Source of the DNA: Thermococcus guaymasensis DSM 11113
GTDB taxonomy: Archaea; Methanobacteriota_B; Thermococci; Thermococcales; Thermococcaceae
DNA: 64,000 nt
NCBI RefSeq assembly: GCF_000816105.1
Contig: NZ_CP007140.1
Location: 1 to 64,000, forward strand
Direction of reading: 5' to 3'
The notes beneath the pieces were generated by a model, which was not told where the DNA came from, did no database searches, and saw nothing but the letters and a program-made list of their open reading frames with translations. The position numbers and the translations under genes are program-made. Shown here in pieces: positions 1 through 64,000 of this stretch (position 1 is the first letter of the stretch; every line of letters starts with the position of its first letter).

Positions 1-1
1 T

Positions 2-193
2 TTTAACGCGGATTTAGTTGGTGCTTTCAACATTTTGAAGAAGGTTGTGAGAACCATAACCCCGAATCTGAGTGGTCTTTACGCTCAGAGGGGGGGTAAC
101 TGGCCGGAGACCCGGCCAGAGGGGTCGAAGACCCACTTTTTAGTGGGTTTGAATGAGGCCCCTCAAACCTCCCCATCAATGGCGAGGGGTTAG
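2..193 (+). CDS. C-terminal end of a TnpB (IS1341/IS605 OrfB-type) protein, cut by the window edge
   Basis: An open frame runs from base 2 to the TAG at 191-193 (63 residues visible). It opens with NADLVGAFNILKK, which resembles the last RuvC-like catalytic segment of TnpB proteins (D-x-x-G-A-x-N-I). The Pro/Gly-rich tail is coded by DNA that also folds into hairpins and runs into a conserved right end at 193-218, as expected for the 3' part of an IS200/IS605-family element, where the tnpB 3' end doubles as guide-RNA scaffold. The start and zinc finger lie outside the window. The family call rests on the last catalytic segment and the right end. Confidence 0.7.
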   Translation, partial: FNADLVGAFNILKKVVRTITPNLSGLYAQRGGNWPETRPEGSKTHFLVGLNEAPQTSPSMARG

Positions 194-218
194 CCCTTCA
201 GGGCGGGGAGGAGGTCAG
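101..218 (+). ncRNA. Right end and omegaRNA-like scaffold of the left-edge TnpB element
   Basis: Three hairpins follow each other: TGGCCGG-AGAC-CCGGCCA (101-118), ACCCACT-TTTT-AGTGGGT (131-148) and GCCC-TTCA-GGGC (193-204). They are followed by GGGGAGGAGGTCAG, ending near 218. The first and third recur, with changed but still paired stems and unchanged AGAC and TTCA loops, in the element at 53529-53935 (AGAC) and at 20594-20605 (TTCA). In characterised TnpB systems the guide RNA spans the tnpB 3' end plus the right end, with the guide just outside. Transcription here is inferred, not seen. Confidence 0.5.
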
Positions 219-359
219 TGTCTTCCGGTGAAGGCACAACTTTGAGTCTATTCTGAAGCGAAGGAACAGTTCGAACAATAAACTTAAGGGCTTAAAGGTT
301 CTGTAGGGTCTGCGGTGAGCTTTAAAAAGGGAACAGACAAGGCCCCCCTGGTGAGAGAC

Positions 360-1163
360 ATGCTCGTTGAAACTCAAGAAGAAGCACCCAAAATTAGAGA
401 ACCCCTCAGGCGCGTTGGCATTACGAACCTTAGGATAATCGCCAAGATAAACTGGAAAGGGAAGGTTTACACGTTCATCCCGGTGTTTGAGATAACCATA
501 GACCTTCCCGCCGAGAAGAAGGGCATCCACATGAGCAGGCTCGTGGAGAGCATAACCGAGGCCATGAGTGAGGCCGTAGAGGAAGAGGTAATGGAGGCCC
601 ACAGCTCGCTTGAAGAGCTTGGAAGAGCCGTCATAAGGCGCCTTGAGAGCAAGCACCCGCACAGAAGGGCGGAGGTCTGGATTAAGACCCACCTCATAAT
701 CCCCAGGGAAACGCCGGCGAGCGGGAAGACAAGCTACGAGCCCTACGATGTCGAGGTCGGCGTCATAAAGAACGAGGATGGCACCTTCGAGAAGGTTCTC
801 CGCGTCAGGGTGATTGGGAACACGGTCTGCCCCCACGCGATGGCCAACAACAACGGGAAGACGCACATACAGCGCGCCATCGGCGAGCTTGAAGTGAGGG
901 CTGGCTATGACGAGAAGATAGAGCTTGAAGAAATGATAGACGTCGTGGAGAGCTCATTCAGCTCGCCGACATACACCCTCCTGAAGACAGTCGACGAAAA
1001 CGCGGTTGTGCAGAGGATGTTTGAAAATCCAAAGTTCGTCGAGGACGTCGCGAGGGAGATATTCGCGAAGGCAAAGGAGCGCTTCAACGGGAAGATTCAC
1101 GTGCGCGTCATAAGCAACGAGAGCATTCACAAGCACGATGTTATAGCGGAGACCTGGAGCTAA
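360..1163 (+). CDS. mptA: GTP cyclohydrolase MptA (GCYH-IB/FolE2 family)
   Basis: About 267 residues. It converts GTP to a cyclic phosphate of dihydroneopterin, the first step of archaeal tetrahydropterin (methanopterin-type) synthesis, using a catalytic metal. Landmarks are [39 protein letters not shown] and the metal-site region TVCPHA. A GTG at 315 would add 15 residues, but TTTAAAAA (320-327) sits about 35 bases ahead of the ATG at 360 and GGTGAG lies just before that ATG, so 360 is preferred. Its stop overlaps the stop of the convergent GTPase gene. The only neighbour upstream is the insertion-element end. Confidence 0.9.
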
Positions 1164-1726
1164 TGCCTCCCGGCGTACATCGCCATGTGGGCGATCCTCT
1201 CTAGGAGCTCGTTAAAGCCCTCGTAGGTGACGAGTGATAACGCTAGGGGCTCCTGTTCAAGCCTCTTCTTTATGATTTTTCTCAGCTCCTCGACTCTCTC
1301 GCGCGAAACGAGATCGATCTTGTTGATTACCACGATTATAGGCTTCTCATAGCGCATCTTGAGCATGTGGTGGAGCTTCTCCATCCCCCTGTGAAGGCCA
1401 ACCGTCGCGTCAACCATGTGGATAACTATGTCCGCGGAGACTATCTCCTCTATGAGCTCCCTAAAGCGCTCCTCGCTGAGAACCTTACCACGGAGTTCGA
1501 GCTTCGGATCAAACAGCCCCGCCGTGTCAATGAGCACGAACTCGTCCGCTCCACCAAAGGGGTTCTTCATCCCCTTGGGGATCTTTAGCTTTCCAAAGCG
1601 TCTCCGGATTATCCCCTTCGTCGTTCCGGGCAGATCCTCCACCTCACTGACTTTCCCACCCAGGAGGGCGTTCATGAGGGTCGATTTTCCAACGTTTTCG
1701 GCACCGATGATCGCAACCTTTATCAA
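1160..1726 (-). CDS. Small Era/Obg-like GTP-binding protein
   Basis: 188 residues forming a single G domain. G1 is GAENVGKST near residue 8, the switch/G2 threonines are in GTTKG, G3 is DTAG near residue 68, and G4 is NKID near 136. There is no KH domain as in Era and no TGS or Obg domain, so it is a stand-alone TrmE-Era-EngA-type GTPase; ribosome or RNA work is plausible but not shown. Convergent with mptA (stops overlap). It faces away from the OB-fold gene across a short divergent promoter region containing GGTTATATAAC at 1775-1785. Confidence 0.75.
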
Positions 1727-1801
1727 CCTCTCACCTCCGCAAGGTTTATCTCACCTATCAAAAATTATCCTGACGGTTATATAACTGCCGGAGGGGTGGG
1801 G

Positions 1802-2116
1802 ATGGCGAAGAGGGTCAAGATGGGGCATCACTATTACTACATCGTCACTCCTGAGGATCTGAAATCCGGGGCGTTCAAGGGCAAAAACGTCGTCGTTGAG
1901 GGCGTTATAGTGAACAAGCCCTGCGTTGAGTTTCTCCCAATGGAACTTCCCAGCTACAGGACGACCTTCCTGCTCGATGGAATCAGGGTCGAGTTCTCGG
2001 GGAGCCCCTGCATAGGGGTCGGAGAGAGGGTCAAGGTGTACGGGCGGTTCCTCGGAGACGGGATAATGGCCACCGCGGTGGAAACGGAGCGGGCCATCTT
2101 CACAACGGAGGAGTGA
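1802..2116 (+). CDS. OB-fold-like small protein of unknown function
   Basis: 104 residues from the ATG at 1802, preceded by GGAGGGGTGGGG; a GTG at 1796 is possible but lies inside that ribosome-binding site. The alternating pattern around FKGKNVVVEGVIVNKP, TTFLLDGIRVEFSGSP and GERVKVYGRFLGDGIMA resembles the five-strand OB fold of nucleic-acid-binding domains. I do not recognise a named family. The last bases overlap the next gene's start region (GTGAGCATG), so it is translationally coupled to the HD-domain gene and probably shares its pathway. Confidence 0.6.
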   Translation: MAKRVKMGHHYYYIVTPEDLKSGAFKGKNVVVEGVIVNKPCVEFLPMELPSYRTTFLLDGIRVEFSGSPCIGVGERVKVYGRFLGDGIMATAVETERAIFTTEE

Positions 2117-2118
2117 GC

Positions 2119-2676
2119 ATGCTGGAGCTGTTCTTGGAGCTCGGAAACCTGAAGAGGCTCCCGAGAACGGGATGGCTCTTGCGGGGGGTGCCTAGTCCCG
2201 AGCCCATAGCGGCCCACTCCTACAGAGTTGCCATGATAACCCTTTTTCTGGCCGATGAGCTCAAATCGAGGGGCGTTGAAATCGACGTTGAGAAGGCCCT
2301 CAAGATAGCGCTCCTCCACGACGTCGGCGAGGCTAGGATGACTGACATCCCGATGCCGGCCCAGAGGTACTTCAACAAGGTCAAGGGTGAGGTCAAGGCG
2401 CTGAGGGAGATGCTGAGCGTCACAGGCAGGGAGGGAGAGTACCTAAGCCTGTTCCGCGAGTACGAGGAGGAGCTGAGCGTAGAAGGAAAGCTCGTTAAGT
2501 TCGCCGACAGGCTGGAGATGCTGATTCAGGCTTATGAGTATGAAAAGGCGGGCTTCAGGAATTTAGACGAGTTCTGGGGAGCGGTAAACAAGCTCAGGGA
2601 GAGCGAGCTCTATCGGTACTTTGGGGAACTCGTTGAGGGACTTGTGGAGCGGAGGGAAAAGCTGCATCGAGGTTAG
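2119..2676 (+). CDS. HD-domain phosphohydrolase (YfbR/HDDC2-like nucleotidase family)
   Basis: About 185 residues. HD-superfamily metal ligands are visible: H in EPIAAHSYRVA, the HD of LLHDVGEARMTDIP, and a late D in KFADRLEML. The pattern IAAHSYR...HD.GE...D.P is that of 5'-deoxynucleotidases acting on dNMPs; the substrate here is inferred. GGAGG (2107-2111) is well spaced for the ATG at 2119; a GTG at 2113 is the alternative. The last 83 bases overlap antisense the 3' end of the adjacent tnpB, so an element appears to have landed at or next to the stop codon. Confidence 0.8.
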   Translation: MLELFLELGNLKRLPRTGWLLRGVPSPEPIAAHSYRVAMITLFLADELKSRGVEIDVEKALKIALLHDVGEARMTDIPMPAQRYFNKVKGEVKALREMLSVTGREGEYLSLFREYEEELSVEGKLVKFADRLEMLIQAYEYEKAGFRNLDEFWGAVNKLRESELYRYFGELVEGLVERREKLHRG

Positions 2677-3871
2677 CCCACCGTTCTGGTTGTCCGCTAC
2701 TTTTGGAACTTGTGAACCAATCGTAGCGGATAACCTTCCCCACTCCCGTCTTCATTGGAGGGCTTTCGGGGGGAACGGTTACTCCCCACATCTTCAGGGC
2801 TCTTAAACGAACATTCCAACTCCCAACCACGTCCCGATCGGCTTCAAACCCACAATTCGAACACTTTAAAACCCTGTGCCCATTCGGGCTTAGTTTTTCC
2901 CCACATACCGGGCACAGGGAGGAAGTAAAGGCCGGATTCACGAAAACAACCCTAACTCCCCTCAATTTAGCCTTGTATTCAATAATGCTCTGAAGTTTCC
3001 TAAAACTCCACCTGTGAAGTCTCCCATTCATCTCAGCCGAATACCTGATTGAATCCCTGATTTCCGCCAAATCTTCCAGAGCAATTCCACCATACTTCTC
3101 CGCTAACTCAACAATTTTGTTGGCCAGCTTGTGACAAAGGTCGTTAAGCCTGTTCTTCTCCCTCCGCCCATATTTTTCGAGAAGCCCTCTCCTCCTCTTT
3201 CCAGCCCTAATTTTCCGCTGAATTTTCCTCCGCTTTAGGAAGTAGCCCGTTCTAACCTCTCGCTCGTGCGTGATTATTTGAACAAATTCACCGTTTGGAA
3301 GGGAAAGCGTTACATTGTTCTCGTTCAAATCCACCCCAACAAAGGCTTTAAGCTCTTCAACCTCGACTTCCCTTGAGAAGACGACGTTTAGGAAGACTCC
3401 CTTCGGTGTTTTCACCAACCAAGCCTGCCCAACCTTCCAGTCCTTGAACTTCTCGTGGTATTTTGCAGGATAAAACTCCAACTGAATCCTTCTATTCGGA
3501 GTTGAGAGTTTTACGGTTTTGTTCTCTAAATCGAGTTTGAAGAGATGGTCGTCCAGCATAATGACTTCCCTTTTGAATACTGGCTTTCCCTTGGCTTTTC
3601 CCTTCTTTTTGCGTTTCCTAAAGCTTTTGAAGATTGCAGTCGCCATTTGGCAGGCCGTGTAGAGATAATGGCTTGGGAGTTCTGGATACTCTTGGCGGAG
3701 GCTTTTGTAAGTCTCCTTTTTCAACCGGTAGAAGCTGGTTACAGTATTCTCAAAAGCATGAGTGATGAGGAAGTTCACAATTTCCCGGTAAGTTTGGAAG
3801 AGGGCACCTAACCCTTCTGGCGTTTCCTTGAGCTTGAATTTTGCAGTGAGTTTGATGGTTTCACTCGACAT
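2594..3871 (-). CDS. tnpB: TnpB (IS1341/IS605 OrfB-type) RNA-guided nuclease of an insertion element
   Basis: 425 residues from ATG 3871 (MSSETIKL). The RuvC-like residues look intact: D in FVGVDLNENN, E in GGIALEDLAEI, and D in FEADRDVVGSWN. A zinc ribbon CPVC...CSNC lies between the last two. No tnpA accompanies it; instead an RHH protein gene overlaps its start. The last ~28 codons (2594-2676) read antisense through the end of the HD gene, so the normal stop seems lost and the flanking DNA supplies one. Family knowledge: TnpB cuts DNA guided by an RNA from the element's right end. An in-frame upstream start at 3928 is less likely, because 3871 lies at the RHH stop. Confidence 0.88.
   Translation of the reverse strand: MSSETIKLTAKFKLKETPEGLGALFQTYREIVNFLITHAFENTVTSFYRLKKETYKSLRQEYPELPSHYLYTACQMATAIFKSFRKRKKKGKAKGKPVFKREVIMLDDHLFKLDLENKTVKLSTPNRRIQLEFYPAKYHEKFKDWKVGQAWLVKTPKGVFLNVVFSREVEVEELKAFVGVDLNENNVTLSLPNGEFVQIITHEREVRTGYFLKRRKIQRKIRAGKRRRGLLEKYGRREKNRLNDLCHKLANKIVELAEKYGGIALEDLAEIRDSIRYSAEMNGRLHRWSFRKLQSIIEYKAKLRGVRVVFVNPAFTSSLCPVCGEKLSPNGHRVLKCSNCGFEADRDVVGSWNVRLRALKMWGVTVPPESPPMKTGVGKVIRYDWFTSSKSSGQPERWANLDAAFPSAPQVPQRVPQSTDRARSP
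2688..2735 (-). other. Terminal hairpin at the 3' end of tnpB (candidate right-end/guide-RNA stem)
   Basis: On the minus strand GGTTATCCGCTAC and GTAGCGGACAACC pair over 13 bases with one mismatch. An inner TTGG/CCAA stem encloses a ten-base loop. The hairpin lies in the last part of tnpB, about ten bases before the HD gene begins on the other side, where the right end of an IS605-type element should be. Its sequence is unrelated to the TTCA hairpins elsewhere in the window, so this is a different element subfamily. Confidence 0.5.
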
Positions 3872-4025
3872 TTTCCAGCTCCTTTTTTGTTTTCTTAATC
3901 CAATCCTTGATTGCCTCTTCAATTGCAACGCTTAGAACTCCTCTTTTGTCTCCATAACGTTTTTTAGCGAGTTTTTTAAACTCCTCAAGGGTTTCCTCAC
4001 TGATGACGAAAGTTGCTTTAGGCAT
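3861..4025 (-). CDS. Ribbon-helix-helix protein upstream of and overlapping tnpB
   Basis: 54 residues starting MPKATFVISEETLEEFKK. One beta strand (ATFVIS) followed by two helices with GVLSVAIEEAIKDW is the CopG/Arc RHH pattern. Its stop (TGA 3861-3863) lies inside the first codons of tnpB, so the two are translationally coupled. It probably represses the element's promoter; two 14-base repeats lie upstream of the TATA box. It replaces the usual TnpA partner in this element. The small size fits an RHH domain with a short basic tail. Confidence 0.72.
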   Translation of the reverse strand: MPKATFVISEETLEEFKKLAKKRYGDKRGVLSVAIEEAIKDWIKKTKKELENVE

Positions 4026-4058
4026 TACTAACCACCACTTAAAGAATACTAATAGGAA

Positions 4059-4098
4059 TATTTAAACCTTATGCTAACAAAAACATGCTAACAAAAAC
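4059..4098 (-). promoter_or_regulatory. Promoter and repeat operator of the RHH-tnpB operon
   Basis: TTTAAATA (4059-4066, minus strand) lies about 35 bases ahead of the RHH start codon. Directly upstream are two exact tandem copies of ATGCTAACAAAAAC (4071-4084 and 4085-4098, plus-strand reading). Tandem sites beside a TATA box suit cooperative binding of a small RHH dimer, suggesting autoregulation. That is inference from position. Confidence 0.5.
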
Positions 4099-4138
4099 CA
4101 GCAAAAGTTACGAAAGTTACCAACTAAGAAACAGCCCA

Positions 4139-5518
4139 CTACAACAACCCCCCACCTCCCGTGGAGAAGTCCTCCAAGTCCCAGATGAGGTAGCTTTCTT
4201 CCTTTAATCGTCCTTTCCCCTCAACGCTCTTTGCAATCAATCCATAACTCTTCTCCCAGCCATCCAGCCCCACAAGGTCGGCCTTTCGTTCTAAATCCTT
4301 CAAAACCCCCCTAGCTTCCCGCTCGCTCAACTCTTTCCACTTGACCTCAACGAAGAGCGCTTTCTTATCGCTCTCGTTCAAAGCGACTAAATCAATCTCC
4401 TCTCCTTTTTTCCACCACCTGCCAATTTTTGTGAACCTGAAGGGCAGCCTTCCAGCCCTGTTCAGCTCGATTAAAAACTCTTTGGCAACCTTCTCGAACG
4501 TGAAGCCGAGGTAACGGTTGAAGTTCCTCTCAAAGTGCTCAAGCGCCTCATCGGGAAGCCCAATCTCTATTCCCTCCTTGAACGGATAAACGAACGTGTA
4601 GTAGAATGCGAAGTAGTTGTCGGCTATGTAGTAGCGAGAGTTCCGGGCGCGCTTCTTCGGCTTTTCCGTAACGGGAGCTTCCCTGCCGACTACCCCGAGG
4701 TTCATGAGTATGCTGAGGTAGCGCGTCAGCTTTGACCCGTCGAGTCCTGTAATGTTCCTCAGCTCGTTGAACGAGCGGTGGCCGTAGCTTATCGCCTCAA
4801 GAATCGTGTTGTAGGTACTCAGATCGCGGAGCTCGTAGCGGAGCAAATATTCAGCCTCGTCGTAGAGGAAGCCCCTTCCGAAGAATTCTTCCCGCGCGTT
4901 CTCCTCGGGGGACAGGGTTGGGTCAAGGCGGAGCAGGTACTCTGGAATCCCATCAACCATGCCATAGACCTTGACGAGGTCTTCAAGGCAGTAGTTCGGA
5001 AAGAACTCGCCGATGTGGCGGAACTTCAGGGGCTCGACCTTGAGCGAGAGGGTTCTCCTCCCGTAGATTGGACTGCCGTAGGATATGAGCCCCTCCATCA
5101 TCGAAACACTCGAACCGCAGAGGACTACACTCCCGCTCCCCCTGAAGTCCAGGTGCTCCTGAAGGACGCCGAGGATTCTGGGGTGGTTTTTGGCCAGAAC
5201 CTGAAACTCGTCGAAGATAACCACAACGTCCTCTGGCAGTCTCTCAAAGAACTCCTCAAACGAGCGTATTGGATGCCTTAACAGCGAATCATCACCTGTG
5301 AGGGAGAAGAGCTTTGCGTTGAGGGTTTTCAGGGTCTCGTTAACTTCCTCCTCCTTGCAGAGGTGGTAGAGCATTCTGAATCCCCTGGAAGCCTCGACGA
5401 GGAGCCTCGTCTTCCCGACCCTTCTCCTGCCGTAGACCACGATGAGCGCGCCCTTTTTGAATGCCCTCCTCAGCGTCTTCAGCTCCTCTTCCCTGTCAAC
5501 GAACTTTTGTGTAATCAT
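4139..5518 (-). CDS. Archaeal P-loop ATPase with DUF234-type nuclease-like C-terminus
   Basis: 459 residues. The N-terminal ATPase_2 domain has FVDREEELKTL, Walker A YGRRRVGKT near residue 30 and Walker B VVIFDEFQ near 95. A winged-helix segment (SFNELRNITGLDGSKLTRYLSIL) follows, and the C-terminus carries EEIDLVALN...ALFVEVKWK, the E/D-x(n)-ExK pattern of PD-(D/E)XK-fold domains. This family is common and multi-copy in Thermococcales; its function is unknown, with mobile or defence roles suggested. A shrunken copy lies immediately upstream. The start codon is inside a 14-bp tandem repeat. Confidence 0.85.
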   Translation of the reverse strand: MITQKFVDREEELKTLRRAFKKGALIVVYGRRRVGKTRLLVEASRGFRMLYHLCKEEEVNETLKTLNAKLFSLTGDDSLLRHPIRSFEEFFERLPEDVVVIFDEFQVLAKNHPRILGVLQEHLDFRGSGSVVLCGSSVSMMEGLISYGSPIYGRRTLSLKVEPLKFRHIGEFFPNYCLEDLVKVYGMVDGIPEYLLRLDPTLSPEENAREEFFGRGFLYDEAEYLLRYELRDLSTYNTILEAISYGHRSFNELRNITGLDGSKLTRYLSILMNLGVVGREAPVTEKPKKRARNSRYYIADNYFAFYYTFVYPFKEGIEIGLPDEALEHFERNFNRYLGFTFEKVAKEFLIELNRAGRLPFRFTKIGRWWKKGEEIDLVALNESDKKALFVEVKWKELSEREARGVLKDLERKADLVGLDGWEKSYGLIAKSVEGKGRLKEESYLIWDLEDFSTGGGGLL

Positions 5519-5538
5519 GATTATGTAATCGTGATTAT
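5511..5538. repeat. 14-bp tandem repeat over the start codon of the DUF234 ATPase gene
   Basis: GTAATCATGATTAT (5511-5524) is followed at once by GTAATCGTGATTAT (5525-5538), one base different; each unit is nearly self-complementary. On the minus strand the ATG at 5518 lies in the first unit. It could be an operator or a slippage product; nothing else supports either. Confidence 0.6.
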
Positions 5539-5539
5539 G

Positions 5540-5726
5540 TTACTTAAGGGTTTCGGCCTCGAAGTCCTCCAAGTCCCAGATGAGGTGGCCTTCCTTTCCC
5601 AGCTTTTCTTTCCCCCAATTCTCTTAGCAATCAGCCCGTAGTGCCTTTCCCAAGAATCCATTCTGCCCGTAAAGCCCTTCGAGTGTTTTGAGCTCTTCTT
5701 TTCTGTCCACAAATTTTTATCTTCAT
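5540..5726 (-). pseudogene. Deleted remnant of a second DUF234-type ATPase
   Basis: Read in shifting frames, the minus strand gives FVDRKEELKTLE at the beginning (compare FVDREEELKTL in the intact neighbour), then WERHYGLIAKRI and HLIWDLEDFEAETLK with stop TAA at 5540 (compare WEKSYGLIAKSV and LIWDLEDFS). About 400 codons between the first ~15 and last ~40 are missing and the frame is broken. It is what remains of a tandem paralogue after an internal deletion, and should not be annotated as a protein. Confidence 0.75.
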
Positions 5727-5804
5727 AACATAATCGCAGGTCGAAACTTGATAAAAAGGGCTCGTTGAGGTGCTGTTTATGAAAACAGTTCTATTTACGT
5801 TTAA

Positions 5805-6887
<1,083 letters not shown>

Positions 6888-6922
6888 ACTTTTTATTTCC
6901 CCGCTCCAATTGGGAGATTGCC

Positions 6923-7675
6923 ATGAAACGCGACTACACCCTCTACTTTTTCGCATCGCTGGGGAGCTTTCTCATCGCCTACATAGCCCTTCCGTTAGTG
7001 GTTATCTTCGCCAAACAGCTCTCGGACGTGGAGATGCTCGTTAAGACGCTCCACGACCCCTACGTCATCGAGGCCCTCAGGAACTCTCTTCTAACAGCAA
7101 CGGCAACGACGCTGATAGCGCTCCTCTTCGGCGTCCCCCTCGGCTACGTCCTGGCGAGAAAGGACTTCCCGGGAAAGAGCCTCGTTCAGGCCCTCGTTGA
7201 CGTCCCCATAGTAATCCCCCACTCAGTAGTTGGAATAATGCTCCTCGTGACCTTTTCGAGCGCGATACTCGACAGCTACAAGGGCATAATAGCGGCGATG
7301 CTCTTCGTCTCGGCTCCTTTCACGATAAACGCCGCGCGCGATGGCTTCTTGGCCGTTGATGAAAAAGTGGAAGCAGTCGCGAGAACCCTCGGCGCTTCTC
7401 GCCTAAGGGTCTTCTTCTCGGTCTCCCTGCCGATAGCCCTTCCCAGTGTGGCGAGCGGGGCGATAATGACGTGGGCCCGGGCTATAAGCGAGGTTGGAGC
7501 CATACTTATCGTCGCCTACTACCCGAAGACGGCGCAGGTGTTAATCCTCGAGTACTTCAACAACTACGGGCTGAGGGCCTCAAGGCCGATAGCGGTTCTC
7601 ATGGTGGCCATAAGCCTCACGATATTCGTCCTGCTCCGCTGGATTGTAGGGAGGAAGGCCAATGCTCCGAGCTGA
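6923..7675 (+). CDS. wtpB: Tungstate ABC transporter permease WtpB
   Basis: About 250 residues with six hydrophobic segments: [82 protein letters not shown] and [14 protein letters not shown]. The EAA loop [25 protein letters not shown] is the docking site for the ATPase. GGGAG precedes ATG 6923; a start at 6884 would leave no room for it. It lies 35 bases after wtpA and overlaps wtpC by 14 bases. Confidence 0.92.
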
Positions 7676-8696
7676 GGGAATCTCCAAGGACTGGAGAGAG
7701 TTTCATCTGAGGGATATAACCTTCGAGGTGGAAGCGGGAGAGCACTTCATAATCCTCGGCCCGAGCGGCGCTGGAAAGACAGTCCTCCTTGAGATAATCG
7801 CTGGCATAATAGAGCCCGACTCGGGTAGGATCTACCTGAACGGAAGGGACGTTACGGAACTGCCCCCCGAGAAGCGCGGTTTGGCCTACGTCCCCCAGAA
7901 CTACGCCCTCTTCCCGAACATGAGCGTTTACGACAACATAGCTTTTGGTCTGAAAGTCAGAAAAGTTCCAAAGCCCGAAATCGAGCGTAGAGTCAGGGAA
8001 ATTTCAAAGGTTCTCGGGATAGAGCACCTTCTCCACAGAAAGCCGAGAACGCTGAGTGGCGGGGAGCAGCAAAGGGTTGCCCTCGCGAGGGCCTTGGTCG
8101 TTGAGCCACCTTTAATCCTCCTAGATGAGCCCTTTGCCAACCTCGACGTCCAGACCCGCTCCCGGCTCATCGGCGAGATGAAGCGCTGGAGGGAGGAGCT
8201 CGGCTTTACCGCTCTGCACGTCACCCACTCCTTTGAGGAGGCGGTGAGCCTGGGTGACAGGGTCGGCGTGATGCTCGGCGGCAGGCTCGTCCAGGTGGGA
8301 AGCGTGAAGGAGGTCTTCTCAAAACCCGCGAGCGAGGAGGTTGCACGATTCCTCGGCTTCGAGAACATAATCGAGGGAATTGCGGAGGGAAGGAAACTTA
8401 GGGCGAACGGTGTTGAGATTGAGCTCCCGGTCGAAGCTAAAGGGCGGGTCAGGGTCGGCTTGAGGCCCGAGGACATAATACTCTCCCTTGAACCAATAAG
8501 GACGTCCGCGAGGAACGAGTTCAAGGCAACGGTCGAGTCGGTGGAAGAGCTCGGCCCGCTCATAAGGGTTCATCTGAGGATAGGCAACCTTCACTTAAGG
8601 GCGTTCATAACCCGTTCCTCGATGCTGGAGATGGGAATAACGAAAGGAAGAGAAGTCTACGTCAGCTTCAAGGCGAGTGCCCTCCATGTGTTCTGA
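7662..8696 (+). CDS. wtpC: Tungstate ABC transporter ATPase WtpC
   Basis: 344 residues. Walker A GPSGAGKT near 33, Q-loop VPQNYALFP, signature LSGGEQQR, Walker B LILLDEP and the H-loop VTHSFEEA lie in order, followed by a C-terminal TOBE-type regulatory domain ([12 protein letters not shown]) of the kind that senses oxyanion in ModC/WtpC. Translationally coupled to wtpB. The first ATG overlaps the wtpB end and begins [11 protein letters not shown], a normal start for the family. Confidence 0.93.
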
Positions 8697-8809
8697 ACGA
8701 ACCCAGGTTTTTACAATTTCACGTAGTTTTTCAAGTTTTGGTTTCTCTTCCCCAAAGTTTGCAAATTCTGAATAGAAAACGCTTATATATTTTGAGTGCT
8801 TATAACACA

Positions 8810-9031
8810 ATGATGAAGATGAAGGCCGTACTGGAGCCGGAAGTCAACAAAAAGATCAAAGAAATCCTGCCTTGGGCATCATCTGACTACCTTGAAAGAG
8901 CAATGAGGGAAAGAAGGCGGGAGCTATCCGAGGTTCTAGAGCTCATTGATGCCCTGAGCCTCTCCGAAATTCCCGAAGAGGTCAGGGACATCGTGAAGAG
9001 GCCCCGCTGGGAGACTTTTCTAGCAGACTGA
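8810..9031 (+). CDS. Small charged protein of unknown function
   Basis: 73 residues rich in Glu, Arg and Lys, mostly predicted helical (YLERAMRERRRELSEVLELIDALS), ending RPRWETFLAD. CTTATATAT at 8780-8788 predicts transcription starting near 8810, exactly at the ATG, so the message looks leaderless; an upstream start at 8738 would precede the promoter. I do not recognise the family. Size and helical content resemble antitoxin-like or adaptor proteins, but no toxin gene is adjacent: the next gene is moeA, convergent with a one-base gap. Confidence 0.55.
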   Translation: MMKMKAVLEPEVNKKIKEILPWASSDYLERAMRERRRELSEVLELIDALSLSEIPEEVRDIVKRPRWETFLAD

Positions 9032-9032
9032 G

Positions 9033-10223
9033 TCAGTAAAGGATCACTTCAACTTCTTCCCCCTCCAGATATCCCTCACTGTTCTCCGGAATCGCCACGT
9101 ACCCGTTGCTCTGCACCAGCGAGCTTATGAGCCCGCTACCCCGCTTTTTAATCGGTTTTGCCCTCCCGTTCTCGTACCAGACCTTCACGAACTCATATCT
9201 TCCGAGCTGGCTGGACACCCTGTCAGTGAGCGTAGCCCTGACGCGAACCTCATAGTTCCTGGCACCGACGAGCTTCGCCAAGGCGTGTTTGACGTACAGG
9301 TGGAACTGGGCAAAAACTGCAGCAGGATAGCCGCTCATTACGAAGACCCCCTCACCGTAGCCTATGGGACGCCCGGGCTTTATCGTCGTGCCGTGGAAGA
9401 GCAAACTGACGAAGCGGTGGGCAAAGTCCCTGTCGCCGAAGGCTGAACCCCCTGTAACGAGAACCAGGTCGCTCTCGGTCTTTGCCCGATCTACGACTTC
9501 TTTTATCACGTCCTCGTCATCGGGAAGAACTCCATAGAAGATCGGCTCACCAAAGTAGCGCTCAACGAGGCCCTTAAGCATGACCGAGTTGCTCTCAAGG
9601 ATTTTACCAGCTTTTAGAGCTTCCTCGTCAAACTCCTCTATCAGCTCGTCTCCGGTGATTATTATCCCAACCCTGGGCTTCCGCTTTACCCTGACCGTTT
9701 TGAAGCCAACGCTCTTCAGCAGGGCCAAATCCTGAGGCCTTAGCACCTGACCCTTCTTGAGGATTACCTCTCCCTTCTTTACATCCTCGCCGGCAAAGGC
9801 CACGTTCTGCCCCGGAGCGACTGGGCGGAGCACCCTTATCAAATCCCCCTCCCTCTCAGCCATTTCCTGCATTAGAACCGCGTTCGCCCCCTCGGGAAGC
9901 TTAGCCCCAGTCATAAGCTTTACTGCCGTTCCCGGTTCAACCGTTGCATCGCTGACATCACCCGCGGTTATTTCGTCGATGACTCTCAGTTCGACCGGAC
10001 TGTACTCCCTTGCGGGGAAGGTGTCCTCAGCCCTTAACGCGTACCCATCCACCGCCGAACGACCGAAGGGAGGGCTGTCTATGGGAGAAACAACGTCCTC
10101 TGCAAGGACCCTGCCGAGGGCCTCATCGAGAGGAACTTCTTCCACGTCTGGTATTTCGCTCAGATCGTTGAGCAAGAGCTCTAAAGCTTCCCTGTACGGA
10201 GTAAGCCTTTTGAACTCCCTCAT
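9033..10223 (-). CDS. moeA: Molybdopterin molybdenumtransferase MoeA (tungsten/molybdenum insertion)
   Basis: About 396 residues. Domains in order: MoeA N-terminal and linker region with PPFGRSAVDGYALR (residues ~50-65), the MoCF-binding domain with GIIITGDEL and LVTGGSAFGDRDF, the TTIKPGRPIGYG stretch, and a C-terminal beta-barrel ending EGEEVEVILY. It inserts the metal into molybdopterin; in these organisms tungsten is the usual metal, which fits wtpABC next door. The ATG at 10223 follows GGGAGTGAG; a GTG at 10232 overlapping the moaB stop is the alternative. Operon with moaB. Confidence 0.93.
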   Translation of the reverse strand: MREFKRLTPYREALELLLNDLSEIPDVEEVPLDEALGRVLAEDVVSPIDSPPFGRSAVDGYALRAEDTFPAREYSPVELRVIDEITAGDVSDATVEPGTAVKLMTGAKLPEGANAVLMQEMAEREGDLIRVLRPVAPGQNVAFAGEDVKKGEVILKKGQVLRPQDLALLKSVGFKTVRVKRKPRVGIIITGDELIEEFDEEALKAGKILESNSVMLKGLVERYFGEPIFYGVLPDDEDVIKEVVDRAKTESDLVLVTGGSAFGDRDFAHRFVSLLFHGTTIKPGRPIGYGEGVFVMSGYPAAVFAQFHLYVKHALAKLVGARNYEVRVRATLTDRVSSQLGRYEFVKVWYENGRAKPIKKRGSGLISSLVQSNGYVAIPENSEGYLEGEEVEVILY

Positions 10224-10228
10224 AGCAC

Positions 10229-10744
10229 TCACTCCCTCCCGTGCTTGAGAACGTGACCTGCCTCCTTCAGGATGATTCCGATTCCAGTTTTGGCCGCACC
10301 GAGGCTGCCCGGTAGGCAGAAAACTGCCATGGCCCTTCCAGCACTCCTGATTATTCCTGCAGTCGCCCTCGTCATCACCGCGGCCGTCCCTATCTCCTCG
10401 TAACTCATCAGCCGGAAGATCTCGCCGAAACCCGTGAGCTCCTTATCGAAGAGGGGTCTGACGCTTTCGATGGTGATGTCCCTGCTAGTTATCCCCGTTC
10501 CTCCGGAGGTAACGACAACATCGGCACCCGCTTCAAAGGCATCTACAACAGCACCGATTATGGCCATCTTTTCGTCGGGGACTACCTTGTAAAGCACGCA
10601 CTCGTGACCGTTTCTCTGGAGCTCTTCAACAAGGAACTTGCCGCTCTGGTCTTCTTTTTCTCCCCGGCTTGCAGTGTCACTGACGGTTATGACTGCAAAA
10701 TTAAACTTCTTAGGGGCGCTTTTCTTGTGTTCTTCAACACCCAT
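10229..10744 (-). CDS. moaB: Molybdopterin adenylyltransferase MoaB
   Basis: 171 residues, a single MoCF domain: FAVITVSDTASRGEKEDQSG near the start, DVVVTSGGTGITSRDIT near 80, and a late FCLPGSLGAAKTG. Archaeal and bacterial MoaB/MogA adenylylate molybdopterin before metal insertion by MoeA. The stop overlaps the moeA start region (GTGA), so the pair is coupled. GGTGAT precedes the ATG. Confidence 0.92.
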   Translation of the reverse strand: MGVEEHKKSAPKKFNFAVITVSDTASRGEKEDQSGKFLVEELQRNGHECVLYKVVPDEKMAIIGAVVDAFEAGADVVVTSGGTGITSRDITIESVRPLFDKELTGFGEIFRLMSYEEIGTAAVMTRATAGIIRSAGRAMAVFCLPGSLGAAKTGIGIILKEAGHVLKHGRE

Positions 10745-10869
10745 AATATCACCGCATAGGGTGAGAATCTCCAGTTAATAACGTTTGCCTTGTTAAAAGC
10801 TGATGTTTAACAGAAAGTCCGTGTAGAACGGTGAGGTTTTTAACCAATCAGCTGAAAACGGGACTGGTG

Positions 10870-11088
10870 ATGCCCATGTTCATGGCCGAGTTCAAGCTCC
10901 GTTTCGGAGACAGGAAGTGGTACGTGAGGAGGATTGTTGAGGCTTCATCGCTTGAAGAGGCCGAGGAGAAGGCCAAGCGCTACGCCGAACTCATGAACAG
11001 GGGAGAAGTAAAGTGGGAGCTGAGCTACGTGATAGAGGCCGAGAGGCCCCTCATAGTCGGCGACGAGGAGCTCAAAAAGCTGAGCTGA
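10870..11088 (+). CDS. Small conserved-looking protein of unknown function
   Basis: 72 residues from ATG 10870, which follows GGTG directly; the ATGs at 10876 or 10882 are also possible. Two predicted strands (FKLRFGDRKWYVRRIVEA and WELSYVIEAERP) flank a helix (SLEEAEEKAKRYAELMNRG), a compact alpha/beta fold. GTTTTTAAC at 10833-10841 is a likely TATA element, so an upstream in-frame start at 10831 is unlikely. No family recognised. The 3' end overlaps the convergent asparaginase gene by 17 bases. Confidence 0.55.
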   Translation: MPMFMAEFKLRFGDRKWYVRRIVEASSLEEAEEKAKRYAELMNRGEVKWELSYVIEAERPLIVGDEELKKLS

Positions 11089-12058
11089 GTTCTCCTGCCA
11101 GGTTTCTTTCCATTATTCCTCCCACTTCTTCAACGTCCTTTGTGTGGCCGAGGGCGTACATCAGCTTTACGAGTGTCGCTTCCTTCGTCATGTCTCCGGC
11201 GGGAATAACGCCGGCCTCAAGGGCCCTCCTGCCAACTTCGTAGCGCGTCAAATCAACGCCACCATAGAGGGCCTGCGTCGTCATCACGACAGGCTTTTCA
11301 CGGGCGACCATTGAGACGGCCTCAAGGAGGTTCCTTCCGCGGTAGGGGATTCCTCCAGCACCATAGCCCTCAAGGACTACACCGTGAGCCCTCTCCGCAA
11401 CGGCGAGGAAGACTTCTGGAGAAAGGCCCGGCGTTAAGCGTATGTGGACGACGTTGGGGTCTATCCTCGGGTCGAAGGAGGGCTCTCCGGCGGGGAGCTC
11501 TGGCCTGTGCCTTATTACGACCTCCTCGCCCTTGATATAGGCAATGTCCGGGTAGTTTATGCTCTGGAAGGCGTTGAGGCCGAGGGAGTGCACCTTTGAA
11601 ACGCGCGTGCCCAGCATTATTTTGTCCATAAAGGCGACGTATATCCCCGGGAAGCCCTTCATCGCGAAGGTCAGGGCCGTTCTCAGGTTCCTCGGCGCGT
11701 CGCTGTTGGGCTCCGTTATGGGAAGCATCGAACCGGTCAGAACTACCGGAACAGGGACGTGCCTCAGCATAAAGCTCAAGGCCGAGGATGTGTATGCGAG
11801 CGTGTCTGTCCCGTGGGTTATGACGATGCCGTCGTACTCGTGCAGGCTCTCAAAAACAGCTTTTCCAATCGTTATCCAGTCCTCTGGCTGGATGAGCGTG
11901 CTGTCGATGTTTAGAACGTCCCGCGTTTCGATTTTAACCCCATCCCCTCTTATTCCAGCGATTTCAAGGATTTCATCGACGCTCAGCGTGGCTTTGTAAC
12001 CTCTCTCGGTCTTCGCGCTCGCTATCGTCCCGCCGGTGCCGATTATTAGAATCCTCAC
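11072..12058 (-). CDS. Type I L-asparaginase
   Basis: About 328 residues. It hydrolyses L-asparagine to aspartate and ammonia. The first catalytic threonine is in IIGTGGTIAS at the start, the second in the ITHGTDTLAYT block near residue 85, with the partner Lys/Asp region further on; VLTGSMLPI, SDAPRNL and VVLEGYGAGGIP are family blocks. The protein should start at the GTG at 12058 (VRILIIGTGG) behind GGTGGTGGG; a start at 12085 would add an unlikely nine residues. Confidence 0.92.
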   Translation of the reverse strand: MRILIIGTGGTIASAKTERGYKATLSVDEILEIAGIRGDGVKIETRDVLNIDSTLIQPEDWITIGKAVFESLHEYDGIVITHGTDTLAYTSSALSFMLRHVPVPVVLTGSMLPITEPNSDAPRNLRTALTFAMKGFPGIYVAFMDKIMLGTRVSKVHSLGLNAFQSINYPDIAYIKGEEVVIRHRPELPAGEPSFDPRIDPNVVHIRLTPGLSPEVFLAVAERAHGVVLEGYGAGGIPYRGRNLLEAVSMVAREKPVVMTTQALYGGVDLTRYEVGRRALEAGVIPAGDMTKEATLVKLMYALGHTKDVEEVGGIMERNLAGELSSAF

Positions 12059-12144
12059 TCCCACCACCGGAGGGAATACGCCCAAAGCTTTTTAGTCTTT
12101 TTGACAAAAAACAAGGAAAAAACGGAAAGATTTTTGGATGTTTG

Positions 12145-13341
12145 TCACTCACTGTTCCTGATTAAAAACATCATGACAAAGGCCAGGAGGTTCATGAAAG
12201 CCGCGTAGAGGAAGGAGTAAGTTAGGGAGTAGTTCTGCCAGAGCCAGCCCGCTATCATCGATGCCGGGAAGACAAAGATCCCAAAGACGGTGTGGTATGC
12301 CCCTATCACCGTGCCCTTTTCAAAGTCCTTCGCCAGGTCTGCCATGTAGGCCCTTGGAACGGTGTCTTCGATGGCCGTGTAGATACCGTAGAGAACGAAC
12401 GCAAGGATGAGCGTTCCGAGTCCCTGGGCGTAGGCGAACGCCAGCGATGCGAGGGCGGAGATAAAGAAGCCCGCTGTTATCAGCGTTTTCTTGCCCACCC
12501 TGTCCGAGTAAACCCCTATCGGGTAAGCTGCAAGGGCGTACATGAGGTTAAAGAGCGCGTAGAAGGCCATCTCCCCCTTGAGGGAATAACCCAGCTCTCC
12601 AGCCTTCCAGAGGGTAAAGGCGTAGCTGTACCTGCCGAGGGCACCGACTGCTATTACCAGGAGAAACAGGCGCAGGCTCCGGCTTTTCAGGGCTGAGACA
12701 CCGGTTATCTTCTTCCGAACTTCCCTCCCCCGATCCTTAACGAGGAAGACAATTATGAGGAGGGACAGCAGGCCGGGAACCGCCGCGGAGAGGAAGAGGT
12801 AGCGGTAGGCCCTCCCGATTTCAATCCCTCGCATCAGGTGAAGCAGTCCTATGCCGACCAGAGGCCCCGCAACCGCCCCGAGGGTGTCCATCATCCTGTG
12901 GAAGCCGAACGACTTCCCGGTCTTCCCCTTTTCGGAGGACTCCGCTATGAGGGCGTCCCTCGGGGCCGTCCTGATGCCCTTTCCAACGCGGTCGAGAACC
13001 CTTAGACTCAGGAAGTCCCACCAGTGCCTTGTAAACGCGAGGGCACCCTTTGCAAGGGTCGAGAGGGCGTAGCCAGCGAATATGAAGGCCTTCCTCTTTT
13101 TAAACCGGTCGCTGAAGTAGCCAAAGGCCACCTTGAAGAGCGAACTGAGGCTCTCTATGGCACCCATCAGGGTCCCGCTCAGGAGCTCACCGGTTCCCAG
13201 GACGTCCGTGAGGTACTTCGGGATCACGGGGTTTATCATCTCGCTGCTCATGTCGTTGAGGAAGCTGACCAGGCCGAGGACGAAGACGTTCCAGCTTATT
13301 CCGAAGACTTTCTTTTCGGTTTTTGATCCATCTTCGGCCAT
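12145..13341 (-). CDS. Major facilitator superfamily transporter, PadR-associated
   Basis: 398 residues from ATG 13341, twelve hydrophobic segments. MFS signatures are the loop GYFSDRFKKRKAFIFAGY after helix 2 and its repeat GVYSDRVGKKTLITAGF in the second half; DRVGKGIRTAPRDALIAESS between helices 4 and 5 is typical of a subgroup of archaeal and bacterial drug or metabolite exporters. The start is one base beyond the stop of the padR gene, so a single message is expected. Substrate unknown; PadR control suggests export of a toxic small molecule. Confidence 0.85.
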   Translation of the reverse strand: MAEDGSKTEKKVFGISWNVFVLGLVSFLNDMSSEMINPVIPKYLTDVLGTGELLSGTLMGAIESLSSLFKVAFGYFSDRFKKRKAFIFAGYALSTLAKGALAFTRHWWDFLSLRVLDRVGKGIRTAPRDALIAESSEKGKTGKSFGFHRMMDTLGAVAGPLVGIGLLHLMRGIEIGRAYRYLFLSAAVPGLLSLLIIVFLVKDRGREVRKKITGVSALKSRSLRLFLLVIAVGALGRYSYAFTLWKAGELGYSLKGEMAFYALFNLMYALAAYPIGVYSDRVGKKTLITAGFFISALASLAFAYAQGLGTLILAFVLYGIYTAIEDTVPRAYMADLAKDFEKGTVIGAYHTVFGIFVFPASMIAGWLWQNYSLTYSFLYAAFMNLLAFVMMFLIRNSE

Positions 13342-13342
13342 T

Positions 13343-13642
13343 TCAACCACCCAGGAGTTCCTTGCAAAGTTCTTCGACCTTACTCCTAGCCTCTTCAAGA
13401 AGTTTTTCACCTTTAGGAGTCGTTGTGTATACCCGCACACGTTTTCCGTTCCTGACTTCTGTCCTGCTCTTCAGAAGGCCCATTTCTTCCATTCTGTGGA
13501 GGAGGGGGTAGATCGTTCCGGGACTGACGTTGTAGCCGTGTTTTCTGAGTTCATCCATCATGAACTTCCCCGTCACACCTTCCCTGCTTGCGTGGTGGAG
13601 CACGTGAATCCCCATGAAGCCCAGGAGCACGCGCCGAATCAT
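13343..13642 (-). CDS. PadR-family winged-helix regulator
   Basis: About 99 residues. RRVLLGFMGIHVLHHASREGVTGKFMMDEL is the N-terminal helix pair, VSPGTIYPLLHRMEEMGLLKSR the recognition helix and YTTTPKGEKLLEEA the wing and first dimerisation helix, the standard PadR layout. CTTAAATAT (minus strand, about 13667-13675) predicts a start near 13645, so the ATG at 13642 fits better than the GTG at 13651. First gene of a padR-MFS operon, with an inverted repeat at its promoter. Confidence 0.83.
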   Translation of the reverse strand: MIRRVLLGFMGIHVLHHASREGVTGKFMMDELRKHGYNVSPGTIYPLLHRMEEMGLLKSRTEVRNGKRVRVYTTTPKGEKLLEEARSKVEELCKELLGG

Positions 13643-13653
13643 ATCGAACACCG

Positions 13654-13670
13654 ATATCGGAATACGATAT
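13654..13670. promoter_or_regulatory. Inverted repeat ATATCG-N5-CGATAT at the padR promoter
   Basis: The two six-base arms (13654-13659 and 13665-13670) lie between the TATA element and the start codon of padR. PadR proteins usually repress their own promoter through such short palindromes, so this is the likely operator. It abuts the TATA box, so binding would block transcription factors or RNA polymerase. Confidence 0.55.
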
Positions 13671-13710
13671 TTAAGCTTAAAAACCTAACCTCAAAACCGG
13701 AAGTTCAAAA

Positions 13711-13770
13711 GGGGCTCGGAGGGTGTTCACTTCATCACTTCTCAGAATGCTTGCTATTCGTCATCGCCCC
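13711..13770 (-). ncRNA. Box C/D guide sRNA
   Basis: On the minus strand, 5' to 3': stem GGGGC (13766-13770), box C ATGACGA (13758-13764, one base off RTGATGA), a 12-nt guide, box D' CTGA (13742-13745), a 3-nt spacer, box C' GTGATGA (13732-13738), a 12-nt guide, box D CCGA (13716-13719, one off CTGA) and closing stem GCCCC (13711-13715). TTTTTAAA about 25 bases upstream is a suitable TATA box. Such RNAs direct 2'-O-methylation with Nop5/fibrillarin/L7Ae. Spacing and terminal stem are canonical; targets are not assigned. Confidence 0.7.
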
Positions 13771-13830
13771 ATCCCACTACCCCCCAGCCTTTAAAAACCA
13801 TCCTCCCCGTAGGTTAAGGTGGGGATAAAA

Positions 13831-14880
13831 ATGAAGGCCCCAGAACTGGGCATAAAAATAGGCGTCTTCGAACACGGAAAAAGGAACTCGATAGCTGATC
13901 TGGGCATCAGGGTCGGCCACGTAACCCTCATCGAAGGCGACGACGTGAGGACTGGAGTTACCGTTCTGCTCCCACCGGTGGAGAACCCGTATAAAGAGAG
14001 GCTCTTTGCTTCGACCTTCGTCATGAACGGCTTCTCAAAGCCGATAGGCTTCGTCCAAGTTGATGAGCTCGGCTACATCGAGACGCCAATTGCTCTAACC
14101 AACACGCTGAGCGTCTACACGGTTGCGAGCGCAATGGTAAAGCATATGATTGAGCTTAACCCCGATTTAAGGAGCGTCTCTCCAGTCGTTATGGAATGCA
14201 ACGACTCCTACCTCAACAACATCAGGAAGATGGCGGTTAGGGAGGAGCACTACTTCGAGGCCGTAAAAAACGCCTCGCTGGACTTCGAGGAAGGAGCAGT
14301 TGGAGCGGGGACAGGAATGAGCGCCTTCGAGTTCAAGGGCGGAATAGGCTCCGCGTCGAGGGTCGTCGAAATAGGTGGCGAGGAGTATACGATTGCATCC
14401 CTCGTTTTAGCGAACTTCGGGAGGAGGGAGGACCTCACAATAGCAGGCGTTCCGGTCGGCCTTGAGCTGAAGGACTACCCCGGAAGGGGGCCCTCCGCGA
14501 AGGGCAGCATCTCGATGGTAGTCGCTACAGACGCCCCTCTGACGGCGAGGCAACTGAAGAGGCTCGCGAAGAGGGCAATAGTTGGTCTCGCGAGGACTGG
14601 AGGTTACGCCTATCACGGCAGCGGCGACGTCGTCTTAGCTTTCTCGACCGCTCAGACGGTTCCCTTCGACAAGGAGCCACACCCGATAAGCTTCCTGCCC
14701 GACAACGCCCTAAGCAAGCTCTTCCGGGCAACGGCGGAGGCGACGGAGGAGGCTGTAATCAACGCCCTCCTGCAGGCGAAAACCGTCGAGGGCAACGGCC
14801 ACGTGAGGTACGCTTTGCCGGTCGAGAAACTGCTCGAAATAATGGCGAGGTACGGGAGGCTTGAGGAGAGCACCCGTTGA
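13831..14880 (+). CDS. P1-family (S58, DmpA-like) aminopeptidase
   Basis: 349 residues from ATG 13831, behind GGTGGGG; a GTG at 13819 is the alternative. DmpA-type enzymes are Ntn-like hydrolases that cleave themselves before a catalytic Ser/Thr; the matching block here is GRGPSAKGSISMVVATDAP near residue 220. ADLGIRVGHVTLIEGDDVRTGVTVLLP and GAVGAGTGMSAFEFKGGIGSASR are other family blocks. A cytosolic exopeptidase is expected, for peptide use typical of these heterotrophs. Single gene; its promoter TTTAAAAA at 13791-13798 may be shared with the divergent C/D sRNA. Confidence 0.87.
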   Translation: MKAPELGIKIGVFEHGKRNSIADLGIRVGHVTLIEGDDVRTGVTVLLPPVENPYKERLFASTFVMNGFSKPIGFVQVDELGYIETPIALTNTLSVYTVASAMVKHMIELNPDLRSVSPVVMECNDSYLNNIRKMAVREEHYFEAVKNASLDFEEGAVGAGTGMSAFEFKGGIGSASRVVEIGGEEYTIASLVLANFGRREDLTIAGVPVGLELKDYPGRGPSAKGSISMVVATDAPLTARQLKRLAKRAIVGLARTGGYAYHGSGDVVLAFSTAQTVPFDKEPHPISFLPDNALSKLFRATAEATEEAVINALLQAKTVEGNGHVRYALPVEKLLEIMARYGRLEESTR

Positions 14881-14994
14881 GTTCGCGCCTTTTCTTACTT
14901 TCTTTGGTAGTTATTAGCTAGAATATTTTAGGTTGGCACCGCGAGATTCATGAAAAATAGAAACTCTTAAATATGCAGTTTTTCTTTCATACCC

Positions 14995-16617
14995 ATGGTG
15001 ACCAAAATGACTCGAATCGTGTTGACGACCGACGAAACGCTGACGAGCACGTACCACGACGTCCCCCTGCTCGACTTCCTTGGCTGCGCACCCTACGACA
15101 AGCTCCCGAAGTGGGTCTTCAGGCTCCTTGACAGTCAGCTTCCAGACGAGAACGGCGTTTTAACGCAGGCTCCCTACGGTCTCAGGAAGGTCGAGGCGGC
15201 CCTGCTGAGGGACGGCTTTAAACGGGACGAGGTTGTCGTTGCCCACCCGCGCAAGATAGAGAGGTTCATAGGAAAGGACACGACGATAGTTTCTCTCTAC
15301 GAGATGGACCCAATGGGCCTCGGCCCGGTCAGCATGATGTTCACGAACGGCGGGAAATGGACGAACTACACCAAGGTCAAGTTCCTTGAGCTCGTCGAGA
15401 GGATAAACCGCATCAGGGACGCGAAGGGACTGGACTTCAAGCTCGTCGTCGGAGGCCCGGGAGCCTGGCAGGTGGACTTCAGGAGAGAGGAAAGGGAAAA
15501 GCTCAGGATTGACCACGTCGTCATAGGCGAGGCCGACCACGTCGCTGGAGAGCTCTTCAGGGATATAGAGACGGGCAACGCGGACGAGACGATCTTCATA
15601 AAGGGCTGGCCGAGGGTCGAGCAGATTCCCACGATAGTGGCCCCATCATATAAAGGCATGGTCGAGGTCATGCGCGGCTGCGGAAGGGGCTGCCGCTTCT
15701 GCGAGCCAAACCTGAGGGTGGCCCGCTACATACCCCTTGAAAAAATCGAGGAGGAGATAAGGCTCAACGTAAGGGCTGGAATAGACCACGCATGGTTGCA
15801 CAGCGAGGACATCTTCCTCTACAAGGTCGAGGACAAGAAGAACTTCTATCCCAATGCAGAGGCAGTAATAGAGCTCTTCGAGATGGCCAGGAGATACACA
15901 AAGAACGTCAATCCGACCCACGGCGCGGTGGCTGGAGCACTGGCAAACCCGGGGATGATAGAACGCATATCAGAAATAGTCGAGGCCGGCCCGGACCACT
16001 GGATTGGCATACAGGTGGGCTTCGAGACGGCATCACCGGGGCTCATCGGGAAGTACATGAACAACAAGATGAAGCCCTTCTCGCCGGAGGAGTGGCCGTG
16101 GGTTCTGCTCAACGGAACCTACGTCCTCAACAAGAACTACTGGTTCCCGGCCTACACGACGATACTCGGACTCCCGGGGGACACCGATGAGGACGAGATA
16201 ATGACCGCACGACTGATAATCACGATGGAGAAGGAGCTTGAGGAAAAGCTCGGCAACAGGGCGCACTTCACGGTGACGCCCTTAGCCTTCATCCCGATGG
16301 GACTCCTCAAGGATCAGGAGTTCTACCGCATAGACGAGATGATAACGTACGGCCAGTTCCTGCACCTCTACCACGCCTGGAGACACCTCCATAAGGAGGT
16401 GATCAGGGGCCTGCCCACGGTCATGAAGAGCAACCCGTTCCTTATTCCGTTCTACCCGCTGGCAAGGCTCGGGGCGCGCCTGGTCGTCAGGCACCTGAGA
16501 AAGTGGGGAATCGAGCGCGGGTTCGACCCCGATAAGAGGCTCGAGCCCTTAGATCTAAGAATCGAGGTGGAGGAGCACAGGTGGTACCCGACCCCATCCC
16601 TGGTCGAGGCGTATTAG
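14995..16617 (+). CDS. B12-binding-type radical SAM protein
   Basis: 540 residues. The N-terminal ~190 residues look like a cobalamin-binding-type alpha/beta domain (KLVVGGPGAWQ). The [4Fe-4S]/SAM motif is RGCGRGCRFCEP (C-x3-C-x2-C) near residue 230, followed by a TIM barrel with GIQVGFETASPGLIGKYMN and LGLPGDTDEDE. Reaction unknown. CTTAAATAT at 14966-14974 is the promoter. The ATG at 15007 has GGTGA in front and may be the true start. It lies alone but 70 bases ahead of two more radical SAM genes. Confidence 0.82.
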   Translation: MVTKMTRIVLTTDETLTSTYHDVPLLDFLGCAPYDKLPKWVFRLLDSQLPDENGVLTQAPYGLRKVEAALLRDGFKRDEVVVAHPRKIERFIGKDTTIVSLYEMDPMGLGPVSMMFTNGGKWTNYTKVKFLELVERINRIRDAKGLDFKLVVGGPGAWQVDFRREEREKLRIDHVVIGEADHVAGELFRDIETGNADETIFIKGWPRVEQIPTIVAPSYKGMVEVMRGCGRGCRFCEPNLRVARYIPLEKIEEEIRLNVRAGIDHAWLHSEDIFLYKVEDKKNFYPNAEAVIELFEMARRYTKNVNPTHGAVAGALANPGMIERISEIVEAGPDHWIGIQVGFETASPGLIGKYMNNKMKPFSPEEWPWVLLNGTYVLNKNYWFPAYTTILGLPGDTDEDEIMTARLIITMEKELEEKLGNRAHFTVTPLAFIPMGLLKDQEFYRIDEMITYGQFLHLYHAWRHLHKEVIRGLPTVMKSNPFLIPFYPLARLGARLVVRHLRKWGIERGFDPDKRLEPLDLRIEVEEHRWYPTPSLVEAY

Positions 16618-16690
16618 GAAAAGCCGGAAAAGTTTATATCCGAAGTGTCTGATACATCTAACGTAACGGTTTGAAAATGGGGTGGAGAAC

Positions 16691-18133
16691 ATGAGTAAGA
16701 ACCTGGACGAGGGTGAAATAATAGAGTACCTCCATAAAGTGATGGACAACAGGTTTGCGAGCTTCATCCTCAAGGAGATGACGGAGGTCAAAAAGCTTGA
16801 GAAATCCCTCGGCGTTTACGCGGGGGTTGTGAAACCAAAGGGCGTCAAGGAAAGGCTTCACGCAAAAATCGTTGGAGAAGCCCTTGAGAAGGGCGCCGAG
16901 AAATTTGGAGTTAACCCCGAGGCGATTAAAAGCCACCTCAAGGATCCGTACATGAGGAAGGGCTTCGCAGTGGTACTCAGGAGCATAGCCGAATACGGGA
17001 TAACGAAGCCCCAGAGGTTGGTCGCGCCTTTTATGGTCGTCTGGGACTTCACGAAACAGTGCAACCTCAGGTGCAAGCACTGCTACGCCAACGCCACCCC
17101 TTATCCCGCTCCGGACGAGCTGACCCTTGAGGAAAAGCTCAACGTCGTTGACCAGCTTGACGAAGCCGGTGTCGCGGCTATATCGTTCTCAGGCGGGGAA
17201 CCCCTGATAAACAAGGACTTCTGGAAGGTTGCCGAATACGCCGGCTCGAAGGGCTTCTACCTCTCCGTTGCAACGAACGGGACGCTGATTTCCGAGAACG
17301 TTGCGAAGAGGCTGAAGGAGGTCGGGGTAAGGTACGTTGAGATAAGCCTCGACGGGCCGACCCCAGAAATCCACGACGAGTTCAGGGGGGTCAAGGGTGC
17401 CTTTAACGCCACTATCAGGGGAATAAAGAACGCCAAAGCCGCGGGGCTCAGCGTCGGCATAGCAACGACGGCAACTCATGAGAACATCGACTACATTCCG
17501 GACATACTGGAGCTCGCGAGGGAGCTGAAGGTTGACAGGTTCATAGTCTTCAACTTCATACCAACCGGAAGGGGGAAGGAGATAATCAACGAGGACCTCA
17601 CCCCGGAGGAGAGGGAAGAGCTCATGAACTACCTCTACAAAGAATGGAAGAAGGGGGACATCCAGATATTCTCCACCTGCCCTGCTTACTCGAGGATTTC
17701 CATAACCGCGATGGAGCAAGGAGAGGGCGACAGGGTCTCGCCGACCCATTTTGCCGAGATTGAGATACCTGTGGGGTTCGGTGGCGCGGCGAAGGCACTG
17801 ACCGAGTTCATAGGCGGCTGCGGAGCTGGGAGGATTTACTGCTCAATCGAGCACAACGGAGACATTCAGCCCTGCGTATTTATGCCCATTAAAGTCGGCA
17901 ACGTCATAAAGGACGGCTTCGTGAACGTTTGGAAGAACAGCGAGGTCTTCAACAGGCTGAGGGACAGGGATGCACCCGATTACGCCTGCAGGGACTGCCC
18001 CTTCAGGTACGTGTGCGGCGGCTGTCGCGCGAGGGCCTACGCGTACTACGGAGACGTCCTCGCCCCGGATCCGGGATGCATACTGATGAAGGAGGAGTGG
18101 GAGAAGCTCGTCAAGAAGGTGAACACACAATGA
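16691..18133 (+). CDS. Radical SAM protein with SPASM-type C-terminal cluster domain
   Basis: 480 residues. A helical N-terminal part (1-115) precedes the radical SAM core: CNLRCKHCYAN (C-x3-C-x2-C) near 122, SGGEPL, then ISLDGPTPEIHDEFRGVKGAF. The C-terminus has the Cys series ...GGCGAGRIYCSIEHNGDIQPC...CRDCPFRYVCGGCRARA...GC of SPASM proteins, which hold extra Fe-S clusters and modify peptides, proteins or cofactors. GTTTATATCC near 16631 is the promoter; GGTGG precedes ATG 16691. Its stop overlaps the next radical SAM start (ATGA). Substrate unknown; no small peptide substrate gene seen beside it. Confidence 0.85.
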   Translation: MSKNLDEGEIIEYLHKVMDNRFASFILKEMTEVKKLEKSLGVYAGVVKPKGVKERLHAKIVGEALEKGAEKFGVNPEAIKSHLKDPYMRKGFAVVLRSIAEYGITKPQRLVAPFMVVWDFTKQCNLRCKHCYANATPYPAPDELTLEEKLNVVDQLDEAGVAAISFSGGEPLINKDFWKVAEYAGSKGFYLSVATNGTLISENVAKRLKEVGVRYVEISLDGPTPEIHDEFRGVKGAFNATIRGIKNAKAAGLSVGIATTATHENIDYIPDILELARELKVDRFIVFNFIPTGRGKEIINEDLTPEEREELMNYLYKEWKKGDIQIFSTCPAYSRISITAMEQGEGDRVSPTHFAEIEIPVGFGGAAKALTEFIGGCGAGRIYCSIEHNGDIQPCVFMPIKVGNVIKDGFVNVWKNSEVFNRLRDRDAPDYACRDCPFRYVCGGCRARAYAYYGDVLAPDPGCILMKEEWEKLVKKVNTQ

Positions 18134-19518
18134 GAATCCTTCTCGTCTCACCCCCGACTATAAGCGCCATCAAAGCAATTATTGGCACGACGGGCCCGCC
18201 CCTCGGTTTGGCATATTTAGCATCTATGGTCAGGGACGAGCACGACGTGAAAATCGTCGATTCTTTGGCAGAGGACTACACTTACAGGGACGTGGAGCGG
18301 ATAATAAAGAAGTACGACCCCGACGTCGTCGGGATAACCTCAACGACATCCATGATGCCAGACGCCTGCATAGTTGCAAAAATCGCGAAGATGCACAACG
18401 AGAACGTCAAAGTTGTCATGGGAGGCCCCCACGTTACGTTTGTGCCTGAGAGAACCTTCAAGGAATGTCCCTACATTGACTTCATAGTCCGGGGGGAGGG
18501 CGAGATAACGTTCAAGGAGCTCATCGATGCCCTTGAGAAGGGGAAGGACACCTCGAAAATATTGGGGCTGAGCATAAACATGGACGGGAAGGTCAAGAAC
18601 AACCCTCCTCGCCCCCTGATAAAGGACGTCGACACGATTCCAATACCGTCCTACGACCTTCTCCCAATGGATAAGTATAAAGCTGATGGTGTCAGATTCG
18701 GAACCGTGATGACGAGCAGGGGCTGTCCCTTTGACTGCGTTTTCTGCTCCTCCTCTCTGCAGTTCGGCAAGAGGTGGCGCGGGCATAGCGATTCGAGGGT
18801 CATCGAGGAGCTGAGGATACTCCACGACGAGTACAAAATTCGGGAGATAGAGTTCCTCGATGATACATTCACGTTAAACAGGCCGAGGGCGATAAGGATT
18901 GCGAAAAGGATCAGGGAGGAGGGCCTCGACATCTCCTGGTCGGCCTCCTCGAGGGTAGACCTCTTCACCGACGAGGTTGCAAAGGCCATGAAGGCCGGCG
19001 GTTGCCATACAGTTTACTTCGGAATCGAGTCCGGCTCCCAGAGAACCCTTGACTTCATCGGCAAGAGGATAACCCCCGAGCAGGCGGTAGCTGCAGTCAG
19101 GAAGGCGAAAAAGCACGGGCTCAACGCCTTGGGTTCCTTCGTCATAGGCTTTCCTGAGGAGACGAGGGGAGACATTGAGAAGACAATAAAGTTCTCCAAG
19201 AAGGTGGGGGTGAATTTTGCTCAGTTCACGATAGCTACTCCGTATCCCGGAACGAGGCTGTGGAGCTACGCACTCTCGAAGAACCTCATCCTGACGTTCA
19301 ACTGGAGGAAATACACCACGCTGGACCCCGTGATGAAGCTGAAGAACTTCACCTCCGAGCAGATAAAGAGGATGCTCCAGAAAGCTTACCTGTCTTTCTA
19401 CCTGCGCCCGTCGTACCTGATTAAGGATATAATCTCAAGGAAGGGCTTCATATTCAAGAGGGCCATTCCGAGGGCAATAGATTTGTTGAGGGAGGGCTTA
19501 TTGTCTGGCACTTCCTAA
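18130..19518 (+). CDS. Cobalamin-binding-domain radical SAM protein (second B12-type)
   Basis: 462 residues from ATG 18130, which overlaps the upstream TGA. B12-binding-type domain 1-150 (LLVSPP, GPPLGLAYLASMV, VVGITSTTSMMPDA, VVMGGPHVTFVP, YIDFIVRGEGE), then TSRGCPFDCVFCSSS as the Fe-S motif and a radical SAM core with IEFLDDTFTLNRPRA and YFGIESGSQRTLDFIGKR. Members of this class do methylations, ring formations and other C-C chemistry, including archaeal lipid steps. Here the reaction is open. It is translationally coupled to the SPASM protein, so the pair may act on one substrate. Confidence 0.85.
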   Translation: MRILLVSPPTISAIKAIIGTTGPPLGLAYLASMVRDEHDVKIVDSLAEDYTYRDVERIIKKYDPDVVGITSTTSMMPDACIVAKIAKMHNENVKVVMGGPHVTFVPERTFKECPYIDFIVRGEGEITFKELIDALEKGKDTSKILGLSINMDGKVKNNPPRPLIKDVDTIPIPSYDLLPMDKYKADGVRFGTVMTSRGCPFDCVFCSSSLQFGKRWRGHSDSRVIEELRILHDEYKIREIEFLDDTFTLNRPRAIRIAKRIREEGLDISWSASSRVDLFTDEVAKAMKAGGCHTVYFGIESGSQRTLDFIGKRITPEQAVAAVRKAKKHGLNALGSFVIGFPEETRGDIEKTIKFSKKVGVNFAQFTIATPYPGTRLWSYALSKNLILTFNWRKYTTLDPVMKLKNFTSEQIKRMLQKAYLSFYLRPSYLIKDIISRKGFIFKRAIPRAIDLLREGLLSGTS

Positions 19519-19656
19519 GAATCTCATAAGATGGCACTCAACATCATCCTTGGTTGAAGGGGTATTAAGCAAGGAACGAAAGCGTAAACCTTTTAAAGTT
19601 AATAAATGTATCTAAAATAGAAAACAGTCGCATTTGTGGAAAAGGAGGTGTTGGCC

Positions 19657-19971
19657 ATGCCGGAGGTAGAGGTTGACAAGGAAGCAGGGGAAGTAAAAAT
19701 ACCCGTGGATAAGGCAACCCTTGAGAAGCTGGAGAAGGCGGCGGAGATCCTCGAGGAACTGAAGAAACAGGTGCCAGGAATACCAAAACCCAAGATAGAG
19801 GAGGTTATAACCTCCATCACGGAGGCAAAAGAAAAGCTACTCCCGCAAGTGGACTTGGAGAAAGTCATTAAAACTGTCGGAGGCACCGAAACAGAGCTTT
19901 ACATCAAGTTCAGCAACCTAACCCTAGACGGAGAAGTGACGATAAAAATTGCCCCGCTGAAAAAGGAGTGA
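19657..19971 (+). CDS. Small acidic helical protein, unknown
   Basis: 104 residues from ATG 19657 behind AAAGGAGGTG. High in Glu/Lys; a strand-like segment (VDKEAGEVKIPVD), a long helix (KATLEKLEKAAEILEELKKQV), a Pro-rich link (PGIPKPKIEE) and a C-terminal beta part (ELYIKFSNLTLDGEVTIKIAPL). No family recognised. TTTTAAAGTTAATAAA near 19590-19605 provides the promoter. It is followed 31 bases later by another unknown gene of similar layout, presumably on one message. Confidence 0.5.
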   Translation: MPEVEVDKEAGEVKIPVDKATLEKLEKAAEILEELKKQVPGIPKPKIEEVITSITEAKEKLLPQVDLEKVIKTVGGTETELYIKFSNLTLDGEVTIKIAPLKKE

Positions 19972-19990
19972 TTTTCCCTTTCCATTTTTT
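19972..19990 (+). terminator. T-rich stretch after the acidic protein gene
   Basis: TTTTCCCTTTCCATTTTTT right after the stop is the poly-T type of archaeal terminator; it could attenuate rather than end the message, because a second gene follows. Confidence 0.35.
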
Positions 19991-20002
19991 ATGGTGGTAA
20001 CG

Positions 20003-20413
20003 ATGGATGCAAAGAACCTCATGGAAATACTCTTCAAGTTTCAGAGCTTAATAGCGGAGGGTTCACTCGAGCTAACGGTCGGGGGCAACTCCTGTACGAT
20101 AACCAGGGATGAGATAATCTTGAATATCTCAAACCCGGAGGAGGTAATCAGGCTTGCAAAGGCACTGCGGGAAGGTATGGAAAGCGACGTCACGAAGAGC
20201 ATAAAAAGCATCTCCGACGCCCTGAAACTCCTGGCTGAGGTTGGAGAAGAGCTAAGCAAGGAGAGAAAAACACTCACCGTCAAATATCAGGGTAGGGATG
20301 TTGTGATAATGGGCTTTAAAGCAAAACCCGGCATTTTTGATATGAATAATATTGAGATTAGAGATAAAGTAGAGTTAATAAAACTTATTTCCAATCTTCT
20401 GATAGCGTTATAA
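20003..20413 (+). CDS. Unknown protein paired with the preceding gene
   Basis: 136 residues from ATG 20003, behind GGTGG; an ATG at 19991 would overlap that site. An N-terminal helix (DAKNLMEILFKFQSLIAEG), two strands (SLELTVGGNSCTITRDEIILNI), a helix with ISNPEEVIRLAKAL, a middle helix (SDVTKSIKSISDALKLLAEVGEEL), and a beta hairpin (KTLTVKYQGRDVVIMGF). The beta/helix alternation resembles its neighbour, and the two may form a complex. Codon use near the 3' end is AT-richer than the surroundings. No named family. Confidence 0.5.
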   Translation: MDAKNLMEILFKFQSLIAEGSLELTVGGNSCTITRDEIILNISNPEEVIRLAKALREGMESDVTKSIKSISDALKLLAEVGEELSKERKTLTVKYQGRDVVIMGFKAKPGIFDMNNIEIRDKVELIKLISNLLIAL

Positions 20414-20587
20414 TCCCTCCGGGGTCAATGGGCCTTAACGTTTCTGTAGTTTTCTTTAGCCTTATTTTCTGACATAACACCTCATTTATCTCGTCCAGAT
20501 GCTCGGCGACCACGGGCTCGATACACTTCAAATCTCCATATACACCCCTTTGCCTGGCGGCGATTCCTTTTACATTTTTCTTTCTCA

Positions 20588-20619
20588 AGCCTCGCCGTTC
20601 ACGGCGGGGAGGAGGTCAG
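20588..20619 (+). mobile_element. Solo right end of a TnpB-type element
   Basis: CGCCG-TTCA-CGGCG hairpin followed by GGGAGGAGGTCAG. It matches the right end at 193-218 in the TTCA loop and all of the 3' motif, while the stem bases differ in a compensating way. The preceding ~170 bases (20414-20587) hold no recognisable tnpB tail or other gene; I see nothing else in them. It ends about 40 bases ahead of a palindromic operator. Confidence 0.6.
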
Positions 20620-20656
20620 CAAATGGTACATAAAGATGGAATCACTGAGATTCCAC

Positions 20657-20688
20657 AACTTTCGGAAATTTCCGAAAGTTTTATATAG
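20657..20688. promoter_or_regulatory. Perfect 24-bp palindrome and TATA box before the Lrp-type/GbsR-type gene pair
   Basis: The palindrome at 20657-20680 (half-site AACTTTCGGAAA, directly followed by its exact complement) runs into TTTTATATAG (20679-20688). It covers the TFB-recognition position of this promoter, so a bound dimer would block initiation or, placed this way, could recruit TFB. The GbsR-type winged-helix protein in the same operon is the obvious candidate binder (inference). Confidence 0.65.
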
Positions 20689-20701
20689 TATGTGTCCCAA
20701 A

Positions 20702-20947
20702 ATGAAATCGGTGACCCCCATGGAAGTGTTCATGCTCCTCGTGACCGATTCGAGGCACGATTTTGAAGTTCTGGACTCCCTAAAAAGCCTCCCGCAGACC
20801 CTTGAGGTACACAGGCTCTACGGGGAATACGATATGCTTGTCAAGGTTCGGGTAAACGACCCTGAAGAGCTTTCGTCCCTCGAAAGAGAACTTTTAAATG
20901 GCGGCCAGATTCTTTCCATTGACACTCTGATCATCGCGGGGGAATGA
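20702..20947 (+). CDS. Stand-alone Lrp/AsnC-type ligand-sensing (RAM) domain protein
   Basis: About 81 residues, beta-alpha-beta-beta-alpha-beta pattern: MEVFMLLVTDS, FEVLDSLKSLPQTLEVHRLYGEYDMLVKVRVND, PEELSSLERELLNGGQILSIDTLIIAGE. It lacks the helix-turn-helix of full Lrp proteins. Such single RAM domains form ring assemblies and can bind amino acids or partner regulators. Start at ATG 20702, or at ATG 20720 with GGTGA in front; the TATA box at 20680-20688 allows either. An in-frame start at 20636 would lie ahead of the promoter. Followed by the GbsR-type gene after three bases. Confidence 0.72.
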   Translation: MKSVTPMEVFMLLVTDSRHDFEVLDSLKSLPQTLEVHRLYGEYDMLVKVRVNDPEELSSLERELLNGGQILSIDTLIIAGE

Positions 20948-20950
20948 GGA

Positions 20951-21490
20951 GTGAGTGTGAGGGAAGCCAAGCGCATAATGATGGAGCACTTCGCGAGAAC
21001 ATCACGAAAGTTCGGTCTGAGCGAGCTTTACGGCTACATCTACGGCCTGCTCTTCTTTGAGGACGAACCCATGAGCCTCAGAGAAATAGCGGAGAGAACC
21101 GGATACTCCCTTTCCCACGTTAGCAGCGCCCTCAAGTTCCTTGAAAGCATCGGGCTGGTGACGAGAATAAAAAAGCCCGGGGACAGGAAGGCATACTACA
21201 CCTCAACAAAGAACATTCAGGAATGGCGTCGCGAGGCATACTACCGAAAAATCGAGGAAGACGTAAAGGAGATGAGAGAGAGCCTCCTGAAGGCCTTGGC
21301 GGAGCTGGAAGGGGACGAGAGCGAGGAAGCAATGAAACTCAAAAAGAGAATAAGGGCCGTCCTCCAGAAGAACATCATAGCCGAGAAAATCGTCAAAATA
21401 CTTTCAGAAGGTGACGATGAACTTCTGGAGACTCTAATTGAATGTCTCAAAAACCGGAGCAAGAAATGGGCGCAAAAAAGTTCTGAGTAA
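20951..21490 (+). CDS. GbsR/MarR-type winged-helix transcription regulator
   Basis: 179 residues from GTG 20951 (GTG 20957 also possible). The reading head is EPMSLREIAERTGYSLSHVSSALKFLESIGLVTRIKKPGDRKAYY, a winged helix with wing, preceded by the YGYIYGLLFF helix typical of GbsR-like proteins. A long C-terminal helical coil (100-179) should dimerise it. It shares an operon with a RAM-domain protein behind a perfect palindrome, suggesting a ligand-sensing partner and autoregulation. Confidence 0.8.
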   Translation: MSVREAKRIMMEHFARTSRKFGLSELYGYIYGLLFFEDEPMSLREIAERTGYSLSHVSSALKFLESIGLVTRIKKPGDRKAYYTSTKNIQEWRREAYYRKIEEDVKEMRESLLKALAELEGDESEEAMKLKKRIRAVLQKNIIAEKIVKILSEGDDELLETLIECLKNRSKKWAQKSSE

Positions 21491-21529
21491 ACAGCGTTTC
21501 CCCGAAAATCAGACTTCAGGGAGTTAGGC

Positions 21530-22375
21530 TTAGATCTTTATCTCCTCATATTTCTTTTTCATCAGCAAAGCGTCCTCCTCGATGTTGGGGCTTTCGCTTA
21601 TGACTACGCCCTTGACCCTGAACTCCTTGAGAATCCTCAGCAGGTCTTCCCAGTTCATGTCGCTCTCCCGGAGGTTCAGGTGCCTCTTCTCACCTTTATC
21701 TGTGTACTCGATGCCACTCATGTGTATGTGCATGTTGTCCAAAGCTTCCCTGCCAAGGCGATCCTCAATGAAGGCCAGCATCTCACGCCACTCCTCGGCG
21801 GAGTTGCACTTGCCCCCCTTCCTCGCGTGCGCGTGGGCAAAGTCTATTGCCGGCAGAACGATCTCAAGCTCCTCGCTGAGTTTCACTATCTCCTTCAAAT
21901 CGCCGAACTGGGTTGGCTTTCCGGTCAGCTCTGGCCTTATCCACACCTTTATTCCCCGGTCCATGAGCTCCCTCTCAATCTCCTTCAGCGCGTCCCTAAT
22001 CCTGTTATAGGCCTTCGCGGGGTCCTGCTTCAAGTAGTAGCCGGCGTGGAAGACGACGCTCCAGCCACCCGCCTGATGAAGCCTCTCTGCACTTTGAATT
22101 ATCCTCCTCTTGCTGGCTTCAACCTTTGCCTTCTCGCTCGCGTTGAGGTTGATGTAGTAGGGCGCGTGAGCCGTGAGCAGGACGTCGTGCTTTTTGGCGA
22201 CGTACTTGATTTTCTTCGCGAGTTCAGGCTTGAGGTTAACCCCCCTGACGAACTCCAGCTCCATCGCATCGAGCCCGAGGTTCCTCACGTGGGTAATGCC
22301 GTTTATCGTTGAGCGCTTGGGCGTTGAGAGCGGTATCCCAGCGGTTCCGAAACGCAACCTGTCAACTTTGAACAT
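21530..22375 (-). CDS. AP endonuclease family 2 (endonuclease IV-like) TIM-barrel protein
   Basis: About 281 residues. A xylose-isomerase-like TIM barrel with metal-binding positions of the endonuclease IV type: LLTAHAPYYINLNAS, VVFHAGYYLKQDP, IRPELTGKPTQFG, LPAIDFAHAHARKGG and NMHIHMSG. Abasic-site incision in base excision repair is the family role; some relatives have other activities. ATG 22375 follows GGTGGGGGAG; GTG 22384 is less likely. It lies 35 bases after the coiled-coil gene on the same strand. Confidence 0.83.
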   Translation of the reverse strand: MFKVDRLRFGTAGIPLSTPKRSTINGITHVRNLGLDAMELEFVRGVNLKPELAKKIKYVAKKHDVLLTAHAPYYINLNASEKAKVEASKRRIIQSAERLHQAGGWSVVFHAGYYLKQDPAKAYNRIRDALKEIERELMDRGIKVWIRPELTGKPTQFGDLKEIVKLSEELEIVLPAIDFAHAHARKGGKCNSAEEWREMLAFIEDRLGREALDNMHIHMSGIEYTDKGEKRHLNLRESDMNWEDLLRILKEFRVKGVVISESPNIEEDALLMKKKYEEIKI

Positions 22376-22410
22376 CTCCCCCACCGGTTTGATTAGGGTG
22401 GCCTAACTTA

Positions 22411-23457
22411 TTAAGCTTGCTGTTCTCTCTTAAGCAGAGCCCTGAGAACCTCACTCTCCAGTTGTAGTTCCTCTTCCAGAGATTCCAACCTGTTGCGGAG
22501 TTTTTTAAGTTCGTCCTCAATCTCATGGGCCCGTCTTCTGAGGCCTTCAAGCTCCCTGAGTCTACCGGAGGATGAAGCCATTAGCTCAGCTTCCCTCTCC
22601 TTTATCCCCGAAAGCTCGGCCTTAACCCTCCGAAGTTCCTCAATCTTTGCCGGGAAGTTATTTAAAATCCAGTCGGCAGCTTTCCGGCTTTTCCCGTTGA
22701 GGTTTGGATAGATCTTTTTGACGAGCTCCAGAAATTCCTCCGGATGCTCAACGGCATAGGAGGAGTCCCTTAAAAAAGGAGCGGCCTCTGGAAGGCGCAT
22801 CCTTTTGAGTGGTTTCTGAAGCTTCGAGGCTTTGGAACGGACCTCGGTTTCAAGTGTTCTAGCGCGAACCTCAAGCGACTCTCTTTCGCGCGAAATTCGC
22901 TCCAGCTCATCCTTGTTGACCGGAATCATCTCCAGCTCCGAGATACTCTCCCTGATCTTTTCAAGCTCTTCTTCCAGTTCCCTTATCTCCGTCTTCGTTT
23001 TTTCGATTTCTTCAATGGTCCTGTTTGGATCAACCTCTGGAAGTTTCAGCTTCGCTATCTCAGCCGAGTACTCGGTGTACAGCTCCCCCAGCTCCTTAAG
23101 GAGGCGGTTTATCTTGTAGACGTCCTTCTCAAAAATTGCCAGCAAGTATCTGCCGTGGCCAACGTGGAGCTTCGAAAGTTCTCCGAGCTTTCGACCGAGG
23201 TCATCCATGGAGGAAACGCTTTCAAGGATCCGTCGAAGAGTTGAGACGTAGGCTTTCCTCTCCCTGAGAGCGATCTTCAGCAGGTGAGGGTCAACGTTCC
23301 CAGGCGGTTCTTTCTTGCTGAGTTCATCCAAACTGGTAAGGATATCGTGAATCAGAAGGTCGAGCCTTCTGGAATACTCCTCAGTTAGTTTTTTGAGCTT
23401 CTCTTCATGCCTTGCTTTCAGCTCCTTGTACAGGTTCAGAAGTTTCTTCAACTTCAC
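22411..23457 (-). CDS. Coiled-coil protein of unknown function
   Basis: 348 residues, almost wholly alpha-helical with heptads: an N-terminal coil (1-60), a central one (145-200, EIEKTKTEIRELEEELEKIRES) and a C-terminal one (265-348). A short globular patch near 210-245 contains PFLRDSSYAVEHPEEFLELVKKIYPNLNGKSRKAADWIL. No ATPase motif, so not an SMC or SbcC by itself. The GTG at 23457 has GGTGGTAATA in front; GTG 23469 is also in frame. Its start overlaps the DUF373 gene by ~50 bases, so they are co-translated and possibly partners. Confidence 0.6.
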   Translation of the reverse strand: MKLKKLLNLYKELKARHEEKLKKLTEEYSRRLDLLIHDILTSLDELSKKEPPGNVDPHLLKIALRERKAYVSTLRRILESVSSMDDLGRKLGELSKLHVGHGRYLLAIFEKDVYKINRLLKELGELYTEYSAEIAKLKLPEVDPNRTIEEIEKTKTEIRELEEELEKIRESISELEMIPVNKDELERISRERESLEVRARTLETEVRSKASKLQKPLKRMRLPEAAPFLRDSSYAVEHPEEFLELVKKIYPNLNGKSRKAADWILNNFPAKIEELRRVKAELSGIKEREAELMASSSGRLRELEGLRRRAHEIEDELKKLRNRLESLEEELQLESEVLRALLKREQQA

Positions 23458-24568
23458 TATTACCACCACTTGCCCAAGATATGAAATACCTCCTTATGAA
23501 CGTTGAGGCTACCACGCTAAAGATGACGTCGACGAAAGCGCCAAGGATTTCCAGTATAGTCCCAAAAGAGTGGAAATTCACTACCCCAAGTGCATACCTT
23601 GTTGTCACATCAATTATTATCCAGAAGGTCGGCAGTATAAGTATGCCCGCGATGTTATACCAGATGTGCGGATTTCTCCGAAGATAGGCCTGAATTATGC
23701 GGCCAACAAGCACCACTCCAATTCCGATTATAACTGTCGTGTTTATTGAGTGAATGTACAGAATGAACTTTATCGGGCCAGGCTCGGGAACATACCCCAT
23801 GAGCTGAACGGCATATGTATCTATGTTAACGTAGGCATTCACCATACCAGCAGTAATGATGAGCAGGCCTGAAACACCGAAAATGAGCTGAATGAACTCA
23901 TTCGTGAGAGCCCTAAATACCTGGATACGAAATCCCCTCGTGAAGGCGTATCCGCCGATGAACAGCAGTATAATGCCTGCAACCACATTCGAAATTATGT
24001 TCATACTCTGAGGATAGCTCAGGGAGATTAACTTGCCTATTCCATACAGAAGGAATATAAGACCGGGAATTCCAAGGAAAACCCTCGACGCCTCTGGATC
24101 ACTTAAGATCTCCTTAATGTATCTATAGATCACGTAATACGTGGTCTCGATGGTCTCATTTTGCTTAACAACGACTCTCTTCGAGGAAACTATCGGCAGA
24201 CGAGATGAGAGTATCGGAAAAACCTGTTCATCTTCGGCTCCGTCCGTCACGGGAATAACTCCGTCTGCGGGAAACTTTTTCAGGACAATATCCAGCTGCC
24301 GGCCCAGCTCAATATCGCTCTTAACTCCGACATCTGGATGTCCGGTGATAAGGGCAACTTCTACATCCTCAAACTCACCGCTTTTTTTCAGCTCGTCATA
24401 GAGCTTGACGGCGGCATAAACAACGTTGGCGTCGCTATCTTCCGGATCGGCGAGGCTTAGCTTTAGGGCGGCATCGATGCATTTACCCTTACCTATAACG
24501 GGGCCCTCCACACCCGCCTTTTTACCAAAATCATCATCCCTATCGATGGCCAGCACGAGAACTTTCAT
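23405..24568 (-). CDS. DUF373-family membrane protein
   Basis: 387 residues. A soluble N-terminal part (1-165) starts with KVLVLAIDRDDDFG and continues VEGPVIGKGKCIDAALKLSLADPEDSDANVVYAA, which are the DUF373 signatures. About six membrane segments follow (FLGIPGLIFLLYGIG, VVAGIILLFIGGYAF, LIFGVSGLLIITAGMV, TTVIIGIGVVLVGRI, GILILPTFWIIID, EILGAFVDVIFSVV). Function unknown; the family is archaeal. ATG 24568 is preferred to GTG 24571. The upstream thiamine-binding-type gene ends at 24571. Confidence 0.82.
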   Translation of the reverse strand: MKVLVLAIDRDDDFGKKAGVEGPVIGKGKCIDAALKLSLADPEDSDANVVYAAVKLYDELKKSGEFEDVEVALITGHPDVGVKSDIELGRQLDIVLKKFPADGVIPVTDGAEDEQVFPILSSRLPIVSSKRVVVKQNETIETTYYVIYRYIKEILSDPEASRVFLGIPGLIFLLYGIGKLISLSYPQSMNIISNVVAGIILLFIGGYAFTRGFRIQVFRALTNEFIQLIFGVSGLLIITAGMVNAYVNIDTYAVQLMGYVPEPGPIKFILYIHSINTTVIIGIGVVLVGRIIQAYLRRNPHIWYNIAGILILPTFWIIIDVTTRYALGVVNFHSFGTILEILGAFVDVIFSVVASTFIRRYFISWASGGNSEVEETSEPVQGAESKA

Positions 24569-24570
24569 CA

Positions 24571-24882
24571 CTATCCCCCACGGGCCTTTTCCAGGACGGA
24601 TCTGACTTTATCCTCCATGTGGACGGCTTTATCCCGGCGATCATCAATTCTTATAGTGGTCGAGACCCGTTTGGCGCCGAGCCGGAACATAAGCTCATGC
24701 GCCTCCTCGATCACATCGAAGGCTTCTCTTACAGTACCTACCTCAATTATCGTTGACATCGGCGTCAACTGATACTTAATACCCTTCGCCTTTAAAAGCT
24801 TTACTACCTCCGCCACGTATTTGCTCAAACTCGTTTCTCCAAGGGGAACTATTACAAACTCCACGATGACCACTTTCGGCAC
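24571..24882 (-). CDS. MTH1187/YkoF-family thiamine-binding-type protein (DUF77)
   Basis: 103 residues with ferredoxin-like alternation; VEFVIVPLGETSLSKYVAEVVKLLKAKGIKYQLTPMSTIIEV is diagnostic of the MTH1187 family, whose members bind thiamine or related ligands and form tetramers. No thiamine transporter is adjacent. First gene of a minus-strand operon with DUF373, coiled-coil and TIM-barrel genes; TTTAAAATA (minus strand, about 24905-24913) is the promoter. Confidence 0.82.
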   Translation of the reverse strand: MPKVVIVEFVIVPLGETSLSKYVAEVVKLLKAKGIKYQLTPMSTIIEVGTVREAFDVIEEAHELMFRLGAKRVSTTIRIDDRRDKAVHMEDKVRSVLEKARGG

Positions 24883-24937
24883 CTGCCTTAACTTCCTTCG
24901 GCATATTTTAAACCTTACGGAAACTCTGTGACAGGTT

Positions 24938-24966
24938 AACTTAATAAATAACCTGAGGTAAGTTAA
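24938..24966. promoter_or_regulatory. Inverted repeat TAACTTA...TAAGTTA around the promoter of the AMMECR1 gene
   Basis: Seven-base arms at 24938-24944 and 24960-24966 flank the A/T-rich TTAATAAATA that looks like the TATA box for the rightward gene (start 24981). The site lies in the divergent promoter region with the thiamine-binding-type gene. Possible operator; a chance match in AT-rich DNA is not excluded. Confidence 0.35.
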
Positions 24967-24980
24967 GTAGGGTGATGCTC

Positions 24981-25598
24981 ATGTACCGGATCAAGAACGA
25001 GTGGGGTGCCTTCCTCGTCAGGCTCGCAAGGAGGGCCGTGGAGGAGTACGTGAGGAACAGGAGGGTAATAGACCCTCCTGAGGACACTCCATCCGAACTC
25101 TGGGAGAAGATGGGCGTCTTCGTAACGCTCAACCGCTATAAGGCTCCGCCACAAACCGCGCTCCGCGGGTGCATAGGCTTCCCGCTCCCGGTTTATCCGC
25201 TGGTCGAGGCGACGATTAAAGCGGCAATTCATGCCGCCGTTGAAGACCCGCGCTTCCCACCGGTCAGACCCAAGGAGCTAGATGAGCTCACCGTCGAGGT
25301 CAGCGTTCTAACTCCTCCCGAACCCATCGAGGGCCCGCCCGAGGAGAGGCCGAGGAAGATAAAGGTCGGCAGGGACGGCCTGATAGTCGAGAAGGGCATC
25401 TACTCGGGCTTACTGCTCCCGCAGGTGCCGATAGAGTGGGGCTGGGACGAGGAGGAGTTCTTAGCTCAGACCTGCTGGAAGGCCGGCCTACCACCCGACT
25501 GCTGGCTTGACCCAGATACAAAGGTCTACCGCTTCACCGCGGAGATTTTCGAGGAGGAGTGGCCGAGGGGGCCGGTGAGGAGGAAACCGCTGGTTTAA
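24981..25598 (+). CDS. AMMECR1-domain protein
   Basis: 205 residues from ATG 24981, directly behind GGTGATG. AMMECR1 blocks: LRGCIGFPLPVYPLVEATIKAAIHAAVEDPRFPPVRPKEL and IEVSVLTPPEPIEG-like text (VEVSVLTPPEPIEGPPEE), then GLIVEKGIYSGLLLPQVPIEWGWDEEEFLAQTCWKAGLPPDCW. The function of the domain is unsettled; in archaea it is often near radical SAM or MEMO genes, neither of which is adjacent here. Ends 200 bases ahead of the next gene; that gap (25599-25797) shows no gene, only an AT-rich promoter at its right end. Confidence 0.88.
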   Translation: MYRIKNEWGAFLVRLARRAVEEYVRNRRVIDPPEDTPSELWEKMGVFVTLNRYKAPPQTALRGCIGFPLPVYPLVEATIKAAIHAAVEDPRFPPVRPKELDELTVEVSVLTPPEPIEGPPEERPRKIKVGRDGLIVEKGIYSGLLLPQVPIEWGWDEEEFLAQTCWKAGLPPDCWLDPDTKVYRFTAEIFEEEWPRGPVRRKPLV

Positions 25599-25758
25599 CA
25601 CTCAAGTTTCGTCTTGTCTCATGCCCTGAGGATCTCACCTAGAATCTCCCTTTTCCTATAAACCACGATTATATGGTGTAATATGTAGAACGATGTTACC
25701 ATTTTTAGTTTTAATTTATCTCAAATTTACATACTTTTGGCAATACTACTAGAAAAAA

Positions 25759-25767
25759 TTTATAAAA
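25759..25767 (+). promoter_or_regulatory. TATA box TTTATAAAA for the peptide-permease-ATPase operon
   Basis: A strong TATA element in an A-rich stretch. Transcription would start near 25786, giving a ~12-base leader with GGTGA in front of the peptide ATG at 25798. Confidence 0.6.
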
Positions 25768-25797
25768 GGATACTCAAAGAAAAACCGGTGACTTCAC

Positions 25798-25905
25798 ATG
25801 GTGACCGTCATTCACAGGCCCGTCAACATGGTAACCTTCATTTTCGGTGATAACGGCCAGAAGGTTGGAGACGACTGCTACATGTGGTTTTACAAAGTGA
25901 ACTGA
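25798..25905 (+). CDS. 35-residue peptide, first gene of an ABC-permease operon
   Basis: ATG 25798 to TGA 25905. It starts MVTVIHRPVNMVTFIFGDNG and ends with DDCYMWFYKVN. It has an internal repeat (MVTVI and MVTFI, ten residues apart), one Cys (residue 28), and an aromatic C-terminal end. No Sec signal and no double-glycine leader. It has its own TATA box and GGTGA ribosome site, and 13 bases separate it from the permease gene, which has its own GGAGG. By position it resembles bacteriocin/immunity operons (peptide, large permease, small ATPase), but a regulatory leader peptide is equally possible. I know no homologue. Confidence 0.5.
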   Translation: MVTVIHRPVNMVTFIFGDNGQKVGDDCYMWFYKVN

Positions 25906-25918
25906 GGAGGGAAACTTT

Positions 25919-28399
25919 GTGAGATTCCTAAAATTCTTGAAGTGGTACTTCAAGACCTTTGCATCCTTTCTCTTTTTGATATTTCTGGTTTCTGCCCTTC
26001 CCGGGACCGCAATCTCTGCCCTGAGCCACTTGAGTGAGAAGCACGTTAACGTTCAGTATCCTGGCGAATACGTTTACGTTACTTTCTACCAGCGTCCCGT
26101 TAAGACACCCATTGTCAGCGTTGAGAACTCCAATTTTTCAGTTAGTTACTCCAACGTTCAATCATACCTTGGTGAGCGTTACACGTACTTTGAGAAGCCG
26201 GCGTTCCTCCTCGGCGATGCTGAGAAGGCACTCGCTAAGGCAGGGTACAATGGAACCATATACGTGCCCGTGGTGATAGGCCCACTTGGAGTCCTTCTTC
26301 CTGCTAACGGAAGCACATCAGGACCTGACTGTATAATCCTGGGGAATCAGAGCGTGAAAAAAGGAACCTACATGTACAGGCCTAACATTTACAAGTCAGC
26401 ATCCTCCGTTAGCTTCCCGCTGGCGAGGGTTAAAATCGAGAGCGTCCAGCACGTAACGAATGTGTCCCCTGCTCTGCTCCCTCTTGCCGCCTTCATGAAG
26501 GCCAACGGAATCAAGTGCATCGCCTCGGGTAAATTCTTTGAATCCATAATCACCACCGCCAACCTTTCTCCCGATCTGAGTAACCTCCTGGTTTATGGCT
26601 TCCTTCTTGCGTCACCCGATAAAATCAACCTGACCACACTGTATCAGTCCCTCTACTCTGAGTTCTCCCCCCACGGGTATTACCCCCAACTCTACGTCCT
26701 TAAACCGGGCTTCGTGAAGGCCGTTCTCTATCCTCCGAGGAAGGCAGACTACTGGAAGAACCTCTGGGGAGGATTTCTCGTCTTTCTCCCGGCCCTGCCC
26801 CTGATATGGTTCGTGATGGTAAGGGAAAGACGGGAGGAGGAAAAACTCAGGAAGCTCCTGATGACGTCGGGAGGGAATCCTTTAATGATAGACCTCCTCA
26901 CCCTGTTCTTCGTTGGAGTGGCCGTTCTTCTCATTCTCCTGTTCGTGGGGAACTCCTACGGAACCGCCATGCTGGTCATGCTGGCTGTTCTCTTCGCACT
27001 CAGGTACTACGGGCTTGGCATCAAGGTGAGTGCGAAGGCCAAGAAGGTAGCGTACTGGGTGGCAGTGGTGGCCTCAACCTTCGCCTTTGTCGTCTCTTCC
27101 CTTTACTGGCTGTCCTCGGGCCCGTATGGGTTGGCCAGTAAAATAACTGCCGATATTGCCTACGTTCTTGCGTTCCCGTTCAAGGCTATAAACGATCTAA
27201 TGTTTAACCTGGTTTGGGGTGCCATCTTCCTGTACTTACCCTGGATATCGGGGGCTATACTAACATCACTGATCCTCCTCGGGTTCTTCTCGCGCTCCAG
27301 AAAATCCACGTGGAGGATAACTGCCAGAATCACGTCACTGACGCTCGCAGTCATGATAATCTTCGCCCTTTTCTCAGGCGTGGTCTTCTCGTCTTCAATT
27401 GCCTGGCTCTACGGGAGCACTTCAGCTGGCAATCTCGGAGCGACGATAGTGGTTTCCATGAATTCGCCCCCGTTTACCCTGAACTCCACAAAGCAGAGAG
27501 TCGAGTTGGCTGAATTTATGGAGAGTTATAACGCCCTCATAGAAGCTGTAAAACAAAATGGAGGGGACTATGGGACGGTATGGAACGTTGGTGAAGCGGT
27601 TCACTCTGAGGGGATGACTGAAGTTGCCCTCGGTAGTGTCTCAGCCTACGGTCCGAGTTTGATTCACTACCTCGAATCTGCCAGGAAGAGGTGCAGGGAC
27701 GCCCGCTGGCTTTACGCACTTCTCAAGGAGAACCATGGGGAAGCCATTACGTATCCACACTTCCTCAAGAAGGTTCAGCACAACGGTAGTGTGATGAAGT
27801 TTACGGTAGCCTCAGCCTATGCGAGTTCACAGACGACTATAGGCGTTAGATACAGGATTGTGCACTCGAACGTACCAATTGGTGGTGACGTTCTCCTTCC
27901 ACTTGACGTTGCTAGAAACCACAACTTAACCGCTCTTCCGGACACCGTGCTGGTTTATGGAGGAGAAAACGTGCTCAAAGCAATTGAAGCCGTTCACAGG
28001 AAGTATCCAAGAGAATTCACTTACATCTCAGTTGAGAGCGGTGTAAAACACATCTTCTCAACGTTTCTGAAGAGGAGTGTTGCTCTGCCTTTCGGTGTCT
28101 CGGCGTTGCTCATTCCTTCCATTGGGCTCGTGCTCGGAGTGAGGGATGGAGGGGAGCTCAGACGGAGAAAGAGGCTCTTCGAGGCCCTATCGATTTCCAG
28201 AGGGGAGCTCTTGCTACCTCTCGTGGCGTTCCTTCCCCTCGCCTTCGTGGCAATTCCAATGCTCAGGGACGCGTATGACTTCTACTCCCTTGGCTTTGTG
28301 CACTCAGTTGGAGGCTTTGTCTTCCTTGCCGCACCGTTACTGGGATTGATTCTGGCACCTATCCTCTACATTGCAAGTGTGTGGAGGTGCTTGAGATGA
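25919..28399 (+). CDS. Large ABC-type permease with two extracytoplasmic domains
   Basis: 826 residues from GTG 25919 behind GGAGG. Membrane segments near 14-32, 282-302, 323-343, 348-365, 377-397, 440-460 and 473-495, then a cluster of three after ~715. Two big outside domains (~35-280 and ~500-710) carry several N-x-S/T sites. Each half follows an FtsX/MacB-like plan (helix, ecto-domain, helices), comparable in size to the integral membrane proteins of lactococcin-972-type operons. Paralogue of the broken gene at 29876-32354 (compare SFLFLIFLVSALPGTAISAL with SFLLLVFLVAIMPATVSAL). Couples to the ATPase downstream (ATGA overlap). Likely moves or resists a peptide or lipid. Confidence 0.75.
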   Translation: MRFLKFLKWYFKTFASFLFLIFLVSALPGTAISALSHLSEKHVNVQYPGEYVYVTFYQRPVKTPIVSVENSNFSVSYSNVQSYLGERYTYFEKPAFLLGDAEKALAKAGYNGTIYVPVVIGPLGVLLPANGSTSGPDCIILGNQSVKKGTYMYRPNIYKSASSVSFPLARVKIESVQHVTNVSPALLPLAAFMKANGIKCIASGKFFESIITTANLSPDLSNLLVYGFLLASPDKINLTTLYQSLYSEFSPHGYYPQLYVLKPGFVKAVLYPPRKADYWKNLWGGFLVFLPALPLIWFVMVRERREEEKLRKLLMTSGGNPLMIDLLTLFFVGVAVLLILLFVGNSYGTAMLVMLAVLFALRYYGLGIKVSAKAKKVAYWVAVVASTFAFVVSSLYWLSSGPYGLASKITADIAYVLAFPFKAINDLMFNLVWGAIFLYLPWISGAILTSLILLGFFSRSRKSTWRITARITSLTLAVMIIFALFSGVVFSSSIAWLYGSTSAGNLGATIVVSMNSPPFTLNSTKQRVELAEFMESYNALIEAVKQNGGDYGTVWNVGEAVHSEGMTEVALGSVSAYGPSLIHYLESARKRCRDARWLYALLKENHGEAITYPHFLKKVQHNGSVMKFTVASAYASSQTTIGVRYRIVHSNVPIGGDVLLPLDVARNHNLTALPDTVLVYGGENVLKAIEAVHRKYPREFTYISVESGVKHIFSTFLKRSVALPFGVSALLIPSIGLVLGVRDGGELRRRKRLFEALSISRGELLLPLVAFLPLAFVAIPMLRDAYDFYSLGFVHSVGGFVFLAAPLLGLILAPILYIASVWRCLR

Positions 28400-29064
28400 T
28401 CAAGGTGGAGAACCTGAGCATCCTCTACCGGGTTAACGGTAGGGAGTTCCTGGGCCTAAAAAATTTCAGCGGCGAGTTCATGGAGGGTGAGATCGGCGTG
28501 ATTTTTGGACCGAGTGGTAGCGGTAAGACCAGTTTACTGCTCAGCATAGGGACTTTACTGAGGCCCGCAGAGGGGAGAGTACTGTACGATGGAGTTGACG
28601 TGTACTCGCTACTGGAAAAGAAAGTGCGCGAGCTCAGGAAAAACCTGGGCATTTCCTTCCAGGAGCCGACTTTCGTAAACGTGCTGAGCGTCTGGGAGAA
28701 CATTGAATTGGGTCTGTATGCTTCCGGCAGGCTCAACGAAGAATTCAAAAAACGAGCCAGAGAACTGGCGGAGACACTCGGCATAGCACAAATTCTCAAC
28801 AAGAAGCCAAACGAAATCAGTGGGGGAGAAGCAAGAAGGGCAGCGATAGTGAGGGCATTGGCCCATGATCCCCGAACCATACTCTTGGACGAGCCAACCG
28901 CTTACTTAGACGCCGGCTCAGCGGAGAAACTTATAGAAATACTCCGAGAGGAGAGAGAACGCGGAAAGATCTTGATCCTAACGACCCACGACCCCGTCCT
29001 CGAAAAAGTGGCGGACAGAAGGTTTACGCTGCAGTATGGAATGCCAGTGGGCACGGAGACATAA
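28396..29064 (+). CDS. ABC transporter ATPase of the peptide-linked permease
   Basis: 222 residues from ATG 28396, which overlaps the permease stop and follows GGAGGTG. Walker A GPSGSGKT, Q-loop SFQEPTFVNVLSVWENIELGL, signature EISGGEARRAAIVRAL, Walker B TILLDEPTAYLD and H-loop LTTHDP are all present. Short LolD/MacB-like ATPase without extra domains. Paralogue of the ATPase at 29186-29872, with which it is convergent. Confidence 0.88.
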   Translation: MIKVENLSILYRVNGREFLGLKNFSGEFMEGEIGVIFGPSGSGKTSLLLSIGTLLRPAEGRVLYDGVDVYSLLEKKVRELRKNLGISFQEPTFVNVLSVWENIELGLYASGRLNEEFKKRARELAETLGIAQILNKKPNEISGGEARRAAIVRALAHDPRTILLDEPTAYLDAGSAEKLIEILREERERGKILILTTHDPVLEKVADRRFTLQYGMPVGTET

Positions 29065-29185
29065 CAAAGAGATCAACCTTTGACCTGATGGTAGAAGACG
29101 CTAGTTAGTACCTCAAGAGTGCCATCGACAACGTGCTGAGTATACAAAATATAACAGGGGAAAGGCAACATGAAATGCCCATGGA
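29065..29185. other. Gap between the two convergent ATPase genes
   Basis: 121 bases without a convincing gene. One plus-strand frame reads YLKSAIDNVLSIQN, ends in a stop at about 29190 and is broken by a stop upstream, which could be a decayed gene end. No clear terminator hairpin or T-run. Confidence 0.3.
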
Positions 29186-29872
29186 CTAGGTAACTGCTGA
29201 ATCTAAAACTCTCCCGTACCTGAGCCTGTAAGTGACGTCCGCAATACGGATAAGCTCAGGATCATGGGTCGAGACAACGATCGTTTTTCCCTTTTCCCTC
29301 AGCTCCCTGAGGATCTCTACAACCCGCTCTGACGACTCTTCGTCCAGATAGGTGGTGGGTTCATCCAGAATGACGACCGAGGGATCCTTCGCGAGGGCCG
29401 TGACTATCGAGGCCCTCCTGAGCTCGCCGCCGCTGACCTCGTGGGGCTTCTTCGACAGCAGTTTCTCAATGCCCAGCCGCTTCGCCAGTGAGACCGCCAG
29501 ATCCCTGTGGTCATCGTTCAACTTACCAGAGGAATTCAGGACGAGCTCTATGTTCTCCCAGAGGGTGAGCTGGGAAACGAAGACCGGCTGCTGGAAGGAA
29601 ATTCCGATTTCTCGCCTGAGGGCGAGCAGTTCCTTCTTGGGGAGCTCGTAGGGATTTTTCCCGTTATAACCCACCCTACCCTCAGTCGGTTTGAGAAGCG
29701 TCCCAACGGCCTTCAGCAGGGTTGTCTTTCCGGAGCCGCTTGGGCCAAACACGACAGTTATCTTTCCGGGAACAAAGGAGCCGTTGAACTCATGGAGTGC
29801 AGTGGTCTGACTTTCTCCTGTTTTATACCTGACGGTGAGACCTTCACAGGTGATCTTCCAGCCATCTGACAA
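29186..29872 (-). CDS. ABC transporter ATPase of the second permease copy
   Basis: 228 residues. Walker A GPSGSGKT, SFQQPVFVSQLTLWENIEL, signature EVSGGELRRASIVTAL, Walker B VVILDEPTTYLD and H-loop VSTHDPE are intact. Starts at a TTG (29872), three bases after the permease stop, with GGGGGTG upstream; no ATG is available in frame. It stays intact although its permease gene is frameshifted, suggesting that the frameshift is recent, reversible or not real. Confidence 0.85.
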   Translation of the reverse strand: MSDGWKITCEGLTVRYKTGESQTTALHEFNGSFVPGKITVVFGPSGSGKTTLLKAVGTLLKPTEGRVGYNGKNPYELPKKELLALRREIGISFQQPVFVSQLTLWENIELVLNSSGKLNDDHRDLAVSLAKRLGIEKLLSKKPHEVSGGELRRASIVTALAKDPSVVILDEPTTYLDEESSERVVEILRELREKGKTIVVSTHDPELIRIADVTYRLRYGRVLDSAVT

Positions 29873-29875
29873 GAA

Positions 29876-32354
29876 TCACACCCCCTTAACCTTCCTCAGT
29901 ATTGAAGCGAAGTAGAGGAGAAGCCCCATGAAGAGGCCCAGCAAGGGCACGAGGCCAAGCAGCGTCAGCTTTCCGCTTACGAAGCCCGTTGAGGCCAGGT
30001 AGTAGCCGTCCCAGATCATCGAGGCGGGAGCAAATGCCAGCACGACAAGGGCTGGGGCTATGACGACTGCAAAGAGGGACAGCGGCTCTTCCCCGTTGAC
30101 TCTCATAATCTCAGCCAGCTTGGACAGCCGGTCTCCATCTCTGAGCCCCACCACCAACCCGGTGGCTACCATAAGGAAGCCGGAGAGCAACAGTGGAAGG
30201 AAGCTCCTCGGGTCTCCAAACTGGGACTCAATGTGAGTGGATATCCCCTTCAAGGACCACAGATCGTCAAACGCATCTGGATACGAGGCTGCTGTCCCGT
30301 TTATGGCCTCCACTACCTCCGCCGTCGTTTTGGAGTCCCCGCTGAGCAGAATGAACGCAGGTTTGGGACTAAGGCCGTTTTTCGCTGCAACTTCACACGA
30401 GACGAGAAGACCGTCGATGCCTCCCGGAAGCAGGTCAACGGTCTCATATGGGGCGGATATCTCGTGGGGGTTCCACTCATCGTCCACCACTGTAAAGGTG
30501 AGAGACCTCCCTGAAACCTGCACAACTCCGGCCTTTTTGAGTTCCTCAAGGTAGTGTTTGGGAACTACGATCCCTTTAGGGTTAGATGAGAGTTTTTGGT
30601 AGAGCAGCTGGGCGGTCGTGCTAATCCCACCTGCCTTCTTCAGGAACTTCAGAAAGTCCTGATCATAGCATAAGAGCCTGCCGTGGGTTGAATAGGTCAT
30701 CCCGCTGCCCTGGACAACGGTACCGGCCTTCCAGAGGGTGGAGTAGGCCACGTCCTTTCCTGAGACTGCCTCAAGGGTCATGTTGTAGACCTTGGGCAAG
30801 TCACTTGAGTCTCCGAAGTTAACCACCCCCATTACGCCGCCGCTGTAGGTGTCAACCACCGAAGCCAGCGAAACTAAGGGGCTCGAAAACAGCATCGAGG
30901 TGTATAGGAACAGCATCCCTATGGAAGCGATGCCAGGGAAGAGGAGCCTTGCAGCGGCCCTGTGCCCGGGTTTTCCGATCCTTGCCACGAGGAAAACGAG
31001 CGAGAGGGCCCCGACTGAGATCAAAACCCCGGGGAGATACCTGAAGGCCACCAGCGTAAGCAACAGCGAAGCGTCAGGGTTGCCGAGAGAGAGGAGATAA
31101 CCCAGGATGCCCGATGCGTAGAACCTCAACGTGAAGTTGTAATGGAGCAGAATTCCAAGTACGCCCAGAAGTACCAGAGAGAAAGCCACGAGGGTGTACC
31201 TTCTTCCGAGCTCCCTTCCCGCCAAAAAGTTCCTCAGAACGTAAACGAGCAGGAGCATCGCCGCCGAGAGGAGGGAGGCCCTTTTGTCGAGGAGGAGAGC
31301 GGTCAGCGCAAGGGCAAAGAGAACGATTCCGGCGGTTATTAAGTCCAGAACGATTTTCCTGCCCCCGTTGGTCGAGATTAGATACCTCATCCGCTCCTCG
31401 TCTTCCCTTTCCCGGCCCATTATAACGAGCAACGCAGGCAGGGCCGGGAGAAAGAGGGCTATGTAGCTCCACAGGTAGTCCCAGAGGCTCCTTCCGGTGG
31501 AGGATTCCACCGCAAAAACCCAGCGGGGCGTTACAACCCTCATGACGACGGAGATGTTGTGTTCGGCCGCCTCCCTGGAGAGGGCCTGATAGATCTGTCC
31601 TATGCTCTGACTTCCATCGGTTACAACGATTATCCCCTCGTTACCTGTGGAGAGTTCTCCGAGGTCGTCCCCAACACCATAGGGTCTGAGCAGTTCTCTG
31701 GCGAACTCAGGGGAGGCTATACAGGTTTTATCACCAGATTTCTCCCAGCTCTTTAGAAGCGCTCTTAGAACCTTGCTCTTCTCGTCATTTCTCGGGAGAA
31801 CTTTAACTGTGTCAATCCTGATGGTGGCGACACCATCATACTCTTGGAAGTTGTCAATGAAGTGGGTGTAGTGGTACCTTATCTCCACCCCTTCCGCTTT
31901 GTCTCTGGCAGTTTCATCCGAAACGTAGCAGTCAGCCCCTCCGTACCCACCTAAGAGGGGCACTAAAATTATCCAATCATCATCAGAGTTCTCATCTAAG
32001 ATGTGCAGTGGGAGGTAAACGTCCGTGGCCCTTATTCCAGCATTGACGAGCATTCTCCGGATATCGTTTCCGGATATCGTTTACGGAGAAACCTCCGTAG
32101 CCTTTCACCGAACGGGGAGGTTCGGCCCCGGTAGGAAGTTCTCCATCACTCAAATAGATAACATGAATGTCATCATACTCCTCCGACACAAAGTGGAACG
32201 AAAAGTAGCTCCCCGAAAACTCCCCAAGCCTCATTTCCGTCGCCTGATTTATAAGGGCACTTACCGTCGCCGGCATTATCGCGACGAGAAAAACGAGGAG
32301 AAGGAAAGAGGAAAAGACCTTCGAGTAATGCTTTATCGCTGGCCTTAGCTTCAT
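29876..32354 (-). pseudogene. Second large ABC permease, frameshifted by a 13-bp tandem duplication
   Basis: The N-terminal part starts at ATG 32354 (MKLRPAIKHYSKVF, GGGAGGTG in front) and stays in frame down to about 32085; the rest (725 residues) is open from 32053 to 29876. The unit CCGGATATCGTTT occurs twice in tandem at 32057-32082; dropping one copy restores ...SVNDIRRMLVNAGIRATDVY..., matching the intact paralogue (...GDAEKALAKAGYNGTIYV...), and gives 821 residues against 826. Topology as in the paralogue: a first helix, an ecto-domain with many acidic residues, a helix bundle, a second ecto-domain and a final bundle. Genuine mutation, phase-variable state or assembly error cannot be told apart here. 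Confidence 0.82.
32056..32082. repeat. 13-bp tandem duplication causing the permease frameshift
   Basis: Two perfect copies of CCGGATATCGTTT (32057-32069, 32070-32082), preceded by a T that extends the period. Thirteen is not a multiple of three, so copy number sets the reading frame. Confidence 0.9.
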
Positions 32355-32543
32355 TCAGACACCTCCCTATGGACACTGATCCACTTAACATCCAGTTACG
32401 GCCGTTATTCCGAGTGCTCGTTGGGTTTTCCGGACGGCTATAGAGCCCGTTCTTTAAAAGACTTACTCTAAATTGTGTGATATCACATACGTCATTAAAA
32501 GACAAGAGGCTCAAACTATAGGAAAGTAGCATGTAGAAGGGAC

Positions 32544-33899
32544 TTACTGCCTGCCCATCTTCGCTATGAAGAAGCTGTTGCAGTCGTGCCTGTGCGTCCA
32601 CGCGCGGAAGACCTCATCGCCGATTTCGAGGAAGCCCCTATCGCCCCAGCTGAAGTCGTAGTCCAGCAGTTCAAGCCCGACTTTTTCAATTGCGAAGAGC
32701 ACGTTCTCCTCGTCTTCATCAATCCTGATTGAGCACGTCGAGTAGGTCATCTCCCCGCCATCGCGGAGGTTCTCGTAGGCGTTGCGGAGCATGTTCCTCT
32801 GGACGCTTATTATGCGCTTAATCTTGTTCCCGTCGAAGCGCCACTTGACCTCGGGGAACTGCCTGTAGGTTCCCGAGCTCGAGCACGGCGCGTCGAGGAT
32901 TATCCTGTCGAACTTGGCCTTGTCCCTAAAGCTCTGGCCGTCGGCGTGGACGAGCTTGACGTTCTTGATTCCGAGGAGCTTCATCTTCTCCCTCATGCGC
33001 ATCAGCCTGTCGTAGGAGTAGTCCACCGCGACTATCTCGCCTTTGTTCTCCATCAGTGCCGCCGCGTGGAAGGTTTTTGAACCTGGAGCCGCCGCTAAAT
33101 CCAGAACCCTCTCGCCCGGTTCCGGGGCCAGAACGTGGGCAACGTAAGCACTCGCTAAATCCTGAATCACAAACTTCCCTTCCCTGTACCACTCAAGCCT
33201 CGTCACGGGAGTTTTATAGTCGAGAACCTTCAGAACGTCTGGAACTGGAGTCAAGGCCGTTCTCACGCCGTTTTCCTCAAGGTAATCGCGGAGGGAATCA
33301 ATATCTGTCTTGAGAGTGTTCGCGCGGACATAATATCTCTGCGGCCTGTTGTTGCTGAGGAGAAGCCTTACCGCTTCATCGTAGCCGAGGAGGTCGATGA
33401 CGTATTCGACGTACCAGCGCGGGTGGGAGAACCTTACAGAGAGCCACTCAACTCTATCCCTCTCCTTGAGCCGTTTTAAGGCCCTCTCAACGTTGAACTT
33501 CTCTATCGAGTGCATCAGCGCGTTGACGAACTTCGCCCTCGAAAAGTCGAAGCGTTCCTTGACGACCCTCACGACGGAGTCGGTAGCTATAGCGGGAGGA
33601 ACCTTCCGGAAGTGGATTTCAAACGTCCCGATTCGGAGGAGATTAGCGAGATAGGGGTCCAGGTCTTCCACCTTCGAACCCTTCAAAACCGAGTTGATTA
33701 TGAAGTCTATCTTGGCCCTCCACTTCTCAATCTCGAATACGTAGGCATGGGCCAATCCCCTCGCCTTCTCCCTGTCCCTTCCCGCAACTTTCCTGAAGAC
33801 CCGCTCAAGGGCGTGCTTGGAGGAGAGCTCACGCTCCTCCACGAGGCTTAAAGCGTCCGCAACGACCTCCTGAAAGCTCACCCTGTAAAACAGCTCCAT
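32544..33899 (-). CDS. RsmB/NOP2-family RNA m5C methyltransferase with NusB-like N-terminus
   Basis: 451 residues. The N-terminal ~150 residues resemble the NusB-type RNA-binding domain (ALERVFRKVAGRDREKARGLAHAYVFEIEKW). The methyltransferase has SAM motif I VLDLAAAPGSKTFHAAAL, motif IV LDAPCSSSGTYRQFPEVKW and motif VI TYSTCSI; the two Cys are the catalytic pair of m5C enzymes. rRNA is the likely target. The stop lies 190 bases from the broken permease gene; the next gene, polB, is divergent. Confidence 0.88.
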   Translation of the reverse strand: MELFYRVSFQEVVADALSLVEERELSSKHALERVFRKVAGRDREKARGLAHAYVFEIEKWRAKIDFIINSVLKGSKVEDLDPYLANLLRIGTFEIHFRKVPPAIATDSVVRVVKERFDFSRAKFVNALMHSIEKFNVERALKRLKERDRVEWLSVRFSHPRWYVEYVIDLLGYDEAVRLLLSNNRPQRYYVRANTLKTDIDSLRDYLEENGVRTALTPVPDVLKVLDYKTPVTRLEWYREGKFVIQDLASAYVAHVLAPEPGERVLDLAAAPGSKTFHAAALMENKGEIVAVDYSYDRLMRMREKMKLLGIKNVKLVHADGQSFRDKAKFDRIILDAPCSSSGTYRQFPEVKWRFDGNKIKRIISVQRNMLRNAYENLRDGGEMTYSTCSIRIDEDEENVLFAIEKVGLELLDYDFSWGDRGFLEIGDEVFRAWTHRHDCNSFFIAKMGRQ

Positions 33900-33981
33900 G
33901 CTCGGCCCTCCGAGGGATACCTTAAAAACCTGGCGGTGAGGTTTATTAGTTCCCAGTTCGATAAACCTTTAGGTGTGAGTC

Positions 33982-36309
33982 ATGATTCTCGATACCGACT
34001 ACATCACCGAGAACGGGAAGCCCGTGATAAGGGTCTTCAAGAAGGAGAACGGCGAGTTTAAAATCGAGTACGACAGAACATTCGAGCCCTACTTCTACGC
34101 CCTCCTGAAGGACGATTCGGCAATAGAAGACGTGAAGAAAGTAACCGCCAAAAGGCACAGAACGATCGTCAAGGTGAAGCGCGCCGAGAAGGTGCAGAAG
34201 AAGTTCCTCAGGAGGCCGATAGAGGTCTGGAAGCTCTACTTCAACCATCCTCAGGATGTTCCGGCAATTCGAGATAAGATACGCGCCCATCCAGCCGTTG
34301 TGGACATCTACGAGTACGACATACCCTTCGCCAAGCGCTACCTCATAGACAAGGGTCTGATTCCGATGGAGGGCGACGAGGAGCTCACTATGCTCGCTTT
34401 CGACATCGAGACGCTCTACCATGAAGGTGAGGAGTTTGGCACGGGGCCGATTCTCATGATAAGCTACGCCGACGGGAGCGAGGCAAGGGTGATAACCTGG
34501 AAGAAGATTGACCTTCCGTACGTTGACGTCGTTTCGACCGAGAAGGAGATGATTAAGCGCTTTTTGCGGGTTGTCAAGGAGAAGGATCCCGACGTGCTCA
34601 TCACCTACAACGGCGACAACTTCGACTTCGCTTATCTAAAAAAGCGCTGTGAGAAACTCGGAATAAAGTTCACGCTCGGGAGAGACGGAAGCGAGCCGAA
34701 AATCCAGCGCATGGGCGACCGCTTCGCTGTCGAGGTGAAGGGGAGGATACACTTCGATCTCTATCCCGTCATAAGGCGTACGATAAACCTGCCCACTTAT
34801 ACGCTTGAGGCGGTTTACGAGGCCGTCTTCGGGAAGCCAAAGGAGAAGGTTTACGCCGAGGAGATAACCGAGGCCTGGGAGAGCGGGGAAGGGCTCGAAA
34901 GGGTTGCCCGCTACTCGATGGAGGACGCGAAGGTGACCTACGAGCTCGGGAGGGAGTTCTTCCCGATGGAGGCCCAGCTTTCCCGTTTAATCGGCCAGAG
35001 CCTCTGGGACGTTTCACGGTCAAGCACGGGCAACCTCGTGGAGTGGTTCCTTCTGAGGAAGGCCTACGAGAGGAACGAACTGGCTCCAAACAAGCCCGAC
35101 GAGAGGGAACTCGCGAGGCGGCGCGAGAGCTACGCGGGTGGCTACGTCAAGGAGCCTGAGCGCGGGCTGTGGGAGAACATTGTCTACCTAGATTTCATGA
35201 GCCTATACCCCTCAATCATCATAACCCACAACGTCTCGCCGGATACCCTCAACCGCGAGGGCTGTAGGGAGTACGACGTCGCCCCAGAGGTTGGACACAA
35301 GTTCTGCAAGGACTTCCCCGGCTTCATTCCGAGCCTACTCGGCGACCTGCTGGAGGAGAGGCAGAAGATAAAGCGGAAGATGAAGGCCACAATAGACCCG
35401 CTGGAGAAGAAGATACTCGATTACAGGCAACGGGCTATCAAAATCCTGGCCAATTCATATTACGGCTACTACGGCTACGCAAAAGCTCGCTGGTACTGCA
35501 GGGAGTGCGCCGAGAGCGTTACCGCCTGGGGAAGGGAGTACATAGAAACCACCATTCGCGAAATAGAGGAAAAGTTCGGCTTTAAAGTGCTCTACGCGGA
35601 CACAGATGGCTTTTTTGCAACAATACCAGGAGCTAACGCCGAGACCGTGAAGAAGAAGGCCAGGGAGTTCCTCAAGTACATCAACGCAAAACTGCCAGGC
35701 CTGCTCGAGCTTGAGTACGAGGGCTTCTATCTAAGAGGGTTCTTCGTGACCAAAAAGAAGTACGCCCTGATAGACGAGGAGGGCAAAATAACAACGCGCG
35801 GGCTGGAGATAGTGAGGCGCGACTGGAGCGAGATAGCGAAGGAGACGCAGGCCAGAGTGCTTGAGGCGATACTCAAGCACGGTGACATCGAGGAGGCCGT
35901 TAGAATAGTCAAAGAGGTGACCGAAAAGCTGAGCAAGTATGAAGTCCCGCCCGAGAAGCTCGTAATCCACGAGCAGATAACGCGCGATTTGAGGGACTAC
36001 AAGGCGACGGGCCCACACGTTGCAGTAGCAAAGCGCCTCGCGGCGAGGGGGGTGAAAATCCGTCCTGGAACGGTGATAAGCTACATCGTCCTCAGGGGAA
36101 GCGGAAGGATAGGCGACAGGGCTATTCCAGCGGACGAGTTCGACCCGACGAAGCACAAATACGACGCCGAATACTACATCGAGAACCAAGTTCTTCCCGC
36201 CGTCGAGAGGATTCTCAGGGCCTTCGGCTACAGGAAGGAGGACTTAAGGTATCAGAAGACGAAGCAGGTCGGTTTGGGCGCGTGGCTGAAGGTGAAGGGG
36301 AGGAAGTGA
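33982..36309 (+). CDS. polB: Family B DNA polymerase
   Basis: 775 residues, the full length of Thermococcales PolB without inteins. N-terminal domain with uracil-sensing region (1-130), 3'-5' exonuclease with Exo [15 protein letters not shown] (Asp141/Glu143), Exo [12 protein letters not shown] and Exo [16 protein letters not shown], then polymerase motifs [10 protein letters not shown] (Asp404), [14 protein letters not shown] and C YADTDGFF. Both exonuclease and polymerase acids are present. Position 406 is Met where KOD1 and 9°N have Arg. GTTTATTAG near 33940 is the promoter. Replicates or repairs DNA with PCNA; single gene. Confidence 0.97.
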
Positions 36310-36366
36310 CTCCCTTCGAAACCCTTTTATCCTTTGCATTACAATCTGTATTTCGAGGTGTATTAC

Positions 36367-36588
36367 ATGGCCATCGTTACTGTCCGCGTTCCCGATGAGT
36401 TGAAGCTCAAGATGAAGGAGCTTGACATAAACTGGAGCGAAGAGATTAGAGAGTTCATAAGAAGGCGCATAGACGAGGAAGAACGAAAGAGACGAATACA
36501 GGAAACATTAGAGCTTGCAAAGGCGAGTGGAAGCGTGAGCAGGGGTTTTGCAGCGAAGTCCGTGAGGGAGGACCGTGATAGTCATTGA
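36367..36588 (+). CDS. vapB: VapB-type RHH antitoxin
   Basis: 73 residues from ATG 36367. AIVTVRVPDELKLKMKELDINWSEEIREFIRRRIDEEERK is a ribbon-helix-helix of the archaeal VapB/CopG type; the C-terminal tail (ASGSVSRGFAAKSVREDRD) should thread into the toxin's active site. Overlaps vapC by 14 bases, the usual antitoxin-first arrangement. An in-frame start at 36334 is less likely. VapB usually represses its own operon. Confidence 0.83.
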   Translation: MAIVTVRVPDELKLKMKELDINWSEEIREFIRRRIDEEERKRRIQETLELAKASGSVSRGFAAKSVREDRDSH

Positions 36589-36967
36589 TGCCTCGGCCCT
36601 TGTGAAGGTCGTTTTGCAGGAACCCGGCTGGGAAGAAGTACCAACGGAGCCACACGTGGCGACGCTCGACTATGCACTCGTTGAGGGCATGAACGCAATC
36701 TGGAAGGCAGTGCGACGTGGAGAGCTAACAACTGAGCAGGGCAGGGTCAAGGTAACCGTCCTCAAAACGCTGGGAAGCTCGATAACACTTTTTGACGCCC
36801 GGAGTTTCTTCGAGAGGGGATTGGAGATAGCCTTTAAGGAGAACATCACAATCTACGACGCACTCTACATAGCGCTGGCGGAGGCTCTGAAGGCTAAACT
36901 GCTGACGGCGGACGAGAAGCAGTACTACGCTGCCAAAAATTACGTGGAAGCAAGACTTATCAGGTGA
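36575..36967 (+). CDS. vapC: VapC-type PIN-domain toxin RNase
   Basis: 130 residues from GTG 36575. PIN acids: D in IVIDASALVKV, E in ALVEGMNAIWKAV, and two Asp in ITIYDALYIALAEALKAKLLTADEK. The fold cuts RNA with Mg2+; VapB neutralises it. The 3' end overlaps by eight bases the end of a convergent 58-residue gene that also looks antitoxin-like. Confidence 0.88.
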   Translation: MIVIDASALVKVVLQEPGWEEVPTEPHVATLDYALVEGMNAIWKAVRRGELTTEQGRVKVTVLKTLGSSITLFDARSFFERGLEIAFKENITIYDALYIALAEALKAKLLTADEKQYYAAKNYVEARLIR

Positions 36968-37136
36968 GTGCCCCAAACCTGACGAACTCTCCCCTCTTGA
37001 CTTCCTCACGCATTTTTCTGAGTTCGTTCCTCTCTTCCTCCGTTATCTCTTCGTAGCCGAGGAAGTTGTCTATCTTGGCGTTGAGGGTTATGAGCAATTT
37101 CTCAATGCGCTCTAATCTCTCAACAACCTCACTCAT
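36960..37136 (-). CDS. Small helical protein, antitoxin-like, without a partner on its own strand
   Basis: 58 residues from ATG 37136 (GTG 37151 gives 63). EVVERLERIEKLLITLNAKIDNFLGYEEITEEERNELRKMREEVKRGE is a leucine-rich helix followed by a second helix, similar in style to antitoxins that accompany PIN or RelE toxins in Thermococcales. No toxin follows in the same direction; its end overlaps the convergent vapC end. It might be an orphan antitoxin or a second inhibitor of that VapC. Confidence 0.5.
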   Translation of the reverse strand: MSEVVERLERIEKLLITLNAKIDNFLGYEEITEEERNELRKMREEVKRGEFVRFGALT

Positions 37137-37154
37137 GTTCCCACCGACCATATC

Positions 37155-37871
37155 TTAGCGGCTTCCCTTAAATACTTCCCGTTCAATCGCTTTCAAAACC
37201 TCCAGAATCCCCTCAACACTCGGCACCTCAAAGCCTCGCTCGTGGATTTTCCTCACTCCCTTAGCTTCTGGATTAATCCAGACCGCCCAGAGACCTGCAT
37301 TTAGGGCGCCTTCAAAGTCCTCGGCGTAGGTGTCGCCTATATGAATCGCCTCGTTCGGCTCCACCCCAAAAACCTCCAGCGGTTTCCTGAACATCTCTGG
37401 CAGGGGTTTGTAAGCGAGAACCTCGTCGGCGAAGAAGGTTCTGTCAATGTAGTTCATGAGCCCGAAGCGTTCGAGCAGAAGCCTCGTGTACGAACCGGGC
37501 CAGAACATCACGTTGCCCGTGACGGTGACCCTAAGGTCCCTCTTCTTGACTCCCTCAAGGGCTTTCTTTGCCCCGGGAAGGACTATCTCATCGCCGACCC
37601 TGAGAACCGCCCTCGCAGCAGCCCTCCTAACGACCTCGATGTCAGTTCCTAAAAGCCCTGCCAGCATCTCCTGGCTCTCCTCAAGGGCCCTCGCCGGGTC
37701 TCCCGCAGTCTCTGCCCTCATGCGCTTTATCCTCTCGCGGGTGGCAATCATCCCCTCGACGACGTCTACTATACACGTTCCCATAAGCTTGGACAGCTCA
37801 ACGGCCATCGCGTCGAGCATAACCTCGATGTCTAGCAGGGTGTTCCAGACGTCGAATGAGACGAGCTTCAT
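37155..37871 (-). CDS. HAD-superfamily hydrolase
   Basis: 238 residues. Motif I FDVWNTLLD (first Asp nucleophile; the usual second Asp is Asn, FDVWNT), motif II VTVTGN, motif III Lys in EVLAYKPLPEMF, motif IV IHIGDTYAEDFEGALNAGLWAVWINP. A cap of helices lies at 15-90. The Trp-Asn variant in motif I is seen in L-2-haloacid-dehalogenase-like and phosphatase subgroups; the substrate cannot be told. Single gene, ends just ahead of the antitoxin-like gene. Confidence 0.82.
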   Translation of the reverse strand: MKLVSFDVWNTLLDIEVMLDAMAVELSKLMGTCIVDVVEGMIATRERIKRMRAETAGDPARALEESQEMLAGLLGTDIEVVRRAAARAVLRVGDEIVLPGAKKALEGVKKRDLRVTVTGNVMFWPGSYTRLLLERFGLMNYIDRTFFADEVLAYKPLPEMFRKPLEVFGVEPNEAIHIGDTYAEDFEGALNAGLWAVWINPEAKGVRKIHERGFEVPSVEGILEVLKAIEREVFKGSR

Positions 37872-37918
37872 GTTCTCACCAAATGAAGAATAAAATCGGG
37901 CCTTAAAAGGTCAACGGC

Positions 37919-38182
37919 CTAAGGTTCAGCTGCCAGGTATTTCCCCTCTCTCTCAAAGGCCTCGAAGGCCTTTCCACCTTCCTTCGTCTTCAGCTCGACG
38001 AGGACCTTTTGGGGGACTTTGTCAACCTCAACTTCAACCCGCTGATTGCTGAGAACCTGAATGAACGCATCCCCAAGTCTTTCGAACTCGAAAACGAGGT
38101 TTCCGTCTTCCCATCTTGTGCCGCGGAAGTTAACTCCGCCCATCCTAAAAGTTACTTCAAGAACCACTTTCAAAGCCTTCAC
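37919..38182 (-). CDS. Small protein downstream of the DHH/S1 gene, unknown
   Basis: About 87 residues. Strands VVLEVTFRMGGVNFRGTRWEDGNLVFEFERLG, then DAFIQVLSNQRVEVEVDKVPQKVLVELKTKEGGKAF. The start is unclear: GTG 38182, TTG 38185, or an ATG at 38143. It follows the large DHH gene on the same strand after about 35 bases and may be co-transcribed. No family recognised. Confidence 0.5.
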   Translation of the reverse strand: MKALKVVLEVTFRMGGVNFRGTRWEDGNLVFEFERLGDAFIQVLSNQRVEVEVDKVPQKVLVELKTKEGGKAFEAFEREGKYLAAEP

Positions 38183-38219
38183 CAAAGGGATTATGAAAGA
38201 GAGGTTAAAAAGGTTGGCC

Positions 38220-40442
38220 TCAGGCCTTCTTCAGCTTCACTACTTCCTTGGCGAACTCCTCTAGAACCTCCTTCCTCATGCCCTCAAAAAACTTTATCGA
38301 GCCGGCGTAGCTGTGGCCGCCGCCTTCAATTCCAGCAGAGGGGAGCTTTTCCTGGAGCCTCGGGATTATCGCGTTGAGGTCGAAGTTGTATGCTGCCATC
38401 CCGTCACTGGCCCTCACGACCGCGAAGTCCGGCCCGTAGGCGAGCGTAAGTATTGGTGCATCCTCGCCGTACTTCTCCTTGAAGTGGTCGTGTATCAGAC
38501 CGCTCAGCTTGCCCGGGGAAGGATAGGAGAACTTCGGCGCGAAGAGCTCCACATCTATCGTGTTGAACCGTATCCCATTCGGCAGGACGACGCTCTTGAC
38601 GTGCGGTAAGGAAGCCCTCAGGGCCTTTTCCTGTTTCTCCTTGACCTCGGGGTAAATCGCGTTTATCAGCTCGCGGTGCCTCTGCAGATTTCCTGTGAGA
38701 AGGAGAATCTCGTCTATTATGCCGTGCCCGTCCATAAACTTCCAGTAGAAGGCCTCGTGGTCTATGACCTCAGCAATCTTCTTCAGGTCGTCCTCGGTCA
38801 GGCCCTTCGCCTTCTTGGCAATCTCAAGGTACTGGTAGAACTCTGGAGCTTTGCTCCTGTCACCGGTTCCGGCTATAGCTGGAAGGTGCTTTATCCTGTC
38901 CTCGACCTCTGGGTTTACGAAGCGTGCTACCTCAGTTGCCAGCATTCCGGCCGTTAGCTCGTAGTAACCGCGCTTGACGTGGTGTGGATTGACGTGCACG
39001 TCAACGTACTCGTCCACCTTCGCCTTATCATCGCTGATCCACTCGCGCGGGTCGTGGTGGTCTATGACCACTATCGGCACACCGTAGGCCTTTATCCTCT
39101 TGTAGGCCGGGATGTCCTCGCTCGTTCCGCCGTTGTCAACTATGACGACGAGCGGGAGCGGGTCGCCGAACTTCTCGTGGTCCTCGACCATGAAGATTAT
39201 ATCCTTAAGAACATCCTCCAGCTCGTAGAAAGGCGCCCTGCTCGGCCTTCTCTTGAAGAGCTTCCACCTCGCCTGCGGGTCGGGCGATATCTCCTCTATC
39301 AGTGGGACTATTGCATATTCAAGTGCCAAGCCGGAGGTGTAGCCGTCGGCGTCGGCGTGGTGCCTCAGGAGGATTGGCCTGCCCTCATAAATGGCACGCC
39401 TTATCATGAAGGCGGCCTTCATTATTTTCGGTTTGAGCTTCTCCAGAACTTCGCTCTCCACGAGGAAGCCAACATCCTTGGGCTGGGCGCGCTTGTCGAG
39501 CTCGGCCTCTATCTGCTGCTTCACCCTCGCTGCATCGGGGCCCCAGAGCCTCGCCATGTCGCTGACTTCTATCTGAATTTCGCCGGAGTGAAACGCTATC
39601 TTTCCTACTACTTCCACGATGTCGCCGACGTTTATGTTCGGGTAAGCCCTAACGCCCGGCGCCTCGAAGGCGGCCGCCCAGGTGATTCCCGTCCCGTCGG
39701 TTATCGTGAAGACCGTCGGCCCGCCAGTGACCTGTATCTGGGTGACCTTACCCTGTATCCTCACGGTCTTGCCGGCCATGTCCTTGCTGAGCTCGGCTAT
39801 CGGCGTTACCGGGAGCTCTTTCCTGATGACAACTTCCTTGTAGTGTTTGAGGGCAGACTCTATCAGGTCAATCTCCCTCTTATCGGGCCTGACGTCGAGA
39901 ACCTGGACGAGGATTTCCTCACCCGGTTTGTACTCCCTTCCGCCAAGGAGGTCTTTCCTCTTGATGAGGCCGGTAACGTGGGGGTTAAGCTTGACGAAGA
40001 CGCCAAAGCGCTCGACCCTGTCAATCGTTCCCTTGTAAACGTTACCTACTTCGACGTCCTCATAGTCGCAGGTCTTATCGAGGACGTAAACGACCTTATA
40101 CTTCTTCAGGCACTCCGGACAGACCCAGGTGGTCTCCATGCCCGGTTCCCAGGGCCCCTTCACTTTACCGCAAATGTCGCACGCCAGAACGCGGCCCGTC
40201 CCGCCGCAAGTTGGACAGGTGTCGTAAACAGGAACAGTCCCCTTGCCGTGACACTCAGGACAGGGAATTTCGTCAACTTCGTCCTCAACTCCAAAATAAT
40301 CCAGATTTCTGTAGCCCTTGAGTTTGTCCCCAATCTTGAAATCAGCCGGAACGTAGCCCCATCCCCCACAAACGGGACACTCCTTCTCGCCCACTTTAAC
40401 TTTTCCAGTCCCATGACACTCGGGACACTCCTTAACCACCAT
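38220..40442 (-). CDS. DHH/DHHA1 phosphoesterase with DnaJ-type zinc, S1 and OB domains (RecJ-like)
   Basis: 740 residues. N-terminal DnaJ-like CxxCxG repeats (CPECHGTG, CPVCGGWG, CPECHGKG, CPTCGGTG) and two further CxxC; S1 domain ~130-200 (GNVYKGTIDRVERFGVFVKLNP); OB domain ~225-310 (VRIQGKVTQIQVTGGPTVFTITDGTG); DHH domain from ~350 with LRHHADADGYTSG, VDNGG, VIDHHDP, and DHHA1 with EGGGHSYAGSI. Metal-dependent nucleic-acid phosphodiesterase is expected. It is not the shorter GINS-associated nuclease. ATG 40442 is behind GGTGATG; GTG 40451 and ATG 40448 are alternatives. Confidence 0.88.
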   Translation of the reverse strand: MVVKECPECHGTGKVKVGEKECPVCGGWGYVPADFKIGDKLKGYRNLDYFGVEDEVDEIPCPECHGKGTVPVYDTCPTCGGTGRVLACDICGKVKGPWEPGMETTWVCPECLKKYKVVYVLDKTCDYEDVEVGNVYKGTIDRVERFGVFVKLNPHVTGLIKRKDLLGGREYKPGEEILVQVLDVRPDKREIDLIESALKHYKEVVIRKELPVTPIAELSKDMAGKTVRIQGKVTQIQVTGGPTVFTITDGTGITWAAAFEAPGVRAYPNINVGDIVEVVGKIAFHSGEIQIEVSDMARLWGPDAARVKQQIEAELDKRAQPKDVGFLVESEVLEKLKPKIMKAAFMIRRAIYEGRPILLRHHADADGYTSGLALEYAIVPLIEEISPDPQARWKLFKRRPSRAPFYELEDVLKDIIFMVEDHEKFGDPLPLVVIVDNGGTSEDIPAYKRIKAYGVPIVVIDHHDPREWISDDKAKVDEYVDVHVNPHHVKRGYYELTAGMLATEVARFVNPEVEDRIKHLPAIAGTGDRSKAPEFYQYLEIAKKAKGLTEDDLKKIAEVIDHEAFYWKFMDGHGIIDEILLLTGNLQRHRELINAIYPEVKEKQEKALRASLPHVKSVVLPNGIRFNTIDVELFAPKFSYPSPGKLSGLIHDHFKEKYGEDAPILTLAYGPDFAVVRASDGMAAYNFDLNAIIPRLQEKLPSAGIEGGGHSYAGSIKFFEGMRKEVLEEFAKEVVKLKKA

Positions 40443-40654
40443 GAGCATCACCTTAGAAACCTCTCGTCTGGGACACCTAAGCAGACGTTAGCTTATAACC
40501 TTTTGTCTCCGTATCCCTGAAGAGACCCAGAACACAGCCATCGAGAGCGCATAAAGAGAGGCGTGATGAGGAACGACCACGTGAGAGAGACGTCAAGAAG
40601 TTCCCGCTGAATGCATCCCTCAACTTTATAACAGGGACAACCGAAAGATAGAGC

Positions 40655-40707
40655 GCGATGATGAGTGAATCCAATGCTGATGGGATGATGAGCCCCAAAC
40701 CTGAGCA
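40655..40707 (+). ncRNA. Box C/D guide sRNA overlapping the 5' end of a membrane-protein gene
   Basis: Box C ATGATGA (40658-40664), a 12-nt guide (40665-40676), box D' CTGA (40677-40680), a 5-nt spacer, box C' TGATGA (40686-40691), a 9-nt guide (40692-40700) and box D CTGA (40701-40704). All four boxes are exact, spacing is canonical, and GC/GC can pair outside. CTTTATA at 40623-40629 is correctly placed for a start near 40652. It should bind L7Ae/Nop5/fibrillarin and guide 2'-O-methylation. Box C coincides with the most upstream possible ATG of the next gene. Confidence 0.78.
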
Positions 40708-41197
40708 CGGGATTGACGAAGAGAGGCAGGCTAGAATGGAGAGGCGTCTTGATGAGTTGTACTACAGTATCGAGGAGCTGAAGAGAGAAAACGAGGTCAG
40801 GAAAGCCCCGGATAAGCTCGGCTGGGACGACATAGCCCAGGAGATAGTTGGTGCTGTCACTTTTGCCCTCCCGTTTCTCTTCACCGCGGAGCTCTGGGAC
40901 ATAGCCAAGGACATATCCGTCGAGCGCTCCTTTGTGATATTCCTTATGACGCTCGGCCTGGCATACCTGTTCATAGTTAAGTCCCGGATAGGAAACCTAA
41001 AGAAGGAGGAGCTGTTCCACATTCCAAAACGACTCCTAACGGTTACGGGAATAGCCTACCTGATATCCGCCCTTTTGATATACATTTACGGGATAAACAG
41101 CCTTGCCGACTTCACCCCCGGCCAGTACATCAATGCAACCATACTTGTAAGCACCTTTGCCGTGATAGGTGCCATAACAGTCGATATGGTGAAGTGA
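40658..41197 (+). CDS. DUF2391-type membrane protein
   Basis: Up to 179 residues. The charged, helical N-terminus (MERRLDELYYSIEELKREN) precedes four membrane helices: EIVGAVTFALPFLFTAELW, FVIFLMTLGLAYLFIV, LLTVTGIAYLISALLIYIYG and NATILVSTFAVIGAITVDM. The first 26 codons (MMSESNADGMMSPKPEHG...) coincide with the C/D sRNA and are rich in Met/Ser/Pro, so translation may really start at ATG 40736. Followed without a gap by the DUF3226-like gene. Function unknown. Confidence 0.7.
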   Translation: MMSESNADGMMSPKPEHGIDEERQARMERRLDELYYSIEELKRENEVRKAPDKLGWDDIAQEIVGAVTFALPFLFTAELWDIAKDISVERSFVIFLMTLGLAYLFIVKSRIGNLKKEELFHIPKRLLTVTGIAYLISALLIYIYGINSLADFTPGQYINATILVSTFAVIGAITVDMVK

Positions 41198-42214
41198 ATG
41201 AGGTTAGTAACCGGAAAAAAGTGGGAAAGCTTTGCCGATGAAAATGCCATCCTGTTTCCTGAATACCGAAAAAATCGGGACGAGCTAATTGGGTTTGTGA
41301 ACTCCCTAACGGGCGACGAGACGGTGGTGACTGCAAGTTTAGAGCTGATAGACCTCATAGCAAGCCGTTTCCGAAGGGGAGAAGAGAACATCCTTATCTA
41401 TTCCAACACTGGAAAGAGCCTCACACTGAAGGAAGTTTATGAGCTTAGGAAATACCTCGACTTCGACGTCCGTGGCGGATTTTCTGGCGAGAGAGCAAGG
41501 GCGAGCGTCCTCTTTGTCGAAGGAAAAACCGATGCCAAGTTCTTCAAGGCGGTCTTCAAGAAGCTCTTCGAGTTCAGGGAGGGCAGGGGAGCCCCTTACC
41601 AGTTCAGGTTCATTGAGCGAGTTTTCGAACGCGACAACTTTGACCTTCTGGAGAGGGACGGGGTTTACCTGGCCGTCATTCCGAGCGAGGGCAATTCAGG
41701 GGTGATAAGGAACCTCGGCAACTTCCTCAGGGCGATGGAAGTTTTCGACTTTTCTGTCGAGAGGCTGGGTGTGGCGATTGACATAGACGAGAGCAGAGAA
41801 GCCGCCCTAGAGTCAATAGCCGGAAAGATTTCAGGCTTTGAGCACGAGAAAACACCCAGCGGCTACTTAGTCGGAAAAACAGAAGTGGTTCCCCTGATAA
41901 TCGGCCTTCCATTTGAGGACGAGATGATAGAGTGGAAAAAGCCAACTGTGGAAGACCTCATGCTGCACCTCATCGCGAGGGAGGGACTCCTTGAGAAGAT
42001 AAGACCCGGGCTCGAAGCCCTTGAGGAGAGCCTCGGCAGAAAGCTTAAGCCGAAGGAGGTAATGTACCTCGCCCTCTCAGCCTACGGCCACTGGGGCAAC
42101 CTTGAAGGGTTCTACGAGCTCTTCGTCATGCGCTCAAGGTTCAGAAACCTCAAAGCGGTTCTCAGGGAAGCAGGCCTGATGGAGGGGCTGAGGTACCTCG
42201 CGTTCATGGTTTAA
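41198..42214 (+). CDS. DUF3226/TOPRIM-like protein
   Basis: 338 residues; the ATG follows the TGA of the preceding gene. The middle part has ASVLFVEGKTDAKFFKAVFKKL (TOPRIM-type Glu in FVEGKTD), VIPSEGNSG and RLGVAIDIDESREAA (DxD acids), as in DUF3226 and OLD-type TOPRIM domains that bind Mg2+. The C-terminal 90 residues are helical (LMLHLIAREGLLEKIRPGLEALEE). The nuclease or phosphotransfer role is untested. Coupling to a small membrane protein is unusual for a TOPRIM protein and hints at a two-gene unit. Confidence 0.7.
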   Translation: MRLVTGKKWESFADENAILFPEYRKNRDELIGFVNSLTGDETVVTASLELIDLIASRFRRGEENILIYSNTGKSLTLKEVYELRKYLDFDVRGGFSGERARASVLFVEGKTDAKFFKAVFKKLFEFREGRGAPYQFRFIERVFERDNFDLLERDGVYLAVIPSEGNSGVIRNLGNFLRAMEVFDFSVERLGVAIDIDESREAALESIAGKISGFEHEKTPSGYLVGKTEVVPLIIGLPFEDEMIEWKKPTVEDLMLHLIAREGLLEKIRPGLEALEESLGRKLKPKEVMYLALSAYGHWGNLEGFYELFVMRSRFRNLKAVLREAGLMEGLRYLAFMV

Positions 42215-42220
42215 CTCACG

Positions 42221-42245
42221 AATTTCTTTTTTGAAGCTTTTATTT
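42221..42245 (+). terminator. T-rich terminator after the DUF3226-like gene
   Basis: AATTTCTTTTTTGAAGCTTTT, two T-runs seven bases after the stop, is typical of archaeal intrinsic termination. Confidence 0.5.
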
Positions 42246-42289
42246 AATTGTTGAAGAACTGAATTGCTGAATTACATAATCAAGTGTAT

Positions 42290-43564
42290 TCAACGAACGC
42301 CAAGCAGGAACTTCCAGAGGGGAACAACGTTTATTCTGAGACCATCCCTTTCAATGGTTCCTTCTTCGTCGAGCGTCACCACTGTGAGGTTCTTACAGCC
42401 GAGGCTCCTGCCGGCTTCGGTAAGAGAGGATAACTCTCTTTCTTCGGCGTCACTAAGGCTCAGGGTTACCTGGATAAGCTCAACGACTTTCCCTGATTCT
42501 GACATAACGAAATCAACTTCTTTTTCACCGGAGCCACCGTAGTAGTAGAGGTTGAGGAGCGGGTTCCGGTAGTGCTTCCTTCTGAGAAGTTCGAGGAAGA
42601 CGGTGTTTTCCATGTCTCGCGCAGGGTCTTTTCTTGAGAAGAGTGCAAAGCCAGTGTCAATAAGGTACACCTTTTTGGGAGCTCTGAGAGATTCTTTTTC
42701 GGAACGGGCAAACTTAGGAAGGAAGAAGACAAAGAAAGAGTCTTCAAGTGCTCTGAGGTATTCAAGGGCGGTTGTTTTAGACGTCCCGAACTCCGACTTG
42801 AGGAAGCGGTGGATTGAGCTGTAGGAAGTGTATTTCGCGTAGTTTGATAGCAGAAGCTTGACAAGGGCCTCGATTAGGGCCACGTTCCGTATTCCGTGCC
42901 GTTCTACGACATCCTTTGTTATCATCACCGAGAGGTACTCTTCAAGGATCCGGATCTTATCGCCGAGCAGAACTACCTCCGGAAAGGCGCCATACCGCAG
43001 ATACTCCTCCAAGAGCTCCTTTATCCTGTGAACCTTTCTGCCATAGACGTCGTGCCGTTTAAGCCCAACCCCCTTAAACTGAAGGAACTCCCGGAACGAG
43101 AGCGGAAAGAGGGTATAGGAAATTCCACGTCCCCTCAACTGGGTGGCAACCTCCCTTGAGAGGAGCTTGGAAGAAGAGCCGGTGACGGCAACCATGAATC
43201 CCTCATCAAGGAGATACCGCACGCCTATCTCCCAGTCAGGGACGTTCTGAATTTCGTCGAGAAGGAAGAAGACTTCTTTTCCAACGTTCTCTGGATAGAG
43301 GTCAAAGTAAGCATCTACAACTTTCGGAAAGTCCCTACCGGTTATCCCGAATAGGAGGGGGTTCTCAAAGTTTAGATATACATAGCGTTCCTTCTCCTCA
43401 CCGACCAGCGAATAGAGGAGATAGGTTTTCCCCGAGCGCCTAGGGCCGATTATTACAGTAGCTTTCCCAGGGTTCAAGGAAACCTCCAGCTCCCGCTTCA
43501 AAACTTCCGGCAGGTCTCTTTCATGAAAGAGGCGGATATAGCGCTTAACGTCATCAGATCCCAT
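42290..43564 (-). CDS. DUF4143-type archaeal P-loop ATPase
   Basis: 424 residues. Walker A IIGPRRSGKTYLLY near 36, Walker B VFFLLDEIQNVPDW near 98, sensor VAVTGSSSKLL, then LFPLSFREFLQFKG, a winged-helix part (SNYAKYTSYSSIHRFLKSEFG) and a C-terminal nuclease-like domain with NLYYYGGSGEKEVDFVM. The family (AAA_14/DUF4143) is multi-copy in archaea, of unknown function. Its ATG abuts one of two identical 21-bp operator-like repeats, so expression is probably tightly controlled, perhaps by itself. Confidence 0.85.
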   Translation of the reverse strand: MGSDDVKRYIRLFHERDLPEVLKRELEVSLNPGKATVIIGPRRSGKTYLLYSLVGEEKERYVYLNFENPLLFGITGRDFPKVVDAYFDLYPENVGKEVFFLLDEIQNVPDWEIGVRYLLDEGFMVAVTGSSSKLLSREVATQLRGRGISYTLFPLSFREFLQFKGVGLKRHDVYGRKVHRIKELLEEYLRYGAFPEVVLLGDKIRILEEYLSVMITKDVVERHGIRNVALIEALVKLLLSNYAKYTSYSSIHRFLKSEFGTSKTTALEYLRALEDSFFVFFLPKFARSEKESLRAPKKVYLIDTGFALFSRKDPARDMENTVFLELLRRKHYRNPLLNLYYYGGSGEKEVDFVMSESGKVVELIQVTLSLSDAEERELSSLTEAGRSLGCKNLTVVTLDEEGTIERDGLRINVVPLWKFLLGVR

Positions 43565-43620
43565 GGTACACTATACCGTACCAATCCTTAAAAATGTTTG
43601 GTACACTATACCGTACCAAT
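43565..43620 (-). promoter_or_regulatory. Two identical 21-bp repeats bracketing the TATA box of the DUF4143 ATPase
   Basis: Copies at 43565-43585 and 43600-43620, both beginning GGTACACTATACCGTACC; each contains the inverted arms GGTAC/GTACC. A T-rich element (CATTTTTAAGG, minus strand) lies between them and the gene's ATG touches the first copy. Binding at both would close the promoter and start site. Confidence 0.7.
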
Positions 43621-43651
43621 AGGCAGGTCAAAAATAAAAAGATTTGAGTGT

Positions 43652-45031
43652 TCAAAGCGCCCCCTTCCTCCTAAGAAGGGCAAGGTAGCTCGTAAACGCT
43701 CCCGTTGAGATGGTATCTCCCAGCCCCACGGTCGAGACCGGGTTGCTGACGAGCCTCGTGGGGATTATCACGACCTTGTACTCCCTGGTCCTCAGGCGCC
43801 TCTTTGCCTCTTCAAAGCGGAGCTTGACGTACTCGCCGCGCTCGTTGTAGGGGACGTTCAGGCCGACCTTGAAGTCCTCCGGCGAGCGGATGTCTCCGAG
43901 AGATGCCCTCGCAGCGGCCAGGGTTGTTCCGAGCTCAAGGCTCTGCCTCAGCTCCTCCTCGCTCAGCGGGTTGTCAGCGTGGGTGATGTACATGAGGTAG
44001 TAAATCGTGTGAATCTGCAGGACTTCGAGGTTCATCTCGTCTATGAGGATTTTTCCACCCATGACGGTGTCCTCGATGCGGTTGTAGGTGAATATCCTCT
44101 CAGCGAGCTTGGAGTAGCCGAGGGCGTTGAGGACGTAGGCTATCTCGGACTCGTCCATGCCGACGCTGTCCACGAGCGGGAAGAGGTTGTAGATGACCTT
44201 CTTCCTGAGCTCGCGGTTCTGTATTGAAGCGAACTCAAGGTGCACCTTGACGTCCTTCTCGCGCTTGAGGAGCATTATGTCCTTCTTTGCCTCGCGGAAG
44301 TAGTAGTTCGCGTCCTTTCCGTCGGAATAGCGGGGCTTTATGCCCTGGTAGCCGGAGAGGATTGCACCGTCAACCCCCAGGCCAATCTCAGGCAAAAACG
44401 GCTTGAGCTCGGGCTCGGTGTAAATCCTTATGCTCTCGAAGCGGGCCGATACGATGAAACGGCCCGAGTAAGGGACGGTAATCATCTCGTCGCCCAGTTT
44501 AAAGGCCGTCCCGGCACGGAACTCGAAGATGCGGTTCACCTTAATCGGGTCATCCTCGCGGTAGGCCTCGCGGGGGTGCTTCAGAACGAGCTTCCCGTCT
44601 TCAACGACAGGGTAGAATAGATTAGGCTTGTTCACAAACATCTCGGCCTGCTTCTTAGCTAGGTGGGGAGTGTAAACGATTACCTTCCGAAAGTCGAGAT
44701 TGGCGAGGAGGTTGGCTATTATTCCCGCCTGGCCTCCCATCCTCTCCACATCGTACTTGAAGTGGGAGTCAAACCACGCCTGAAGCTCTTCATTCACGAG
44801 CGGGACGGCCATCGGCTTGCCGGTCTTGAGGGCGTGGACGAGCCTTGCGACGAAGTCCAGCGGCTCGTTTATCTCCCTCGGGTACTCTTCCATCCTCCTC
44901 TTGACCGCCTCGGCACCGAACTCGTCGATGAGCCTCTGGATTATCTCACTGTTGAGGTATACTATCGCGTCAACGTTAGCGTTGTAGGCTGTGAAAATCG
45001 ATAGCTTCCTTGCCTCGTCGAGGAGCCTCAT
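43652..45031 (-). CDS. pfkC: ADP-dependent phosphofructokinase
   Basis: 459 residues from ATG 45031 (ATG 45034 one codon upstream). It phosphorylates fructose 6-phosphate with ADP in the modified Embden-Meyerhof pathway of Thermococcales. Start FTAYNANVDAIVYLN, the EINEPLDFVARLVHALKTGKP block, GGQAGIIANLLANL, LSGYQGIKPRYSDGKDANYY and the catalytic NPVSTVGLGDTIS (Asp base) near 440 match PFK rather than glucokinase. Single gene, GGTGATAC in front. Cytosolic. Confidence 0.95.
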   Translation of the reverse strand: MRLLDEARKLSIFTAYNANVDAIVYLNSEIIQRLIDEFGAEAVKRRMEEYPREINEPLDFVARLVHALKTGKPMAVPLVNEELQAWFDSHFKYDVERMGGQAGIIANLLANLDFRKVIVYTPHLAKKQAEMFVNKPNLFYPVVEDGKLVLKHPREAYREDDPIKVNRIFEFRAGTAFKLGDEMITVPYSGRFIVSARFESIRIYTEPELKPFLPEIGLGVDGAILSGYQGIKPRYSDGKDANYYFREAKKDIMLLKREKDVKVHLEFASIQNRELRKKVIYNLFPLVDSVGMDESEIAYVLNALGYSKLAERIFTYNRIEDTVMGGKILIDEMNLEVLQIHTIYYLMYITHADNPLSEEELRQSLELGTTLAAARASLGDIRSPEDFKVGLNVPYNERGEYVKLRFEEAKRRLRTREYKVVIIPTRLVSNPVSTVGLGDTISTGAFTSYLALLRRKGAL

Positions 45032-45120
45032 CATTATGTATCACCCTCAGTGAGTAGCAGGCTCAAAATCTTAAAAGGGTTTCGTCCCGGAGTAAAAACG
45101 GGAGAGCAGGGAAAAACGAG

Positions 45121-45834
45121 TCAGTACTCGGTGAAGAGCCTCCCAAGCTCGGGGATCTTCTCCATAATGTCCATCTCCCTGAGAGCAAGCCACAGAGAGG
45201 CCTGGTTGCTCGTCACGACGGGAACACCTAGGTCTTCCTCAAGCGCCTCGATTATCTCAAACGTCCTCCAGTTGGTGCAGCTTATGAAGATAGCCTCCAC
45301 CTCGTCCATAAAGGCGGACTTGGCAAGGCGATAGGCCTCGTACGGCTCAAGCCGCCCGATCTGAAGGTTGTCGGTGAGCCCAAGACCGACTATGTCAAGG
45401 ACGTTGAACTCGTTCGCCTCAAGAAACTCCTTCTCCCGCTGGTTTATCTCGTCTGTGTACGGGGTAACAACGAGGATATCCCTCACGTCGAGGATCTTCA
45501 GGGCCTCAACGACGGCTGTGCTGGTGCTTATCACCGGGACGTTCACTTCGTCCTCTATCCTCGCCTCAAGCTCCTTCTCGAAGTCCTTTCCGCCGATGAA
45601 TGAACCGCTCGTGCACCCGTAGAGTATCAGCTCAACCCCCGCATCGCGGAGAAGTCTGGCGCTCTCAACGGCCATGCTACTCATCTTAAGGAGCTCCTCC
45701 TCAGTGACATCCCTCAGGGGCATCCTTGAAACGTGGAGTGAGACCCCGTAGGGCAGGTAGCTGTGAAGCTCCATCTCCATCGTGGTGTTCGATGACGGCA
45801 CTATGAGACCGAACCTTCCTCTCCATCCGTACAT
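45121..45834 (-). CDS. Asp/Glu racemase-superfamily protein (maleate isomerase/arylmalonate decarboxylase-like)
   Basis: 237 residues. GLIVPSSNTTMEMELHSYLPYGVSLHVSRMPL is the N-terminal signature of the maleate cis-trans isomerase branch; the two catalytic Cys are in ILYGCTSGSFIGG near 74 and FISCTNWRTF near 190. Substrate not known; a dicarboxylate or aryl-malonate is likely. Single gene between pfkC and a divergent nitroreductase. Confidence 0.82.
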   Translation of the reverse strand: MYGWRGRFGLIVPSSNTTMEMELHSYLPYGVSLHVSRMPLRDVTEEELLKMSSMAVESARLLRDAGVELILYGCTSGSFIGGKDFEKELEARIEDEVNVPVISTSTAVVEALKILDVRDILVVTPYTDEINQREKEFLEANEFNVLDIVGLGLTDNLQIGRLEPYEAYRLAKSAFMDEVEAIFISCTNWRTFEIIEALEEDLGVPVVTSNQASLWLALREMDIMEKIPELGRLFTEY

Positions 45835-45929
45835 GTTTTCACCCTTTGAAGTTCCTCGGGACTTCTATTAAACCTTTGGTTTGAGAAAGGATTAACAAAT
45901 AATTCCCAAGAGATTTATGGGGTGAAAAC

Positions 45930-46538
45930 ATGGAGCTTGATGAAGCCATCATGAAACGGAGCTCCGTGCGCTACTTTTTAGAGAAGCCCGTGCCTGAGGA
46001 TGACATCAAAAAGCTCATCGAGGCCGCCATAAGGGCCCCAACTGCGAGCGGGCTTGAGAACTGGAAGTTTGTTGTCTTCCAGAGTGAAGACGCGAGGGAA
46101 AAGATATACGACCTGATAGGGGAAGGCATGGTTCAGTACTACCGCGCCGTGAACCTTCCAGAGGAGAAGATAGAGAAGCTCAAGAAGCGCATCTATGAGC
46201 TGGGCATGTACAGGGCACCGGTTTACATAGCCGTTTTCATCGACAAACGCGTCCGCTTCCTCAAGGGGGCGGAGTACGACGAGCCTGAGTTCATCTGGAG
46301 CGTCGAGAGCGCCGCGATGGCAATTCAGAACCTCATGCTCAAGGCAGTTGAGCTCGGCCTTGGGACGGTCTACATAGGCGTCACGAACTTCAGGGGCATA
46401 GAGGAGAAGGTGAGGGATTTAGCGAGTCTCGATGAGAACTACTACCTCGTTGGAGTCATCCCAGTGGGCTATCCCAAGAACGAGCCCAAGCCCTCAAAGA
46501 GAAAGAAGGGCGTTGAAGATGTGACTAAGTTCATCTAA
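45930..46538 (+). CDS. Nitroreductase-family flavoprotein
   Basis: 202 residues, GGTGAAAAC before the ATG. FMN-site blocks: KRSSVRYFLEKPVPEDDIKKLIEAAIRAPTASGLENWKFVVF near the start, SAAMAIQNLMLKAVELGLGTVYIGV in the middle, VGVIPVGYPKNEPKPSKRK near the end. An NAD(P)H-dependent reductase, dimeric; substrate unknown. It lies alone, with a T-rich terminator behind it. Confidence 0.9.
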   Translation: MELDEAIMKRSSVRYFLEKPVPEDDIKKLIEAAIRAPTASGLENWKFVVFQSEDAREKIYDLIGEGMVQYYRAVNLPEEKIEKLKKRIYELGMYRAPVYIAVFIDKRVRFLKGAEYDEPEFIWSVESAAMAIQNLMLKAVELGLGTVYIGVTNFRGIEEKVRDLASLDENYYLVGVIPVGYPKNEPKPSKRKKGVEDVTKFI

Positions 46539-46539
46539 A

Positions 46540-46559
46540 CTTTTTTATTCCCTTTTATT
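46540..46559 (+). terminator. T-rich terminator after the nitroreductase gene
   Basis: CTTTTTTATTCCCTTTTATT directly after the stop; it may also supply the upstream element of the next gene's promoter. Confidence 0.45.
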
Positions 46560-46579
46560 CAACAAATCAGGGTGAAATA

Positions 46580-46900
46580 ATGATAGAGTTCGTGATCCTG
46601 CTGGGCGTCATAGGCGGCTGGTTCATAGCCGTGACAACCCTTATAGCCATGCTCCTGTTTGGGAAAATGTGGGGGCTAATTGGTGTTCCCTTGCTCATTA
46701 TAAGTGTTGAACTCAACAAGTTCCTCAAAAGGAGGTACCTAAACGTCGTTGTTTCCAACTCCCCCCGCGCGAGGGAGATAGCCAAGCACATCTTCGAGAT
46801 GAACGAGCTGATAATACTCTCCTCCTACGCCGCCGCCCTTTTCCTGTACATTGTCGTCCAGAAGTACGTGGAGGTTATCATTAAGGTTCCACCGGGGTGA
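46580..46900 (+). CDS. Small membrane protein upstream of thiI, unknown
   Basis: 106 residues, about three membrane helices (FVILLGVIGGWFIAVTTLIAMLLF, MWGLIGVPLLIISV, LIILSSYAAALFLYIVV) with a basic loop (NKFLKRRY) between. GGTGAAATA precedes the ATG. The stop lies four bases before the thiI start, so they are co-transcribed; nothing in the sequence links it to thiolation. Confidence 0.6.
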   Translation: MIEFVILLGVIGGWFIAVTTLIAMLLFGKMWGLIGVPLLIISVELNKFLKRRYLNVVVSNSPRAREIAKHIFEMNELIILSSYAAALFLYIVVQKYVEVIIKVPPG

Positions 46901-46904
46901 TCCC

Positions 46905-48047
46905 ATGAACGTCGTAATTGTGAGATACGGGGAGATTGGGACGAAGTCCAGGCAGACGAGGAGATGGTTTGAGAACATCCTCATGAACAACATACGCGAG
47001 GCCCTCGTTAGCGAGGGAGTTGAGTTCAAGAAGGTCGAGGCAAAGCACGGCAGAGTCCTCGTAAGGACAAACAGAGCGAAGGAAGCCGTTGAAGTCCTCA
47101 CGCGCGTCTTCGGAATAGTCTCACTCTCTCCAGGGATGGAGGTGGATGCCGACCTCGAAAAAATCAACAAGACCGCCTTAAAGCTCTTCAGGCGGAAGAA
47201 GCGCGAGCTCGGCCTTGAAAAGCCGAAGTTCCGCGTCACTGCAAGGAGAATTACCAAGGAGTTCCCCCTAAAGAGTCCGGAGCTCCAAGCAAAGGTAGGA
47301 GAATACATCCTTGAGAACGAGGAGAGCGAGGTTGACCTGCAGGACTACGACATCGAGGTCGGCGTCGAGCTGATGGAAGGGAAAGCCTACATTTTCGTGG
47401 ACAAAATCCGCGCCTGGGGAGGGCTTCCAATCGGCACACAGGGCAAAGTTGTTGCGCTCCTCAGTGGGGGCATAGACTCACCCGTGGCCGCTTTCCTCAT
47501 GATGAAGCGCGGTGTGGAGGTTATCCCCGTCCACATCTACATGGGCGAGAAGACGCTCGAAAAGGTGCGCAAAATCTGGAACCAGCTGAAGAAGTACCAC
47601 TACGGCGGGAAGGCCGAGCTGATAGTCGTCAAACCGAAGGAGAGGGAGAAAATCCTTGAAAAGCTCCGCGAGATGAAGAAGGAGAACTACACCTGCGTAT
47701 TCTGCAAGTTCATGATGGTAAAGCACGCCGACAGGATAGCCAAGGAGTTCGGGGCGAAGGGCATCGTCATGGGCGACTCCCTCGGGCAGGTAGCTTCACA
47801 GACCCTTGAAAACATGTACATCGTCAGCCAGGCAAGCGACCTGCCGATATACCGCCCGCTCATCGGCCTCGACAAGGAGGAAATAGTGGGCATAGCCAAG
47901 AAGATAGGCACATTCGAGCTCTCCACCCTCCCGGAGGACGAGATTCCATTCATCCCGAAGCACCCGGTGATAAGGGGCTCGTGGGAGGAGTTCAAGAAGC
48001 TCTACAGGGCAGTCTTTGGGGAAGAGCCAAAGAAGAGGGAGTGCTGA
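46905..48047 (+). CDS. thiI: tRNA 4-thiouridine synthetase ThiI (THUMP + PP-loop)
   Basis: 380 residues from ATG 46905. NFLD/THUMP region 1-165 (IVRYGEIGTKSRQTRRWFE, FRVTARRITKEFPLKSPELQAKVG), PP-loop ATPase with ALLSGGIDSPVAAFLMMKRGVEVIPVH near 178, CVFCK (conserved Cys near 265) and MGDSLGQVASQTLENM. No rhodanese domain, as usual in archaea, so the sulfur donor differs from the E. coli system. It adenylates and thiolates U8 of tRNA. A shortened paralogue lies 0.6 kb downstream. Confidence 0.92.
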   Translation: MNVVIVRYGEIGTKSRQTRRWFENILMNNIREALVSEGVEFKKVEAKHGRVLVRTNRAKEAVEVLTRVFGIVSLSPGMEVDADLEKINKTALKLFRRKKRELGLEKPKFRVTARRITKEFPLKSPELQAKVGEYILENEESEVDLQDYDIEVGVELMEGKAYIFVDKIRAWGGLPIGTQGKVVALLSGGIDSPVAAFLMMKRGVEVIPVHIYMGEKTLEKVRKIWNQLKKYHYGGKAELIVVKPKEREKILEKLREMKKENYTCVFCKFMMVKHADRIAKEFGAKGIVMGDSLGQVASQTLENMYIVSQASDLPIYRPLIGLDKEEIVGIAKKIGTFELSTLPEDEIPFIPKHPVIRGSWEEFKKLYRAVFGEEPKKREC

Positions 48048-48052
48048 GGAGT

Positions 48053-48604
48053 ATGGAATTCGAGCGCCTTGGGGCCTACGTCGCCCTTTCCCTACCAGTT
48101 ATTTTCATAATAGGCCTGAGCATAGTCGTCCACGCCAACCCCTGGTTTTCCTTCACAGACAACGCCTTGAGCGACATGGGCTCGCTCAAGAATCCCAACC
48201 GCTGGCTCTTCAACGGTTTCTTGATGGTTTTTGCGGCAATTGCGATGGTTCCTTCCCTCGCCGCATTTAAAAACGGTCTGTCATATCTCATGCCCCTCTC
48301 AATGGTGTTCCTCTTCTTCGTTGGAGTATTTCCGGAGGAGCTCCCATATCACAGTCCTTCGGCAATCCTGTTTTACGTCCTGGCACTGGCGGATATAGCA
48401 ATCGTTGGGCTAAAGCTTGCCCGCAAAGACCTCATTAACTACGTCTGGAGCGTTCTCTCAGTTATCGTCTTCCTCACGATGCTCTACATGATTAGGGCGA
48501 GGGTATTCAAGGGGCTGGCAATTCCAGAGCTGATAGGGGCATCGTTCATCCTGGCGTGGTTCGTCTACATCGGCCTGCTCCAGCTTAGGGGTTTCAAACT
48601 CTAA
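48053..48604 (+). CDS. DUF998-type membrane protein
   Basis: 183 residues from ATG 48053. Five to six membrane helices; FTDNALSDMGSLKNPNRWLFN in the first loop and VGVFPEELPYHSPSAILFYVLALADI are the DUF998 signatures (conserved acids and His facing the membrane surface). Overlong in-frame starts exist but run through thiI. The ATG is six bases from the thiI stop, with GAGGAG in between, so it belongs to the same operon. Function unknown. Confidence 0.75.
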   Translation: MEFERLGAYVALSLPVIFIIGLSIVVHANPWFSFTDNALSDMGSLKNPNRWLFNGFLMVFAAIAMVPSLAAFKNGLSYLMPLSMVFLFFVGVFPEELPYHSPSAILFYVLALADIAIVGLKLARKDLINYVWSVLSVIVFLTMLYMIRARVFKGLAIPELIGASFILAWFVYIGLLQLRGFKL

Positions 48605-48646
48605 GTTGAGGAAAGCTTCATATACCGCTTTTCAGTTTTTTCAACC

Positions 48647-49225
48647 ATGAAAGCAGTCGCACTGCTGAGCTCAGGTATAGACTCACCGGTCGCGATATAC
48701 CTCATGCTCAGGAAGGGAGTTGAAGTTACTCCAGTTCACTTCAGGCAGGACACCCTCAAGGAGGAGAAAGTCCACGAGCTCTATGAGGTTCTTAGCAGAT
48801 ACGGGAAGATCCATGAGCCAGTTATGGTGGACTTCGCAGAGGAGCACGTTCCCGTTTTTGAGAAGCTGAGGGAGCTAAAAAAGGAGCGCTGGACGTGCGT
48901 ATTCTGCAAGTGGCTGATGATCAGAAGGGCCTGCAGAATTGGACACGAGGTCGGAGCAAGGGCGATAGTAACGGGTGACTCCCTCGGACAGGTGGCCAGT
49001 CAAACCCTTGACAACTTACTCATTATAAGCTCGGCCAGTGATTTACCGGTCCTACGGCCACTCATAGGTATGGACAAGGAAGAGACTGTGAGCATAGCTA
49101 AGAAAATTGGCACGTTTGAAATAAGCGCCCGAAAGGAGCCTTTGTGCCCCTTCACGCCGAAATACCCCATTGTGCGGGGGTCCTTGGGCGAGTTTGAGAG
49201 GATAAGGGAAGCACTGGGGCTGTGA
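48647..49225 (+). CDS. THUMP-less ThiI-like PP-loop protein
   Basis: 192 residues matching the C-terminal half of ThiI: ALLSSGIDSPVAIYLMLRKGVEVTPVH (PP-loop with SSGIDS instead of SGGIDS), WTCVFCKWLMIRRA, VTGDSLGQVASQTLDNLLIISSASDLPVLRPLIGMDKEE and PKYPIVRGS. It has no RNA-binding THUMP domain, so it needs a partner or another substrate. Its own promoter (CTTCATATACC near 48614) and start suggest an independent unit. A diverged duplicate of the thiI 3' half. Confidence 0.82.
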   Translation: MKAVALLSSGIDSPVAIYLMLRKGVEVTPVHFRQDTLKEEKVHELYEVLSRYGKIHEPVMVDFAEEHVPVFEKLRELKKERWTCVFCKWLMIRRACRIGHEVGARAIVTGDSLGQVASQTLDNLLIISSASDLPVLRPLIGMDKEETVSIAKKIGTFEISARKEPLCPFTPKYPIVRGSLGEFERIREALGL

Positions 49226-49291
49226 ACAGACCAGAAGGCACCAAAAGACAGTTCTCGCTCTCCATAGCACAGGCTCTTATTTGAGCTCAAC

Positions 49292-49299
49292 TTTTTATA
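49292..49299 (+). promoter_or_regulatory. TATA box of the H/ACA sRNA
   Basis: TTTTTATA, 22 bases ahead of the first paired base of the RNA at 49321; no protein start follows on this strand. Confidence 0.6.
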
Positions 49300-49320
49300 C
49301 TCAAGGACTTACCTTAAAAT

Positions 49321-49536
49321 GCCCCCGCGCGAGGACCCCGGGGAGAATGAACCGGGGGGCGATGCGGGGGCTACAACCCGGCCTCAGCGAGGTCCCCGCG
49401 GGAGGGCCTTCCGCGTTACGGAGCGCAATGACCGCGGGAAACCCAGGCCGGGCACACTTCTCGGCCCGCCTGGGTTAGCCCGCCTGATTCTGCCGTTTGG
49501 CTTGGATGAGGGCGGGAGTTACGGGCGGGCCACATT
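49321..49536 (+). ncRNA. Three-hairpin box H/ACA guide sRNA
   Basis: Three stem-loops, each closed by an 8-bp stem and followed at once by ACA: GCCCCCGC/GCGGGGGC (49321-49328/49364-49371, ACA 49373), CCCGGCCT/AGGCCGGG (49377-49384/49445-49452, ACA 49454), GGCCCGCC/GGCGGGCC (49463-49470/49524-49531, ACA 49532). Each has an inner pocket, an upper GC stem and a GA...ATGA-type k-turn or k-loop for L7Ae. From the top of each pocket to ACA I count 15 nt, the rule for pseudouridine placement by Cbf5. Open frames across it are by-products of GC content. Targets not assigned. Confidence 0.87.
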
Positions 49537-49615
49537 CCCAGAACTGCAATCAGCAAAATTCTAGAGATTGAGGTAACGGACGACAACACAGAGAACTAAA
49601 AAGGTAAGAAAAACT

Positions 49616-49813
49616 TCACTCAAGAACTTCAAGAATCTTCGCCTTGATGACGCCCTTACCGCCGGTCGGCTCGACGAGCGTTGCACCGCAGACGAGGCAG
49701 CGGACCTTGGTCGCCGGGTGGCTGAAGACTATCTGCTCGTTGCCGCAGTCAATGCACTTGACACGAAGGAACCTGCTCCTCGGCATCGGGATGAGGTTCT
49801 TCGGGAGCGCCAT
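49616..49813 (-). CDS. rps27e: 30S ribosomal protein S27e
   Basis: 65 residues, basic, with the zinc ribbon [30 protein letters not shown] (C-x2-C, C-x2-C). Full length for archaeal S27e. Follows the L44e gene after three bases, as usual in archaea. Confidence 0.96.
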
Positions 49814-49816
49814 GCA

Positions 49817-50101
49817 TCACACCTCCACCAGCTCGAACTTCTTAACGCGGAAGCCCTTTCCTCTGGTGTGAGCCTTGCCGCAGACGGTGCACCTGAACCT
49901 GAGGTCGAGCTTCTTGACCGGCTTCTCCCTTCCGGCCGGGTTCGGCCTCGGGAAACCGCGGTAACCCTTCATGATCCTGCGGAAGCGCCTCTGACCCTGG
50001 CTGAGCTCACTCCTTGGCCTCTTCTTGACTTTCTCTACCTTGTGGATGGTGTGCTTCTTACAAAACGGGCAGTACGTCCTTATCTGCTTCGGGTACTTCA
50101 T
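49817..50101 (-). CDS. rpl44e: 50S ribosomal protein L44e
   Basis: 94 residues from ATG 50101 ([24 protein letters not shown]). Zinc site C-x2-C near 11 and C-x2-C near 72 (RCTVCGKAH). GGAGGTGGGTGAG precedes the ATG; an in-frame start further up (50140) runs through a leader hairpin. First gene of the L44e-S27e operon. It contributes to the E-site side of the large subunit. Confidence 0.96.
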
Positions 50102-50112
50102 CTCACCCACCT

Positions 50113-50207
50113 CCACCGAGAGCCCGGTGGGTTCCTTCACGGATACCCCCGAGCCATGAGGCGTGATAGTGCCTGCAGGCTTCGGTTGGGAAGAGGCTTT
50201 AAAAAGT
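50113..50207 (-). promoter_or_regulatory. Promoter and hairpin leader of the L44e-S27e operon
   Basis: CTTTTTAAAG (50198-50207, minus strand) predicts a start near 50178 and hence a leader of about 75 bases. In it CCACCG-GGCTCT-CGGTGG (50113-50130) folds into a six-pair hairpin directly ahead of, and partly overlapping, the GGTGGAGG ribosome site. A protein-binding translational control site is possible. Confidence 0.4.
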
Positions 50208-50265
50208 TTTGCCGGCGAAAAGTTTAAGAAACAAAAGGTAACTAAAAACTCTGGGGGTGGGAAAG

Positions 50266-50859
50266 ATGGTGGACATCGAGAAGGTTATCAGAGAGGTAGA
50301 AAGCCTTGAGAAAGATGCTGAAAAGGAGTACAGGGAACTCCTGAGGAAACTTGAAGATCCAAAGTATGCAGACTTCAGGGTTCTACTTCTCAGGATGGCC
50401 ATAGACACGACCCTCCACAAATACATCGCAGAGGCCATGAGGAAGGCCTACAAAGAGGCCATTGAGTTGGTCGATGAGTTCGGATACACCGAGGAGATCG
50501 AACTGCCAGAAGACGCCCCAAGAAGACAGATTAAAGAGGGACTAGTGGTTATCCCCGGCCTGCCCAGTATAGTGCTCCCAAGCGGCGAGTTCATGGGGAG
50601 CAGGATACCCCCAGAAGAAGCGCTCCGGGAACTGCTCAACCTCAAACTCGATAACGTTGTCCTGCCTCCAGAGAAGAAGAAGGAGATCCTAAAGGTTGCT
50701 GAAGAACTCTTGAAGCTGGAAGAGAGAATGAGGGAGAAGTATTCCATTCTAGAGAAGAAAGCTATCCACCCACTGATAAAGGCCATCGCAGCGGAGAGCA
50801 AAAACAACGAACAGCAACACATGCACGTCCTCCAGAAAACCAAGGAAAAGATAGAATGA
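50266..50859 (+). CDS. Helical protein with ferritin-like His/Glu pattern, unknown
   Basis: 197 residues from ATG 50266, behind GGGGGTGGG. Long helices: [77 protein letters not shown] and [28 protein letters not shown]. Glu and His spaced along four helices (Exx[16 protein letters not shown]) resemble rubrerythrin/ferritin-like metal sites, with an insert of ~50 residues ([16 protein letters not shown]). No certain family. Divergent from L44e and convergent with the zinc-ribbon gene. Confidence 0.55.
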
Positions 50860-50864
50860 TAGAA

Positions 50865-51194
50865 TCATTTTCTTGCCATCTTCTTATCCCAGTTCTCAAG
50901 CATCTTGTCCAGGGCCAGAAGGCTGTTCAGCCTCAGGCGGACTTTCCTGTTCTCCCAGTCTATCGAGCCCTTAAACTCGTTGAGGAGCTCAAAGACCTTT
51001 TCAACCTCCTCGCGCGGGAGGTATTTGCCGTAGAACTCCTCACCGCAGTGGGAGCACTTAAAGGCAAAACCCTCAATGGCTTCCATAAACTTCCCGCGGT
51101 CTTTGGTTATCTCTTCGGCGTTATCAAGGTTCAGCATCTGTTCAATGAGCTCGCCCCAGTCAAGGGCCTTCCCACACAGCGGACACCTCGCCAT
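50865..51194 (-). CDS. Zinc-ribbon protein at the end of the prefoldin operon
   Basis: 109 residues from ATG 51194, behind GGTGGTCGC. CPLCGKALDWGELIEQML and FKCSHCGEEFYGKYLPREEV make one C4 zinc site; the C-terminal half is helical and basic. The gap to the DHH gene is ten bases. Function not known; probably a nucleic-acid or protein-binding adaptor. Confidence 0.65.
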   Translation of the reverse strand: MARCPLCGKALDWGELIEQMLNLDNAEEITKDRGKFMEAIEGFAFKCSHCGEEFYGKYLPREEVEKVFELLNEFKGSIDWENRKVRLRLNSLLALDKMLENWDKKMARK

Positions 51195-51204
51195 CGCGAC
51201 CACC

Positions 51205-52188
51205 TTAACCGTTCTCCCTTAAAAAGTTCTCAATCTCCTTCAGTATTAGCTTTATGGCCTTATCAAGGTTGACCTTTCCGTTGGCTCCAGCCGCACCAGC
51301 GTGGCCACCGCCAGAGCCCTCTATAACGGGCCCAACTTTCTCCATAATCTTTCCGAGGTGAAGACCTTTCTTCACAAGGCTCTCCTTGGCCCTCGCCGAA
51401 ATCCGCACACCTTTCTTTTCGCTCCCGACTATCGCTATGTCAGCGCCAAGCTGAAGGAAGACCTTGCAGGCGTAGGACTCGTATGCGGAGACCTTTGAAA
51501 TCGCTATGATGTACTTCCGGAACTTCCTTATTTCGAGCCTCTGGCAGGCCTTCAGGACGGCCATCCTCTTAGCGTTATCGGTGTTTTCATCAACCACCGG
51601 GGCAACGAGGCTGAAGATTTCACCCATCTGGAGCGGAAACCTCTCCAGAATCTCGCCCACGGCTTTGAAAGTCTTCGCGTTGGCAAAGCGGAAGTTTGCC
51701 GTGTCCGTGACGATTCCAGCTAAGATGGCCCTTGCGCTTTCTTCATCAACAAAATCGAAGTACTTGAAAAGCTCCCATACTATTTCAGCAGTCGAAGTTC
51801 TGGAGGAGTCAACGACCGCTATGTCAGCCTTAATCGGCCTTTCCTTCTCGACGTGATGGTCAATCAGTATGACGGTCTTTCCTTTGGGAATCTCAATCGG
51901 TTCGAGCTGTTCAAGGGAAGAGGTATCGAAGATTACCATGACGTCCTCCTCAACGGTGGGGTTCTTCTCAACGGGGACGGGGGAGAGAACCAGAAGCCTC
52001 TTCGCGTAGGAGGAGACACTTTGGGCAACGCCTATCCTGACCCTCTCAACGCCAAGGGACTTCAAATAGCGGGCGAAGGCTATGGCAGAGCCTAGTGAGT
52101 CAGGGTCTGCGTTGTGGTGGCACAGGAGCAGGTAGGACCTGTCAAGCGAACGCTGGAGGAAGCGCTTGAGCTTAATCTTTCCCTTCAT
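51205..52188 (-). CDS. DHH-family phosphoesterase (NrnA/RecJ-like, DHHA1)
   Basis: 327 residues from ATG 52188. DHH motifs: LLLCHHNADPDSLGSAIAFARYL, VMVIFDTSS, VILIDHHVEKERPI, and a DHHA1 end VIEGSGGGHAGAAGANGKVNLDKAI. Mn-dependent nanoRNase, pAp phosphatase or cyclic-dinucleotide hydrolase activities are known in the family; here the substrate is unclear. It overlaps the DUF3194 gene by 17 bases. Confidence 0.85.
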   Translation of the reverse strand: MKGKIKLKRFLQRSLDRSYLLLCHHNADPDSLGSAIAFARYLKSLGVERVRIGVAQSVSSYAKRLLVLSPVPVEKNPTVEEDVMVIFDTSSLEQLEPIEIPKGKTVILIDHHVEKERPIKADIAVVDSSRTSTAEIVWELFKYFDFVDEESARAILAGIVTDTANFRFANAKTFKAVGEILERFPLQMGEIFSLVAPVVDENTDNAKRMAVLKACQRLEIRKFRKYIIAISKVSAYESYACKVFLQLGADIAIVGSEKKGVRISARAKESLVKKGLHLGKIMEKVGPVIEGSGGGHAGAAGANGKVNLDKAIKLILKEIENFLRENG

Positions 52189-52486
52189 TAGCAATCTCCC
52201 TCAGCCTTTTCTCTACAGCATCGTAGGCCTTCTCAAGAGCCTCTTCAATCAGCTTCTCCACGTCCACCTTGACGAAGACAGGGACTTCAAGGTACACCTC
52301 GATTTCGAGGTTCAGCGTGTCATCTCTGTTTATCCTCGTTGTGACCTCTATGTCCTTTACTTCACTCCTGTTCAGCTCGCTGAAGACGTGCTTTATTATG
52401 ACGTTCTGGGCGAGCTCGCCGATGGCTATTATTTCCTCCTCGCTGAGCTCCGGGAGACCTATGTGTATAACCCCTCTCTGCTCCAT
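52172..52486 (-). CDS. DUF3194-family small protein
   Basis: 104 residues from ATG 52486 (GTG 52498 possible). IHIGLPELSEEEIIAIGELAQNVIIKHVFSELNRSEVKDIEVTTRINRDDTLNLEIEVYLEVPVFVKVDVEKLIEEALEKAYD: helix, two long strands, helix. The DUF3194 family almost always sits beside prefoldin beta in Thermococcales, as here (28 bases downstream), so a role around protein folding or transcription is suggested but unproven. Confidence 0.78.
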   Translation of the reverse strand: MEQRGVIHIGLPELSEEEIIAIGELAQNVIIKHVFSELNRSEVKDIEVTTRINRDDTLNLEIEVYLEVPVFVKVDVEKLIEEALEKAYDAVEKRLREIANEGKD

Positions 52487-52513
52487 GGTCACCACCAAAG
52501 GAGAAAAGGAAAA

Positions 52514-52867
52514 TCAGCCCGCTACGGGCGGCTTAAGGGAAGCTTGGATCTTCGCGGTGAGCTCCTTCAGCTTCTCGTTGAGCTTCTTCTCCTGCCTCTC
52601 AAGGGCACTGAGGCGGACTTCGAGCGTTTCGACCTTCTCCTTGAGCTCAGCTAAAGCCTTCTCCTTGTCGGTCTTGACGATGAGCGTCCCGACGGTCTTG
52701 TAGATGACGGCATCGTCGGGGAGCTTCTCTATCTCCTCAAGGGCCTTCTTGGCCTCGTTGAGCTCAAGCTGAACCTTCTGCTTCTGCTGGACGAGAAGCT
52801 GGAGCTGCTGCTGGTAGCTCTCAAGCTGGGCAAGCATGGACTGAACCTGGGGCGGAATGTTCTGCAT
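52514..52867 (-). CDS. pfdB: Prefoldin beta subunit
   Basis: 117 residues. Two long coiled-coil helices (PPQVQSMLAQLESYQQQLQLLVQQKQKVQLELNEAKKALEEI and EKALAELKEKVETLEVRLSALERQEKKLNEKLKELTAKI) joined by the beta hairpin VIYKTVGTLIVKTDKE, the full prefoldin beta plan. With alpha it forms the jellyfish-shaped hexamer that hands unfolded proteins to the thermosome. First gene of the operon; CTATTTAAAG (about 52915-52924, minus strand) is the promoter. Confidence 0.95.
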   Translation of the reverse strand: MQNIPPQVQSMLAQLESYQQQLQLLVQQKQKVQLELNEAKKALEEIEKLPDDAVIYKTVGTLIVKTDKEKALAELKEKVETLEVRLSALERQEKKLNEKLKELTAKIQASLKPPVAG

Positions 52868-52964
52868 GACAACACCTCCGTAACCGTGATGCCGGGTTAG
52901 AATAAGGGCCGGGCTTTAAATAGTTTAGGTAGGGAACAAACCGAACCCCTCAAAAATCTAAACC

Positions 52965-53375
52965 TCAAGTAGGCGGGGAGCTTTTTGAACCGAGCTTCTC
53001 GGTCAGCTTGTACAGGAGGGCTCCAATCAGGAAGCCCAGGATGACGATGGCAGTTAGGAAAAACAAGATGACTGCATTGTCGTTGCGGGTTGATGGAGTG
53101 CAGTTTCTCGTAAGGATTATGGCCAAGATGAATGATGCAAGGAGCACAGTGACTGTGGAAGCAAACCAGAACTCACCCAGGGGTGCCTGCGTCTTTCGAA
53201 GGAAGACAAATGAAGCAGCCGCAGGCAATAAGATCCCCAAGAGAACCACCAAGAGGTCGGCGACATCTCCGGAAATAGAGCTAGGGAAATACGTCAGGCC
53301 GAACAGGAACAGCAGGTAAATCAGGTACAGGGAGAGGGCAAAAATAACAGTTGAAACGGGATGCCTGAGCCGCAT
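52965..53375 (-). CDS. Four-helix membrane protein, unknown
   Basis: 136 residues from ATG 53375 (GGGGTGAAAGC in front). Four helices: VIFALSLYLIYLLFLFGLTYF, VADLLVVLLGILLPAAASFVFL, WFASTVTVLLASFILAIIL, AVILFFLTAIVILGFLIGALLY. Basic C-terminus. No family recognised. It follows a solo insertion element and a possible 22-residue hydrophobic peptide. Confidence 0.6.
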   Translation of the reverse strand: MRLRHPVSTVIFALSLYLIYLLFLFGLTYFPSSISGDVADLLVVLLGILLPAAASFVFLRKTQAPLGEFWFASTVTVLLASFILAIILTRNCTPSTRNDNAVILFFLTAIVILGFLIGALLYKLTEKLGSKSSPPT

Positions 53376-53450
53376 GCTTTCACCCCTCATTTCTCAATCA
53401 CGGTCGCGTATCCATCGTTTTTCCATTAATGGCATTGTATGAGCATCTCC

Positions 53451-53519
53451 TCATCCCGCCATCAGCAGTCCAAGAAGGACTGCCAACAATGAAAACAACT
53501 TCAAGTAGTTCACCTTCAC
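53451..53519 (-). CDS. Possible 22-residue hydrophobic peptide or gene remnant
   Basis: GTG 53519 gives VKVNYLKLFSLLAVLLGLLMAG then stop. It looks exactly like a signal peptide h-region without the mature part. GGAGGT of the element's right end lies 11 bases in front. It could be the cut-off start of an exported protein whose gene was destroyed by the element, or a small membrane peptide leading to the next gene. Weak evidence. Confidence 0.25.
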   Translation of the reverse strand: MKVNYLKLFSLLAVLLGLLMAG

Positions 53520-53528
53520 TGTAGTTTT

Positions 53529-53935
53529 CTGACCTCCTCCCTGCCGTGAAGGGTGAGGGTTGCAACGAGTTAACCCCTTGCCAGTGGTGGGGAGGTTTGC
53601 GGGCCCATAACCTACTCGTGTTACCACTTTCGGCTCAGCCCGCGGGCCCGGTCTCGGGCCCATTACCCCTACCGGCCAAAGCCGGATTGGGGTTATCGCT
53701 TTAGGGGCCACCTTACAGGGTTTTAACCGCTCAAGGCGGTTTTGAAAGGACGCTTAACAGCGTCAACCCTCCAATGCTGGAGGGTAACATGAAACCCCTC
53801 ATCCCATCGGGTTGTTCCTTAGTGACCTCTTCAAAGCCTTATTACGCTGGCAAGACTTAAAAGGGTTTCGGTCTATGGGGGGTCGGGCTCTCAATTACTG
53901 CATCCCGCCCTAAAGGGCGAGACTTTCAAAAGAAA
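53529..53935 (-). mobile_element. Protein-less TnpB-type element (PATE-like) / solo omegaRNA-like structure
   Basis: On the minus strand the region starts with CGCCC-TTTA-GGGCG (53906-53919) and ends with CCCTTCACGGCAGGGAGGAGGTCAG (end 53529), the right-end motif seen at 193-218. Between lie hairpins at 53767-53784 (7 bp, four-base loop), 53751-53762, 53725-53741, 53672-53685 (CCGGC/GCCGG) and 53644-53661 (GGGCCCG/CGGGCCC, minus-strand loop AGAC). The last, and the AAACCTCCCC...GGGGTTA stretch (53575-53615), align with bases 90-193 of the left-edge element. No TnpB reading frame is left. The 53376-53528 part and the ~150 bases right of 53935 hold no firm gene. Confidence 0.7.
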
Positions 53936-54088
53936 AAAGTAAACATGAACATCATGATGATTAACGTCCTTGAGCTCGCGACGGAGCTACTCGTTCGCTA
54001 TTTTCCTGTTGTCCGTGATTTGTACTCCATACGGAGTGCCATAGACGTTTCTCATGACTGTTACAGGATTTTGAAACCACTCCTCTAT

Positions 54089-54340
54089 TTATATCTCGAA
54101 GGAGTCCATCGCGACCTTAATCCACCTTAGATATGAGTTGAGTGTCCCCCTGAGGGCGGAGTTATCGGCAGCGGTGAACTCAATGATTATGGCCTTTCCT
54201 TCCCTCCTGAGGTCTATCTCGCTCCTCCGGTACGGCACTGTTTCATGCTCCAGCTTCACGCTCTCGTAGACGACCCGCGCCACTTCCTCGCTTGGAAACT
54301 CGATCTCAATCCTGCCCCTAATGGGTTTCTCCACCTTCAC
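54089..54340 (-). CDS. pcc1: KEOPS complex subunit Pcc1
   Basis: 83 residues. IRGRIEIEFPSEEVARVVYESVKLEHETVPYRRSEIDLRREGKAIIIEFTAADNSALRGTLNSYLRWIKVAMDSFE is the Pcc1 fold (three strands, two helices, with the AADxxALRxxxNS block). It dimerises in KEOPS and binds Kae1, making the t6A modification of tRNA. Its start overlaps the end of the antiporter gene by 23 bases, so translation is coupled. Confidence 0.92.
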   Translation of the reverse strand: MKVEKPIRGRIEIEFPSEEVARVVYESVKLEHETVPYRRSEIDLRREGKAIIIEFTAADNSALRGTLNSYLRWIKVAMDSFEI

Positions 54341-55490
54341 TACCCCCGATTTTGCTTATTATTAGCCCGATGCTGGCAGAGACGAATATGCCGAGTATGC
54401 TGGCAAGGGAAGCCAGTGCATACATGTGCTCGCTCAGGACACCGTAGGAATAGCCGACCTCACCGACGAGCAGGCCCAGCACCCCAAAGCTCGCTATCCC
54501 TGCCGCCCTCGTAAGGGAGACCTTTAAGTCTTTCTCCCAGACGAGCACAGTCGTAAGGAGGATTCTCACGAGATATATTACAACGAAGAAGTAGACCACC
54601 TCAAGGGAGAACTCGGTCTCAAAGTTTATGCCCCTCCAGGCAAAGAATATCGGGGCGAAGATTCCGTACGTAACTCCTGAGATTATCGTATGAACCCTCT
54701 CAAACTGCTTCGTCCCCATAAGGTCGCTGTGGAGCATCAGCCCGACGAGGAAAGCCCCGATGCTGAAGTGGAGGCCAAGCTCCTCGCTTATCAGGGCCAG
54801 GGAGGTCGCGAGTATCATCACCATGCCGAAGACAGCCTCATCGCTCTTCAGCCTGCGGAGCCGGGTGATAATCCACACCCGGTGTTTTATGCCAAGGACG
54901 TAGTTTATTCCTAGGACGGTGCCCAAGAAGAGCGCGTCTTTCACGAGCTCAAAGGCTATCTCAAGGTAGCTAAGGTGGTGGAGCTCGAAGTTTATGAGAA
55001 GGTACAGAATAACAAGGGCACCAACCTCACTTATCACGGCGTAGGAAAGTGCAACGTGGAGAAACTCCTGCCCAAAGAAGCGCGTGAGCCTGAGCACTAT
55101 TGGGGCCGAAGCTACCGCAAGGATTGCGGCCACTATGAAGTTGTCTGTCTCAATCCGGTAACCGGTAAAGGGTAGTGTCAGGAAAAACATCGTCACAAGA
55201 GTAACCACGTATATCGGGAAGCTCTTCCTGCCCCCCAGGCGAACCTCTTCTGGAGTGAGCTCAAGGCCCGCGTACATCATGAGGAAAAAGACTCCAAGCT
55301 CAGCGAGGAGACTGAGTTCCTCCCTAGGGAGGTCGTGGAGAACGACACCGAGGAGAAGACCTGCGGAAATCTCACCCAAAAAGCCGGGATATCCCAAGCG
55401 CTCTGCAATCTCGGCTAACACTCTAGCAACGGCGATTATGATGAAGACGTAACCTATGACATCGAAGGCCACGGAAAGTTCCCCCCACAT
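54318..55490 (-). CDS. CPA2-type cation:proton antiporter
   Basis: 390 residues, 12-13 helices, no TrkA-N domain. IAVARVLAEIAERLGYPGFLGEISAGLLLGVVLHDLP and ELGVFFLMMYAGLELTPEE at the front, EVGALVILYLLINF, and LHFSIGAFLVGLMLHSDLMGTKQFERVHTIISGVTYGIFAPIFFAWRGINF are Kef/NapA-type blocks. Exchanges Na+ or K+ for protons across the cytoplasmic membrane. Upstream of pcc1 on one message. Confidence 0.88.
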   Translation of the reverse strand: MWGELSVAFDVIGYVFIIIAVARVLAEIAERLGYPGFLGEISAGLLLGVVLHDLPREELSLLAELGVFFLMMYAGLELTPEEVRLGGRKSFPIYVVTLVTMFFLTLPFTGYRIETDNFIVAAILAVASAPIVLRLTRFFGQEFLHVALSYAVISEVGALVILYLLINFELHHLSYLEIAFELVKDALFLGTVLGINYVLGIKHRVWIITRLRRLKSDEAVFGMVMILATSLALISEELGLHFSIGAFLVGLMLHSDLMGTKQFERVHTIISGVTYGIFAPIFFAWRGINFETEFSLEVVYFFVVIYLVRILLTTVLVWEKDLKVSLTRAAGIASFGVLGLLVGEVGYSYGVLSEHMYALASLASILGIFVSASIGLIISKIGGSEGGETH

Positions 55491-55565
55491 AATGTGGAGT
55501 TGGGAGTTTAAATAGTTTGAGAGCGCATACTAAAGGCTTTTTAGGACGGAAAAGAATTGGCTAAC

Positions 55566-55973
55566 ATGAGGCACTACGAGTTAATCAAGGTTAAGGAAGA
55601 CGGAAAGCTGGAGCTTCCCCTTGAACTTGCGTATGAACTCGGACTCGTTAAGGGGGCGTATTTTCTCGTGGAAGTGGACACCGACCTCAAGGAGGCCCAC
55701 CTTGAGCGCGTTGCACTTCCAGGAAAGAAGCTCGTAGAGGCGGAGCTCGTAGTGGAGGACAGACCGGGAGTCCTTGCCAAGGTCACCGGGCTCTTGGGGA
55801 AGCACGGAATAAACATACTATTCAGCGAGAGCGAAGAGCTTGTTGAACTCGGACTCTCTGCCATAGTCACCATAGTTGACGTCAGCGGGAGCAGGATATC
55901 GCTTGAAGAGCTTGAAAAGGAGCTTATGAAGGTTGAAGAAGTCAAAGAGCTAAAGCTCCGCGAGATAGAGTAG
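55566..55973 (+). CDS. AbrB-like plus ACT-domain protein
   Basis: 135 residues from ATG 55566. The first ~50 residues (KVKEDGKLELPLELAYELGLVKGAYFLVEVDTDLKEAHLERVA) look like a swapped-hairpin AbrB/MraZ-type DNA-binding unit; residues 60-135 are an ACT domain (AELVVEDRPGVLAKVTGLLGKHGINILFSESEELVELGLSAIVTIVDVS), which binds small ligands such as amino acids. A ligand-responsive regulator is inferred. Divergent from the antiporter; its 3' end overlaps that of the Mrp operon by 24 bases. Confidence 0.72.
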   Translation: MRHYELIKVKEDGKLELPLELAYELGLVKGAYFLVEVDTDLKEAHLERVALPGKKLVEAELVVEDRPGVLAKVTGLLGKHGINILFSESEELVELGLSAIVTIVDVSGSRISLEELEKELMKVEEVKELKLREIE

Positions 55974-57437
55974 CAGGAGCAAAAAGAGCGCGAAGAGCAT
56001 TGCCCCTGTGTTGACCTCGCCGGGCTTCACGTCCTCTTTTTCCAGTGTCAACTCAAAGACACCGGCCATTTTGAACAGCAGGAACAGTAAAATGCCCGCC
56101 AGGAGCAGGTAAACGTCTGTCACCTTTGGGACTGCGCCCAGGACGAGGCCGCCAACAAAAGCGGCCAGCGCCAGGGCAAACGAGGCAAACTTCCACGAGA
56201 GCGGAAGGGCAGGGGCTTCCCCCTTCGTCAGGTAGTAGTTGAGCTTCGTAAACGAGACCAGAGTCCCGACGCTTCCGGCCAGGACTGCCCACTTCCATGC
56301 CCCTGCGAGGCCGGAGGAGATAAGCCCCTTGGCGTATGAGCCTATGAAGGGCGAAACCCCCCCTATTGCCAGACTGAGCATCAGCACGGAGAGCGCCATG
56401 AGAGGGGCGTTTTTATACCCAAATTCGCCCAGCTTCCTCGACTTCTTTCCGAGGCTTCCGACGCTCAAAAAGAGACCCCCCTTGAAGAGGGAGTGGGCCA
56501 TGGCGTAGTAGGCTGCCCCCACAAAGTTCATGCTCGCTATTCCGAGGAGGACGTAACCCATCTGGGAAACCGTGTGATATGCGAGCAGCCTCTTAGCGTC
56601 CTTCTGGAGGAGCGCCATGGCGACGCCGAAAAATATGGAGGCAACTGCCAGAACCATGGCCGTTTCACTAAGGCCCTCGCTGACGGGAAGGGCCGAGAAT
56701 ATGAGTATCATCCCGTAGGCTGGCGCTTTGACGACAGCACCGCTCAAAAGGGCACTGACGGGGGTCGGCGCGAGGGAGTGGGCGTCCGGCAGCCAGACGT
56801 GGAGGGGAAAGATACCCGCTTTCAGGAGGAGGGAGGCGAAGGCTATCGCGATGGCGACGTTTATCTCTTTCGAGGGCATCACGCTCTCCGAGATGAGTTC
56901 AAGGTTTAGATAGCCCGTCTTGAGGTAGATTACCCCAATCGAGAAGACGAAGAAGTAGGAAGCAAGCAGAGAGAGCATCAGGTATTTGTAAGCCGCCCTG
57001 ACTGCTTTCCTCTTGCCGGACGACCCGACGAGGGCAAATGAGGAAACAGAGGCGATTTCCATGAAGATATAGAAGTTAAAGAGGTCTCTGCTTATGAAGG
57101 CCCCAAGTAGACCGGCATGGAGGAGTAGGAGCAGGACGAAGGCCTTCACTTCCCTGAAGTAGTCCAGCGAGTAAACGGCAACCGCGGTGAAGAGGATGAG
57201 CTCACCGAGCACCAGTGGAGTATTGTAGACGTCTAGTGAGACCTCTATGCCCCCAATTCGAGGCCAGCCCCCGACCACCTCATTTCCGGCCTTCTCAAAG
57301 AGGAAAACCGCCCATGGGGCTACAGCCCCAGCGAGGAATGGATACTTCGCCAGTTTTTCAAGCCTCAGCGGGACAGTGAGGGCAGTGAGGAACGCAAAGA
57401 GGAGAGGCAGCGCGGCGAGGAGGACTATCAAGCCCAT
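55950..57437 (-). CDS. mrpD: Mrp antiporter subunit D (NuoN/MnhD-like)
   Basis: 495 residues, about 14 helices. Antiporter-like core: FNFYIFMEIASVSSFALVG (conserved Glu in helix 5), AIAFASLLLKAGIFPLHVWLPDAHSLAPTPVSALLSGAVVKAPAYG (Lys of helix 7, broken helix), KRLLAYHTVSQMGYVLLGIA, and MAHSLFKGGLFLSVG. The only large antiporter-type subunit of this operon and its last gene. Moves Na+ or H+. Confidence 0.9.
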   Translation of the reverse strand: MGLIVLLAALPLLFAFLTALTVPLRLEKLAKYPFLAGAVAPWAVFLFEKAGNEVVGGWPRIGGIEVSLDVYNTPLVLGELILFTAVAVYSLDYFREVKAFVLLLLLHAGLLGAFISRDLFNFYIFMEIASVSSFALVGSSGKRKAVRAAYKYLMLSLLASYFFVFSIGVIYLKTGYLNLELISESVMPSKEINVAIAIAFASLLLKAGIFPLHVWLPDAHSLAPTPVSALLSGAVVKAPAYGMILIFSALPVSEGLSETAMVLAVASIFFGVAMALLQKDAKRLLAYHTVSQMGYVLLGIASMNFVGAAYYAMAHSLFKGGLFLSVGSLGKKSRKLGEFGYKNAPLMALSVLMLSLAIGGVSPFIGSYAKGLISSGLAGAWKWAVLAGSVGTLVSFTKLNYYLTKGEAPALPLSWKFASFALALAAFVGGLVLGAVPKVTDVYLLLAGILLFLLFKMAGVFELTLEKEDVKPGEVNTGAMLFALFLLLLLYLAEL

Positions 57438-57724
57438 TCACCCCCGTTGCGCAGTATCATTGCCAGGGCCAGGGCGGTTATCGCGACGTCAACGACGAGC
57501 GTCGTCAGCATCAGCGTGGCCGGGAGTGGGTCAACGGGATTCGAGGGCATTATTGGGAAGTCCCCGCCCTCAATGTAGCCGGCCCCGACGAAGAAGAGCA
57601 CTAACCCGATGGAGAGCACGTTGATTGAGAGCACCTGCTTGAGAGGTTTTTCCTTTGAAATCAGCCCGTAGAGGCCTATGAGCATCACGATTATTCCAGC
57701 GGTTTCGGCGTTAATCACGGTCAA
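57428..57724 (-). CDS. mrpC: Mrp antiporter subunit C (NuoK-like)
   Basis: 98 residues, three helices; GLYGLISKEKPLKQVLSINVLSIGLVLFFVG and DPLPATLMLTTLVVDVAITALALAMILR are MnhC/NuoK blocks, with PATLMLTTLVVDVA near the usual Glu region. The start is a TTG at 57724 or GTG at 57718. Overlaps mrpB and mrpD by 14 and 10 bases. Confidence 0.88.
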   Translation of the reverse strand: MTVINAETAGIIVMLIGLYGLISKEKPLKQVLSINVLSIGLVLFFVGAGYIEGGDFPIMPSNPVDPLPATLMLTTLVVDVAITALALAMILRNGGEWA

Positions 57725-58118
57725 CCCACCTCGACAGGACGTAGAATACGAGGACGAAGGACGTGCCCACCTTCAGGGCGACGCCTATGTTGAACGTCAT
57801 TACAGTGCCCCCTGGGATATATAGGCGGAGAAAGTTCAGGAAGAACGCCCCAAAGGCCAGCCCTATCAAAGCGATACCCACCACCCAGAGTGCGGAAGCT
57901 GACTCCACGAGCTGGACAGTTCGGAGCGGAAAGTGCTTCTTCGTCCTCCGGTATCCATAGGCGGTCATGAGAAGTATGACGCTGACGGCGAAGAGGACAC
58001 CCGCCTGAAAGCCGCCGCCGGGGCTCTCGTAGCCGTATATCGTCAGGTAGGCCCCATAAGTGACGAGGAACGGGGCGATGAGCTTTGTGGTGGTTCTGAC
58101 CACGAGGCTCATCTTCAT
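57711..58118 (-). CDS. mrpB: Mrp antiporter subunit B (MnhB)
   Basis: 135 residues, four helices; LIAPFLVTYGAYLTIYGYESPGGGFQAGVLFAVSVILLMTAYGY (SPGGGFQAG is the MnhB signature), and GGTVMTFNIGVALKVGTSFVLVFYVL. Overlaps the MbhE-like gene by four bases. Confidence 0.9.
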   Translation of the reverse strand: MKMSLVVRTTTKLIAPFLVTYGAYLTIYGYESPGGGFQAGVLFAVSVILLMTAYGYRRTKKHFPLRTVQLVESASALWVVGIALIGLAFGAFFLNFLRLYIPGGTVMTFNIGVALKVGTSFVLVFYVLSRWVDRD

Positions 58119-58357
58119 ATTTTCCGCCTCCCCAGGAGCAGGTAGAAACCGGTCACCGCCGCGAAGAGGAGCGTCGCCTCGCCGAGGCTGTCGTAGGCCC
58201 TCCAGTCGGCGAGGATTGCCGTAACCAGGTTGGGAATCCCCACTTCCTTCCAGTGGGCCACGTAGTAGGCGTAGCTCCCCACGGCCTTGGTGTAGTCGAG
58301 GCTCAGGAGCTCGACCAGGAGACCCCCGCTGAGGAGCAGGGCAAGGAGGCGCTTCAC
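58115..58357 (-). CDS. MbhE-like subunit (piece of MrpA C-terminus)
   Basis: 80 residues, two helices with LADWRAYDSLGEATLLFAAVTGFYLLLGRRK, the block that in bacterial MrpA forms the last helices and in Mbh complexes is subunit E. Stop/start overlaps on both sides of four bases. Confidence 0.82.
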   Translation of the reverse strand: MKRLLALLLSGGLLVELLSLDYTKAVGSYAYYVAHWKEVGIPNLVTAILADWRAYDSLGEATLLFAAVTGFYLLLGRRKI

Positions 58358-58584
58358 TCCCCCACCTCCCTTATAGTGTAGAGGAAAAGGCCCGTCACTA
58401 TCGCCCCGACGACGACCGCCGAGAGCGCAACATCGGGGGCCCTGAGCTGGATGAGCACCACCGTGAAGACTAACCCGAGCAGGCCGTAGCGGAGGACGGC
58501 CGAGATGAGCCTCTCAGCTTCCACCACTGAAATGGCGAGGAGTATTATCGCCATGAGGAGCACTTCATGGATTATCCCAGGCAT
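58354..58584 (-). CDS. DUF4040/MbhD-like subunit (piece of MrpA C-terminus)
   Basis: 76 residues, three helices, with LRYGLLGLVFTVVLIQLRAPDVALSAVVVGAIVTGLFLYTIR, the DUF4040 block (APDVAL) that is part of MrpA C-terminus in bacteria and stands alone in Mbh. Overlaps mrpG by 20 bases. Confidence 0.85.
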   Translation of the reverse strand: MPGIIHEVLLMAIILLAISVVEAERLISAVLRYGLLGLVFTVVLIQLRAPDVALSAVVVGAIVTGLFLYTIREVGE

Positions 58585-58879
58585 ACATATCCACCGTCGC
58601 TTTGGGTTTTATCCCGCTCTTGTAGGCCGCCCTCGCTATCGCGTGGCTGACCATGGGGTTTATCATCGCTATCGTGAGGGCTATCACGAAGAACTTGAGC
58701 TTCACGACGAGGGGGAAGTCTGAGGCTATGGCGAGCGCGGTAAGTATGCTTATCGCACCCCCGGTGTCGCATTTGGCCGTGGCGTGGAGCCTCGTGTAGA
58801 CGTCGGGAAACCTGAGGAGGCCGAGCGTCCCGAAGAACATTATGAAGAGCCCGAAGAGGAGGAAGAGGGCTTCTATCAC
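58565..58879 (-). CDS. mrpG: Mrp antiporter subunit G
   Basis: 104 residues, three helices; FFGTLGLLRFPDVYTRLHATAKCDTGGAISILTALAIAS is the MnhG signature. Overlaps mrpF by four bases. Confidence 0.9.
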   Translation of the reverse strand: MIEALFLLFGLFIMFFGTLGLLRFPDVYTRLHATAKCDTGGAISILTALAIASDFPLVVKLKFFVIALTIAMINPMVSHAIARAAYKSGIKPKATVDMYAWDNP

Positions 58880-59148
58880 GACCTCACCTCCATGTACTTG
58901 GCTATGATGAGGCCTCCCACCGCGTTGACCATGAGGAGCACGATGCTTATGTCGAGGAGGTAAGGGGCGTCGTAGAGGAGCGCGAGCATCGCTATTATGA
59001 CGACGGCCTTTGTTGTGGCAGTGTTCAGCGCCACCGCCCTGTCCGCGAGGGTTGGGCCGAAGAGGACGCGGTAGCTGACCAGCGTTGCCGTGAATATCAG
59101 GAAGGCTACCGCGTAGGGCAGAATCACCAGAAGATTTTCTTCAGCCAT
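58876..59148 (-). CDS. mrpF: Mrp antiporter subunit F
   Basis: 90 residues, three helices; RVLFGPTLADRAVALNTATTKAVVIIAMLALLYDAPYLLDISIVLLMVNAVGGLIIAKYME matches MnhF (GPTxADRxVALNxxT). Overlaps mrpE by 25 bases. Confidence 0.9.
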   Translation of the reverse strand: MAEENLLVILPYAVAFLIFTATLVSYRVLFGPTLADRAVALNTATTKAVVIIAMLALLYDAPYLLDISIVLLMVNAVGGLIIAKYMEVRS

Positions 59149-59729
59149 TCCTCCAGCTCCCCCTTAATCTTCATTCCCATCTTCTCCTGGTCGAGGGTCT
59201 CGACATCAATCCAGTGCACGTAGAGGTAGGCCTCCCCAAGCTTCTTGTCAACGTCGAGGGTGAGCGTCCCCGGAGTGAGGGTTATGGAGTTCGCCAGGAC
59301 GGTGAGCCCGGTGTTCGAGTGGAGGTCGGTCTTTACCTTCACTATCCCGGGGTTTATGTCCATCAGGATAACGTTTCTCACAACGCGGAGGTTGCTCTCA
59401 AGTAGACGGAACGCCATGATGAAGAGGTACTGGGGAATCAGGAAAAGGAATATGTAAAGCGCCTTGGACAGCAGATGGCCCGTCTGCCTTATATCGTCGG
59501 TCAGGAAGTCCCTTGTAATGAGGGCCACGATGAAAGTGACCACAGCACCCGTTGCGAGGTGAGGAGGCGAGAACTTTCCGCTCACAACCACCCAGAAGGC
59601 GAAGAGCGCCAGCCAGGTGATGCCCACCCTCTCCCAGGCGGGGAGCTTCTTCGCCTCGTAGCTCTCATAGAGAACCCTCTTTCGAACTTCCTCAAGACGG
59701 CTTCGAAGATAGAAGTGGATGCGGCTCAT
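59124..59729 (-). CDS. mrpE: Mrp antiporter subunit E
   Basis: 201 residues. A ~25-residue hydrophilic start, helices (ITWLALFAFWVVVSG, HLATGAVVTFIVALITRDFL, LYIFLFLIPQYLFIMAFRLLESNLRVVRNVI), then the MnhE block PGIVKVKTDLHSNTGLTVLANSITLTPGTLTLDVDKKLGEAYLYVHWIDVETLD. First gene of an eight-gene run. No separate MrpA N-terminal antiporter subunit and no hydrogenase gene occurs with it. Confidence 0.9.
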   Translation of the reverse strand: MSRIHFYLRSRLEEVRKRVLYESYEAKKLPAWERVGITWLALFAFWVVVSGKFSPPHLATGAVVTFIVALITRDFLTDDIRQTGHLLSKALYIFLFLIPQYLFIMAFRLLESNLRVVRNVILMDINPGIVKVKTDLHSNTGLTVLANSITLTPGTLTLDVDKKLGEAYLYVHWIDVETLDQEKMGMKIKGELEEWLKKIFW

Positions 59730-59833
59730 ATTGCTTATTTATGCCTTCAACCTAAAAAGCCTTTTGAAAGGATTCCCAGATCTGTGAAGGGCCAGAAAAC
59801 TGCAGGCACAACAGGAAGAGTGTTGAAAACAAC

Positions 59834-60484
59834 TCACTCTCCTTTCTCATCTTTTTGCTGCTTGGCCGGTTTCTTCAGAAGGGCTTCCTTGTAGTCCCAT
59901 CTCCGCCCGTCTTCCATAATCCAGATCTTCACGAGGATCAGCGGGCCGACTGGCCTCTCCTTTGTGACGTCGAAGCGGTAGAAGTTTACAGCCATCCCCC
60001 TTGGGTAGTTCTCGATTACTCCGATAACGTCGGTGTTGTTCTTGTCGGCTATCGTCTGGAGGCTCTTGTTGCCCCTCGGCACGAACTTTCCGCCGGTCAG
60101 CTCCGCAAAGACTTGTGCGAAGGCCGTGTGGTCTATTCCAACACGCTTGGCAGTAGTGACGACGAAGGCCATATCCTCGCGGATCGGCCTCAGGTTCCTG
60201 AAGCCTATCTCGCGCTGGAGTTTTATGCCGTGGAGATAGAGGTAGCCGAGGTAGCCCCAGTCCTCCGGGTCAACCTTGATGAAGGTCATCTTGAGCGGGT
60301 TTCCCTTCCAGACGTTGATGATGAGAAGCCGCTCGTAGCCCCTGTCGTAGGCCTCCATGAGAAGGTCCTGGATAGTCTTCTTTCCCCTCGTTAGGTAGAG
60401 GGAGTTGGGGAACACCTTCTCCAGGTCGTGACCGAAGCTCCTCGTCCTCCTGGTGGGTCTGTGTGAAGTCGTTATCAGCATCAT
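59834..60484 (-). CDS. Brix-domain ribosome biogenesis protein (Imp4-like)
   Basis: 216 residues. LITTSHRPTRRTRSFGHDLEKVFPNSLYLTRGKKTIQDLLMEAYDRGYERLLIINVWKGNPLKMTFIK is the archaeal Brix/Imp4 start; DVIGVIENYPRGMAVNFYRFD and a basic tail follow. Its eukaryotic relatives bind pre-rRNA during subunit assembly. Single gene; the ~105 bases to mrpE and the ~140 bases on its other side show no further gene. Confidence 0.88.
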   Translation of the reverse strand: MMLITTSHRPTRRTRSFGHDLEKVFPNSLYLTRGKKTIQDLLMEAYDRGYERLLIINVWKGNPLKMTFIKVDPEDWGYLGYLYLHGIKLQREIGFRNLRPIREDMAFVVTTAKRVGIDHTAFAQVFAELTGGKFVPRGNKSLQTIADKNNTDVIGVIENYPRGMAVNFYRFDVTKERPVGPLILVKIWIMEDGRRWDYKEALLKKPAKQQKDEKGE

Positions 60485-60627
60485 AGCATTCCTTAGCTCC
60501 GGTGCAGAGTTAAAAACCTTTTCCCAGACTCGGCAGAATTTCCCAAAGTTCTTCCAATCCTGCGTTTAAAGGAGCCTTGATGCCCCGTTCCATCACCTTC
60601 AAAGACTAAGAAAGGAGGACGGCGCAG

Positions 60628-61296
60628 TCAGAACTTAAAATATACCTTAAGAAAACGAAAAACGTCCCTCGGCCCAAACCGTCCCTCCCTGGCATCATCG
60701 TATATCATGCCCACTGGGACTTCCCTTATTCTCGCGCCCATCCTCGCCGCCTTCAGGAGCATTTCAGTCTCAACCTCATACCCCTCGCTCTCTATCTCCG
60801 GGAGGAACTCCCGCCTGTAGGCCCTGAACCCGCTCTGGGTGTCGTAGACGTACCCCCTGAGCTTGAACCTTATGAGCCTCGTCGTTATTATGTTGCTGAG
60901 CCTCCTGTGGAAAGGCCTCTTGCCGGCCTCCTCGACCTTTCTGGCACCGATTACCAGGTCGGCCTCGCCAGATATTATCGGCTCCACGAGTTTGATTGTC
61001 TCCTCAGGCTTGTGCTGGCCGTCTGCGTCCATAAAGACCACGATGTCACCCCCGGAGTGTCGGATTCCTTCACGCATTGCACAGCCCTTGCCGCAGTTCT
61101 TTCCAAGACGAACTGCCTTTATCCGGGCGTCTTTCCTGGAAAACTTCTCTGCAACTTCATAGGTCCCATCGCTTGAGCCATCGTCCACCACCACTACCTC
61201 GTCCACGAAGTCAGGCATTCTCTCCAGCACTTTTGGAAGCCTCTCCGCTTCATTGTATGCTGGAATGATGACACTGATTTTCTTTCCGCCGAGCAT
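60628..61296 (-). CDS. Family 2 glycosyltransferase (dolichyl-phosphate sugar synthase-like)
   Basis: 222 residues. GT-A fold: ISVIIPAYNEAERLPKVLERM, VDEVVVVDDGSSDGTYEVAEKF, GKGCAMREGIRHSGGDIVVFMDADGQHKPEETIKLV (DxD), VIGARKVEE, and YDTQSGFRAYRREFLPEI, typical of transferases that charge a polyprenyl phosphate. No membrane helix at the C-terminus. Starts right after the panB stop, so they share a message although their pathways are unrelated. Confidence 0.85.
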   Translation of the reverse strand: MLGGKKISVIIPAYNEAERLPKVLERMPDFVDEVVVVDDGSSDGTYEVAEKFSRKDARIKAVRLGKNCGKGCAMREGIRHSGGDIVVFMDADGQHKPEETIKLVEPIISGEADLVIGARKVEEAGKRPFHRRLSNIITTRLIRFKLRGYVYDTQSGFRAYRREFLPEIESEGYEVETEMLLKAARMGARIREVPVGMIYDDAREGRFGPRDVFRFLKVYFKF

Positions 61297-62154
61297 TCAC
61301 TCACCATCTCCAAGCCTTTCGAGGGCCTTCTGAGCCTTTCTCCTGAAGTCCTCCTTGTCCATGAACTCCCAGTAGTGCTCCCTGCCCGGGAACTCTCCGG
61401 ACTTGACCTCGCGGTTGTACTGGCCGAGGGCATCGAGGATTATCTTGCCCAGCTCAGCGTAGCGCTTGGCAAAGGGAGGCGAGCTCTCGTAAATCCCCAG
61501 CAAATCGTGCCAGACCAGAACCTGACCGTCGACGTACGGGCCGGCCCCAATTCCTATCGTCGGAATCGAGACTTCCTCAGTTACGAGCTTCGCGACATCG
61601 GCCAAAACGAACTCAAGGACGACCGCGAAGGCTCCGGCCCTCTCCAGGGCCTTCGCGTCGCGCAGGATTTCCTCTATCTCCTCCTCTGTCTCGCCTGTGA
61701 TTCTGTAGCCACCAAGGCGAAGATAGCGCTGGGGAGTTAAACCGGTGTGCCCCATAACCGGAATCCCCATCCTCACGAGCTTCCTGACGAGCTTCTCGTG
61801 GTCTGCTCCACCCTCAATCTTCACAGCGTCCGCTCCCGCCTGAATCAGTTTCACAGCGTTCTTAACGCCCTCTTCGACGCTCACCTCGTAGCTCGAAAAC
61901 GGCATGTCCGCCAGAACCAGGGCCCGCTTAACGGCTTTTGCCACTGCCCGTGTGTGGAAGACCATCTGCTCCATCGTTACGTTGAGCGTATTGTTATCGC
62001 CGTAAACGACCATACCAAGGGAATCGCCGACGAAAACGATGTCTATGCCAGCCTTATCTGCTAAAAGCGCTGAGGGGTAATCGTAGGCCGTCACCATCGT
62101 GATTTTCTCCTTCCCCTTCATCTCGCGGATTCTCTTCGGCGTTACCTCCCTCAT
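61297..62154 (-). CDS. panB: 3-methyl-2-oxobutanoate hydroxymethyltransferase PanB
   Basis: 285 residues. Makes ketopantoate, for coenzyme [36 protein letters not shown] (metal Asp), [93 protein letters not shown] are TIM-barrel landmarks. Full length. GTGAGAACATG gives the start. Confidence 0.95.
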
Positions 62155-62208
62155 GTTCTCACCACACCCGTTTCGACGGCGGTCTAATTAACGGTTTCGA
62201 TAGTGGAG

Positions 62209-62367
62209 TTTATTAACCAGAGCACCTTACCCTATATCATGGAGGAAATGGGCGTGATCGACGAGAACTTTGAACCTATAAAAGTGGAGGGCAAGCCCGC
62301 TTCCGAGATACTTCGTGAGATGAGGTTTGAAAGGGAGATGCGTCTAATGGGGCTGGAGGTGAAGGGT
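62209..62367 (+). other. Coding-like in-frame leader ahead of archease
   Basis: TTTATTAA at 62209-62216 would start transcription near 62238, at the ATG at 62239, which opens 43 codons ([18 protein letters not shown]...) in frame with archease and without a stop. A second TATA-like CCTATAAAAG is at 62275-62284. Archease in other Thermococcales starts at a position matching 62368, where GGAGGTGA stands. So either an N-terminal extension or a leader that only looks coding. Confidence 0.35.
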
Positions 62368-62796
62368 ATGAGGGCCTGGGAGCACTACGAGCACACGGCC
62401 GACATAGGCATTCGCGGTTACGGCTCGACACTTGAGGAGGCCTTCGAGGCAGTCGCGTTAGGCCTCTTCGATGTGATGGTGGACGTGAGGAAGGTTGAAG
62501 CAAGGGAGTGTCGCGAGGTTGAGGTCGAGGAAGAGGATTTAGAGGCGCTCCTCTACAGCTTCCTTGAAGAGCTCCTCGTGCTCCACGACATGGAGGGGCT
62601 GGTCTTCGGCGACGTCCGGGTCAAGATAGAGAAGACCGAGAACGGCTACCGCCTCAAAGCGAAGGCCTGCGGTGAGCCTTTAGACTACGAGAAGCACGAG
62701 CCAAAGGAGGAAGTGAAGGCGATAACATACCACGACATGAGAATTGAGAAGCTCCCGGACGGGCGCTGGATGGCTCAGTTCGTTCCCGACCTGTGA
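62368..62796 (+). CDS. Archease
   Basis: 142 residues from ATG 62368. [37 protein letters not shown] with conserved Asp in [25 protein letters not shown], and [27 protein letters not shown] (metal-binding C-terminal Asp) are the family marks. In Pyrococcus abyssi archease raises solubility and specificity of the adjacent tRNA m5C methyltransferase; it also helps RtcB ligase. Here too the methyltransferase gene follows after nine bases. A possible extended start at 62239 is described separately. Confidence 0.9.
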
Positions 62797-62805
62797 GGTG
62801 GTTGA

Positions 62806-63741
62806 ATGAGTGCGAGGGACGTTATTAGGGAAACCAACCCCGCCTTTTACGAGCGCTACTCCAAGCTCGAAGATACCGATGAGTTCTGGGAGTTTCTGGT
62901 TAGGCCACTCAGGCAGAGCATCAGAGTGAACACGCTCAAGGCCCCGCTGGAGGTGGTTGTTGAGAGACTTCAAGAGGAGTTCGAGCTCGAGCCGATTCCC
63001 TGGGTTAGGGAGGGGTTCTTCATCAACGTTGACAACCTCGCAAAGGTCCCGGAGCACAGTCTCGGCCTGATATTCGGCCAGGAGGCGAGCTCGATGATTC
63101 CGCCGGTGGTTCTCGATCCCAAGCAGGGAGAACTCGTCCTCGACATGGCGGCGGCTCCGGGCTCGAAGACAGGCCAGATAGCCCAGTACATGGAGAACGA
63201 GGGGTGCATAATAGCCAACGACCCCAACAGGGACAGGGCCAACGTCCTGATAGCGAACCTCAACAGGATGGGGGTTCTGATAGCACGTGTAACAACGAGG
63301 GACGGGGCGAGGTTTGCGCGCTTCGAGAATACCTTCGACAGGGTTCTGCTCGATGCACCGTGCTCCTCCGTTGGAATGATACGAAAGAGCTGGCGCTTCC
63401 TGAGGGAGTGGCGCGAAAAGGCCGTCGTCAAGTACATGAACATTCAGAAGAGGCTTATCTTGGCCGGTTACAAGGCTCTGAAGCCCGGTGGGGTTATGGT
63501 CTACTCCACCTGTACAATAGACCCTTTGGAAAACGAAGAGGTCGTGGACTACCTCCTTAGAAAGACCGACGCGAGGCTGGAGAAGATAGACCTGCCCGTG
63601 AAAACGAGCGAGCCCGTCCTCGAGTGGGAGGGGAAGACCTACTCGGAGGAGCTGAAAAAGGCTTTGCGCATACACCCCAACGACAACGACACCGAGGCGT
63701 TCTTCATAGCGAAGATAGTCAAGCCGGAGGGAGGGGAATGA
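62806..63741 (+). CDS. tRNA m5C methyltransferase (Trm4/NSUN-like)
   Basis: 311 residues. N-terminal RNA-binding part (SIRVNTLKAPLEVVVERLQEEF), SAM motif I LVLDMAAAPGSKTGQIAQYMENEG, motif IV VLLDAPCSSVGMIRKSWRF and motif VI MVYSTCTIDPLENEEVV, with catalytic Cys in both. Matches the P. abyssi enzyme that acts with archease. Overlaps the next gene by four bases (ATGA). Confidence 0.92.
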   Translation: MSARDVIRETNPAFYERYSKLEDTDEFWEFLVRPLRQSIRVNTLKAPLEVVVERLQEEFELEPIPWVREGFFINVDNLAKVPEHSLGLIFGQEASSMIPPVVLDPKQGELVLDMAAAPGSKTGQIAQYMENEGCIIANDPNRDRANVLIANLNRMGVLIARVTTRDGARFARFENTFDRVLLDAPCSSVGMIRKSWRFLREWREKAVVKYMNIQKRLILAGYKALKPGGVMVYSTCTIDPLENEEVVDYLLRKTDARLEKIDLPVKTSEPVLEWEGKTYSEELKKALRIHPNDNDTEAFFIAKIVKPEGGE

Positions 63742-64000
63742 GCAACCCGAGGGACGAGATTGGCAAGACCAGCGATGCTGAGCTCGTTAAAAGGCTCCTT
63801 ATCGAGAACTACGGCCACGCACCTGAGCTAATCTACGAAATCCGGGGCAACCACAGCAAGGTCTACGCCTACAAGCCTTGTCAGCTAAAGATAAGCGACA
63901 CCGGCAGGAGGGGAATCTACTTCGGCAGGATAGAGAGCGACGGGATAAGGCTGACGATTGAAGGTGCCTTCCTCGTCGGGCCTAAGGCGACTAAAAACGT
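63738..64000 (+). CDS. PUA-like/RsmF C-terminal-type RNA-binding protein, cut by the window edge
   Basis: 87 residues visible from ATG 63738, no stop before 64000. AELVKRLLIENYGHAPELIYEIRGNHSKVYAYKPCQLKISDTGRRGIYFGRIESDGIRLTIEGAFLVGPKATKN resembles the domain that follows the methyltransferase in some NOL1/NOP2/Sun proteins, here as its own gene. Coupled to the methyltransferase, it may act as its RNA-binding partner. Confidence 0.6.
   Translation, partial: MSNPRDEIGKTSDAELVKRLLIENYGHAPELIYEIRGNHSKVYAYKPCQLKISDTGRRGIYFGRIESDGIRLTIEGAFLVGPKATKN

Follow-up and report, generated by a model that had tools for sequence, protein, structure and literature searches.

A protein-free PATE-like element of Thermococcaceae carries a conserved two-domain RNA gene and is a candidate source of omegaRNA for TnpB

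The window analyzed here, a stretch of 64,000 nucleotides from a complete Thermococcus-type genome of 1.92 Mb, carries a protein-free element of 410 bp at 53529-53938 on the minus strand, which is also the RNA and tnpB sense. By its tested features, the element belongs to the PATEs, the palindrome-associated transposable elements described in Haloquadratum (PMC3119063), because it combines subterminal palindromes, no coding capacity and precise insertion without target duplication. Rather than the remains of a decayed transposon, it is in its entirety a conserved RNA gene with two domains. We consider it probable that this non-autonomous relative of IS200/IS605 yields, as its sole product, a structured RNA about 300 nt long with a guide at its 3' side, which would supply omegaRNA to TnpB in trans.

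The whole element was recognized as PATE-like and non-coding by homology, with three further full copies in the genome (379113, 621682 and 1659445, each 82-83% identical to the window copy) and dozens in relatives; its boundaries were taken from the empty site of the sister copy 1659445. A previous reading of the letters (hereafter the sequence-only reading) had placed the element at 53529-53935 and compared two copies. Its low end stands; the genome holds four full copies, and the high end had to be moved to 53938, because by homology with the sister-copy insertion the element begins right after the TTAC at 53939-53942. The copies share no reading frame, and their stop-free stretches vary in frame and length. 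Matches to the element or its ends were found in 77 of 94 Thermococcaceae genomes. R1, a covariance model of the element-specific interior, gave 208 matches in 54 of the 94 genomes, covering five of six genera, and in the host genome it matched exactly the four full copies. A plasmid collection searched with the element returned no match. A two-part pattern run against genome contigs matched a single Thermococcaceae contig, which says little on spread beyond this family because near relatives may be absent from the contigs scanned.

The target or transposon-adjacent motif TTAC, directly 5' of the left end (53939-53942, minus strand), is enriched across the family: it stands immediately before 43 of 64 copies, whereas control windows further upstream contain it in 0-5 of 63, and T[TGC]A[CT] stands immediately before 59 of 64. 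The uninterrupted site of copy 1659445, in which AAACCTTAC runs directly into CACAGGTGTCC, was found with small variation in 11 relatives, including G018, G019, G032 and G065. In the filled site, the element lies exactly between TTAC and CACAGG with no target duplication, and the bases past its right end are the empty target adjoining TTAC. Our results showed that the family inserts precisely 3' of TTAC in the manner of IS200/IS605, which supports the PATE half of the sequence-only reading. The match which that reading expected between the bases just outside the right end and a target site holds for this sister copy in the 11 relatives. For the window copy, no relative retains an uninterrupted locus; for copy 621682, only poorly alignable sites were found and these were left unused.

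Both element ends match IS605-type ends of the host genome and carry near-terminal palindromes, and terminal inverted repeats are absent. The left-end subterminal palindrome GTCTCGCCC-TTTA-GGGCGGGAT, with a GAAAG foot at its 5' side, occupies 53902-53923 (minus strand), and about 32 nt of this end recur at many other IS605-type ends in the genome. The hairpin GCCC-TTTA-GGGC, which had been called the left one, does belong to the element's left end; in the window it is placed at the high-coordinate side, at about 53909-53920. As had been noticed, the right-end motif GGAGGAGGTCAG is exact both at 53529-53540 (minus strand) and at 207-218 (plus strand), where it belongs to the TnpB element at the window's left edge. 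A third copy of the motif, at 20608-20619, lies in a terminal-only relative of about 47 bp (20573-20619, plus strand), in which a left end preceded by TTAC is fused to a right end. About 20 further single-end matches in the genome may be terminal-only elements too. The element sits just 5' of a signal-peptide-like frame, VKVNYLKLFSLLAVLLGLLMAG (window about 53450-53520, minus strand), which stops at once; this stretch recurs many times in related genomes, there before longer frames.

Read along the minus strand, TTAC is followed by the left-end palindrome, a variable spacer, the AAACCCTTTTAA block, five hairpins and a 3' part of 168 nt. The AAACCCTTTTAA block (53857-53868) is promoter-like, resembling a BRE/TATA element; it is present in 102 of 113 full copies and in most of them stands 14-16 nt before the first hairpin. 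In T. kodakarensis, the TATA box lies about 23 nt upstream of start sites (PMC4247193), and counting this distance from the TATA-like block predicts that transcription would begin at the base of the first hairpin. The element-specific 5' RNA domain, defined by covariation and R1, spans 145 nt (53697-53842) and comprises hairpins at 53824-53838, 53793-53813, 53766-53785, 53749-53764 and 53725-53741, all on the minus strand. The omegaRNA-like 3' domain, of HgcC type (53529-53696), runs from ATAACCCC to GGAGGAGGTCAG and opens with an invariant ATAACC; it was delineated by the R2 model described below, by covariation and by a weak Rfam HgcC match. It includes the hairpin GGGCCCG-AGAC-CGGGCCC (53644-53661), in which four of six counted pairs changed on both sides. 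By analogy with TnpB omegaRNAs, the 20 nt that follow the right end on its 3' side, AAAACTACAGTGAAGGTGAA (53509-53528), would be the guide. RNAalifold paired the TATA-like block with GGGGTTAA close to the right end, a solution that was not adopted because it competes with the hairpin formed locally at that end. The 5' RNA domain and the promoter-like block, as well as the gene conversion reported below, were absent from the sequence-only reading.

R2, a covariance model of the 3' half built only from protein-free elements, matched the window element with an E-value of 2.5e-63. Ten tnpB hits in the host genome exceed the Pfam cut-off, and at nine of them R2 also matched the 3' end (E 9e-27 to 9e-43); the tnpB genes at 772 and 1064 kb carry the closest scaffolds. 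For the tnpB element that lies at the left edge of the window, R2 located a related omegaRNA-like 3' end at 56-218 on the plus strand (E 1.2e-27). That a single model recognizes both the 3' 168 nt of the element and the 3' ends of tnpB elements bears out the omegaRNA likeness proposed earlier, and the family and the tnpB elements of the same genome have the whole omegaRNA-type scaffold and the ends in common. The one exception among the ten is the tnpB at window 2594-3928 (minus strand), which has no R2 match beside it; it is apparently intact, 444 aa long, and of a different TnpB type. A 5' domain of R1 type was not found in the host tnpB elements beyond weak matches (E 5e-5 or worse) that overlap the omegaRNA. 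Two tnpB elements give a weak R1 match at their omegaRNA end, at L113 1549-1686 and L120 1950-2093 (E 5e-5 and 3e-4), which may point to an ancient duplication or have arisen by chance.

The 3' region was also matched by the Rfam family HgcC (RF00062), with 22.7 bits and an E-value of 0.011. Because this score is under the curated 50-bit cut-off, the window copy does not count as a member of Rfam HgcC, even though it is of the same kind. Position, strand and the 3' end at transposon right ends are the same; unlike the element, the Rfam model spans 130 nt and leaves the 145-nt 5' domain outside. HgcC matches occur in 75 of the 94 family genomes. In G023, which we take to be T. kodakarensis KOD1, they are placed as expected for TK0298, TK0495, TK0850 and TK1820. 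At TK1820, the match adjoins a PDZ metalloprotease gene; the HgcC5-type match directly downstream of the T. kodakarensis PDZ metalloprotease gene (L110 450-633) is a shorter relative that scores 19.5 bits with R2. The T. kodakarensis match at 1474300 is a 5'-truncated family member overlapping the start of a 145-aa hypothetical frame. This overlap is as described for HgcC4 in TK1679, which has a mapped transcription start, and HgcC1-3 are transcribed in sense direction from inside transposase genes (PMC4247193). The copy at 1474300 corresponds to HgcC4, an assignment made here and not by PMC4247193; two other T. kodakarensis candidate matches do not fit. Since the HgcC4 copy begins at about position 149 of 410 and contains neither the left end nor the proposed promoter, its transcription is no test of that promoter. 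A literature search whose scope did not extend to the main omegaRNA papers found no paper linking HgcC with TnpB; the link may already be in print, and we do not claim its first description.

The sequence-only reading had argued for selection on RNA structure from short hairpins, mostly with four-base loops, and from a difference between two AGAC-loop stems. Inverted repeats are indeed present at 53766-53785, 53749-53764, 53725-53741, 53644-53661 and 53903-53922, with four-base loops in most, and the minus-strand RNA folds at -172.1 kcal/mol, compared to -142.7 +/- 6.8 for its shuffles (z -4.3, none of 100 as good). The stems TGGCCGG/CCGGCCA (about 101-118) and GGGCCCG/CGGGCCC (53644-53661) read as it had stated, and their difference grew into a covariation signal over 40 copies: with 39-40 copies aligned, covariation was strong in both domains. 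In the 3' part (40 copies), 93% of pair cells are paired; sliding the partner strand by 1-3 columns, a control that keeps the relatedness of the sequences, lowers this share to 51% or less. Both sides changed in 16 of its 35 pairs, giving 79 such cells compared to 26 after shuffling, a control that related sequences can inflate. In the 5' domain (39 copies), the corresponding values are 92% against at most 52% for the slid strand, and 13 of 30 pairs with 73 such cells against 23; covariation counts of this kind are complicated by ectopic gene conversion among copies. Taken with the three further copies at 82-83% identity, covariation this far above the controls makes the structure more than chance, and the 145-nt 5' domain is under selection for base pairing.

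No Y1 transposase (Y1_Tnp) was found in the host genome; a transposase that moves the element would have to be supplied in trans, and the genome lacks one today. Among the 94 family genomes, 25 carry Y1_Tnp and 22 of these 25 also carry the element. PATE copy number tracks tnpB copy number (rho 0.67) more closely than it tracks tnpA (rho 0.43); the former correlation agrees with the use of TnpB, yet could reflect overall transposon load. The draft genomes G050 and G062 carry PATE, yet have no tnpB match better than 1e-4. An ordinary PATE, in which only the ends matter for TnpA and the RNA-like structure is an unused inheritance from a parental tnpB element, would sit well with the lack of TnpA in this genome and with the divergence of the copies (82-83% identity), and the terminal-only element of 47 bp at 20573-20619 suggests that ends alone may suffice to move. 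TnpA has no need of the interior, yet pairing there is kept with compensatory changes across 39 copies, and this interior is missing from the tnpB elements examined, whereas passive remnants should decay. We consider this explanation rather unlikely.

On the minus strand, G-U cells exceed A-C cells about twofold (97:45 and 78:41), which identifies it as the folded strand; taken by itself, this bias fits RNA and single-stranded DNA alike. IS200/IS605 elements are mobilized in single-stranded form, with their ends read as hairpins, and a structure selected in the excised strand, where hairpins could help TnpA or protect the circle, would equally be expected to favor G-T over A-C. However, Y1 transposases require the end hairpins only. 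The 3' half, moreover, is of the transcribed HgcC/omegaRNA type (PMC4247193) and the TATA-like block is suitably spaced upstream of the first hairpin, so that selection on DNA structure appears very improbable.

At three insertion sites occupied in two genomes each (L002/L040, L054/L060 and L093/L178), flank identity is 96.5-100% but element identity only 90-91%, and the differences between elements come in blocks. Positions 40-120 of L054 are 100% identical to L138, and those of L060 are nearest to L221; the interior of L002 is 96% identical to L004, and for the L178 tract the nearest sequences are other copies in G077. In the cases that allowed a search for the donor, the replaced blocks best match other copies of the same genome; L040 is the exception, its nearest interior lying in a different genome, G018. 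No clear excess was seen at the remaining shared sites. We read these mosaics as the likely outcome of ectopic gene conversion between dispersed copies, because of which the identity of two copies is no measure of insertion age. The least probable explanation, a domesticated regulator in which the omegaRNA serves gene regulation or the copy acts on a neighboring gene, could invoke some insertions found in more than one species and the position just 5' of a truncated signal-peptide frame from a repeated family, but the copies are dispersed, sites found in more than one species number only 8 among 136 loci, the neighboring frame ends after about 22 codons and the window copy shows no positional conservation.

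Like the Haloquadratum PATEs, the element has near-terminal IS605-type palindromes without terminal inverted repeats or target duplication, is too short for a transposase and has terminal-only versions of about 50 bp (PMC3119063). Unlike them, described as non-coding repeats, it carries a two-domain covarying RNA and a promoter-like block, in 54 genomes. The omegaRNA (reRNA) of TnpB in IS200/IS605 likewise has a scaffold ending at the transposon right end before a would-be guide, and a TTAC-type motif at the left end; the element differs in overlapping no tnpB gene and in its longer 5' side, and it would have to act in trans. Stand-alone omegaRNAs of IscB were reportedly found by Altae-Tran in 2021; they too hold a guide scaffold apart from the nuclease gene, with IscB rather than TnpB as the nuclease.

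If the element is a trans-encoded omegaRNA gene, as we propose, it would be transcribed on the minus strand from its own TATA-like promoter, its last 168 nt would fold as an omegaRNA to which a TnpB encoded elsewhere binds, and the chromosomal bases after GGAGGAGGTCAG would become the guide. The ribonucleoprotein would then cut TTAC sites that lost the element, and repair from a filled copy would restore it; movement would depend on a Y1 transposase (TnpA) acting in trans, today absent from the genome. TnpB binding, guide use, cleavage and restoration are steps that follow established TnpB work. Our most likely guess for the 5' domain is that it stabilizes the RNA or helps it to compete for TnpB. 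More speculatively, and with doubt prevailing, the copies may be mobile protein-free guide-RNA genes, each insertion reprogramming a chromosomal TnpB in trans against its own empty site, with the 145-nt domain as an adaptation of a parasitic RNA.

The element links the HgcC non-coding RNAs of hyperthermophiles, the transposase-free PATE class and the guide RNAs of TnpB, an ancestor of CRISPR enzymes, which are usually treated apart. Its conserved 5' domain is an RNA structure that offers 208 matches for study. T. kodakarensis, genetically tractable and with a mapped HgcC4 transcript, makes the question directly testable. If the RNA works in trans, many dispersed guide genes would serve one nuclease, in a CRISPR-like arrangement without CRISPR.
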